Source: an uncultured Bacteroidales bacterium
GTDB taxonomy: Bacteria; Bacteroidota; Bacteroidia; Bacteroidales; Muribaculaceae
Direction: 5' to 3'
Assembly (NCBI GenBank): GCA_902796035.1
Contig: CADBNR010000053.1
Location: 1 to 38,160 of the forward strand
Length of the DNA stretch: 38,160 nt
Shown here: in pieces, positions 1 to 38,160 of the stretch
How positions within the stretch are numbered: position 1 is the first letter of the stretch
Layout: the number at the start of each line of letters is the position of its first letter
Notes under the pieces: model-generated
The model's input: the letters and a program-made list of their open reading frames with translations, nothing else
The model's database searches: none
Told to the model about the DNA's origin: nothing
Translations under genes and position numbers: made by a program

Positions 1-13
1 AAAATAACCAAAA

Positions 14-50
14 AGGACTGACTCCTGCAAATGGAATCAGTCCTAATTTT
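14..50 (+). terminator. Rho-independent terminator of an off-window gene
   Basis: A 12-base arm (14-25, AGGACTGACTCC) pairs with 33-44 (GGAATCAGTCCT) with a single mismatch and a 7-base loop, followed by AATTTTAT. It probably ends a gene lying before the window. The 5' gene itself is not visible. Confidence 0.65.
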
Positions 51-101
51 ATCTCGCTTCAAAAAGTTTTATCGGACAGCAATAAAACTAAAACTTAAAA
101 A

Positions 102-1046
102 ATGAAGAAACTGAAATTTCTGACATTGGCGCTGATTACGGTGCTGACGTGCGCAGGTACTGCATCATGCAGCAAGGATGACGGAGGCGTGACACCTCCG
201 GGACAGAGCGAGATCGAGAAGGAGACCGGCATGCGTCTCACCCGCGTAGGCAACTACAGGTTCAACTACGACGACAAAGGCCGCTGCATCGGCATGGAGA
301 GTATCAGCGGTTATGATGACGACGACTTTTCCATAGACTGGGACAAAGGCGAATTCATCGCCACGGATTCCGACGACGACATGGAAAGTGCTCCGGTCAA
401 ATTCAAGACCAACTCCAAAGGCTACATCACGGAGTTTACCCAGTCATGGAATTACAAAGAGGAGGACTATTCAAGCAAGGGCAGCGGTAAGGCATCCCTG
501 TCGTACGACAAATCCGGACATCTGACCAAGGCTACCTACGATTCCTCGGAAAGCGGCACGGAAGAAGGAGAGAAATTCACATTCAAGGGTTCGTCCGTCT
601 ATACGTTGACATGGGAAAACGGCAATCTCGTGAATCTCACGGATGAATGGGAATTCCTGGAGGATGGCGAACGTGAGAAAGGGACAGACAGTTACGAAGT
701 CACTTACGACCGCACCGCCGAGAATGTCTACAAGCAGTGGACCGAAGGACTTCTCGATCAAGTGCTCAACTTCGCGTTCAGTAAGCTGGGCCATGTGGGC
801 ATGTTCGGTGTCGGTACGGCTAACTTTCCTTCGCACATAGAAATAGACGAGGAAGGCTATCACACCAACTATTCCGTCAGCGTCTCCACCAACAGTGACG
901 ACCTCATAAGCTCCGAAAGAGTTGGCGGCTGGACGTACAACTATTCGTACGATGACGTCGACACGCGCAGTGCCGCATTCGACAACACGCTTCCGGTCAA
1001 AGCCAGGAAGATCCTATTTCCCCGTCACCGCAAGGCCGACAAATGA
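102..1046 (+). CDS. Secreted lipoprotein of unknown function, DUF4595-like
   Basis: A 314-residue protein with a lipoprotein signal peptide: KK n-region, hydrophobic stretch, then a lipobox ending at Cys23 (TASC-SK). The mature part is acidic and rich in Asp, Tyr and Ser. It has repeating short strands of the type YDDKGRCIG, LSYDKSGHL and LTWENGNLV, which resemble the repeated beta-hairpin units of DUF4595/RHS-like lipoproteins common in Bacteroidales. It is probably anchored in a membrane leaflet facing the periplasm or the surface. The C-terminus is basic (RHRKADK). No catalytic motif is visible. It lies 76 bases before a propeller gene and may be cotranscribed. The family assignment is from memory of pattern only, and the substrate is unknown. 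Confidence 0.8.
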   Translation: MKKLKFLTLALITVLTCAGTASCSKDDGGVTPPGQSEIEKETGMRLTRVGNYRFNYDDKGRCIGMESISGYDDDDFSIDWDKGEFIATDSDDDMESAPVKFKTNSKGYITEFTQSWNYKEEDYSSKGSGKASLSYDKSGHLTKATYDSSESGTEEGEKFTFKGSSVYTLTWENGNLVNLTDEWEFLEDGEREKGTDSYEVTYDRTAENVYKQWTEGLLDQVLNFAFSKLGHVGMFGVGTANFPSHIEIDEEGYHTNYSVSVSTNSDDLISSERVGGWTYNYSYDDVDTRSAAFDNTLPVKARKILFPRHRKADK

Positions 1047-1122
1047 CAACTGTATTGGAATCGTAGCAGTTCCATATTTATTCGAAAACTGAATAATGAA
1101 TTTATTATTTTCAGTGGGATAC

Positions 1123-2103
1123 ATGAATAAAGCACTCAACAACATCATATCTCTTATGATGTTGTTGACCTCTGGACTCATGATGGGCCAGACTGTTGAT
1201 TTTTCTGTGGTTAGTGTCGGCGAGGAGTCCGGACTCGATTTTACAAGAATCACACAGGACGGCGATGGTGTCTGCCTCCCTCAAGTGAAGCGCACGTCAA
1301 AAGGCGTGAATTGGTACACTAACAGAATTATCGACGTTACACCGGATGGCCAGAACATAGCCTATCTGTCAAACCGAAACGGGACTACAAACATTTTCAT
1401 CAAGGAATTGGCGAAAATGGGAGCTTCCAGAATGAGGACCAACCGTCAGGCCATAGTCGATTTCTCTTATTCGCCGGATGGCAAGCAGATTTGTTTCTCC
1501 GAATCGAAAGGGAAAACCAATCAGATGTTCGTTACGGACGCCGCATCGGGCTTTGTATGCCGGCAGATTACAAATGGAGCTTTGGACTATTCTCCTGTTT
1601 ATGCTGCGGATATGCAAAATATCTATTTCACAAGAATGGAGAATACAGGAGCCTCCATCTGGGCCTATAACATAACCAACAATTATCTGTCGAGTTATGT
1701 CGCCGGAATGAACCCGGACCCTTCTGCCGACGGCAACACCATCTATGTGGCCAGGACAATCGACGGCAAAGGTGAGATTTGGCGTATTAATATTGCCAAT
1801 GGAATAGAGGAATGTATTTTGTCTCATCCACAGATTTCTTTTTACTCGCCATCCCTCTCCCCGGACGGCCAGACACTGTTATTGTGCGGAGGTAATAAAA
1901 TAGAATCCGGTAATATCGTATACTGGAATACCGATATCTTCACTTGCAATAAAGACGGCAGCGATTTAAGGCAACTTACATACCATGCCGCCGATGACCT
2001 TAGTCCGGCATGGGGTGCAAAGGGGGACAGAATATTTTTTATCTCCCAACGCGGAAGTGCCGACGGTGTGGCGAATGTATGGATGATTCCGTATCTCAAA
2101 TAA
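1123..2103 (+). CDS. TolB/PD40-type beta-propeller exported protein
   Basis: A 326-residue exported protein built from about six PD40/WD40-like blades. Each carries the signature SPDGxxI or a close variant: TPDGQNIAYLS, SPDGKQICFSE, AADMQNIYFTR, SADGNTIYVAR, SPDGQTLLLCG and GAKGDRIFFIS. This is the architecture of TolB C-terminal propellers and of the periplasmic PD40 proteins frequent in Bacteroidetes. An in-frame ATG exists upstream at 1096. I prefer 1123 because it begins a normal signal peptide (MNKALNN, hydrophobic core, GLMMGQ) and has GTGGGA just upstream. No Pal/TolA partner genes lie nearby, so this is not taken to be the Tol-Pal TolB. It sits between a lipoprotein and an outer-membrane barrel, so an envelope role is likely; its ligand is unknown. 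Confidence 0.8.
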   Translation: MNKALNNIISLMMLLTSGLMMGQTVDFSVVSVGEESGLDFTRITQDGDGVCLPQVKRTSKGVNWYTNRIIDVTPDGQNIAYLSNRNGTTNIFIKELAKMGASRMRTNRQAIVDFSYSPDGKQICFSESKGKTNQMFVTDAASGFVCRQITNGALDYSPVYAADMQNIYFTRMENTGASIWAYNITNNYLSSYVAGMNPDPSADGNTIYVARTIDGKGEIWRINIANGIEECILSHPQISFYSPSLSPDGQTLLLCGGNKIESGNIVYWNTDIFTCNKDGSDLRQLTYHAADDLSPAWGAKGDRIFFISQRGSADGVANVWMIPYLK

Positions 2104-2143
2104 AAACAATCCCACAAATATTAACCAATTAAAACAAGTTTTT

Positions 2144-2911
2144 ATGCGATTGAACAAATTAATGGCAGTAGCAACAACTCTCACGCTGGCTGTCCCCGCG
2201 TTCGCCCAGTTCAGCAATGCAGGGAGCAAATCCGTCTCATCCCAGGACCTCTGCAAGTCCTACAATCGGATTGGTGTCTCTTACACCAACACCGGTTACA
2301 CCGGTCACAAATATGATTTCATGGAAGATGAAAATCATCTCTACCTGAATGGTTTTGCCGTTGAATACATCCACGGATTCAGCGTCAGCAAAAGCCTCCC
2401 GATGTTTGTGGAAACCGGCGTGAAGGCCAACTTCGGGTTCGGCTCATTGGAGGGTGAGGAAGAGGAGGAATATTCTATAAGCATCACGCCCAAACTCCAG
2501 GTGCAGGACATCTATCTCGCCGTACCGGTCAACTATGCGTATAAGTTCGGTATCGGCGACAACTGTGCCATCACTCCATATCTGGGTCTTAACTTCAAGT
2601 TACACCTGATGAGCAGGATGAGGACGAAGATTGAGCTCGATGGCGCAGATCCCGACGACTTAAATCTGGACGATTATGACCTGACGGGTGATTGGGTAAA
2701 TCTGTATAGCGATGACGAAGACGACGGAATGGGTGACAAGGACTACACATGGAACCGTTTCCAGCTCGGCTGGCATATCGGTGTCGGTTTTAACTATAAA
2801 CATCTTTACGTCGGAGTCAACTATGGTACTGATTTCATCAATGCGTTCAAATACAAGAAATCAAGCGTAAGTTCCGGAAATCTGGGTATAACACTTGGTT
2901 ATTCCTTCTGA
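2144..2911 (+). CDS. Outer-membrane beta-barrel protein
   Basis: A 255-residue protein with a clear signal peptide (MRLNKLMAVATTLTLAVPAFAQ, cleavage after AFA). Alternating amphipathic strands follow (GFAVEYIHGFSV, LYVGVNYGTDF, LGITLGYSF), and it ends in the C-terminal aromatic Phe expected for BAM recognition. A very acidic loop rich in Asp and Glu (about residues 155-185) looks like an extracellular or calcium-binding loop. This fits the small 8-strand OmpW/PorT-like barrels widespread in Bacteroidetes. It begins 40 bases after the propeller gene, so the first three genes may form one transcription unit. A strong hairpin follows downstream. The function is not predictable. Confidence 0.8.
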   Translation: MRLNKLMAVATTLTLAVPAFAQFSNAGSKSVSSQDLCKSYNRIGVSYTNTGYTGHKYDFMEDENHLYLNGFAVEYIHGFSVSKSLPMFVETGVKANFGFGSLEGEEEEEYSISITPKLQVQDIYLAVPVNYAYKFGIGDNCAITPYLGLNFKLHLMSRMRTKIELDGADPDDLNLDDYDLTGDWVNLYSDDEDDGMGDKDYTWNRFQLGWHIGVGFNYKHLYVGVNYGTDFINAFKYKKSSVSSGNLGITLGYSF

Positions 2912-2954
2912 ACCGGAACTGCCCGCATGTGCGGCGCTCGCAAGCGTTCCATCG

Positions 2955-2987
2955 AGTGGGTCCCCCCTCAAAGAGTGGGGACCCACT
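2955..2987. terminator. Bidirectional hairpin between convergent genes
   Basis: AGTGGGTCCCC (2955-2965) pairs perfectly with GGGGACCCACT (2977-2987). The inner bases CTC/GAG extend the stem around an AAA loop. It sits between the stop of the barrel gene (2911) and the 3' end of the minus-strand RAYT gene (3015), so it can terminate both. The T-tract is weak. Confidence 0.65.
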
Positions 2988-3014
2988 TTCAATGAACTTG
3001 ACTGGGACGCGGGC

Positions 3015-4064
3015 TCAATCGCCCTTCAGGGCGACCGTGGCATCCGGGGTAAGCGCAGCCAGGCGTTCGGCCAGGCGGTTGAGGCGGCTGGCTTTGTCGT
3101 AGCTCATGTCTTCGCTCTTGGTGGATGTGCCGGCTTCCGCTACCAGGAGAAGGCGCCCTTCGGCGCAGGTGTCCATCCCTTGGCCCGCTGGTTTGAACCG
3201 CTCGGTAAATCCATGATCCACTATCCGAATCACCGAGCCACCCTCGGCCAACGCCTGCTTCCTGATTTCATTCTCAACGGGATGTATAAAGGGAGACACC
3301 AGCACCATACCCTGACGCATCGCGCCGATACACCGGGCCTTATAGGAAGCCGTCTCCGCGGCGTTCCACTTGCGCCGCACATGCACCGCAAGCATCGGCT
3401 TGCGCAACAGGAACATATTCCCTACGCAGTCCACCATGTCAGCGTTGATTTTAACCGACAGGTTGCGCCGGAACAAGTCTGGAAACTTCCGCTTTATGAG
3501 CAACCGGCGTGGATTGTCCTCGATATACCGTTCCAATATTTCCAGCTGCCGGTGATCAAAGACAATGCGGTCGTGGATTCCGCAGCCCTTGAACACGCCG
3601 GCTTCCTGCGGAATCAACCCGACATCGCGGCATCTGCGCGTAGTGACAGATTCGATTATGGCCACAAGATTGGTAACAGGTCGGGAAAGCATGCGTTTCA
3701 ACTCCAACAATATGTGGATATGGTCAGGCATTATGACATACTTGCGGATAACGAGGTCATTACTACGCATGGATGCTGTTTTCTGCAGTTCCTCGTCAAA
3801 AATACATCCGATGGCCGACAGTACCACACGCGGCGCATTCTCGCCGTGCCGCACGCCGGGATTGCCAAGGACGTGGCACAGCACCGGAGCCTCCGGATGC
3901 TTCTGGAGTGTAAACATATAGATTCCCGGCATTGTATAGTCATGGAAGGATGCCCGGCGGGTCATCCTGTGTTTTACCGGGCTTTTATAGACAGTGGAAG
4001 GGCCTTTATGACTTTTACTGTCAGAGGAAGGGCTTTTGCTGCCGGAGGAAGGGGAGGAATCCAT
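3015..4064 (-). CDS. REP-associated tyrosine transposase (RAYT) fused to a DprA/SLOG-like domain
   Basis: A 349-residue protein from the ATG at 4064. The frame stays open upstream to a TTG at 4136, and the conserved fold may begin at the ATG at 3965 (MTRRASFHDY). The N-terminal half is a Y1 HUH single-strand nuclease of the RAYT group: MPDHIHILLEL supplies the HxH metal site (His115, His117), and RYIEDNPRR carries the likely nucleophile Tyr180. The C-terminal part, from about residue 215, runs GNMFLLRKP, then GMVLVSPFIHPVENEIRKQ, then GF...KP.G, then CAEGRLLLVAE. This resembles a Rossmann-like DprA/SLOG nucleotide-binding domain. The Ser/Lys-rich stretch at residues 1-33 is low complexity and may be untranslated. 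The gene stands alone with REP-like hairpins behind its 5' end, as expected for a domesticated RAYT. Assignment to the RAYT family is confident; the role of the second domain is unknown. Confidence 0.85.
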   Translation of the reverse strand: MDSSPSSGSKSPSSDSKSHKGPSTVYKSPVKHRMTRRASFHDYTMPGIYMFTLQKHPEAPVLCHVLGNPGVRHGENAPRVVLSAIGCIFDEELQKTASMRSNDLVIRKYVIMPDHIHILLELKRMLSRPVTNLVAIIESVTTRRCRDVGLIPQEAGVFKGCGIHDRIVFDHRQLEILERYIEDNPRRLLIKRKFPDLFRRNLSVKINADMVDCVGNMFLLRKPMLAVHVRRKWNAAETASYKARCIGAMRQGMVLVSPFIHPVENEIRKQALAEGGSVIRIVDHGFTERFKPAGQGMDTCAEGRLLLVAEAGTSTKSEDMSYDKASRLNRLAERLAALTPDATVALKGD

Positions 4065-4143
4065 ATCGTAGAGTTTGATTGGGCTAAAATAGCCCATAAT
4101 TCCCATACAGCCAAATAAAAAAGCCGAAAAAAACAAAAAAAAC

Positions 4144-4170
4144 GTAAAAGCCGCGGGCTTTTACCACAGT
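4144..4170 (-). repeat. REP-like hairpin, copy 1 (inverted)
   Basis: Read on the minus strand it is ACTGTG, then a 9-bp stem GTAAAAGCC, loop CGC, then GGCTTTTAC. It matches copy 2 (4327-4353, plus strand) in the leader ACTGTG, the inner stem AAGCC/GGCTT, the outer G-C pair and the loop. The three differing stem positions are all compensated on the other arm. GTGG just before or at the stem resembles the short guide tetranucleotide known beside REPs. A long T-rich run follows it on the minus strand, so it might also terminate transcription entering the RAYT gene. Confidence 0.75.
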
Positions 4171-4171
4171 G

Positions 4172-4322
4172 GCGCCAACGCGGCAGGCAGGCGGCAGGCG
4201 GCAGGCAGGCAGGCAGCAGGCAGCAGCAGGCAGCAAGCGGCAGCAAGCGGCAAGCAGGCGGCAAGCGGCAAGCAGGCGGCAGCAGGCAGCAGGCAGCAGG
4301 CGGCGGCAGGCAGGCAGCAAGC
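4172..4322 (+). repeat. G-rich GGCAGGC/GGCAAGC microsatellite
   Basis: About 150 bases are made almost only of the words GGCAG, GGCAAGC, GCAGCA and GGCGG in irregular order. One strand holds nearly all the G and its complement nearly all the C. All frames are open by composition only, so no protein is called. The tract lies exactly between the two inverted REP-like hairpins. Replication slippage is the likely origin, and length probably varies between strains. Confidence 0.85.
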
Positions 4323-4326
4323 GCGG

Positions 4327-4353
4327 ACTGTGGCTGAAGCCCGCGGCTTCAGC
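4327..4353 (+). repeat. REP-like hairpin, copy 2
   Basis: ACTGTG leader, 9-bp stem GCTGAAGCC, loop CGC, then GGCTTCAGC. It is the inverted partner of the copy at 4144-4170; the stems differ at three pairs with every change compensated. It is followed by GTAGTAG and a smaller hairpin CGGCG-GAG-CGCCG (4361-4373), possibly a degenerate third element. Confidence 0.75.
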
Positions 4354-4390
4354 TGTAGTAGCGGCGGAGCGCCGTGCGCCCTGCCGGATA

Positions 4391-4417
4391 CGAAAACAGC
4401 CGCCCGAAGGCGGCTGT
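4391..4417 (-). terminator. Terminator of tRNA-Arg(TCT)
   Basis: On the minus strand ACAGCCGCC, loop TTCG, then GGCGGCTGT followed by TTTTCG: a perfect 9-bp stem closed by a stable UUCG tetraloop with a short T-tract. It lies 21 bases after the tRNA 3' end. A second small hairpin CGGGGC-TTAC-GCCCCG lies in between (4420-4435). Confidence 0.8.
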
Positions 4418-4438
4418 CGCGGGGCGTAAGCCCCGGGG

Positions 4439-4512
4439 TGATCCGGCTGCGACTCGAACGCAGGACCGTCTGCTTAGAAGGCAGATGCTCTATCCAGCTG
4501 AGCTACCGGACC
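4439..4512 (-). tRNA. tRNA-Arg, anticodon TCT
   Basis: A 74-base cloverleaf on the minus strand. The acceptor stem GGTCCGG pairs with CCGGATC (one G-T pair), followed by discriminator A. D arm GCTC...GAGC. The anticodon stem TCTGC/GCAGA encloses loop CTTCTAA, giving anticodon TCT, which reads AGA. The T arm has a TTCGAGT loop. CCA is not encoded. It has its own promoter upstream and terminator downstream. Confidence 0.95.
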
Positions 4513-4524
4513 CCTTTGCGTCTG

Positions 4525-4555
4525 CAAAGTTAATAATTTAAATCCACTCTACAAA
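4525..4555 (-). promoter_or_regulatory. Bacteroidetes-type promoter for tRNA-Arg(TCT)
   Basis: On the minus strand TTTG (4552-4555), a 19-base spacer, then TAACTTTG (4525-4532), matching the Bacteroides -33 TTTG / -7 TAnnTTTG consensus. The -7 box ends 12 bases before the tRNA 5' end. Confidence 0.75.
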
Positions 4556-4712
4556 AATAATTGCCTTTCAACACCCTAAATCAACCTCCCATCTATTACA
4601 CCGATATAAGCTCCGGGGCGTTATATCATAATACGCTCCTGACATAACACTGTAACAACACTCCGGGCATTACACGCTAACCTTGATACTTTAAATTCAT
4701 TTTTTTGCGGCA

Positions 4713-4744
4713 TTTGCATTTCCAAGTAAATTGTTCTAAATTTA
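4713..4744 (+). promoter_or_regulatory. Promoter of the YqiA-like gene
   Basis: TTTG (4713-4716), a 20-base spacer, then TAAATTTA (4737-4744), one base off the TAnnTTTG consensus. The box ends 22 bases before the ATG at 4767. Confidence 0.5.
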
Positions 4745-4766
4745 CAGCTGATAAAAAACGAAACAG

Positions 4767-5381
4767 ATGCCTAATAAGAAGCCTCAGGTGGTATATCTCC
4801 ACGGATTGCAGTCGTCGGGACAGTCGGCGACCTGCCAGCGGTTGCGCCGCGCTCTGCCTAAACATGAAGTCATCACGCCTGACCTGGCGGTGCCTCCCGA
4901 AATGGCCATGACGGAACTGAAACGCCTTGCGTCGCTCATCAGCCCGGATGCCGTAATAGTCGGCACATCGATGGGCGGTATGTTCGCACAGCAGTTCCGC
5001 GGTTTCAAACGCATCCTGATCAATCCCAGCTTCCACGTGAGCCGCAAGCTGTCGGAATTTACCGGCCAGCGCCTGCCTTTCCACAATCCGCGCAAGGACG
5101 GCCTGAAGGATTTCGAAGTCAACGACAAATTAGTGAAGAAATACGAGAAGCTGGAGGCCAGGCAGTTCGATCCCAAATCGGGAATCATCGGCAAGCACCC
5201 CGATTCGCCCGACCTGGTGTGGGCCTTCTTCGGCACGCAGGACACAGTGGTGAACGGAAAGGATGAATACCTGCAACATTATTCGCAGTATCAGGACTTT
5301 GATGGCGGACATCGTCTCGACCCGGACACGACCCTGAACCTAATAGTTCCAAAAATCCTGGAACTGACCGCGAAACAATAA
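4767..5381 (+). CDS. YqiA/YcfP-family alpha/beta hydrolase (esterase)
   Basis: A 204-residue cytosolic hydrolase of the small UPF0227/YqiA type. An HG oxyanion motif (His12-Gly13) follows the first strand VVYLHG. The nucleophile elbow GTSMGG gives Ser68. A late acid is in FGTQDTVV (about residue 160), and a C-terminal His is in DGGHRL (about 183), completing a plausible Ser-Asp-His triad. The length fits the family, whose members are short carboxylesterases without a lid. No signal peptide is present. A promoter precedes it, and the next gene (a secreted mannanase) starts 24 bases after its stop, so the two may be cotranscribed. The physiological ester substrate is unknown. Confidence 0.85.
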   Translation: MPNKKPQVVYLHGLQSSGQSATCQRLRRALPKHEVITPDLAVPPEMAMTELKRLASLISPDAVIVGTSMGGMFAQQFRGFKRILINPSFHVSRKLSEFTGQRLPFHNPRKDGLKDFEVNDKLVKKYEKLEARQFDPKSGIIGKHPDSPDLVWAFFGTQDTVVNGKDEYLQHYSQYQDFDGGHRLDPDTTLNLIVPKILELTAKQ

Positions 5382-5405
5382 CAGAACACCTCATAAAGAC
5401 CGACT

Positions 5406-6734
5406 ATGAAAAAACTTCTGTATATGCTGGCATGCGTTCTTGGCGTCGGTGCCTTGTCATGCGGCACAAAGGCCTCGGCACCAGAGCCTTCGGGCTTCGT
5501 AAAGGTTGAGAACGGCGAGTTCACGCTCGACGGCAAGCCCTATAAATATATAGGTACAAATTTCTGGTACGGAGCCATCTTAGGCAGCGAGGGACGCGGG
5601 GGCGACCGCGCGCGATTGCTGCGCGAGCTGGACTCGCTCCACGCATTGGGTCTGGACAATCTTCGCATCTTAGCAGGCGGTCAGGGCGACCGTCACATCC
5701 CGTCGCACATCGAGCCGACATTGGAGACGGCCCCGGGCGTCTACAACGACACCATCCTGGCGGGTCTGGACTTCCTGCTGTCGGAGATGGAGAAGCGCGG
5801 CATGAAGGGGGTGATCTACCTGAACAATGCCTGGGAATGGAGCGGCGGTTACGGCTCGTACCTGGAGTGGGCCGGACGCGGCAAGGCACCGGTGCCGTCC
5901 GTAGACGGCTGGCCGGCTTACAACGACTATGTCAAGGCGTTCGTGATGGACACCGTGGCGCGCCGTATGGCCACTGACCACGCCCGTTTCATGGCCGGAC
6001 GCACCAACCGCTACACCGGCAAGCCCTACAAGGACTCTCCCGCCATCATGTCGTGGCAGGTGGCCAACGAGCCGCGCAGCTTCTCGGACGAGGGCAAGCC
6101 TTACCTCAAGAGCTGGATTCAGGAGACGGCCCGCGCCATCAAGGAGGTTGACCCCAACCACCTGGTATCGACCGGCAGCGAGGGGAAGCATGGCTGCGAG
6201 CAGGATCTGGAACTCTGGGCCGACATCCACGCCATGCCCGAGATAGACTACGCCATCGCGCATCTGTGGCCCTACAACTGGGGCTGGGCGCATCCCGACA
6301 GCCTGAAGCAGGATGTGGCCGTATCGTGCGAGAAAGCAAAGGAATACATCGGTCTGCACGCCGCCAAGGCCAGGGAGATGAAGAAACCGCTCGTGATAGA
6401 GGAATTCGGCTATCCGCGCGACAACATGGGGCTGGCTCCGGGCAGCCCCACGGAGGCCCGCGATGCATTCTACGACTATATGTGCGGCCTGGTGGCCGAT
6501 GGCACCATATCGGGCCTCAACTTCTGGGGCTGGGGCGGCGAGGCGAAGCCCAAGCACGCCGTATGGGAGCCGGGCGACGACTATACCGGCGACCCCGCCC
6601 AGGAGGACCAGGGCCTCAACTCAATATTCCAGGCCGACAAATCAACGCTGAACGTAATCAAGAAACATACTGCAAATCTGAAAAATGAAAAAACTACAGA
6701 TAATAACAGAAGCGGAGCAAATCTCCATCGATGA
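5406..6734 (+). CDS. GH5-family endo-beta-1,4-mannanase lipoprotein
   Basis: A 442-residue lipoprotein (lipobox ALSC, Cys19) with a single glycoside hydrolase family 5 TIM barrel. Landmarks are YIGTNFWYGAIL and LDNLRILAG at the N-terminal side, the acid/base in QVANEPRSF (Glu222), HLWPYNWGW, the nucleophile in VIEEFGYPRD (Glu333), and LNFWGWGGE near the end. The overall pattern fits subfamily GH5_7 mannanases, which cleave beta-1,4-mannan or galactomannan chains. Lipidation suggests an outer-membrane or periplasmic location. No SusC/SusD pair or other mannan gene is adjacent, so this is not a full polysaccharide utilisation locus. The last 16 codons overlap the cytidine deaminase gene by 50 bases in another frame. 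Confidence 0.9.
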   Translation: MKKLLYMLACVLGVGALSCGTKASAPEPSGFVKVENGEFTLDGKPYKYIGTNFWYGAILGSEGRGGDRARLLRELDSLHALGLDNLRILAGGQGDRHIPSHIEPTLETAPGVYNDTILAGLDFLLSEMEKRGMKGVIYLNNAWEWSGGYGSYLEWAGRGKAPVPSVDGWPAYNDYVKAFVMDTVARRMATDHARFMAGRTNRYTGKPYKDSPAIMSWQVANEPRSFSDEGKPYLKSWIQETARAIKEVDPNHLVSTGSEGKHGCEQDLELWADIHAMPEIDYAIAHLWPYNWGWAHPDSLKQDVAVSCEKAKEYIGLHAAKAREMKKPLVIEEFGYPRDNMGLAPGSPTEARDAFYDYMCGLVADGTISGLNFWGWGGEAKPKHAVWEPGDDYTGDPAQEDQGLNSIFQADKSTLNVIKKHTANLKNEKTTDNNRSGANLHR

Positions 6735-7182
6735 GCTTACGGCCGAGGATCGTAGCCTGATAGACCGCGCCAAGGCCATGACGCGCACCAGTTACGTGCC
6801 CTACTCGCATTTCCATGTGGGAGCGGCGCTGCTGATGGCCAACGGCGAGATCGTGACCGGTTCCAACCAGGAAAACGCGGCGTTCTCGCCCACGATGTGC
6901 GCCGAGCGCAACGCGGCCTTCCAGGCCGGCGCCCTGTATCCGGGCGTGGCCATGAAGAAGATTGCCATAGCCGCCTGGACCATGAACGGACATGAGGAGG
7001 GGACTCCCTACGAACTCTGCTTCCAGGGACAGCCCATCTCCCCGTGCGGCGTATGCCGTCAGGCCCTGCTGGAATACGAAGCCGCTTACGGCACTATCGA
7101 AGTCCTGCTCTATGGCCGCGAACGCATCCTGCGCTTCCCATCCGTCGCCTCGCTGCTGCCTTATTGTTTCACCGAATTCTGA
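6685..7182 (+). CDS. cdd: Cytidine deaminase
   Basis: A 165-residue homotetrameric-type cytidine deaminase that converts cytidine or deoxycytidine to uridine and ammonia in pyrimidine salvage. The zinc site is complete: MCAERNA gives Cys72 and the proton shuttle Glu74, and SPCGVCRQAL gives Cys121 and Cys124. PYSHFHVGAALL near residue 40 and the NQENAAF substrate loop (about 61-67) are typical. The start ATG lies inside the 3' end of the mannanase gene (50-base overlap), so translation is probably coupled. The first 25 residues before the conserved core are variable. A 12-bp hairpin follows downstream at 7225. Confidence 0.95.
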   Translation: MKKLQIITEAEQISIDELTAEDRSLIDRAKAMTRTSYVPYSHFHVGAALLMANGEIVTGSNQENAAFSPTMCAERNAAFQAGALYPGVAMKKIAIAAWTMNGHEEGTPYELCFQGQPISPCGVCRQALLEYEAAYGTIEVLLYGRERILRFPSVASLLPYCFTEF

Positions 7183-7224
7183 ACTTTTAAGGATTCCGGG
7201 AGGTTAAACTAACAAACATCTTAA

Positions 7225-7258
7225 GAGTCTATCCAATAAAACAGAGTTGGATAGACTC
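7225..7258. terminator. Perfect 12-bp hairpin after cdd
   Basis: GAGTCTATCCAA (7225-7236) and TTGGATAGACTC (7247-7258) are exact complements around a 10-base loop. There is no T-tract, so this could be a processing or stability element instead of an intrinsic terminator. It ends 21 bases before the next start codon. Confidence 0.5.
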
Positions 7259-7279
7259 AACCATTAATTAAGTAAGATT

Positions 7280-7744
7280 ATGAAAATCAAGGTTAGGACA
7301 ATATTGTTCGCGTTCGTATCGCTGTTCATGCTGGCCGGGATGACATCGTGCGACGGCGACGATCCCTGGTGGAACAACCCGGGTTACGGGTGGGACTCGT
7401 TCAACGATCCGCGTCTGCGCGGCTACTGGCAGCTGGTGCAATATAATTCCGACCCGGTGCCCGTGCGCGAGGCCAACTGGATGTATTTCAACGGCAACGG
7501 TGCGGGCTGGTACTATTATCTGGACAACGGCTACCAGGAGCGCGAGCGTCTGCGCTATTGGTGTCAGGACGCCGTGTCGGGCGCATCCAACTATCAGATT
7601 AACATACAGTACGAATACTCGTCGCCGCTGACCACGAGCTACTGGTTCACCCACGGCGGCAACACGCTGTGGATGCAGTGGACCACCCACGGCGGACGCG
7701 TGCAGACATACGTGTACGACCTTGTGGATTCGGCCCCCTGGTGA
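7280..7744 (+). CDS. Small aromatic-rich lipoprotein of unknown function
   Basis: A 154-residue lipoprotein (lipobox GMTSC). The mature part is unusually rich in Trp and Tyr (DPWWNNPGYGWDSF, GWYYYLDNGY, TLWMQWTTHGG). A lipocalin-like pattern is suggested by LRGYWQLVQY near the start (a G-x-W motif) followed by about eight short strands ending TYVYDLV. Related small lipocalin-like lipoproteins are common in Bacteroidales, but I do not recognise a named family. It lies between cdd and ychF; a promoter inside 7752-7782 starts the next unit, so it probably belongs to the preceding transcript or stands alone. Confidence 0.75.
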   Translation: MKIKVRTILFAFVSLFMLAGMTSCDGDDPWWNNPGYGWDSFNDPRLRGYWQLVQYNSDPVPVREANWMYFNGNGAGWYYYLDNGYQERERLRYWCQDAVSGASNYQINIQYEYSSPLTTSYWFTHGGNTLWMQWTTHGGRVQTYVYDLVDSAPW

Positions 7745-7751
7745 CGCTCTA

Positions 7752-7782
7752 TTGCGCGAGTCGCAAAATTTTCGTAATTTTG
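7752..7782 (+). promoter_or_regulatory. Promoter of the ychF operon
   Basis: TTG (7752-7754), a 20-base spacer, then TAATTTTG (7775-7782), an exact TAnnTTTG -7 box. The box ends 23 bases before the ychF ATG. It likely drives ychF and the three genes behind it. Confidence 0.75.
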
Positions 7783-7805
7783 CGCCATATCTATCATAAT
7801 TTGAA

Positions 7806-8909
7806 ATGTCTTTAAAATGTGGAATCGTGGGACTGCCCAACGTGGGGAAGTCCACACTATTCAATTGTTTAAGCAGCGCCAAGGCCCAGTCGGCCAATTT
7901 CCCGTTCTGCACCATAGAGCCGAACGTGGGCATGATAAGTGTTCCGGATCCGCGTCTGACGCGTCTGGTGGAACTATGCAATCCCAAGTCGGTGGTGCCG
8001 GCCACGGTCGAGATAGTGGACATAGCCGGACTGGTGAAGGGAGCCTCGCGAGGCGAGGGCCTCGGAAATAAATTCTTAGCCAATATACGCGAGACGGACG
8101 CGATACTTCACGTGTTGCGCTGTTTCGACGACGAGAACGTGACGCACGTGGACGGCAGCGTCGATCCGGTGCGCGACATGGAAGTGATAAACTGCGAGTT
8201 GCAGCTCAAGGATCTGGAGACCATCGAGTCGCGTCTGGCCAAGACCGAGAAGGCCGCCAAAGCCGGCGCCGACAAGACGGCCAGGATGCAGTTAGGCGTA
8301 TTGAACGCCTACAAGGAGGCTCTGGAGCAGGGTCGTCCGGCGCGCAGCGTGGAGCTGGAGGGGACCGAGGAGCAGAAATTCGCCCGCGACATGTTCCTGC
8401 TCACCAACAAGCCGGTGCTGTACGTGTGCAACGTCGACGACGCATCGGCCGTGACGGGCAACAAATACACCGAGCAGGTGCGCAAGGCCGCCGAGGCCGA
8501 GGGTGCGGGAATGATGATTGTTTCGGCACGCACCGAAAGCGAGATAGCCGAGCTGGACACAGCCGAGGAGCGCAAGGAGTTCCTTGAGGAGATGGGACTG
8601 GAGGAGAGCGGGGCCGACAGGCTGATACGCGCCGCCTACAACCTGCTGGACCTGCAGACATATTTCACGGCCGGCGCCGACGAATGCCGCGCATGGACCT
8701 TTGTCCGCGGCACCAAGGCCCCCAAGGCGGCCGGAATCATCCACACCGACTTCGAGAAGGGCTTCATCCGCGCCGAAGTGATAAAATACGACGACTATGT
8801 GACCCTCGGATCGGAAAGCGCCGTGCGCGACGCCGGCAAACTCGGCGTGGAGGGTAAGGAATACGTGGTGCAGGACGGAGACATCATGCACTTCCGTTTC
8901 AATGTATAA
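7806..8909 (+). CDS. ychF: Redox-regulated ATPase YchF (Obg-family)
   Basis: A 367-residue Obg-family P-loop NTPase. The G1 motif [12 protein letters not shown] lies at residues 7-18, with FCTIEPNVG after it, then G3 DIAGLVKGAS, a coiled-coil region (about 125-165), and NKPVLYVCN replacing the usual NKxD, which is why YchF prefers ATP. A C-terminal TGS domain begins near residue 283 (LLDLQTYFTAG) and ends VVQDGDIMHFRFNV. YchF binds ribosomes and is linked to stress responses. The length fits the family. The following GNAT gene starts 11 bases after its stop, so this gene leads an operon whose other members have no known YchF connection. Confidence 0.97.
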   Translation: MSLKCGIVGLPNVGKSTLFNCLSSAKAQSANFPFCTIEPNVGMISVPDPRLTRLVELCNPKSVVPATVEIVDIAGLVKGASRGEGLGNKFLANIRETDAILHVLRCFDDENVTHVDGSVDPVRDMEVINCELQLKDLETIESRLAKTEKAAKAGADKTARMQLGVLNAYKEALEQGRPARSVELEGTEEQKFARDMFLLTNKPVLYVCNVDDASAVTGNKYTEQVRKAAEAEGAGMMIVSARTESEIAELDTAEERKEFLEEMGLEESGADRLIRAAYNLLDLQTYFTAGADECRAWTFVRGTKAPKAAGIIHTDFEKGFIRAEVIKYDDYVTLGSESAVRDAGKLGVEGKEYVVQDGDIMHFRFNV

Positions 8910-8920
8910 GGTATAAGCCA

Positions 8921-9871
8921 ATGGAGCCGATTATAGATAAAGTAGACACCGGCCTGCTTCTGCAAGAGCTGAAGCCAGACAAGTTTCTGCGCAACTCGAA
9001 CAAAGGCGGCAATGAAATCTATATAGTTGACGCGCACAATTCGCCGAACGTGATGCGCGAGATAGGCCGTCTGCGCGAGATAGCCTTCCGCGACGCCGGC
9101 GGCGGCACGGGACTGAGCTGTGACATCGATGAATTCGACACTATGGACAATCCCTGCCGACAGATCATAGTGTGGAATCCGGACCGTCACGAGATAATCG
9201 GCGGCTACCGTTTCCTGCACGGCAAGGACCTGAAGATAGAGAACGGCGTGCCTAAGATGGCCACAAGCCACCTGTTCAACTTCAGTCCGGAGTTCCTGCA
9301 GAAATACATGCCCGTCACCATCGAGCTGGGGCGCAGCTTCGTGGCCGTGGACTATCAGAACACCAAGTCGCGTCCCAAGGCCATCTACGCCCTCGACAAC
9401 CTGTGGGACGGCTTAGGAGCGCTACCCATTATATATCCCGACGTGGAATATCTGTTCGGCAAGGTCACCATGTATCCCAAATTCGGCTCGGAAGGTCGCG
9501 ACCTGCTGTTGGGTTTCGTGCACCGCCATTTTCCGGACCCCGACAGGCTGGTATGGCCCATCCATCCCCTGGCCACAAAGGCCCTGTCGCCCGAAATCCA
9601 GAACCTTTTCACCGGCGACTATAAGGAGGACCTGATGCGCCTCAACCACGAGCTGCGCGAACTGGACCGCCGGATCCCGCCGCTGGTCAACGCCTATATG
9701 AGCCTGTCGCCCACAATGCGCACTTTCGGCACCGCAATCAACGATGAATTCGGCGACGTGGAGGAGACCGGCATCTTCATCAAGATCGACGATGTGTTCG
9801 ACGAGAAGAAAATGCGGCACATCAACACCTTCAATCCCGATGAATCGGGCTATATTATCTCCAATCGCTGA
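8921..9871 (+). CDS. GNAT-fold N-acyltransferase, OlsB/GlsB-like (Acetyltransf_5)
   Basis: A 316-residue cytosolic protein with the pattern of the autoinducer-synthase-like GNAT family that includes OlsB and the Bacteroides GlsB acyltransferase. LREIAFRDAGGGTG (51-64) and CDIDEFD (67-73) come first, then IIGGYRFL (92-99), ELGRSFVAVDYQ (135-146) and YLFGKVTMYP. OlsB-type enzymes transfer a 3-hydroxyacyl group from acyl-ACP to an amino acid in amino-lipid synthesis. About 100 extra C-terminal residues carry a conserved-looking LSPTMRTFGTAINDEFG segment. It sits 13 bases before an ATP-grasp gene in a tight operon. The usual partner O-acyltransferase (GlsA/OlsA) is not next to it. The family is fairly secure; donor and acceptor are inferred. 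Confidence 0.75.
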   Translation: MEPIIDKVDTGLLLQELKPDKFLRNSNKGGNEIYIVDAHNSPNVMREIGRLREIAFRDAGGGTGLSCDIDEFDTMDNPCRQIIVWNPDRHEIIGGYRFLHGKDLKIENGVPKMATSHLFNFSPEFLQKYMPVTIELGRSFVAVDYQNTKSRPKAIYALDNLWDGLGALPIIYPDVEYLFGKVTMYPKFGSEGRDLLLGFVHRHFPDPDRLVWPIHPLATKALSPEIQNLFTGDYKEDLMRLNHELRELDRRIPPLVNAYMSLSPTMRTFGTAINDEFGDVEETGIFIKIDDVFDEKKMRHINTFNPDESGYIISNR

Positions 9872-9884
9872 AAAGAAATTATTT

Positions 9885-10841
9885 ATGCCTACGAACGGAA
9901 ATACGGTAATCACCATACTGATGTTGGGCGGGTCGCGCAGAGTGTCCCTGGCCGAACAGTTCAAGCGGAGCGCGCAGCAGATAGGCTGCGAGGTCCGTTT
10001 TTTTGCATACGAACTCGACACCCAGGTGCCTATCGCCCTGGTGGGCAAGGTATTCAAGGGCCTGCCGTTCAACGATCCGGACGTGGTGGACGACATCATA
10101 CGCATAGTCCGTGAGGAGAACGTGAACATCATCCTGCCCATCGTAAACGGTGCGATGGAGGTAGCGTCGCTGCTGCGCGAGAAGCTGCCCGACGTGTTCG
10201 TGCCCGTGTCGGACTATGACACCACGCGCAGCATGTTCGACAAGGTGGAGGCCGCCGAAACCTTCGAGAAGGCCGGCATACCCATCCCGCGCACATATTC
10301 CATCATCAACAACGAGATGCCGGCCATCATCAAGCCCCGCAAGGGCGGTTCCAGCCGGGGCATACACATTTTCCGTGAGGTGGACGACCTGATGAACCAT
10401 CCCGACCTGGACCAGTATCTGATACAGGAATACATAGAGGACGCGCACGAGTTCACTGTGGACTGCTATGTGTCGAAGACGGGCGAGACGCTTGTGACCG
10501 TGCCGCGCGAACGCCTTGAGGTGATGGGCGGCGAGGTGACGCGCACCGTGACGCGCCGCATCCCCGAACTGATAGACTTGGCTCGCAACATCATAGACAT
10601 ATTCAAGTTCCGCGGGCCGGTCACCATACAGTTCCTGTATGACAGGAAGACCAACCGCTACAAGCTGATGGAGGTGAATCCGCGTCTCGGCGGCGGCGTG
10701 ATATGCAGCATATATGCCGGCGCGCCGATTACCGATTATATCCTCAAGGAGTCGCTTGGCGTACAGGTGCGCCCCTGCGACGACTGGATCGACAACGTGC
10801 TGATGGCACGCTATCAGAAAGAGGCCATCTTCTTCAATTAA
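9885..10841 (+). CDS. ATP-grasp carboxylate-amine ligase, CarB-like
   Basis: A 318-residue ATP-grasp enzyme. The frame is open upstream to 9744, but the ATG at 9885 is chosen because homology begins at once (TVITILMLGGSRRVSLAEQ) and it follows the GNAT stop by 13 bases. The preATP-grasp Rossmann region covers 1-110. ATP binding uses PAIIKPRKGGSSRGIHIF (146-163) and YLIQEYIED (178-186), and the metal-binding strand is KLMEVNPRLGGG (about 271-282). Such enzymes activate a carboxylate as an acyl phosphate and join it to an amine or thiol. It resembles free-standing CarB-like ligases, not carbamoyl phosphate synthase. Placed between an N-acyltransferase and an epimerase, it may form an amide bond in an unknown small molecule or lipid. 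Confidence 0.8.
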   Translation: MPTNGNTVITILMLGGSRRVSLAEQFKRSAQQIGCEVRFFAYELDTQVPIALVGKVFKGLPFNDPDVVDDIIRIVREENVNIILPIVNGAMEVASLLREKLPDVFVPVSDYDTTRSMFDKVEAAETFEKAGIPIPRTYSIINNEMPAIIKPRKGGSSRGIHIFREVDDLMNHPDLDQYLIQEYIEDAHEFTVDCYVSKTGETLVTVPRERLEVMGGEVTRTVTRRIPELIDLARNIIDIFKFRGPVTIQFLYDRKTNRYKLMEVNPRLGGGVICSIYAGAPITDYILKESLGVQVRPCDDWIDNVLMARYQKEAIFFN

Positions 10842-10851
10842 TCAGGAACCA

Positions 10852-12297
10852 ATGGCCGGGAAAAAGGTATTTTTGACGGGAGCAACGGGCACGATGGGCT
10901 TCCAGGGAGTGCTGGAGATGCTGAAGCATCCTGACGAGATAGAACTGAGCGTCCTGGTGCGCCCGTCAAGCAAACGCCATTCCGACGCACACCGTCAGAT
11001 AGCCAAGTTTGCCGGGGAAGGCAGGCTGACTGTAATCAGCGGCGACCTGACGGACGCCGGCGCCATAGAGCGTGGCGTGCGCGATGCCGACTATGTGCTG
11101 CATGTAGGCGGCATGGTGTCGCCCTACGCCGACCATCACCCCGAGGAGACGATGCGCGTCAACGTAGGGGGCGCCCGCGCCATAGCGCAGGCCGTCAGGA
11201 AGCGGCCCGACGGCGGCCGGGGCGTAAAGGTAGTGTACATCGGCAGCGTGGCGCAGTTGGGCAACCGTCACTGGCCCAACGTGTGGGGCCGCAGCGGCGA
11301 CCCGGTATGGACCTCGCACTATGATGTGTACGCACAGTCCAAGGTCGAGGCCGAGCGCGAGATAACCGAGGCCGGACTCCCCTGTTGGGTGTCGATACGC
11401 CAGACAGGCATACTCGCACCCGACATCCTGATGAAAGGCGCCGACCCCATCACGTTCCACGTGCCCCTGCAGGGAGTGCTGGAATGGACCAACGACGAGG
11501 ATTCGGGCCGGCTGCTGGCCAACTTAGTGCTGGCCGACCTCCCTGACCATTTCTGGAAACGCTTCTACAACATAGGCAACGGACAGAACTCGCGGCTAAC
11601 CAACTTCGAGTTCGAGGAGCTGATACTGCGTCACACCGGCTGCCCGGGCACAAAGAAGATATTCGAACCCAACTGGTTCGCCACCCGTAATTTCCACGGC
11701 CTTTGGTACGAGGACTCCGACCTGCTCGACGATTACCTGCACTATCGCAGCGGCATCAGCGTGGACGGGTATCTTGAACGGCTGCGCAAGCGTCTGCCCT
11801 GGTATTTCCGCCTTACACCTTACATACCTGCGTTCGTGTACAAAGCGCTGATGAAGTTTGTGGCCTCAGGCCGTCCCAACGGCACCCTGTCGTGGGTCAA
11901 GGAGCGCAACGAGGAGAAGCTGAAGGTCTACTTCGGCAGTTACGATGAATGGCAGAAGATACCCGGCTGGGACAAGGTGAAGGTGGAATTCAGCGACGAG
12001 GAGCGCAAGCCTGTCCGTCTTGACCACGGTTATGATGAGAGCAAATCGGAATCGGAACTGAATATCGACGACATGCGACAGGCGGCTGAGTATCGCGGCG
12101 GCAGATGCCTGTCGGAGACAATGACGCCCGGCGACCTCGACACCCCGCTGGAGTGGGAATGCCACGCCGGCCACCGCTTCACCATGACGCCCCGCCTGGT
12201 ACTGCTCGGCGGCCACTGGTGTCCCGAATGCTTCCGCCTCAACGCCGACTACGAGGAAATAGCCCGCCACAACCCCTTCTTCGCCCAGGTGCTGTAA
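10852..12297 (+). CDS. NAD(P)-dependent epimerase/dehydratase with C-terminal zinc ribbon
   Basis: A 481-residue fusion. Residues 1 to about 330 form an extended SDR: the nucleotide loop GATGTMGFQG, DADYVLHVGGMVSP, and the catalytic pair in YDVYAQSKVEAE (YxxxK). Residues about 330-420 are an unrecognised linker containing KEERNEEKLKVYFGSYDEWQ-like helical sequence. The tail WECHAGHRFTMTPRLVLLGG-HWCPEC (435-460) has C-x3-H and C-x2-C pairs (Cys437, His441, Cys457, Cys460), the layout of a small zinc ribbon of the DUF4379 type. A zinc ribbon on a sugar- or lipid-modifying SDR is unusual. It starts 10 bases after the ATP-grasp gene and is the last gene of the operon. The substrate is unknown. 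Confidence 0.8.
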   Translation: MAGKKVFLTGATGTMGFQGVLEMLKHPDEIELSVLVRPSSKRHSDAHRQIAKFAGEGRLTVISGDLTDAGAIERGVRDADYVLHVGGMVSPYADHHPEETMRVNVGGARAIAQAVRKRPDGGRGVKVVYIGSVAQLGNRHWPNVWGRSGDPVWTSHYDVYAQSKVEAEREITEAGLPCWVSIRQTGILAPDILMKGADPITFHVPLQGVLEWTNDEDSGRLLANLVLADLPDHFWKRFYNIGNGQNSRLTNFEFEELILRHTGCPGTKKIFEPNWFATRNFHGLWYEDSDLLDDYLHYRSGISVDGYLERLRKRLPWYFRLTPYIPAFVYKALMKFVASGRPNGTLSWVKERNEEKLKVYFGSYDEWQKIPGWDKVKVEFSDEERKPVRLDHGYDESKSESELNIDDMRQAAEYRGGRCLSETMTPGDLDTPLEWECHAGHRFTMTPRLVLLGGHWCPECFRLNADYEEIARHNPFFAQVL

Positions 12298-12331
12298 CCC
12301 ACTTATCAGAACACATATCTATATCATAATC

Positions 12332-12359
12332 AGGCCCTATGAAAATTTTCACGAGGCCT
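12332..12359 (+). terminator. Possible weak terminator after the epimerase gene
   Basis: AGGCC (12332-12336) and GGCCT (12355-12359) can pair around an inner palindrome TGAAAATTTTCA. There is no T-tract, so the call is weak. Confidence 0.3.
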
Positions 12360-12363
12360 TATA

Positions 12364-12394
12364 TTGCATAGTCGCGAATTTTGATGTAATTTTG
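12364..12394 (+). promoter_or_regulatory. Promoter of the PurF-like gene
   Basis: TTG (12364-12366), a 20-base spacer, then TAATTTTG (12387-12394), exact to the -7 consensus. This leaves a leader of about 50 bases before the ATG at 12453. Confidence 0.7.
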
Positions 12395-12452
12395 CCGGAG
12401 ATTAAGGCAGGCATCGCGGTGCCTGAGGTATATTAAGGTAGACAACAACAAT

Positions 12453-13901
12453 ATGGGTGGATTTTTCGGAACAGCGTCGCAAGGGCCCTGCGCGACCGAT
12501 GTGTTTTACGGCACAGACTATCATTCACACCTCGGCACCAAGCGTGCCGGTATGGTGACCTTCGATCCGGAACATGGCTTCAAACGCGCCATTCACAGCA
12601 TCGAACGTAATTATTTCCGTTCAAAATTCGAGGACGAACTCAATTCGTTCTTAGGCAACACCGGATTGGGCGTGATCAGCGACACCGACCCTCAGCCTAT
12701 CATCGTCAACTCCCACCTGGGACGTTATGCGGTGGTGACCGTGGCCAAAATCAACAACATCCGCGAAATAGCCGACAAGCTCCTTGAAAAAGGAATGCAC
12801 TTCAGCGAGCTAAGCGCCAACAACATCAACCAGACCGAGTTAGTTGCGCTGCTGATAAACATGGGAAAGGATTTCACGGAGGGCATCAACTTTGTGTACA
12901 AGAATATCCAGGGTTCATGCTCAATGCTGATACTGACCGAGAACGGCATCATCGCGGCGCGCGATTACCTGGGCCGCACTCCCATAGTGTTAGGACACAA
13001 GGAGGGAGCGTATGCTGCTGCGAGCGAAAGCACGGCGTTCCCCAACCTTGGTTACGAGCGTCTGCGCGACGTAGGCCCCGGCGAGATAGTGCGTTTCACA
13101 GCCGACAGCCTCGAAGTGCTACAGGCGCCGGCACGCCGCGAGCAGATATGCTCGTTCCTGTGGGTTTACTACGGTTTCCCGACCAGCGACTATGACGGCA
13201 TCAACGCCGAGGACATGCGCGAGAACTGCGGCTACGCCATGGGCCGGGAGGACGACACCGAGGCTGACTGCGTATGCGGCATCCCCGACTCGGGCGTAGG
13301 CCACGCCCTTGGCTATGCGGCCGGTCACGGCATCCCCTACAAACGCGCCGTGCTGAAATTCACCCCCACATGGCCCCGCAGCTTCACGCCCAGCAACCAG
13401 TCGCGCCGCGACCTGGTGGCCAAGATGAAGCTGATTCCCAACCGCGCCATCCTCAAGGACCGACGCGTGGTGTTCTGCGACGACTCGATAGTACGTGGCA
13501 CCCAGCTGCACGACAACGTACATACGTTCTATGAATGCGGTGCCAAAGAGGTACATACGCGTATCTCATGCCCGCCGCTGGTCTACAGCTGCCCGTTCAT
13601 CGGCTTCACCAGCTCCAAGAGCGACCTGGAGCTGATTTCACGCCGTATCATACAGAAATTCGAAGGCGATCCCGACGCTCACCTTGAGGATTACGCCACA
13701 ACCGGCTCATGCCGCTATTGTAAGATGGTTAAAGAGATAGCCGACCAGCTCGGCCTCACCACGCTGCAGTTCAGCAAGCTCGAGACCTTGGTGGAAAGCA
13801 TCGGCCTTCCCAAGGAGCGCCTCTGCACCCACTGCTTCGATGGCACCGGCCTCGACCCCGCGCAGGCCTACGCCGAAGACCACAAGGATAATGGGGAGTA
13901 A
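12453..13901 (+). CDS. Amidophosphoribosyltransferase-like protein without N-terminal cysteine
   Basis: A 482-residue homologue of PurF, the enzyme that makes phosphoribosylamine from PRPP and glutamine at the start of purine synthesis. The C-terminal phosphoribosyltransferase part is intact: GIPDSGVGHALGYA, TFTPSNQSRR-like loop and RRVVFCDDSIVRGTQL, the PRPP signature. CTHCFDG near the C-terminus matches the iron-sulfur ligand region of the Bacillus-type enzyme. The N-terminus reads MGGFFGTASQ where canonical PurF has (M)CGI; the glutaminase nucleophile Cys is replaced by Gly. NINQTELVALL and GSCSMLILTENGIIAARDYLGRTPI keep the rest of the N-terminal fold. I recall the same MGGFFG start in other Bacteroidales. 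It may use free ammonia or another partner, so I do not give it the symbol purF. Confidence 0.85.
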   Translation: MGGFFGTASQGPCATDVFYGTDYHSHLGTKRAGMVTFDPEHGFKRAIHSIERNYFRSKFEDELNSFLGNTGLGVISDTDPQPIIVNSHLGRYAVVTVAKINNIREIADKLLEKGMHFSELSANNINQTELVALLINMGKDFTEGINFVYKNIQGSCSMLILTENGIIAARDYLGRTPIVLGHKEGAYAAASESTAFPNLGYERLRDVGPGEIVRFTADSLEVLQAPARREQICSFLWVYYGFPTSDYDGINAEDMRENCGYAMGREDDTEADCVCGIPDSGVGHALGYAAGHGIPYKRAVLKFTPTWPRSFTPSNQSRRDLVAKMKLIPNRAILKDRRVVFCDDSIVRGTQLHDNVHTFYECGAKEVHTRISCPPLVYSCPFIGFTSSKSDLELISRRIIQKFEGDPDAHLEDYATTGSCRYCKMVKEIADQLGLTTLQFSKLETLVESIGLPKERLCTHCFDGTGLDPAQAYAEDHKDNGE

Positions 13902-13925
13902 TCCGATCGTGTCCCGATTCATCAG

Positions 13926-13953
13926 GATTAATCGAGAGAAATCGGGATTAATC
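13926..13953. repeat. Two GATTAATC palindromes 20 bases apart
   Basis: GATTAATC occurs at 13926-13933 and 13946-13953, embedded in a near-perfect 20-base tandem repeat (ATTAATCGAGAGAAATCGGG and its copy). It lies between the PurF-like stop codon and a strong terminator. The same octamer is arrayed five times at 35068-35115. Confidence 0.7.
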
Positions 13954-13969
13954 GAGAGAAATAAATTCA

Positions 13970-14001
13970 AAGGGTGTGCGGGACGAATCCCGCACACCCT
14001 T
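13970..14001. terminator. Strong terminator between convergent genes
   Basis: AAGGGTGTGCGGGA (13970-13983), loop CGAA, and TCCCGCACACCCTT (13988-14001): a perfect 14-bp stem followed by GAAATTTTG. It ends the PurF-like gene and can also stop the minus-strand small-ORF transcript. Confidence 0.9.
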
Positions 14002-14069
14002 GAAATTTTGTCTAATTTTGGGTTTGTTCCCCGGCTGTCAGTGAGCCGGACGGAACCGGTCGGTCTGGC

Positions 14070-14162
14070 TTAGAAGCGGAAGCCGCGGCACTTGTCGATG
14101 TCACCGTAGACTTCGGCACAACATTCGAAGTAAGCCTTGATCAGATGTTTCAAACTTTTCAT
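14070..14162 (-). CDS. Small 30-codon ORF with a strong Shine-Dalgarno
   Basis: The minus strand reads ATG at 14162 to TAA at 14070. The predicted peptide begins MKSLKHLIKAYFECCAEVYG and ends DKCRGFRF; it is basic and amphipathic, with a Cys-Cys pair and a third Cys. GGAAAGGAGACAAATT precedes the ATG, so AGGAG (14170-14174 on the plus strand as CTCCT) sits 7 bases from the start. Such a canonical Shine-Dalgarno is uncommon in Bacteroidetes, where most genes use A-rich leaders. No transmembrane segment is obvious. It stands alone between the flippase 3' end and the 13970-14001 terminator, and I do not recognise the family. Confidence 0.6.
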   Translation of the reverse strand: MKSLKHLIKAYFECCAEVYGDIDKCRGFRF

Positions 14163-14335
14163 AATTTGTCTCCTTTCCTAATTAGGTCCTTCCCGGGTCA
14201 TCGCCTCCGACGCACGCGCCTTCATGGGCCAATTCCCGCAACCGGACGTTATTATTACAGGTTTAGTAGTTTAAACTACATCAATAAAACACCGCAAATT
14301 ATAAAAAGTTGTGAAAAATATGTTTTATAACATTG
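14163..14335. other. Leader/intergenic region with a 14-bp palindrome
   Basis: The 173 bases between the small ORF and the flippase gene hold no other gene. GTAGTTTAAACTAC (14266-14279) is a perfect 14-bp palindrome and a possible operator. The part nearer the flippase is A/T-rich. I see no clean -7 box for the small ORF; TATAATTTG on the minus strand (about 14296-14304) is the closest. Confidence 0.4.
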
Positions 14336-15868
14336 TTATTTAACATTTCTATGAGTCAGACGGCGCAGCATCGGACTGATTTTCGGCACGTCCTCGAACG
14401 TGCAGACGATGCCGAGATAGACTATAAGCATCAGAATGCGAGTCATATATACCAGCCACATCGCGAACAGTTGCTCCAGATACCCCCCGGCTATATAAAG
14501 TACGGCCGCCAACAGCGTGTACAGGGCCAGTCTACCGGTCTGATAGGGGATGGGATAATATTTCCGGCCCACGAAGTAGCTTATCACCATCACCGTGAAG
14601 TAAGATATCAGCGCTGCGAACGCCGAGCCGATGTATCCGTTCGGTATGCCGATGACGGGCACCAGCCACAGGTTCAGTCCCAACATCAGCACGAAACATA
14701 TCAGCGACATATACATTCCCCACTCGGTGCGGTCGGTCACCTTGTACCACACCGACAGGTTGAAGAACACTCCGAAGCAGAGTTCGGCAATCATCATCAC
14801 TGGCACCACCTCCAGACCGGGCCAGTAGGCCGGAGCCACGAAATGCTTGATGACAGGGAGGAAATACATCACGCCCAGGAAGATGAACAGACCGAATATG
14901 ACGAAAAACTTCATTGCGTCGGCATACGACTGCAGCTTCGACTCGCCGTCGTTCCCGGCCTGGGCGAAGATAAACGGCTCGTAGGCATATCGGAACGCCT
15001 GAGTGAACATCACCATCACGATGGCTATCTTGATGTTGGCGCCGTAGATGCCCACCATGGACTGCGCGGCGGCCTCGTTGCCACGGAACAGGTAGGGTAT
15101 GATGAGCTGTCCCATGTTCTGGCTCAGGATTCCGGCGATGCCTAAAATAAGGAGCGGCCAGGAATAGTGCAGCATCTTCTTCAGCAACGCACCGTCGAAG
15201 CGGAACTTATGCCGCGTGATCTCAGGCAAGAGCATCAGCAACACGGTCAGCGTGGCTATCATGTTGGCCAGGAAAATCCAGCCTATTCCGAATGCCTCGC
15301 CGCCAAGGGGAGCGTAGAACCAGTTGACCAGCCACCCGGCGCCGCTATCGGCAAGAGCGGGACAACCCTTGAGGAACAGCAGGTTGAGCGCGATGGTCAG
15401 CCCCACGTTCAGCAGCTTTATGCCCGCGAACCGATAGGCTTTCTTCTTATATCTAAGGTAGGCGAACGGGATGTTGGTGAACGCGTCTATCGCGACTATC
15501 ACACCCATCATCCACACGAACAGCGTCTTGCCGGGCAACAGCATGGCCCGCGACACCGGCTGCCCGAACAATGTGATGAGCACGATGAACAACAACGAGG
15601 TGGTGCCTACGGATATCAGCGACGTGGTGTAGACCTTCTCCGGATCCTTGGCACCGTTGGCGAACCGGAAGAAGCCGGTCTCCATGCCGTAGTTCAGTAT
15701 CACCAGCGCCACAGCGGTGAATGAATAGAGGTAGCTTACCACACCGTATTCCTCGGTGGGGAAGATATAGACGTACAGCGGGACGAGACACCAGTTCAGG
15801 AATCGTCCTATGATGCTTGACAGGCCGTAGACGGCCGTCTCTTTAGCCAGGGATTTTATACCAGCCAT
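14336..15868 (-). CDS. Polysaccharide/oligosaccharide flippase (MOP superfamily, Wzx-like)
   Basis: A 510-residue integral membrane protein with about 12-14 hydrophobic segments. It starts with the typical SLAKETAVYGLSSIIGRFLNWCLVPLY of polysaccharide biosynthesis (PF01943/PF14667-like) flippases, which turn undecaprenyl-linked sugar units across the inner membrane. Basic inter-helix loops such as YLRYKKKAYRF fit cytoplasmic sides. No glycosyltransferase or polymerase genes adjoin it, so the cargo is unknown; surface glycan and O-antigen-like units are possible. It starts 39 bases after the ruvB stop on the same strand, so both are probably on one transcript, with no clear terminator after it. 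Confidence 0.85.
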   Translation of the reverse strand: MAGIKSLAKETAVYGLSSIIGRFLNWCLVPLYVYIFPTEEYGVVSYLYSFTAVALVILNYGMETGFFRFANGAKDPEKVYTTSLISVGTTSLLFIVLITLFGQPVSRAMLLPGKTLFVWMMGVIVAIDAFTNIPFAYLRYKKKAYRFAGIKLLNVGLTIALNLLFLKGCPALADSGAGWLVNWFYAPLGGEAFGIGWIFLANMIATLTVLLMLLPEITRHKFRFDGALLKKMLHYSWPLLILGIAGILSQNMGQLIIPYLFRGNEAAAQSMVGIYGANIKIAIVMVMFTQAFRYAYEPFIFAQAGNDGESKLQSYADAMKFFVIFGLFIFLGVMYFLPVIKHFVAPAYWPGLEVVPVMMIAELCFGVFFNLSVWYKVTDRTEWGMYMSLICFVLMLGLNLWLVPVIGIPNGYIGSAFAALISYFTVMVISYFVGRKYYPIPYQTGRLALYTLLAAVLYIAGGYLEQLFAMWLVYMTRILMLIVYLGIVCTFEDVPKISPMLRRLTHRNVK

Positions 15869-15907
15869 TATTATAAGTAATAAGTCAGAGTGATGAGTGA
15901 CGAGGTG

Positions 15908-16954
15908 TTAATCAAAGAGGGAGGCCGCGCCGGGTTGGTTTGACACGCCGGGGCGCGTACGGTTCAGGTGGGTGTAGGCCAAGTCGGTCACCTCGCGGCC
16001 GCGCAGGGTGCGCTGCATGAAGCCCTCCTTGATAAGAAACGGCTCGTACACCTCCTCGATGGTGCCGGGGTCCTCGCCGATAGCCGTTGCAATGGTGTTC
16101 AGTCCCACGGGGCCTCCCTTGAACTTGTCGATCACCGTAGCCAGGATCTTGTTGTCGATCTCGTCCAGGCCGTAACGGTCTATATGCAGGGCCTCGAGGG
16201 CATGGCGTGTGATGGGGAGGTCGATTACGCCCGAACCCTTCACCATGGCGAAGTCGCGCACACGGCGCAACAGAGAGTTGGCGATACGCGGCGTGCCGCG
16301 GCTGCGCAGCGCTATCTCGGTGGCCGCTTCCGAGTCGATGTCAATCTTCAGCAGGCGCGCCGAACGCTTCACGATGCTCTGCAGCATCTCGTGGCCGTAA
16401 TACTCTAAGTGACAGTTTATGCCGAAACGCGCGCGCAACGGCGCCGTAAGGTTGCCGCTGCGGGTGGTGGCGCCTATAAGAGTGAAGGGTGAAATCTGCA
16501 GCTGCACGCTCTTGGCTCCGGGACCTTTGTCCAGCAGGATGTCGATGCGAAAATCCTCCATGGCCGAGTAGAGGTATTCCTCCACCACGGGGTGCAGACG
16601 GTGGATCTCGTCTATGAAAAGCACGTCGTGCGGTTCCAGCGACATCAGGATGCCCGCCAGGTCGCCCGGCTTGTCCAGTATGGGGCCGGATGTGGTCTTG
16701 AATCCCACGTGCAGTTCGTTTGCTATGATGTTGGAAAGTGTGGTCTTGCCAAGTCCCGGAGGGCCGTGCAACAGGGTGTGGTCGAGGCTGTCGCCGCGCA
16801 TCCGCGCCGCCTGCACGAACACGCGCAGGTTCTCCACGATGTCGGGCTGTCCGCGGAAATCATCGAAACGGAGCGGACGCAACGCCCGCTCTATGTCCTT
16901 TTCCACGCCCTGAGGCTCCATACTCTCCTCGCGTATGTCGAAATCTTCTTCCAT
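15908..16954 (-). CDS. ruvB: Holliday junction branch migration helicase subunit RuvB
   Basis: A 348-residue AAA+ motor that drives RuvA-bound Holliday junctions. It begins with the family's [12 protein letters not shown] segment. Walker A is GPPGLGKTT, Walker B is [10 protein letters not shown], sensor 1 is [11 protein letters not shown], and the arginine finger region is APLRARFG. The C-terminal winged helix contains [29 protein letters not shown], a RuvB hallmark. The length is normal. A TAAATTTG box on the minus strand (16959-16966) lies only 4 bases before the ATG, suggesting a leaderless or nearly leaderless transcript. The flippase gene follows downstream; pheT is divergent. Confidence 0.98.
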
Positions 16955-16958
16955 ACCG

Positions 16959-16966
16959 CAAATTTA
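16959..16966 (-). promoter_or_regulatory. Possible -7 box immediately before ruvB
   Basis: On the minus strand TAAATTTG ends 4 bases before the ruvB ATG. A start site about 5-7 bases downstream would coincide with the ATG. No good -33 TTTG is visible at the right spacing, so confidence is limited. Confidence 0.4.
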
Positions 16967-17044
16967 GCTATTTTTTTTGGAAGTAGCATAACGTGATTCC
17001 AAGAAGCCGTTCAATCCGATTTTTCGGGCGTGAAAAAATTGATA

Positions 17045-17076
17045 TTTGGGAGAATAACGGATTTTTTGTATTTTTG
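17045..17076 (+). promoter_or_regulatory. Promoter of pheT
   Basis: TTTG (17045-17048), a 20-base spacer, then TATTTTTG (17069-17076). Both boxes match the Bacteroides consensus; the -7 box ends 20 bases before the ATG at 17097. Confidence 0.75.
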
Positions 17077-17096
17077 CAGATTGAAAAAACTTGGAC

Positions 17097-19586
17097 ATGA
17101 ACATATCATATAAATGGCTGGAACGGTACATAGCCGTAGACCGAGAGCCGCGCGACTTGGCGGCGACATTGACATCGACAGGACTGGAGTGTGACACAGT
17201 GGAGGAAGTGGAGAGCATCCGCGGCGGACTCCGCGGCATCGTCATAGGCAAAGTGCTTAGCTGCGAGGCGCATCCCGATTCCGACCATCTTCATGTAACA
17301 AGTGTGGACCTCGGAGGTCCGGAGCCCGTGACCATAGTGTGCGGCGCGCCGAACGTGGCTGCCGGCCAGACCGTGGTGGTGGCCACCGTGGGCGCTGTGC
17401 TGTATGACGGCGACAAGGAATTCAAGATCAAGAAATCGAAACTTCGCGGCGTGGAGTCCAACGGCATGATCTGCGCCGAGGACGAGATAGGGATAGGCAC
17501 GGACCATGCCGGCATCATCGTGCTGCCCGACGGCATCAAGCCGGGCACGCCGGCGGCCGAATACTACGGGTTGTCGAGCGACTGGTGCCTGGAGGTGGAG
17601 CTGACGCCCAACCGTGTGGACGCCGCCAGCCATTACGGCGTGGCCCGCGACCTCAAGGCAAAGCAATGGTGCGAGATAGCTTGCGGACAGAAAGAGGCCG
17701 AATATCCCGAAATATCGTTGCCCGATGTCAACGCGTTCAGCGTTGACCGTCCCGACGGCGCCGTCAAGGTGAGCGTCGAGGACCGTCAGGGCTGCCCCCG
17801 CTATTCCGGCGTCACCATCCGCGGCGTCAAGGTGACCGAGTCGCCCCAATGGCTCAAGGACCTGCTCAACGCCGTGGGCCAGCGTCCCATAAACAACATA
17901 GTGGACATCACCAACTTCGTGCTGTTGGGCATCGGTCAGCCGCTGCACTGCTTCGACCTAAGCAAGGTCAAGGGTGAGGAGATTGTGGTGCGCACATGTC
18001 CCACCGGAACCAAGTTCACCACCCTCGACGGCGTGGAGCGCACGCTGAACGAGGCCGACCTGATGATATGCGACGCCGAGAAGCCCATGTGCATCGCCGG
18101 CGTGTTCGGCGGTCTTGACAGCGGCGTGACGGACACCACGACCGACGTGTTCATCGAGAGCGCCTGGTTCAACTCCACGCGTATACGCCGCACGGCACGC
18201 CGCCACGGTCTGAGCACCGACGCATCGTTCCGCTACGAGCGCGGCACGGACCCGAACATCACCCTTTACGCCGCGCGCCTGGCCGCAGTGCTGATTCAGC
18301 AGTTGGCCGGCGGAGAAATCTGCGGCGACCTTACCGACATCTATCCCGAACCCGTCAGTCCCGTGCAGCTCGACTTCTCGCTGAAGTACTGCAACGGACT
18401 GATAGGCTACGACATACCGCGCGACATCGTCATTACCATACTGCGCGCGCTTGAGTTCGGCGTGACGGAGACCGCCGACGCCGACGTGCTGCAGCTCACG
18501 GTGCCCACCTACCGCGTGGACGTGACCCGTCCCTGCGACGTGGTGGAGGAAGTGCTGCGCATCTACGGATACAACAACATCGCCATCCCCGAGCGCACCA
18601 CGGTGGCATTGTCGCAGCCGGGCGACCCCGACCTGTCCAACGCCCTGCAGCAGACCGTCAGCAACCAGCTCAGCGCCCAGGGTTTCAACGAGATACTGAA
18701 CAATTCGCTGACCTCCCTCTCCTACTATGAATCGCTGGAGCAGATGAACGCCGACCGTTGTGTCAAGGTGCTGAATCCGCTGAGCCGCGAACTGTCGGTA
18801 ATGCGCCAGACCCTGCTGTTCGGCGGTCTGGAATCGATTGCACACAATGTGAAGCGCCGCGCCTCCGGCCTGCGCTTCTACGAGTTCGGCAACGTCTACG
18901 CAAAGGATCCGGCCAAGGAATCGACCCCGGAGCGCCCGCTGGCACCCTACACCGAGCGCATGGAGCTTGCCCTGTGGATCACGGGCAACAAGGCCGACGC
19001 GACATGGAACGCACCGGCCATGGAGAACAGCGTGTACGAGATGCGCGGCGTGGTGGACGCATTGCTGCGCCGCCTGGGCATCGACCCGCAGACACTCACC
19101 GCCGTGCAGGGCGAGGACGAGATATTCAGCGCCAAGATAAACCTGATGAGCCGTCAGGGCAACTGCGTGGCCGCATTGGGACTGGTGCGCCGCAAGCTGC
19201 TGCACGCGTTCGACATCGAGCAGCCCGTGGTGTACGCCTGCATGGACTGGAAGACGGTGTTCGGCATGGCGCGCAAGAACGTGGTGGAATTCACCGACCT
19301 GCCCAAGACGCAGGGCGTGGACCGCGACCTGGCGCTGTTAGTGGACCGCGCCGTGAAGTTCGCCGACATCGAGGCCGCCGCACGCAAGGCCGGCGGCAAG
19401 CTGCTTAAGAGCGTGCGCCTGTTTGACGTGTACGAAGGCGACAAGCTCCCCGCCGGCAAGAAATCGTATGCCGTGTCGATGGTGCTGCAGGACCCCGAAA
19501 AGACACTTAACGACAAGCAGATCGAAGCGATAATGAACAAGATCGTCGGCAGCCTGAAGCATACCGTAGGCGCCGAACTGAGATAA
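17097..19586 (+). CDS. pheT: Phenylalanine-tRNA ligase beta subunit
   Basis: An 829-residue beta chain of the alpha2-beta2 PheRS. The ATG at 17097 (MNISYKWLERYI) is preferred over an in-frame TTG at 17091. Domains run in order: the N-terminal region; a tRNA-binding EMAP-like domain (about 40-150, HPDSDHLHVTSVDLG and KSKLRGVESNGMICAEDE); B3/4 editing domain (about 210-390, QRPINNIVDITNFVLL and GLSTDASFRYERGTDP); B5 (about 400-475); the catalytic-like core; and a C-terminal FDX-ACB domain (from about 735, FTDLPKTQGVDRDLALLVD). The pheS gene is not adjacent. A promoter lies just upstream and yebC follows 28 bases after the stop, likely in the same transcript. Confidence 0.98.
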   Translation: MNISYKWLERYIAVDREPRDLAATLTSTGLECDTVEEVESIRGGLRGIVIGKVLSCEAHPDSDHLHVTSVDLGGPEPVTIVCGAPNVAAGQTVVVATVGAVLYDGDKEFKIKKSKLRGVESNGMICAEDEIGIGTDHAGIIVLPDGIKPGTPAAEYYGLSSDWCLEVELTPNRVDAASHYGVARDLKAKQWCEIACGQKEAEYPEISLPDVNAFSVDRPDGAVKVSVEDRQGCPRYSGVTIRGVKVTESPQWLKDLLNAVGQRPINNIVDITNFVLLGIGQPLHCFDLSKVKGEEIVVRTCPTGTKFTTLDGVERTLNEADLMICDAEKPMCIAGVFGGLDSGVTDTTTDVFIESAWFNSTRIRRTARRHGLSTDASFRYERGTDPNITLYAARLAAVLIQQLAGGEICGDLTDIYPEPVSPVQLDFSLKYCNGLIGYDIPRDIVITILRALEFGVTETADADVLQLTVPTYRVDVTRPCDVVEEVLRIYGYNNIAIPERTTVALSQPGDPDLSNALQQTVSNQLSAQGFNEILNNSLTSLSYYESLEQMNADRCVKVLNPLSRELSVMRQTLLFGGLESIAHNVKRRASGLRFYEFGNVYAKDPAKESTPERPLAPYTERMELALWITGNKADATWNAPAMENSVYEMRGVVDALLRRLGIDPQTLTAVQGEDEIFSAKINLMSRQGNCVAALGLVRRKLLHAFDIEQPVVYACMDWKTVFGMARKNVVEFTDLPKTQGVDRDLALLVDRAVKFADIEAAARKAGGKLLKSVRLFDVYEGDKLPAGKKSYAVSMVLQDPEKTLNDKQIEAIMNKIVGSLKHTVGAELR

Positions 19587-19614
19587 GACAGAATAATAAA
19601 GCAACATAAACCAA

Positions 19615-20334
19615 ATGGGAAGAGCATTTGAATACCGCAAAGCGCGCAAGCTGAAGCGTTGGGGCAACATGAGCCGCACCTTCACGCGCATAGGCAAGGA
19701 AATCACCATCGCCGCCAAGGCCGGAGGACCGGATCCGAACATGAACCCGCGTCTGCGCGTGCTGATGCAGAACGCCAAGGCCGCCAACATGCCCAAGGAC
19801 ACAGTGGAGCGCGCCATCAAGAAAGCCACCGACAAGGACGCCGGCGACTACAAGGAGATCGTATACGAGGGATACGGACCGCACGGTATCGCCATCGTGG
19901 TGGAGACAGCCACCGACAACAACCAGCGCACCGTGGCCAACGTGCGCAGCTACTTCAACAAGCACGGCGGCAACCTGGGCACCCAGGGTAGCCTCTCGTT
20001 CCTGTTCGACCACAAGAGCGTGTTCCACATCAAGCCCGGCGACGTGGCACAGGATGAGTTCGAGCTCGACCTGATGGACTACGAGGCCGAGCTGGAGACC
20101 GACGACGAAGGCGAGGAGTGGATCGTATATGGCGCCTTCGACCAGTTCGCCAACATCCAGAAGTTCCTGGAGGAGAAAGGTCTGGAAATCGTATCGGCCG
20201 AGTTCGAGCGCATCCCCACCGACTACAAGGAGGTGACCCCCGAACAGCGCGAGGCAATCGAGAAGCTGCTGGAGCGTTTCGAGGACGACGAGGACGTGCA
20301 GAACGTGTTCCACAACATGAAGGAAGAAGACTGA
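19615..20334 (+). CDS. yebC: YebC/PmpR-family protein
   Basis: A 239-residue YebC-family protein. It begins MGRAFEYRKARKLKRWGNMSRTFTRIGKEI, a Bacteroidetes variant of the GHSKWANIKHRK-type start. The core continues with AAKAGGPDPNMNPRLRVLMQNAKAANMPKDTVERAIKKA-type sequence, then YEGYGPHGIAIVVE and the middle domain strands KHGGNLGTQGSLSFLFDHK. The family was long called a transcriptional regulator; recent work places members at the ribosome relieving stalls. The acidic tail (RFEDDEDVQNVFHNMKEED) is typical. It follows pheT by 28 bases and ends at a strong terminator. Confidence 0.95.
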   Translation: MGRAFEYRKARKLKRWGNMSRTFTRIGKEITIAAKAGGPDPNMNPRLRVLMQNAKAANMPKDTVERAIKKATDKDAGDYKEIVYEGYGPHGIAIVVETATDNNQRTVANVRSYFNKHGGNLGTQGSLSFLFDHKSVFHIKPGDVAQDEFELDLMDYEAELETDDEGEEWIVYGAFDQFANIQKFLEEKGLEIVSAEFERIPTDYKEVTPEQREAIEKLLERFEDDEDVQNVFHNMKEED

Positions 20335-20378
20335 CAACATGAAGACGGAGATCTGATTCTTCAATCAACCGGCACAAG

Positions 20379-20410
20379 CGGACGGAGCCTGAGGTTTCGT
20401 CCGTTTTTTT
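20379..20410 (+). terminator. Terminator of the pheT-yebC unit
   Basis: CGGACGGAGCC (20379-20389), loop TGA, then GGTTTCGTCCG (20393-20403) with two G-T pairs, followed by seven T (20404-20410). A classical intrinsic terminator. Confidence 0.9.
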
Positions 20411-20644
20411 GCACTAATTTCACACTTGTTGACGAACCAATGCCGAACGTTATAAGTTATAGAAATAGACGGGTTGGAAAGGTTAAGAATCACTGACTCG
20501 ATTAGAATCATTGAAGTTGTCCCGACAACTTCTTTATAAACATCACCTTTTCGTAACCTTGATGTTGCGGGAGAGAGGGAGCGATCCTGATCTCCCGCTT
20601 TTCATATCCGTATAACGCTGCGAATCAGTCCTATCAGGACAATA
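20411..20644 (+). other. Gene-free stretch with three consecutive hairpins, possible small RNA
   Basis: No ORF of useful length is seen on either strand. Three hairpins follow one another: GAAGTTGT-CCCG-ACAACTTC (20513-20532); AACATCA...TGATGTT (20539-20566); and GCGGGAGA...TCTCCCGC (20567-20598), the last followed by TTTT. This is the layout of a small RNA ending in an intrinsic terminator. No good promoter box is visible upstream, so the RNA is only a candidate. Confidence 0.35.
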
Positions 20645-20676
20645 TTTCGGAATTTGACAAAAAATTGGTAACTTTG
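20645..20676 (+). promoter_or_regulatory. Promoter of the GT2 / LAB_N pair
   Basis: TTTC (20645-20648; one base off TTTG), a 20-base spacer, then TAACTTTG (20669-20676). The leader to the ATG at 20719 is about 35 bases. Confidence 0.6.
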
Positions 20677-20718
20677 CGGATTGGAAGCCGATAGGACAGC
20701 TTTGCAAACATTGAATCT

Positions 20719-21465
20719 ATGAACAAGACATCCGAATACGAGTTGACGATAGTAGTGCCGGTCTATAACGAGGAGGACAATATGGAGCGGCTTGAGAAGG
20801 AGCTGTCGGCATTCCTGCCGAAAGCTGCCGTAAAGAGCTGCGTGCTTTTCGTGAACGACGGCTCGAAGGACAGCAGTCTGGAGAAAATCAAGGCCATCTG
20901 CGGACGCCAGCCCGACTTCTATTATATCAGCAGCGGCATCAACCATGGACTGAGCACGGCCATCAAGGCAGCCATCGACATGACCGAGAGCCGGCTTATA
21001 GGCTACATCGACGCCGACCTGCAGACCAACCCCGAGGATTTCAACAAGTTGTTGGCCAAGTCGGGCGAATATCAGCTCGTGGCCGGCATCCGCGCCAACC
21101 GCAAGGACTCGGCGTTCAAGAACCTGCAGTCCAGGATAGCCAACGGCTTCCGCCGCAAGATGACCGGCGACACCGCCACCGACACCGGCTGCCCGCTGAA
21201 GGTGATGTGGACCGACTATGCACGGCAGCTGCCGTTCTTTGACGGTATGCACCGCTTTCTGCCCGCGCTGATGATGCTGGTGGACGGCAAGTTCTGCGAA
21301 ATGCCCGTGCAGCATTTCCCCCGCATAGCCGGAGTGTCGAAATATCACCTCTACAACCGTCTGGTATCTCCGTTCATGGACTGCTTCGCCTACCGCTGGA
21401 TGAAGAAGCGCTTCATCCGCTATGACATAGACCAGACCAACACCGGCTTAAACATCGTTCCTTAG
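20719..21465 (+). CDS. Family 2 glycosyltransferase, polyprenyl-phosphate type
   Basis: A 248-residue GT-A fold enzyme with ELTIVVPVYNEEDN at the start, LFVNDGSKDSS at about residue 50, GYIDADLQTNPED holding the metal-binding DAD motif (about 97), and the acceptor-side DTGCPLKVM. The arrangement resembles ArnC, DPM1 and GtrB-like enzymes that move a sugar from a nucleotide donor to a polyprenyl phosphate. Unlike ArnC/GtrB it has no C-terminal membrane helices. The next gene starts one base after its stop and encodes a small membrane protein, which may provide the membrane part. The sugar and the acceptor are unknown. Confidence 0.85.
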   Translation: MNKTSEYELTIVVPVYNEEDNMERLEKELSAFLPKAAVKSCVLFVNDGSKDSSLEKIKAICGRQPDFYYISSGINHGLSTAIKAAIDMTESRLIGYIDADLQTNPEDFNKLLAKSGEYQLVAGIRANRKDSAFKNLQSRIANGFRRKMTGDTATDTGCPLKVMWTDYARQLPFFDGMHRFLPALMMLVDGKFCEMPVQHFPRIAGVSKYHLYNRLVSPFMDCFAYRWMKKRFIRYDIDQTNTGLNIVP

Positions 21466-21466
21466 C

Positions 21467-22129
21467 ATGAGCCTGTCGCAGCTGCTGATATACGGCATTG
21501 GGTTCCTGGCGCAGGGATTCTTCTCGGCGCGTATCCTGGTGCAGTGGATTCTGTCGGAGAAGGCCAAGAAGGTCCTGTCCCCATCCATCTTCTGGATTCT
21601 GAGCATCTGCGGCGCCTACCTGCTGTGCATCTACGGCTGGCTGCGAAACGACTTTTCGATTGTACTGGGTCAGTTCATCAGCTACTACATATATCTGTGG
21701 AACCTGAACATGAAAGGCGTGTGGAAGCGTATGCACGTCATACTGCGCGTGCTGTTGCTGATCACGCCCGTCATCGCCATCACATACGTGGCCGGCGACG
21801 CGCAGCGGTTCATGGAGCATTTCTTCAACGTCGACTACATTCCGATGTGGCTCATCATATACGGCAGCACCGGCCAGGTACTGTTCACGCTGCGGTTCAT
21901 ATACCAGTGGTTCGTGAGCCGCAAGGACGGCGAATCGGTGCTTCCTCCCGGCTTCTGGATCATCAGCATCATCGGCTCGTCCATTATCGTGTCGTACGGA
22001 TTCATCCGCCACGACCCCGTCCTGATTCTCGGCCAGTCGTTCGGCCTGATATCCTACGTCCGCAACCTCATAATCGGCCACAAAGCCGCCAATCGCGAAA
22101 AAATGAAAGCCGGAACGCAGAAAGACTGA
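21467..22129 (+). CDS. Membrane protein with two LAB_N (lipid-A-disaccharide synthase N-terminal) repeats
   Basis: A 220-residue membrane protein with about six helices arranged as two copies of the LAB_N unit. Each copy has the pattern hydrophobic-GxxxQxxFxxRxxxQW-xxSE/SRK-...-P-xxFWxxSIxGxxxxxxYGxxRxDxxxxLGQ. Copy 1 is FLAQGFFSARILVQWILSEK then FWILSICGAYLLCIYGWLRND. Copy 2 is GSTGQVLFTLRFIYQWFVSRK then FWIISIIGSSIIVSYGFIRHD. LAB_N domains occur with polyprenyl-phosphate GT2 enzymes and at the N-terminus of some LpxB proteins and are thought to act on lipid-linked sugars. The one-base gap to the GT2 gene indicates translational coupling. The C-terminus is basic and cytosolic. Confidence 0.85.
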   Translation: MSLSQLLIYGIGFLAQGFFSARILVQWILSEKAKKVLSPSIFWILSICGAYLLCIYGWLRNDFSIVLGQFISYYIYLWNLNMKGVWKRMHVILRVLLLITPVIAITYVAGDAQRFMEHFFNVDYIPMWLIIYGSTGQVLFTLRFIYQWFVSRKDGESVLPPGFWIISIIGSSIIVSYGFIRHDPVLILGQSFGLISYVRNLIIGHKAANREKMKAGTQKD

Positions 22130-22203
22130 GACAAGTAATAAGCGGGTGATAAAGCATTTACAGAGCGACTTTGTGTTAAAAATTTAATTTTTTTGTATAA
22201 AAT

Positions 22204-22235
22204 TTTGTTACAAACGGATTTTTTGCTTACCTTTG
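22204..22235 (+). promoter_or_regulatory. Promoter in front of the truncated secreted-protein gene
   Basis: TTTG (22204-22207), a 20-base spacer, then TACCTTTG (22228-22235), matching both consensus boxes. It is followed by a leader of about 80 bases and an ATG at 22322 that is out of frame with the downstream coding remnant. Confidence 0.7.
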
Positions 22236-22307
22236 GGCGTTGAAACCGATGCTAAAGGCAGGCGCAATATCAATTACCCGGTTCGCAGGCAAAACGTGGC
22301 AACATAA

Positions 22308-22853
22308 CACTTAAATATTATATGCCGCGGACATCCGCGGCACGCCGACTGGAACAGCGACGCCGCACCCGAATTCGGCTGGCTGGACGAATATGTCAAG
22401 ACCAAAAACTCCGAGATCTACGACTGGATGAAAGCCAACATGTGCGCGGATTTCGACGTAGAGGACTGGGAGGGTAATATCACTTCCTATAAGAACGTAT
22501 GGTTCACAGGCTTCCCATTGGCCACTCCCGACATGAACACCATCATCTCCACGCAGGAGAACACGTTCGACTGGAGCACGGAGGCAATGGCATTCGGATT
22601 CTGCATGCCGTTCCAGGAGACATCGGGCATCCATGACGTGGCCGGCGAGAGCAACATGACCGTCAAGGCTCAGCGCGGCGGCATGATCGAGCTGCAGGGT
22701 GTCCGTGACGTGAAGGTCTATGACGCACAGGGCCGTCTTGTGTATGCCGCCGAAAACATCAACGGTTCGGTCAACACCGGCCTGAAAGGCGTCTGCATCG
22801 TACGTGCCACCGGCATGGACGGCGACGTCAAGACCGTCAAGGTGAATTTCTGA
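22308..22853 (+). pseudogene. Remnant of a secreted protein with T9SS-like C-terminal domain
   Basis: The reading frame ending at 22853 is open back to a TAA at 22305. It has no start until an internal ATG at 22428, and readable protein-like sequence (ADWNSDAAPEFGWLDEYVK) precedes that ATG. The last 70 residues (VKVYDAQGRLVY...GVCIVRATGMDG...VKTVKV) fit the type A C-terminal sorting domain of type IX secreted proteins. An upstream ATG at 22322, after a native-looking A/T leader and a good promoter, is in a different frame. The simplest reading is an internal deletion that removed most of the gene; a misassembly could look the same. The palindrome GCCGCGGA-CA-TCCGCGGC (22324-22341) lies at the joint. 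Confidence 0.6.
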
Positions 22854-22882
22854 TCCGATTCGGACTAATCGGACATAACTGG

Positions 22883-22918
22883 GATGCGCCGGCCGTAAGG
22901 ATACCGGCGCATCTTTTT
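22883..22918 (+). terminator. Terminator after the T9SS-domain remnant
   Basis: GATGCGCCGG (22883-22892) and CCGGCGCATC (22904-22913) are exact complements around an 11-base loop, followed by TTTTT. Confidence 0.9.
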
Positions 22919-22985
22919 CATTTTACATGAAAACAGCTCCAAGGGAGGTCCGAAATATGTTGAAAAACACTGAAACACCGCACAT

Positions 22986-23018
22986 TTTTGGTAAATTGAC
23001 AAAAAAATTGTAATTTTG
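22986..23018 (+). promoter_or_regulatory. Promoter of tRNA-Arg(CCT)
   Basis: TTTTG (22986-22990), a 20-base spacer, then TAATTTTG (23011-23018). The tRNA begins 62 bases further on, and the DUF177-rpmF-fabH genes may share this transcript. Confidence 0.75.
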
Positions 23019-23080
23019 CAGTTGCTATTTGCATAAGGGCACCTCGGAGCAACGCAAATCAGCATCAAGATGGAATACAA

Positions 23081-23152
23081 GCCTCTGTAGTTCAACGGAT
23101 AGAATAGAAGTTTCCTAAACTTTAGATAGGGGTTCGATTCCCCTCGGAGGTA
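23081..23152 (+). tRNA. tRNA-Arg, anticodon CCT
   Basis: A 72-base cloverleaf. Acceptor GCCTCTG pairs with CGGAGGT (G-T and T-G pairs at two positions), discriminator A. The D stem GTTC/GAAT includes a G-T pair. The anticodon stem GAAGT/ACTTT encloses loop TTCCTAA, giving anticodon CCT, which reads AGG. The T stem AGGGG/CCCCT has loop TTCGATT. CCA is not encoded. It lies 34 bases before the DUF177 gene. Confidence 0.95.
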
Positions 23153-23186
23153 CCCGATATAAACAGGACCAAGAATCGACGACAGC

Positions 23187-23726
23187 GTGGGAAAGTTTAG
23201 CGCATATAAGGTTGATCTCGCCGGCAAAGCCGACGGGCACTACGAGCAGGATTTCGTGATCGACAAGACGTTCTTCGAGAATATGGAGAACAACGACATC
23301 CTGTGGTCGGACGTGCATGTCCACATGGACATGGACAAGCGCAACGACGCGTATCATTGCGTGTTCCACTGCAAAGGGAAGCTGCAGATACCGTGCGACC
23401 GCTGCCTCGACCCGATGGATCACGAAGTCGACACGGAGTATAAGGTGACTGTAAAATACGGCGACGACTTCGACGACGGCGCAGACAACCTGTTGGTGAT
23501 ACCCTACAGCAACAAGTACCTGAACGTGGCTTACATGCTGTACGACACCATAGTGCTGACCATCCCCATCCGCCATGTGCACGCCCCCGGCAAGTGCAAC
23601 CGCGCCATGCTCGACGCCCTGCGCAAGCACCGCGGCGCCGGCGCCGACGACACCGACGACGAAGATGTGGAAGATGTACGCGATCAGGCTTGCAGCGAAG
23701 CCGAAGCCGACATGAACGAAGATTGA
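23187..23726 (+). CDS. DUF177 (YceD-like) protein
   Basis: A 179-residue protein of the DUF177/YceD family, which nearly always precedes rpmF and is linked to 23S rRNA accumulation or large-subunit assembly. The diagnostic C-x2-C pair is present in IPCDRCLDPMDHEV (about residues 72-75), followed by VKYGDDFDDG and NVAYMLYDTIVLTIPIRHVHAPGKCN. The C-terminus is very acidic (DDTDDEDVEDVRD...EADMNED). The start at 23187 was chosen by the family N-terminus (GKFSAYKVDLAGKADG). rpmF begins 48 bases after the stop. Confidence 0.92.
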   Translation: MGKFSAYKVDLAGKADGHYEQDFVIDKTFFENMENNDILWSDVHVHMDMDKRNDAYHCVFHCKGKLQIPCDRCLDPMDHEVDTEYKVTVKYGDDFDDGADNLLVIPYSNKYLNVAYMLYDTIVLTIPIRHVHAPGKCNRAMLDALRKHRGAGADDTDDEDVEDVRDQACSEAEADMNED

Positions 23727-23774
23727 CCCCTCCCCTCACGATCAAGATAAACATAATAAAAACTAAATAGAACA

Positions 23775-23948
23775 ATGGCACATCCTAAACGCAGACAATC
23801 GCATACCCGTACGGCGAAACGCCGCACCCACGACAAGGCATTGATCCCCACCATCGCACTGTGTCCCAACTGTGGCGCATGGCACGTGTTCCACACTATA
23901 TGCCCCGAGTGCGGATATTACCGCGGCCGTCAGATCATCGAGAAATAA
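23775..23948 (+). CDS. rpmF: 50S ribosomal protein L32
   Basis: A 57-residue protein starting MAHPKRRQSHTRTAKRRTHD, the basic L32 start. It is followed by the zinc-binding part LCPNCGAWHVFHTICPECGYYRG, in which both C-x2-C pairs are intact, so this is the zinc-binding (C+) form. It is placed between the DUF177 protein and fabH as in most Bacteroidetes. The start ATG has the A-rich leader AGAACA typical of the phylum. Confidence 0.98.
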   Translation: MAHPKRRQSHTRTAKRRTHDKALIPTIALCPNCGAWHVFHTICPECGYYRGRQIIEK

Positions 23949-24004
23949 TCCCTCTCCCAACGGCAACACACCTCAAAGCATAAAGCAGAAACCCAGACAG
24001 AGAC

Positions 24005-25003
24005 ATGACACACGCAAAGATCAGCGGCATAGCATCGTATGTACCTGAGGACATACTCGACAACGAGATGTTGTCGAAAATGGTGGATACCAACGACGAG
24101 TGGATCACCACCCGCGTGGGCATAAAGCAGCGCCGCATCCTTAAGGACGAAACCAAAGGCTCGAGCTATATGGGCACCGAAGCCGTCAAGAAACTGTTGG
24201 CCCGTACCGGCGCTCAACCCGAAGACATCGAGTTGCTGATATGCGCCACCTCCAATCCGGACTACCGTTTCCCGTCGACAGGATCGATCATAGCGCATGA
24301 CTCTGGCCTCGTGAACGCATACGCCTACGACATCCAGGCCGCATGTGCCGGTTTCATCGTCTCCATGCAGGCCGCACGCGCCTATATCCAGGCCGGCCTG
24401 TACAAGAAGGTGATAGTGGTATGCGCCGAGAAGATGTCGAGCATGACCGACTATCAGGACCGCGCCACCTGCCCGCTGTTCGGCGACGCCGCAGCCGCCG
24501 TGCTGATAGAGCCCACCGACGAAAACGTGGGCGTGATGGACGGCGAATTCCATGTGGACGGCGAGGGCCTGCCCCACCTGCTTATGAAGGCCGGTGGATC
24601 GGCCAAGCCCGCTACGGAACAGACCGTCAGGGACCGCGAGCATTACGTATATCAGGAAGGCCGAATCGTTTACAAAAACGCCGTGCGCGATATGCTCAGC
24701 TCGTCGCAGTCCGTGATGAAGCGCAACAACCTGTCGGTGGACGACGTGGACTGGTTCGTGCCCCATCAGGCCAACCTCCGTATCATCGAGGCCGTGGGCG
24801 GTCGCATCGAAATCCCCGAGGAGAAGACCCTGGTCAACATCCAGCATTACGGCAACACGTCGGCCGCCTCGATCCCCTTGTGTCTCGACGAGTTCCGTCA
24901 CAAGCTCAAGAAGGGCGACCGCATCGTGATGACGGCGTTCGGCGCCGGTTTCACCTGGGGCGCGATGTATCTGGTCTGGGCATTCGATACGCCCGAGGAC
25001 TGA
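24005..25003 (+). CDS. fabH: 3-oxoacyl-ACP synthase III (KAS III)
   Basis: A 332-residue thiolase-fold enzyme that condenses acetyl-CoA (or a branched starter) with malonyl-ACP to begin fatty acid synthesis. The nucleophile Cys114 is in DIQAACAGF. The catalytic His is in WFVPHQANLRI, and the Asn is in HYGNTSAAS. The glycine-rich GDRIVMTAFGAGFTWGA end is typical. A starter preference for branched chains, as in other Bacteroidales, is likely but cannot be read from sequence. plsX, often found between rpmF and fabH, is absent here. A strong terminator follows, so era and der probably have a separate start. Confidence 0.97.
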   Translation: MTHAKISGIASYVPEDILDNEMLSKMVDTNDEWITTRVGIKQRRILKDETKGSSYMGTEAVKKLLARTGAQPEDIELLICATSNPDYRFPSTGSIIAHDSGLVNAYAYDIQAACAGFIVSMQAARAYIQAGLYKKVIVVCAEKMSSMTDYQDRATCPLFGDAAAAVLIEPTDENVGVMDGEFHVDGEGLPHLLMKAGGSAKPATEQTVRDREHYVYQEGRIVYKNAVRDMLSSSQSVMKRNNLSVDDVDWFVPHQANLRIIEAVGGRIEIPEEKTLVNIQHYGNTSAASIPLCLDEFRHKLKKGDRIVMTAFGAGFTWGAMYLVWAFDTPED

Positions 25004-25034
25004 TCCCTCGGAGTTCACTCTCAGCATAACATCA

Positions 25035-25073
25035 AGAGGGTGTGTCAAAACATAACATTTTGACACACCCTCT
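25035..25073. terminator. Terminator after fabH
   Basis: AGAGGGTGTGTCAAAA (25035-25050) and TTTTGACACACCCTCT (25058-25073) form a perfect 16-bp stem with a 7-base loop. T and A runs inside the stem give it a U-rich end in either direction. Confidence 0.9.
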
Positions 25074-25191
25074 ATCGCATATTTTGATTCCGGCGCGCGA
25101 ACATTGCGGCCGCACCTTGGGTTTTATCTATGAGTATGTTCCGTGACCGTACGCCCCGGAACCCATCCACGACATAAAAACCCATACGACT

Positions 25192-26184
25192 ATGAATACA
25201 GAAGAAACAACACGGGAAGAAGCCATGATCAACGCCGACGGCATTCCCGCAGCGATAGAAGTTACGACAGAACCCGCGACGCAGGCCGCCGACGTGGCCG
25301 AAGGACACCGCGCCGGTTTCGTCAATATTGTAGGCAATCCCAACGTAGGCAAGTCCACGTTGATGAACAAACTGGTGGGCGAACGTCTCAGCATCATCAC
25401 AAGCAAGGCCCAGACCACACGCCACCGCATCATGGGCATAGTAAACACGCCGGAATACCAGATAGTGTATTCCGACACTCCCGGCGTGCTTAAGCCCAAA
25501 TACAAGCTGCAACAGTCCATGCTGGAATTCTCCGAAGGAGCCCTCACGGACGCCGACGTACTGGTGTATGTGACCGACGTGGTGGAAGACCCTGAGAAGA
25601 ACAAGGACTTCCTGGACCGCGTGGCCCAGGAGAAGGTGCCGGTGCTGTTGGTGATCAACAAGATTGACCTGATCAAGAACCAGGCCGACCTTGAGACTCT
25701 GGTGGACAAATGGAAAGCCCGTCTGCCAAAGGCCGAGATATTCCCCACATCGGCCACCGAGGACTTCAACGTCAATAACCTGCAGAAACGCATCGTAGAG
25801 CTGCTGCCGCCCTCGCCGCCGTTCTTCGGCAAGGACGCGCTGACCGACAAGCCGGCCCGCTTCTTCGTCACCGAGACAATACGCGAGAAACTGCTGCAGG
25901 ACTACGACAAGGAGATTCCATACAGCGCCGAGGTGATAGTGGAGAAATTCGAGGAAAAGGAGAATTCCATCCACATCATGGCCGTGATATACGTGGAGCG
26001 CGACTCGCAGAAGGGCATCATCATCGGCAAGGGTGGCGCCAAAATCAAGAAGGTGGGCATCCAGGCACGCGAGGACATAGAGAAATTCTTCGGCAAGAAG
26101 GTGTATCTGGAGCTGTTCGTGAAAGTGGAGAAGGACTGGCGCAACAAGGAGAAGAAGCTGCGCGAGTTCGGATATATGGAATAA
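25192..26184 (+). CDS. era: GTPase Era
   Basis: A 330-residue Era GTPase, a 16S rRNA-binding assembly factor for the 30S subunit. An acidic N-terminal extension of about 38 residues precedes G1 [12 protein letters not shown]; a shorter start at the in-frame ATG coding Met12 is possible. Other motifs are the TTRHRIMGI switch, G3 DTPG, G4 NKID and G5 TSA. The C-terminal KH domain holds GKGGAKIKKVGIQAREDIEKFFGKKVYLELFVKV, the 3' end-binding surface for 16S rRNA. der follows 54 bases later and likely shares a transcript. Confidence 0.97.
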   Translation: MNTEETTREEAMINADGIPAAIEVTTEPATQAADVAEGHRAGFVNIVGNPNVGKSTLMNKLVGERLSIITSKAQTTRHRIMGIVNTPEYQIVYSDTPGVLKPKYKLQQSMLEFSEGALTDADVLVYVTDVVEDPEKNKDFLDRVAQEKVPVLLVINKIDLIKNQADLETLVDKWKARLPKAEIFPTSATEDFNVNNLQKRIVELLPPSPPFFGKDALTDKPARFFVTETIREKLLQDYDKEIPYSAEVIVEKFEEKENSIHIMAVIYVERDSQKGIIIGKGGAKIKKVGIQAREDIEKFFGKKVYLELFVKVEKDWRNKEKKLREFGYME

Positions 26185-26238
26185 GGCGACTCTCAAGGAG
26201 TGTAATTCACAACAAGACTGTAACTCACAAGGATTACG

Positions 26239-27555
26239 ATGAGTAAGTTAATAGCAATAGTAGGGCGGCCGAACGTGGGTAAATCGACCCTGTTCAACCG
26301 TTTGACGCAGACCCGCAAGGCCATCGTGGACGACACGGCGGGCACCACCCGCGACCGTCAGTACGGAAAGGTGGACTGGTGTGGCCAGGAGTTCTCGATA
26401 GTGGATACCGGAGGCTGGGTCGTAAACTCGGACGACGTGTTCGAGGAGGAGATCAACAAGCAGGTGCACATCGCCATAGAGGAGGCGGACGTGATTCTGT
26501 TCGTGGTGGACTGCACCACAGGCGTCACCGACCTTGACGACAAGGTGGCGCAGATACTGCGCCGGTCAAAGAAGCCTGTGATAGTGGTGGCCAACAAGGA
26601 GGACGTGGGACAGGCCCGCTACAATGTGGCCGAGTTCTACAGCTTCGGACTGGGCGACCCCATCGAGGTGTCGTCGGCCAACGGCTCGGGCACCGGCGAC
26701 CTGCTGGACGAGATTGTCAAGGACATGCCCGAGAAGGATGACGAGGAGGAAACCGACGAGAATGTGGCAAAATTCGCCATCGTGGGACGCCCCAACGCCG
26801 GCAAGTCGAGCCTGATAAACGCCTTCATCGGCGAGGAACGCCACATAGTCACCGATATAGCCGGAACCACCCGCGACTCCATCTATCACAAGTACAATAA
26901 ATTCGGCTTCGACTTCTACCTGGTCGACACCGCCGGCATACGCAAGAAACAGAAGGTGAACGAGGACATCGAGTATTACTCGGTGATCCGGTCCATCCGC
27001 GCCATCGAGGGTTCGGACGTGTGCATCCTGCTGATAGACGCCACGCGCGGCATCGAGGCCCAGGACGGCAACATCTTCGGCCTGATACAGCGCAACAAGA
27101 AGGGGCTGGTGGTGTGCGTCAACAAGTGGGACCTGGTGGAGGACCGCAGCCTGGAGGCTCAGAAGCGCTACGAGGACGCCATACGTGGCAAATTCGCGCC
27201 TTTCACCGACTTCCCCATCCTGTTCACCTCGGCGCTGACCAAACAGCGCATCTACAAGGTGCTGGAGACGGCCGTGCAGGTTTACGAGAACCGGCGCCGC
27301 GTCATTCCGACCGCCAAGCTGAACGAATACATGTTAGAGGTAGTGGCCGAGACGCCGCCGCCTGCCAACAAGGGTAAATACGTGAAGATAAAGTATGTGA
27401 CAATGCTGAAGGAAGCGATAATACCCACATTCGTATTCTTCTGCAACCTGCCGCAATGGGTCAAGGAGCCCTACCGCCGCTTCCTGGAGAACCGCATCCG
27501 CGACCACTGGGACTTCCACGGCACCCCCATCTCCATCTTCATGCGCGAGAAATAA
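26239..27555 (+). CDS. der: Double-domain GTPase Der (EngA)
   Basis: A 438-residue GTPase with two tandem G domains and a C-terminal KH-like domain, needed for 50S assembly. G domain 1 has [17 protein letters not shown] and NKED. G domain 2 (from about residue 177) has [20 protein letters not shown] and NKWD. The KH-like end contains [18 protein letters not shown] and [21 protein letters not shown]. An acidic linker joins the domains ([12 protein letters not shown]). The stop codon at 27553-27555 abuts the stop of the convergent DAHP synthase gene with no intervening base. Confidence 0.98.
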
Positions 27556-28653
27556 TTAAGAACTCGGCGCGTTCAGGATTTCGATCTGCTGGCGCACCGA
27601 TTCTTCGTGTATGGCCGAGAGAATGACGCGCATGAACTCGGGGTCGAGGCCCATCGTCTCGCCGGCCTGGATGCGCGTGTCCATGATGTCGCAGTAACGG
27701 GCGGGCTGCACCGCGAGCATCCGGTGCTCTTTCTTATACCTGCCTATCTCGCGGCTCACTTCCATGCGGCGGTTCAACACATCCAGCAGCTCGCTGTCAA
27801 TCTTGTCTATCTGACGACGCAGCATGTCGAGGCTTTCGGTGGTGCCGTTCGGCTCGCGCACCACAAGGGCGTCGAGTATACTTTTCAACTGTGCCGGCGT
27901 GACCTGCTGCCGGGCGTCGCTCAACGCAGCGTCGGGTTGACAGTGGCTCTCTATTATCAGCCCGTCGAAACCCATGTCGAGGGCCTTCTGCGACAACGGA
28001 GCAATCAGTTCCCGCTTGCCTCCGATATGGCTCGGATCGCAGATGATGGGCAGCTGCGGATAGCGGCGGCGCAGCTCCAGAGGAATCTGCCACTGAGGCA
28101 GGTTGCGGTACAGTTGCGCGCCGTAAGCGGTGAAGCCTCGGTGTATGGCGCCTAACCGGCGCACTCCGGCGTTGTACAGACGCAGCAACGCGCCTATCCA
28201 TAGCTCCAGGTCAGGATTGACAGGATTCTTGACCAGCACCGGTCCCCGGAACTTACGCTCGGAGAGCGCGTCGGCTATTTCCTGCACGGCGAAGGGATTG
28301 GCCGATGTGCGGGCGCCTACCCACAGAACATCGATACCGCCGTCAAGAGCACATTCCAGATGATGACGGGTGGCTACCTCGGTGGCCGTCAGCATCCCGG
28401 TCTCCTCCCTGACGCGGCGCATCCACGGAATGCCGGCCTCACCAACGCCCTCGAAACCGCCCGGGCGAGTGCGCGGCTTCCACAATCCCGCGCGGAATAT
28501 CCTGATGCCGTCGGCGGCAAGACCTCGCGCCGCGGCCAGCATCTGCTCCTCGCTCTCCGCACTGCACGGGCCTGCTATCACCATCGGGCGCCTCCCTTCC
28601 AATGACTCTCCCGAAAACAACGGCTCCAATTCTTTCATTTCGCTATCTGCCAT
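27556..28653 (-). CDS. Bifunctional DAHP synthase / chorismate mutase
   Basis: A 365-residue fusion for aromatic amino acid synthesis. Residues about 1-265 are a class I-beta (KDO8P-like) DAHP synthase, which joins phosphoenolpyruvate and erythrose 4-phosphate. Landmarks are VIAGPCSAESEEQM, RAGLWKPRTRPGGFEG, LVKNPVNPDLELW, the metal site in PIICDPSHIGGKRE, and IESHCQPDAALSDA. From about 275, LDMLRRQIDKIDSELLDVLNRRMEVSREIGRYKKEH is an AroQ-type chorismate mutase, which converts chorismate to prephenate and may also give feedback control. The order DAHP synthase then mutase is the usual Bacteroidetes fusion. A TAATTTTG box sits only 4 bases before the ATG, so the mRNA may be leaderless. Confidence 0.95.
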   Translation of the reverse strand: MADSEMKELEPLFSGESLEGRRPMVIAGPCSAESEEQMLAAARGLAADGIRIFRAGLWKPRTRPGGFEGVGEAGIPWMRRVREETGMLTATEVATRHHLECALDGGIDVLWVGARTSANPFAVQEIADALSERKFRGPVLVKNPVNPDLELWIGALLRLYNAGVRRLGAIHRGFTAYGAQLYRNLPQWQIPLELRRRYPQLPIICDPSHIGGKRELIAPLSQKALDMGFDGLIIESHCQPDAALSDARQQVTPAQLKSILDALVVREPNGTTESLDMLRRQIDKIDSELLDVLNRRMEVSREIGRYKKEHRMLAVQPARYCDIMDTRIQAGETMGLDPEFMRVILSAIHEESVRQQIEILNAPSS

Positions 28654-28657
28654 ACCC

Positions 28658-28688
28658 CAAAATTACTGCTTTTCCCGATTTTTTCCAA
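28658..28688 (-). promoter_or_regulatory. Promoter abutting the DAHP synthase start codon
   Basis: On the minus strand TTG (28686-28688), a 20-base spacer, then TAATTTTG (28658-28665), 4 bases before the ATG. A start site 5-7 bases beyond the box would fall at the ATG, giving a leaderless mRNA. Confidence 0.5.
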
Positions 28689-28792
28689 CAAAGTTCCTGA
28701 TTTTGCCACGTCACTGCAAACTTCTTGCAGCTATTTATAAAAATTTAAGAATAAAAAAGTGCTGAAAATTAGCATTGAGCCGCATTTTATTG

Positions 28793-28800
28793 TAACTTTG
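28793..28800 (+). promoter_or_regulatory. Probable -7 box of recA
   Basis: TAACTTTG matches the TAnnTTTG consensus; the bases 20 upstream read TTAG, so the -33 box is poor. It would give a leader of about 75 bases. I see no convincing LexA operator. Confidence 0.5.
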
Positions 28801-28883
28801 TGAATGCAAAGATGTCTGACCTGTCGGATGTTTCCGACCAGTGCTGACACCACACGAATAGATAACTAAATAATACGAAATAT

Positions 28884-30095
28884 ATGGCAGTAAAAAAGAA
28901 AACCTCCAAGGAAGCGGCCAGTGGTCCGTTGAACGACCGCGCGCAGAAGCTGAAGGCTTTGGGAGTGACCATGGAGCATCTTGAGAAGGATTTCGGCTCG
29001 GGCGCGGTGATGTGCCTGGGCGACGACAAGATACAGAATGTGGAGGCCATCTCCACCGGTTCGTTAGGACTTGACTATGCCCTTGGTGTTGGCGGCGTGC
29101 CCCGCGGCCGAATCACCGAGATATACGGTCCGGAATCGTCGGGTAAGACCACCCTGGCCATCCACGTGATAGCGGAGGCCCAGAAGGCAGGCGGCATCTG
29201 CGCCATCATCGACGCCGAGCACGCCTTCGACCGTTTCTATGCCGAGCAGCTCGGCGTGGACGTGAATAGCCTGTGGATAGCGCAGCCCGACAACGGCGAG
29301 CAGGCCCTGGACATCGCCGAGCAGCTGATCAACTCGGGCGCCATCGACGTACTGGTGGTTGACTCCGTGGCCGCGCTGACCCCCAAGGCCGAGATCGAAG
29401 GCGAAATGGGCGACAAGAACGTGGGTCTGCACGCGCGCCTCATGTCGCAAGCCATGCGCAAGCTGACCGGCGTAATCTCCAAGACACGCACCTGCTGCAT
29501 CTTCATCAACCAGATACGCGAGAAGATAGGCGTGACCTTCGGCAACCCCGAAGTGACCACCGGCGGCAACGCGCTGAAGTTCTATAGCTCGGTGCGCATC
29601 GAGATACGTCCCAGCAGCGTCATCAAGAAGGACGATACCCCCATCGGCCGTCTGGCCAAGGTGAAGGTTGTGAAGAACAAGGTGGCGCCTCCCTTCATGA
29701 AGGCCGAGTTCGACATCATGTTCGGCGAGGGCATCAGCCGTTCGGGCGAGATCGTGGACCTTGGCGTGGAATACGGCGTGCTCAAGAAATCCGGAGCCTG
29801 GTTCAGCTATAACGGCAGCAAGTTAGGACAAGGACGCGACGCCGTCAAGAACGTGATAGCCGAGAATCCCGAACTGGCCGAGGAGCTGTCGAAGCTCATC
29901 ATAGCCAAGATGAACGAGGCGCGCGACGCCAAGCGCAAGCCGGGCAATCCGTTCCTGCCCAATCCCGACGCCAAGCGTGTGGAGGAAGATATAGAGCGCG
30001 AGGACGAATCGCTGCTCGACCGCGAGGCAGCCGATTCCGACGCGCCGGAAGACCTGTTCGGCGACGACTTCGACGACATCGACATCGGAAAGTAA
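28884..30095 (+). CDS. recA: Recombinase RecA
   Basis: A 403-residue RecA, the strand-exchange ATPase of homologous recombination and repair. Walker A is GPESSGKTT, with [11 protein letters not shown] before it. The catalytic Glu region is IIDAEHAFD, Walker B is [12 protein letters not shown], and DNA-binding loop L2 is in [27 protein letters not shown]. The protein is some 50 residues longer than the common 350 because of an extended C-terminal tail that is strongly acidic ([20 protein letters not shown]...[10 protein letters not shown]). Acidic RecA tails are known to restrain DNA binding; this one is longer than usual. It is monocistronic: a terminator follows at 30148. Confidence 0.98.
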
Positions 30096-30102
30096 AAGAG
30101 AG

Positions 30103-30135
30103 TAGCTACAATAGCTAAGGTAGCTATAATAGCTA
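30103..30135. repeat. Four TAGCTA palindromes at exact 9-base spacing
   Basis: The hexamer TAGCTA, itself a palindrome, occurs at 30103, 30112, 30121 and 30130 with three variable bases between copies. The array begins 8 bases after the recA stop and ends 13 bases before its terminator, so it would be in the recA mRNA 3' end. It could fold on itself in several registers. Confidence 0.75.
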
Positions 30136-30147
30136 CAGAGCACACAG

Positions 30148-30182
30148 ACGCGCTTCCGTCAATATGACGGAAGCGCGTTTTG
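30148..30182 (+). terminator. Terminator of recA
   Basis: ACGCGCTTCCGTC (30148-30160), loop AATAT, GACGGAAGCGCGT (30166-30178): a perfect 13-bp stem followed by TTTTG. The T-tail is also the -33 box of the next promoter. Confidence 0.92.
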
Positions 30183-30210
30183 CACATTTAAGAAAAAAAG
30201 ATTAATTTTG
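30179..30210 (+). promoter_or_regulatory. Promoter of the membrane protein-lysS-gpsA unit
   Basis: TTTG (30179-30182), a 20-base spacer, then TAATTTTG (30203-30210), both exact to consensus. The -33 box overlaps the T-tract of the recA terminator. The leader to the ATG at 30276 is about 58 bases. Confidence 0.75.
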
Positions 30211-30275
30211 TAACTGAGAAGCAACGACTTGCGGCGCGGAGGGAGTCCTTAGCGCTCCAAACGTGATATAAAGGC

Positions 30276-30929
30276 ATGAAGATTAAGCAGATATATAACC
30301 CCAAGAAGGTATACGACGGATGGTTTGAGAGTTACTTCATCAAGCCGTGGATACGTCACTACGCCGACTTTGTGCACGGAGAGAGTGCGGGCGACTGCCT
30401 GCGTTCGCTTCTGGCATGGCTGGTGATGACGCTTGGTCTGGCCGGTCTGCTTATGGGCCTGGTGGGCCTGATGGGTCCGGAGGTGGGCTTCGCGTGCCTG
30501 AAATGGTTAGGCATAGCCTGGCTCGCAGCCTCGGCGATTCCCTTCATCGCGTTGCTGGCGCGCACGTTCAACGGTGCCGAGGCGCAGCCCCGACATCCCA
30601 AGTTCTTAGGCATCGACTCGCTGACCGTGCTCAGCGCGCTGCTGTTCTTCATATTCGGTGTGCTGCTGATGTACACCACCCTTCATTCCGAAACGCTTCA
30701 CGCCCCTGCCGGTACGCCTGAAGACGACGAAAAAGTTGCGACCGACACCGTCTACGAGGAGGCCCTGTTCACATATCAGAATCCGGTGATAGACACCACC
30801 GCAACCGTGGCGGACACTATGACCGATCTGTCCGACCCCGACCTTGTGACGCCCGACGAGAGTTTTGATCCCACCATCGAACCCGACCCGTCGAATCCGA
30901 CTCCGCAGGATACGGTCAATTACTTCTGA
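30276..30929 (+). CDS. Three-helix membrane protein of unknown function
   Basis: A 217-residue protein with a basic aromatic N-terminal part ([31 protein letters not shown]). Three hydrophobic helices follow at about 45-67, 73-95 and 115-134. The tail of about 70 residues is acidic, rich in Pro and Thr ([25 protein letters not shown]) and probably not folded. I do not recognise the family. It heads the unit with lysS (38 bases later) and gpsA, and has a clear promoter. A role in the envelope near lysyl-tRNA synthetase or phospholipid synthesis is only suggested by position. Confidence 0.8.
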
Positions 30930-30966
30930 CAACGAATATAAACGAAAACAAAGGAGACAAGATATA

Positions 30967-32520
30967 ATGGCAAACCATGAACTGAGCGAGCAAGAGATAG
31001 TTCGCCGCAACAGTCTGAAAGCGTTACGCGACATGGGCTTGGAGCCCTATCCGGCCGCGGAATTCCCGGTGACGGGCCACAGCGCTGAAATCAAAGAGAA
31101 CTTCAACGACGACGCGGAGGCGCGTCAGGTCAGCATAGCGGGCCGTGTGATGTCGCGCCGCATCATGGGCAAGGCTTCGTTCATGGAGCTGCAGGATTCC
31201 GAAGGCCGCATCCAGGTGTATGTGAGTCGTGACGACCTCTGTCCCGGCGAGGACAAGGAGATGTACAACACGGTGTTCAAGAAGCTGCTGGACATAGGCG
31301 ACTTCGTGGGCATCACCGGCGAGGTGTTCCGCACCAAGACAGGCGAGATTTCGGTACACGCCCGCTCGCTGACGCTGCTCAGCAAGAGCCTGCGCCCGCT
31401 CCCCATCGTCAAGATGAAGGACGGCGTGGCATACGACGCCTTCACAGACCCCGAGTTGCGCTACCGCCAGCGTTACGTAGACCTGGTGGTGAACCCCGGC
31501 GTGCGCGACATATTCATCAAGCGCACCAAGATGTTCAATTCGATGCGCCAGTACTTCAACGAACACGGATTCCTGGAGGTGGAGACCCCGGTGCTTCAGG
31601 CCATCCCCGGCGGCGCGGCGGCGCGTCCGTTCATCACGCACCACAACGCGCTGGACATCCCCCTCTACCTGCGCATCGCCAACGAGCTATACCTGAAGCG
31701 CCTTATCGTGGGCGGATTCGAGGGCGTGTACGAGTTCAGCCGCAACTTCCGCAACGAGGGCATGGACCGCACCCACAACCCCGAGTTCACCTGCATGGAG
31801 ATATACGTGTCGTACAAGGACTATAAGTGGATGATGAACTTCACGGAGAAGATGCTGGAGAAGATAGCCCTGGACGTGAACGGCACCACCAAGGTTCAGT
31901 TCGGCGACCATGAGATAGACTTCAAGCCCCCGTATCCCCGCGTCACCATGCGCGACGCCATCCTGGAGCACACAGGCTTCGACATCAACGGAAAGAGCGA
32001 GGAGGAGCTGCGCGACTTCGCCCGCAACAACGGCATCGAGGTGGACAACACCATGGGCAAAGGCAAGCTCATAGACGAAATCTTCGGCGAGAAATGCGAA
32101 GGCAAGTACATCCAGCCCACGTTCATCATCGACTATCCGGTGGAGATGTCGCCCCTTACGAAGCGTCACCGCGAGAATCCGGAGCTTACCGAGCGCTTCG
32201 AGCTGATGGTGAACGGCAAGGAGCTGGCCAACGCATATTCCGAGCTCAACGACCCGATCGACCAGTACGAGCGCTTCGTGGAGCAGATGAAACTGGCCGA
32301 CAAGGGCGACGACGAGGCCATGGTGATAGACTCCGACTTCATCCGCGCGCTTGAATACGGCATGCCACCCACATCGGGAATGGGCATCGGCATGGACCGT
32401 CTGGCCATGCTGATCACCGGCCAGTCCACCATTCAGGAAGTGCTTCTGTTCCCGCAAATGCGCCCCGAGAAAAAACAGCAGAGCGCCGACGCCCCGCAGG
32501 AGGAAACACCCAAAGCATAA
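30967..32520 (+). CDS. lysS: Lysine-tRNA ligase, class II
   Basis: A 517-residue class II LysRS. The ATG at 30967 ([10 protein letters not shown]) is chosen; the upstream in-frame ATG at 30865 lies inside the preceding gene and codes for unrelated sequence. An N-terminal OB-fold anticodon domain comes first ([32 protein letters not shown]). The catalytic core has motif 1 ([21 protein letters not shown]), motif 2 ([15 protein letters not shown]) and motif 3 ([15 protein letters not shown]). The C-terminal tail is short and basic or polar ([17 protein letters not shown]). gpsA follows 6 bases after the stop. Confidence 0.98.
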
Positions 32521-32526
32521 CCGGCG

Positions 32527-33528
32527 ATGGACTCGATGGGGAAAGTCGCGGTTATAGGCAGCGGCAGCTGGGCCACGGCACTGGCCAAGCTGTTGCTGAA
32601 CAACTGCAGTCGCATCGGATGGTATTTCCATCGTCAGGACCGCATCGACGAATTCATTCGTAACGGCCGTAACCCGATGTACCTTACCGATGTGGAGTTC
32701 GACACGCACCGTATCGACTTCACGTCGGACATCAACGAGGCGTGCGGCAACGCCGACACGCTGCTGATAGTGGTGCCGTCGCCCTATCTGCTCCAGACTC
32801 TGGACGGCATCACCGAGGACATCAGCGAGAAGAACGTGGTGTCGGCCGTGAAGGGGATAGTGGGCGACACGGACATGATCGTCACGGACTTTATGCGCGA
32901 GCGCTTCGGCTGCCGCGAGGACCGCACATTGGTGATAGGGGGCCCGTGCCACGCCGAGGAGGTGGCCTTGGGACGCCTGTCGTACCTCACCATCGGATGC
33001 CATGACGAGACACGCTGCCGCGATTTCGCCGGTCTGCTGGCAGGCAAGAAGATGCGCACCATCCTGAGCCAGGACGTGAACGGCATCGAGTACGCCGCCG
33101 TGCTCAAGAACGTGTATGCCATCGCCGCCGGCATAATCAGCGGCATGAAGACGGGCGACAATTTCCTGGCCATGACCGTGTGCAACGCCATCCGCGAGAT
33201 GGAGCGTTTCGTGGACTCCGTGGCTCCGGTGCCGGGCCGCGACATCTGCCGCTCGGCTTACCTGGGCGACCTGCTCGTAACAGCATATTCCAAGTTCAGC
33301 CGCAACCATTTCTTCGGCTCCATGATAGGCCGGGGCTACAGCGTCAAGGCCGCGATGATGGAAATGGAGATGGTGGCCGAGGGTTACTACGGCACCCGCT
33401 GCATACACCGCATCAACCAGAACGGCCCGAAGGTGGACATGCCCATCCTCAACGCCGTGTACCGCATACTGTACGAGAACGAAAATCCCTCACAGGCCAT
33501 CAAGCCGGCGGCCGCCTCGTTCACGTAA
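32527..33528 (+). CDS. gpsA: Glycerol-3-phosphate dehydrogenase [NAD(P)+]
   Basis: A 333-residue cytosolic dehydrogenase that reduces dihydroxyacetone phosphate to sn-glycerol 3-phosphate for phospholipid synthesis. The N-terminal Rossmann loop is VIGSGSWATALAKLL. IVVPSPYLLQTL, SAVKGI and the signature GGPCHAEEVALG follow. The catalytic Lys lies in EYAAVLKNVYAIAAGI, and GDLLVTAYSKFSRNHFFGSMIG is typical. It starts MDSMGKVAVIG; an internal Met4 is also possible. The gene is 6 bases after lysS. The lysS-gpsA-pgi order is conserved in Bacteroidales as far as I recall. Confidence 0.97.
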   Translation: MDSMGKVAVIGSGSWATALAKLLLNNCSRIGWYFHRQDRIDEFIRNGRNPMYLTDVEFDTHRIDFTSDINEACGNADTLLIVVPSPYLLQTLDGITEDISEKNVVSAVKGIVGDTDMIVTDFMRERFGCREDRTLVIGGPCHAEEVALGRLSYLTIGCHDETRCRDFAGLLAGKKMRTILSQDVNGIEYAAVLKNVYAIAAGIISGMKTGDNFLAMTVCNAIREMERFVDSVAPVPGRDICRSAYLGDLLVTAYSKFSRNHFFGSMIGRGYSVKAAMMEMEMVAEGYYGTRCIHRINQNGPKVDMPILNAVYRILYENENPSQAIKPAAASFT

Positions 33529-33565
33529 GTTAATAATCGGTAAAAACGCGACCCGGAGCGCATTG

Positions 33566-33583
33566 ACACCGTGCCGTCGGTGT
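33566..33583 (+). terminator. Small hairpin between gpsA and pgi
   Basis: ACACCG (33566-33571) and CGGTGT (33578-33583) pair around TGCCGT, followed by TATTAC. Possibly a weak terminator or an mRNA processing site. Confidence 0.3.
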
Positions 33584-33635
33584 TATTACTGATACACATT
33601 GACATTGAAATTACTATTGTATAAAAATCATAATT

Positions 33636-34943
33636 ATGAGAAGCATTGAATTGAACATCGACGATGCGAAATATTTCGCCGAGAAGGAATACGAGGCGCT
33701 GGGTGCCGAGGCAACGGCCGCACTGACCACACTGGAGGAAGGCACAGGCGCCGGCAACGATTTCCTGGGCTGGCAGAAGCTTCCGAGCGAGACACCGGCC
33801 GAACTGGTGGAGCGCATCGAAAAGACGGCAGCACGTCTGCGTCAGAACTGCGACTACGTGGTATGCGTAGGCATCGGCGGCTCCTATCTCGGCGCCAAGG
33901 CCGTGAACTCCGCGCTGGCCGACAACTTCGAGTTCTATTATGCACCCAATCCCGGCGAACCCAAGGTGCTGTATGCCGGCCAGAACATCAGCGAGGACTA
34001 TACCGCACAGCTGGAGAAGCTGCTGACAGGCAATCGCTTCGGCATCATCGTGATCTCCAAGTCCGGAACGACTACCGAGCCGGCCATCGCTTTCCGTATC
34101 CTGAAGGAGAAGCTGGAGAAGGAGCAGGGCAAGGAGAAAGCCAAGGACCTGATCGTGGCCATCACCGACGAGAAGAAGGGCGCGCTGCGCACCATGGCCA
34201 CGAACGAGGGCTTCGAGACATACGTGATTCCCGACAACGTGGGCGGACGTTTCTCGGTGCTGACCCCCGTAGGCTTGCTGCCCATCGCCGTAGCCGGCCA
34301 CGACATCAAGCTGCTGCTGAAGGGTGCCGCCGACATGGAGAACACCACTCTGCACGCATCTCCCTCCAACCCCGCGCTGACATACGCACGCCTGCGCAAC
34401 GCATTGTACCGCAGCGGCAAGAAGATCGAATTGCTCGTCAACTTCGACCCGCGTCTTCACTACTTCTCGGAGTGGTGGAAGCAGCTGTACGGCGAGAGCG
34501 AGGGTAAGGACGGCAAGGGCATCTTCCCCGCAAGTGTTGACTTCACCACCGACCTGCACTCCATGGGACAGTGGATTCAGCAGGGCGAGCGCAGCATCTT
34601 CGAGACCGTGATATCCGTGGCCAAGCCCAGCGTGGAGCGTCGCATCCCCGAGGATAAGGAGAACCTGGACGGCATCAACTACCTGGCCGGCAAACGCATC
34701 GACGAGGTGAACAAGATGGCCGAACTCGGCACCAAGATGGCCCATGTGGACGGCGGTGTGCCCAACATCCGCATCGAGATCGAGCAGGTGGACGAGTACA
34801 GCCTCGGCCAGCTCATCTACTTCTTCGAGAAGGCCTGCGGCATCAGCGGCTATATGCTGGGTGTCAATCCCTTCAACCAGCCCGGCGTGGAGTTCTACAA
34901 ATCCAACATGTTCAAGCTGCTGAAGAAACCCGGCTACTGCTAA
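33636..34943 (+). CDS. pgi: Glucose-6-phosphate isomerase
   Basis: A 435-residue isomerase that interconverts glucose 6-phosphate and fructose 6-phosphate. It is of the short bacterial form (about 440-450 residues), not the 550-residue E. coli form. Sugar-phosphate-binding SIS motifs are [14 protein letters not shown] and [17 protein letters not shown] catalytic Arg/Glu region is [17 protein letters not shown], and the base Glu is in [16 protein letters not shown]. The C-terminal signature [17 protein letters not shown] holds the closing helix. It follows gpsA by 107 bases, which contain a small hairpin, so it may have its own promoter; I could not place clean boxes. Confidence 0.97.
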
Positions 34944-34960
34944 GACGCGCGGAAGACTAC

Positions 34961-34983
34961 GGCGGAGCTGAAGCTCCATGCCG
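34961..34983. repeat. Short hairpin after pgi, REP-like
   Basis: GGAGCT (34964-34969), loop GA, AGCTCC (34972-34977), with flanking GGC and GCC. It lies just beyond the pgi stop. It shares little with the 4144/4327 elements beyond a small G-rich start, so the REP label is tentative. Confidence 0.3.
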
Positions 34984-35016
34984 CAACCAACCCACACGAC
35001 ACAAAGCAAAAGCAAC

Positions 35017-35065
35017 GAAATAAAAAATGCCTCGGAGCTACATGCTCCGGGGCATTTTTTATTTC
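35017..35065. terminator. Strong bidirectional terminator after pgi
   Basis: GAAATAAAAAATGCC pairs exactly with GGCATTTTTTATTTC; inside, CGGAGC and GCTCCG pair around TACAT with one T-G pair between the two blocks. The U-rich arm works in either direction. Confidence 0.92.
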
Positions 35066-35067
35066 GG

Positions 35068-35115
35068 GATTAATCAGGATTAATCAGGATTAATCAGGAT
35101 TAATCAGGATTAATC
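35068..35115. repeat. Five GATTAATC palindromes at exact 10-base spacing
   Basis: GATTAATC starts at 35068, 35078, 35088, 35098 and 35108, separated by AG each time. This is close to one helical turn per unit. It lies between the bidirectional terminator of pgi and the 3' end of the minus-strand META lipoprotein (35134). The octamer is also present twice, 20 bases apart, after the PurF-like gene. Confidence 0.85.
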
Positions 35116-35133
35116 GAGACGCAACCTGTGTGA

Positions 35134-35919
35134 TTAGCGCGACAGCTTCAGCACCATGTCGTTGCGGGCGTTGTAGAAGCCCAGGGAGCCGTCGGCCAGA
35201 CGGCCGTAGCCGGTGACGGTGGGAAGCAGGGCGGACAGGGTCTGTTCGGTGCTCATGTCGGGGCATGCCATACGCGTGGACATGGCCTGGCCGAACGTGA
35301 TGGCCGTGTAGTCGGTGGTGAAGTCACCTGACAGATTGTTGCAGCCGGTCTCGCAGAAGTATTTGCCGTTCCTGTCGAACGTTACGGTGCGCGGTTCGTC
35401 GGCGGTCTGCTTCACATCCTTGCCGTCGAGCTCGGTGATGCGCCATTTGCCTTCCAGCGTGGCGATGGAATAGTCCTGGTATCCCTTGCGGAGCACCATC
35501 ACCTTGTTGCCGCCACAGGTCAGGGCCACTTCGTTGGCCTTACGCAGACCCACATATCCGGTGGTGTTCTCCAGCGCACGCTTCATGGCGTCCTCGGTGC
35601 TCATGTCGGGACATGCCATCATGGTGGAGGCAACTTTACCGAAAGTCAGGTTGCCTGCCGGCAGATCCTTGTTGAAGCTGCACATCAGCTGGTTGCAGCC
35701 TGTGGTGGCCACGGCCCTGCCGTTCATTACGTCGAACGATATGGTGGGACCCTGGCCGTCGGCTCCGGGTGTCACGGCGTTGCCGTTTACGCTTATCACG
35801 TTCCATTTGCCCGACAGACCGCCCAGGTCGATGGTCCGGGTGCTACAGCCCGTCGTCAGCATCAGCGCGCATAGCGCCATTCCGATTGTTATGCTCTTTT
35901 TCATGTCTTTTTTCTGCAT
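35134..35919 (-). CDS. Lipoprotein with two META (HslJ-like) domains
   Basis: A 261-residue lipoprotein; the lipobox is LTTGC-S. Two repeated META units follow. Unit 1 is LSGKWNVISVNGNAV...ISFDVMNGRAVATTGCNQLMCSF...LTFGKVASTMMACPDMSTEDAMKRAL. Unit 2 is LEGKWRITELDGKDV...VTFDRNGKYFCETGCNNLSGDF...ITFGQAMSTRMACPDMSTEQTLSALL. Each unit has the conserved GCN and ACP(D) elements of HslJ-like proteins. In E. coli HslJ is tied to novobiocin tolerance; the role here is unknown. It starts MQKKDMKKS; the ATG at 35904 (MKKSITIG) is equally possible. A 14-base direct repeat (35921-35948) lies just upstream. Confidence 0.85.
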   Translation of the reverse strand: MQKKDMKKSITIGMALCALMLTTGCSTRTIDLGGLSGKWNVISVNGNAVTPGADGQGPTISFDVMNGRAVATTGCNQLMCSFNKDLPAGNLTFGKVASTMMACPDMSTEDAMKRALENTTGYVGLRKANEVALTCGGNKVMVLRKGYQDYSIATLEGKWRITELDGKDVKQTADEPRTVTFDRNGKYFCETGCNNLSGDFTTDYTAITFGQAMSTRMACPDMSTEQTLSALLPTVTGYGRLADGSLGFYNARNDMVLKLSR

Positions 35920-35920
35920 T

Positions 35921-35948
35921 TTGTGTGTTCTCTATTGTGTGTTCTCTA
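35921..35948. repeat. 14-base direct repeat upstream of the META lipoprotein
   Basis: TTGTGTGTTCTCTA is present twice in tandem (35921-35934, 35935-35948). It lies directly before the ATG of the minus-strand gene, in its leader or promoter region. It may be a slippage product or a binding site. Confidence 0.7.
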
Positions 35949-36048
35949 ATAAGACAATGCAACTCCGCAAAAGGTTGAATCCCGGGTAATAAAAAAGAGA
36001 GGCGGCCGTAGCCGTCTCCCCTTATATATAAAGAGCTGTATGTTTCGA

Positions 36049-37746
36049 TTACTGGATGTAGGACAGGTTTAGACCGGTGAACTCCAGGTCGTTCTGGGCG
36101 CGCTTCAGCAGGGAGGGGTCGAGCTTGACGGCCTGCTTCAGGTTCTGGATGGCGCTGTTCTGCGAGCCTGTGCGCGCTGCGGTCACGGCCTTCAGATAGT
36201 ATGTAGTGGCGTTGGGAGCCTTGATGTCGTCCAGAATCTTGTTTGCTGCGGTATAGTTCTTGGCCAGGATGTTTGCGACGGCGGCGTTGTTGGTCTTAAC
36301 GTCTCCGAAAGCGTTGAGCGCCTTCTGGAGGTCACCCTGATTCATGTAATATGTACCCATGGCGTCGGCGCTTTCAGGCACGCCAGCGGCAGCTCCGAAG
36401 TATTCGTTAGCCTTGCTCATGTCGTTGTTGATCATGGATACCAGACCCATGTTCATCAACGGCTCCTTGGCCTTGGGATTGATACGGAGGGCCTGCTGCC
36501 AGTTGGCTGCGGCGCCGCTGTAGTCGCCTGCGACATACTGGGTGTCGCCCAGGTTGTTGAACGCGCGGTAATCCTCGGGATGAAGCTCGGCGGTGCGGTT
36601 GTAAACCTCCATCTTCTTCATGTTGTCGTTGGTAAGAGTGGCGATGTACAGCATCTCGTCAACGGTCAGCTTCTGAGGATCGTTGTTGAACAAGTTCACC
36701 AGTTCCTGGTCGGACTTGCCGATGGTGTTGATGGTGGCCATCACGCGGCTATAACGCAGCTGAGGCAGAATCTGGTCGGCGAGCTCGTCGAATACCGACG
36801 ACAGATTGCGGATCTCACGCTCGCGGTCCTGGGGATCGGGATACATGCGCAGCACGGACAGAATCAGGTCCTTGTCCTGGATGTTGCTTTTCTCTACCAG
36901 TTTCTCGAAGCCTTCCCAGTCCTCGGGGGTGAAGCTGGAGGTGAGTTCGCCGAATTCGGTGATGCGGTCCTTCTTCAGCTGGTTCTCCATATAGCTGGTG
37001 GTGTTCTTCTCGCGCTTCTCGGCCAGGCTGGTATTGAATTCCAGCGAGCCTTCGGGGCTGGCGAACGAGTTGATGGTGATGCCGGCGATTTCCTGGTTGG
37101 CGGCCTTGTTGGCCTCCATCAACTTCTTGTTCAGGTCGATGTAGTCGGCCTTGTCAATCTGGTTGTTGCGGATGTTGGCCTGATTGATCAGAAAGTGAAT
37201 GTCGGCGCTGTATTTCTCGGTGATCACCTTCTGGAAGTTATCCTTGGCTACAGCGGGAGTCACGCTCTTGCCGTTGGCCAGTGTGGAAGTGGCGATCACA
37301 CCGTAACCCACCTTGACGCGGGGCAGTTTGTAGGTCTTGCCTTTCTGGTCTACGTTAAAATCCAGATACAGGTCGGAGTGAGCCATCTCGGGACGGTAGG
37401 GAATGGTGAAGGGAATGGTCACCATGCCGCCGTTGACGTAGCTTACCTCCTGGCCGTTGGCGCGGACGTCCTCGCCCTGGAACACTACCGGAGTGGCCGT
37501 GGCCTCGCTGGTGGAGCCTCCGTTGGTCCATTGCAGCACGGGCACTGCCGTAACCTTGGCGTTCTTAACCATGAATTTGGCGGGAATCGAGCCCTTGATG
37601 GTACCCGGTACGCTCTGCCCTACTGTCTCCAACGGTGTGGGAACCGTAGTGAAGTAATCACTCTGGAACTGCTGTAGCTTCTTGCTGCAACCCCCTGCTA
37701 CCAGGGCGCATCCTACTGCAGCCACCATTAATACACTTTTGTTCAT
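36049..37746 (-). CDS. Lipoprotein with OmpA-like region and TPR repeats
   Basis: A 565-residue lipoprotein (lipobox VAGGC-S, Cys20). The first 200 residues form a strand-rich N-terminal domain. Residues about 205-265 resemble the OmpA peptidoglycan-binding pattern (ITINSFASPEGSLEFNTSLAEKREKNTTSYMENQL, comparable to GyaSpeGs...N..LS..RA..V). From about 380 there are TPR-type helical repeats (DYRAFNNLGDTQYVAGDYSGAAANWQQALRINPKAKEPLMNMGLV and the following AMGTYYMNQGDLQKALNAF). It probably links the envelope to peptidoglycan and binds protein partners. Related long TPR/OmpA lipoproteins are common in Bacteroidales but unnamed. The promoter is about 125 bases upstream. Confidence 0.85.
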   Translation of the reverse strand: MNKSVLMVAAVGCALVAGGCSKKLQQFQSDYFTTVPTPLETVGQSVPGTIKGSIPAKFMVKNAKVTAVPVLQWTNGGSTSEATATPVVFQGEDVRANGQEVSYVNGGMVTIPFTIPYRPEMAHSDLYLDFNVDQKGKTYKLPRVKVGYGVIATSTLANGKSVTPAVAKDNFQKVITEKYSADIHFLINQANIRNNQIDKADYIDLNKKLMEANKAANQEIAGITINSFASPEGSLEFNTSLAEKREKNTTSYMENQLKKDRITEFGELTSSFTPEDWEGFEKLVEKSNIQDKDLILSVLRMYPDPQDREREIRNLSSVFDELADQILPQLRYSRVMATINTIGKSDQELVNLFNNDPQKLTVDEMLYIATLTNDNMKKMEVYNRTAELHPEDYRAFNNLGDTQYVAGDYSGAAANWQQALRINPKAKEPLMNMGLVSMINNDMSKANEYFGAAAGVPESADAMGTYYMNQGDLQKALNAFGDVKTNNAAVANILAKNYTAANKILDDIKAPNATTYYLKAVTAARTGSQNSAIQNLKQAVKLDPSLLKRAQNDLEFTGLNLSYIQ

Positions 37747-38160
37747 AGACTATGATTTGTTTAAACGTTCTGTCAGTTCTCCATCGTCTGCATACTGTCG
37801 CCACGCTCCATGCAATGCCTGCTTTGAGCGTTTCGCGCCCCCCTTTTTAACTTAACTGCACTAACGGATGGTAAAGATACAGAAAATTCACGAACCGACA
37901 AAATCAAACATACCCTTATGCCAAAATTTCTCGTTGAAGAACCATCGGCCGCCGGCCAACGTCATGACCCACATCAATTCAATCAAAGCATTTTAAGGCA
38001 GAAAAAACTCCGTTCAGGTCTTTGACGGAATAAAATATGAGAATGGCGAATCTTTTTGACACATAAGCTTGTACAATAGTTCGTTAAAAAATTATTCATA
38101 GGCTAAGCGGCATCCACCGCCAAGCCAAAGAGTTCTTTGACAAGTTTAGCATTTAAAGTC
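37747..38160. other. Intergenic region upstream of the OmpA/TPR lipoprotein
   Basis: These 414 bases hold no supportable gene. They contain the minus-strand promoter (37872-37902). Near the window end, TTTGACA (about 38137) resembles a -33 box whose -7 partner would lie at or beyond the last base. The TTTTTGACA at about 38055 has no good -7 box. Confidence 0.4.
37872..37902 (-). promoter_or_regulatory. Promoter of the OmpA/TPR lipoprotein
   Basis: On the minus strand TTTG (37899-37902), a 19-base spacer, then TATCTTTA (37872-37879), one base off the -7 consensus. The leader would be about 120 bases, long for this window. Confidence 0.55.

Follow-up and report, generated by a model that had tools for sequence, protein, structure and literature searches.

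A probable REP/REPIN family with a cognate RAYT, predicted to be fused to a DprA-like domain, at the same tRNA-side place in three related Bacteroidales

The closest described systems are the REP-RAYT systems of gammaproteobacteria, in which a single HUH/Y1 gene has inverted REPs beside it, the presence of REPs is tied to that of the cognate RAYT, co-located orthologues have REPs that differ yet remain palindromic, and the RAYT is less conserved than its neighbours (PMC2817692, PMC3116915). REPs usually exceed 100 copies per genome, and families of tens have also been tabulated (PMC2817692), while Pseudomonas REPINs are rich in doublets (PMC3116915). For the Group 3 TnpAREP of Stenotrophomonas and Marinomonas, the REPs of which have a short perfect stem, with a 3-nt loop in Stenotrophomonas, the CT cleavage step, the guide foot, the loop and the perfect stem are described as important (PMC8266576). 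On single-stranded REPs, TnpAREP cuts at a CT located on either the 5' or the 3' side of the hairpin; loop reversal or a stem mismatch impairs a perfect-palindrome REP, and the foot co-determines cleavage, the change of GTAG to GTGG having given cleavage at CC in one enzyme (PMC8266576). In Bacteroidetes, the HUH/Y1 proteins of TnpAY1 subclasses 2.4 and 2.6 have REPs or atypical hairpins near the gene (Quentin 2018, PMC6006769), and the phylum is among those with CGTC-tagged repeats (PMC3733652). Terminator, mRNA-stabiliser or protein-site roles have been reported for REPs (PMC6006769).

A literature search for Muribaculaceae with "repetitive extragenic palindromic" found no paper, and none of the matches listed for RAYT with Bacteroidales was about RAYTs by title; RAYT, REPIN and Bacteroidetes together gave PMC6006769 and PMC3733652. 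The initial annotation of the locus had called the REPIN-RAYT arrangement little described in Bacteroidales, which is thus only partly true, the REPs or hairpins and the CGTC-tagged repeats reported in these two papers for Bacteroidetes being on record.

The window analysed here is a stretch of 38,160 nucleotides from an uncultured Bacteroidales bacterium of the Muribaculaceae (contig CADBNR010000053.1), whose genome (G000) comprises 2.2 Mb in 76 contigs and is about 92% complete. Its locus very likely represents a REP/REPIN family with its cognate RAYT, occupying the same tRNA-side place in three related species (G000, G103 and G153). Compared to the gammaproteobacterial systems (PMC2817692, PMC3116915), it has in common the inverted REPs next to a single HUH/Y1 gene, the tie between REPs and cognate RAYT, and the co-located orthologues with differing, palindromic REPs; the lower conservation of the RAYT is seen towards G103 only. 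It differs by an ACTGTG foot in place of GT(A/G)G, by 18-23 copies, mostly singlets, by the lack of a downstream REP in G000, by the DprA-like domain and by its Bacteroidales host. The short perfect stem also recalls Group 3 TnpAREP REPs (PMC8266576), from which the window system, known from sequence, differs in its 9 bp, its CGC loop, its ACTGTG foot containing CT and its other domain layout. As in subclasses 2.4 and 2.6, the protein is a Bacteroidetes HUH/Y1 protein with REPs near the gene, whereas the motifs differ from those given in PMC6006769 (PDHIH; YIxDNPRR; FKxxGIHDR or LFxxGFNDR replacing WQ). The system therefore departs from known REP-RAYTs by its foot, by its low, lineage-restricted dispersal and, above all, by the DprA-like fusion.

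The two facing 27-nt elements that had been annotated, each with an ACTGTG foot, a perfect 9-bp stem and a CGC loop, are present in the window (Table 1). The core pattern matched the window twice, compared to a mean of 0.00 in 100 shuffles, and an unfiltered covariance-model scan of the window ranked the two REPs first, with E values of 1.9e-08 and 6.6e-08, all further rows having E >=0.48. The left and right REPs differ at three stem pairs, and all three differences are compensated (3/3), as had been claimed. The reading of GTGG as an element beside the stem did not hold: its fourth G is the first stem base, so that the conserved foot is ACTGTG. The REPIN-RAYT arrangement stood as regards the genome-wide family, the intact HUH/Y residues and the presence of REPs following the orthologous gene, but the pair is located 5' (upstream) of the RAYT gene, between the gene and the tRNA-Arg, and not behind the gene. 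The unfiltered model scan detected no downstream REP of the RAYT gene in G000; a decayed copy at about 3000-3016, suspected by eye, was not listed in that scan.

Table 1. Coordinates of the features of the RAYT locus in the window.
Feature	Position	Strand	Description
RAYT gene	3015-4064	-	349 aa from ATG 4064
C-terminal DprA-like domain	3051-3470	-	residues 199-338, predicted fold
Y1/HUH domain	3480-3932	-	residues 45-195, predicted Y1 fold
Catalytic residue Y180	3525-3527	-	
Catalytic residue H117	3714-3716	-	
Catalytic residue H115	3720-3722	-	
Left REP element	4144-4170	-	pattern, covariance model and perfect 9-bp stem; 4170-4144 reads ACTGTG-GTAAAAGCC-CGC-GGCTTTTAC
Left REP, 3' arm	4144-4152	-	
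Left REP, CGC loop	4153-4155	-	
Left REP, 5' arm	4156-4164	-	
Left REP, foot	4165-4170	-	
Spacer of inverted pair	4171-4326	.	low-complexity repeats of GGCA/GGCAG type (TRF rows within 4182-4323)
Right REP element	4327-4353	+	pattern and covariance model; reads ACTGTG-GCTGAAGCC-CGC-GGCTTCAGC
Right REP, foot	4327-4332	+	
Right REP, 5' arm	4333-4341	+	
Right REP, CGC loop	4342-4344	+	
Right REP, 3' arm	4345-4353	+	
tRNA-Arg(TCT)	4437-4512	-	landmark for the RAYT locus, adjacent in G000, G103 and G153

The spacer between the window elements is taken up by a GGCA-rich low-complexity tract, which puts them 156 nt apart, as against 30 nt in the upstream pair of G103 and 34 nt in the downstream pair of G153, and the repeats are most simply read as an expansion. 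As a single strand, the 210 nt from 4144 to 4353 could also form one long hairpin (z -3.26). A T-rich run follows the left REP in that element's own direction, and this copy could double as a terminator. Elsewhere in the window, GGATTAATC occurs five times in tandem (10-nt unit) at 35067-35115, after a terminator-like hairpin, and twice at 13925-13953, which makes seven exact copies in the window compared to a shuffle mean of 0.27.

The whole-genome copy search proposed in the annotation revealed a repeat family, mostly of singlets, with stems that covary among the copies. The pattern matched G000 18 times at <=3 mismatches, seven of them exactly, and its reversed control gave no match, while covariance model R1, built from 16 G000 copies, gave 18 matches at E <=0.1, including two divergent ones with an ACAGTG foot. 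The elements are thus short palindromes with a conserved foot that are repeated in the genome, as REPs are. Alignment A1 contained 16 of the 18 G000 pattern matches (L017 and L018 omitted), and alignment A4 contained 42 rows from three genomes, namely 16 from G000 and 26 of 33 further matches; A4 omits L173:856, L177, L180, L176:1004, L173:934, L170:1007 and L173:899 (indels, partial, weak or reverse-strand) as well as L090 and L091 of G000. The latter two (C66:9553 and C18:2386) were observed to form a sister REP type with an ACAGTG foot, a GYAAGACCC stem and the same CGC loop.

Across the 42 copies, information is near zero beyond 27 nt, the foot is ACTGTG in 32 and ACCGTG in five, the CGC loop is found in 34, and all nine pairs, wobble included, are formed in 34. 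Two-sided changes were observed at seven of the nine stem pairs (40 distinct rows of the 42 copies), in 69 cells as compared to 18.5 in shuffles and <=16 in slid controls, and 96.9% of the cells are paired. The first stem pair of the distinct rows is G-C in 34, C-G in three, G-T in one and unpaired in two; the fourth base of a GT(A/G)G foot accordingly lies in the stem, being G in most copies and C or A in some.

Copy numbers were 18 in G000, 23 in G103 and four in G153, below the level usual for REPs, and the family is filed as REP-like by its structure and RAYT linkage despite this low copy number. Doublets within 200 nt comprised one inverted and one direct among the 18 model matches of G000 and three inverted among the 23 of G103, most dispersed copies being singlets, in contrast to the doublet-rich REPINs of Pseudomonas (PMC3116915). 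Most G000 copies in A1 are outside long reading frames, with three of the 16 (L002, L011 and L014) inside such frames and L003 overlapping the end of one; in G103, L169 and L177 lie within reading frames. As 27 is a multiple of three, in-gene insertions can keep the frame, and the foot is read as Thr-Val, in the same frame, in all four of L002, L011, L169 and L177. Judged by eye, L002, L014 and L177 lie close behind an apparent signal peptide.

The RAYT gene is found beside the same tRNA and the same tRNA-side neighbours in G000, G103 and G153, and the three proteins have the start ATGGATTCC in common. The other side is unshared, a search of the 8-kb loci of G103 and G153 having failed to find the gene at 2144-2911. 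Towards G103, the RAYT is less conserved (88.3%) than three neighbour proteins (94.5-98.5%), while towards G153 there is no such contrast (80.0% vs 81.5% for the one neighbour found). REPs flank the gene on both sides in G103 and G153 and on the upstream side only in G000: G103 has an inverted pair upstream and one REP downstream, and in G153 the upstream pair is direct and the downstream pair inverted, the spacer of the latter being related to that of G103. The upstream pair of G103 and the downstream pair of G153 thus correspond to REPINs, in which a pair of inverted REPs separated by a short spacer recurs as a unit. An IS200/IS605 element was rejected as a reading of the locus, since the gene is single-copy, its closest full-length paralogue in G000 is 33% identical and the same tRNA site is used in three species. 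At 4012-4053, where the RAYT gene encodes a low-confidence N-terminus, a 21-bp direct repeat contains AAAAGCCC-like pieces that, by eye, resemble half a REP.

The distribution of R1 matches was then compared to that of RAYT homologues, keeping in view that searches over >40 genomes used stricter filters and some weak matches were lost. Among 99 genomes of the family, only G000 was R1-positive, while 35 contained a RAYT protein homologue; among 111 genomes of the genus, R1 matched four (G000, 18; G103, 23; G153, 4; G127, 1), and 88 contained a homologue. G103 and G153 have the two closest RAYT orthologues, 91% and 82% identical, and the one weak match of G127 (E 0.017) lies about 200 bp from a partial homologue of 47%; no R1 match was found in G156, whose homologue has 49% identity. 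In a collection of genomes from 84,980 species, in which G000 itself may be missing, the exact pattern occurred only in Porphyromonadaceae bacterium UBA3318 (G103) and Bacteroidales bacterium SUG1217 (G153), and viral contigs contained no exact match. Two outcomes had been named beforehand as speaking against the REP reading, a lack of further copies and copies in genomes lacking any RAYT gene; further copies do exist, and all four model-positive genomes have a RAYT homologue. In G153 all four matches are at the RAYT gene, and G000 and G103 also have dispersed copies; as these are known in only two related genomes, their dispersal may be one evolutionary event.

These data bear on whether another RAYT of G000 moves the REPs, given that the genome also encodes three two-domain paralogues (C15, C21 and C74) and one C-terminal fragment (C1), the last being 39% identical. 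This is very unlikely, since homologues are widespread in the genus and the REP accompanies only the orthologues of the window gene and, weakly, the G127 homologue, and the 900 nt around the matched stretches of each paralogue (C15, C21 and C74) and of the C1 fragment contain no GTG-footed hairpin. The fragment (G000:C1:16811-17251, in L117) is a 191-aa frame that matches the DprA-like C-terminal part only (profile 183-311), and from its sequence it appears to be a stand-alone or broken copy of that part.

The window RAYT protein has the HUH motif and the catalytic tyrosine within YxxxNP that mark RAYTs, and H115, H117, Y180, N184 and P185 are invariant in 34 of 34 sequences. Structure prediction indicates a two-domain protein, in which a Y1 fold is followed by a DprA-like fold, and among the genomes sampled this combination was seen only within the order. 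In searches against PDB sequences, the single protein had DprA first at E 0.18, which is chance level, the full RAYT profile reached DprA at E 0.0027, and the C-terminal profile alone placed it at E 0.036, behind two de novo TIM barrels; the assignment therefore rests on the predicted fold of residues 199-338. A GN..LL..P pattern is in register with Streptococcus DprA. The signature of DprA is SGxAxGID, and the SGLAKGID of DprA (3uqz) aligns to SPFIHPxE in the RAYT, for which reason the domain is called DprA-like and not DprA. The fold is like that of DprA and DprA-like proteins (ShosA; the PsyrA model of PADLOC), from which the domain differs in being fused behind a Y1 domain and in its weak sequence similarity. 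A literature search found no paper joining RAYT, TnpAREP or Y1 transposase with DprA, co-mentions being incidental by title. The main text of Quentin 2018 has no mention of DprA, and that study reports having discarded a few unexpectedly long proteins (PMC6006769).

The fate of copies in place was followed in 16 orthologous sites of G000 and G103, of which 15 were counted (C52/C73 excluded, L017 included). Of 135 stem pairs, 122 were identical, and the 13 differences comprised 11 that break the pair, one wobble-kept and one two-sided compensated. The latter is the third stem pair of the right window REP, T-A in G000 and G-C in G103, and gene conversion is another possible explanation for it. 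At C63, where G000 has two tandem copies, the decayed L010 was used, and with L007 three breaking differences vanish; at C66, two breaking differences stem from one inserted base; and the comparisons at C55, C63 and C64b include a copy that had already decayed in one species. Counted most conservatively, there are nine differences, namely seven breaking, one neutral and one compensated. The contrast of between-copy and in-place differences gave a Fisher p of 1.4e-07, which is descriptive only because the copies are related. The annotated claim that covariation shows the hairpin itself to be selected is thus borne out between copies and not per site, where differences mostly break pairs. From this small sample of sequences, pairing seems to be selected during amplification and not kept at each locus, which would make it a condition for being copied.

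Quasi-palindrome correction, a mutational process of template switching between arms, could produce covariation without selection for pairing. The orthologous copies at C41/C75 have loops that are exact reverse complements of each other (CGC vs GCG), as strand switching would leave them, which suggests that arm switching does occur; common arm correction, however, predicts compensated changes in place, and with only one compensated difference in 13 and 11 that break pairs, it is unlikely to be the source of the covariation. The same counts make it improbable that the hairpins serve the host as regulatory structures (terminators, mRNA stabilisers or protein sites), kept per locus with an incidental RAYT. 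Such roles are reported for REPs (PMC6006769), most copies are outside long frames, and the T-rich run suits a terminator; nevertheless, most stem changes seen between orthologous sites lack compensation, REP presence follows the orthologous RAYT, some copies are inside long frames in both G000 and G103, and the 6-nt foot is conserved outside the stem. A terminator-only reading was rejected on the linkage to the orthologous RAYT, the uncompensated in-place changes and the conserved foot.

Selection for pairing when REPs are copied is the reading retained, and the sites also revealed gains and losses. At L169, a copy is present in G103 and the site is empty in G000; L178 and L016 look decayed in G000 and G103, respectively; L004 is absent or decayed in G103, the L091 site has other sequence in G103, and only G000 has additional tandem copies at C63 and C65. 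Nine G153 stretches corresponding to sites dispersed in G000 or G103 gave no model match, two of which (L205 and L206) are on tRNA-bearing anchors and are perhaps not orthologous. At L013 and L177, the G153 flanks align closely around the absent element; at L014 other sequence is in place, and the spacers of L008 and L015 can scarcely be aligned and contain no REP.

The repeat family was probably spread through the genome by the RAYT protein. Its HUH/Y1 domain would bind the REP hairpin on single-stranded DNA and cleave through Y180 at the CT (CY) step by the GTG foot; GTG is directly preceded by an invariant C and then T or C, so that the ACTGTG foot would suit a cleavage site. The RAYT would place copies of REPs or REPINs at new sites, its DprA-like domain may hold or hand over the cut single-stranded DNA, and good pairing would be selected when copies amplify, fixed copies mostly decaying by one-sided changes. 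As a more speculative possibility, there may be a Bacteroidales RAYT class in which a REP-cutting HUH domain is fused to a DprA-like one, with REP dispersal via a single-stranded-DNA mediator (RecA-type or competence-like hand-over) and not a bare Y1 nuclease, with ACTGTG as cleavage step and guide, with pairing selected only during amplification and with the RAYT-linked pair as master copy.

It is possible, although we would not call it probable, that spread belongs to the past, the RAYT now being kept for another single-stranded-DNA task, for example via its DprA-like domain, and the REPs being relics. Several copies are decayed, perfect GTG-footed hairpins are missing from the vicinity of 70 of the 79 other homologue loci, and only L169 is clearly filled in one species, the compared sites being common to both and hence containing few young copies. 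Against this, foot, loop and stem are intact in most copies, the difference in the right REP next to the RAYT is a compensated one, and G000 has the two extra tandem copies. Dispersal by the RAYT, for its part, bears on two wider questions, the means of REP spread and the reason for which hosts retain RAYTs: different stages can be compared among the related genomes, with REPs at the gene only or dispersed, then decaying in place, so that selection during copying can be separated from selection at the site, and the fused DprA-like domain hints at a domesticated-transposase role besides moving REPs.

Hairpins were also sought in the flanks of other RAYT homologues, in scans of 54, 82 and 79 loci that are subsets of all homologues; flank boundaries were those of the matched stretches and not gene ends, with 11 loci and the G000 paralogues rechecked. 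In 54 loci, the window locus included and self-complementary feet counted twice, GTG-footed hairpins occurred 18 times in nine loci, compared to 0-3 in 20 shuffles. Without the three orthologues, a perfect GTG-footed hairpin was near the match in nine of 79 loci (shuffle mean 0.2, maximum 2), a small lead of GTG over the foot trimers TGT, TGG and AGA with seven loci each. L061 and L109 have GTG-footed hairpins with stems of their own on both gene sides, as confirmed from the gene ends. The second, downstream hairpin of L058 is within a 3' extension of the open frame, those of L143 and L093 are inside an open frame, and L050 and L093 have one hairpin in common. The flanking hairpins of G079 and G017 were expected to be dispersed and had no copies away from the gene, as in G153. 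The wider association of hairpins with RAYTs is present but patchy.

At L068 (G001), the same GTAGTG-footed hairpin occurs inside the RAYT homologue and just past its stop (1861-1879 and 2549-2567, gene orientation), the in-gene one recalling the in-gene REPs of subclass 2.4 (PMC6006769). Downstream of a truncated RAYT homologue in G127 (L180, 1484-1813), five GTAG-footed palindromes (GTAGGGACRTG-N6-CAYGTC) occur in both orientations, and one more is present at L144:888; these palindromes represent another REP-like type of the genus, one with a classical foot.
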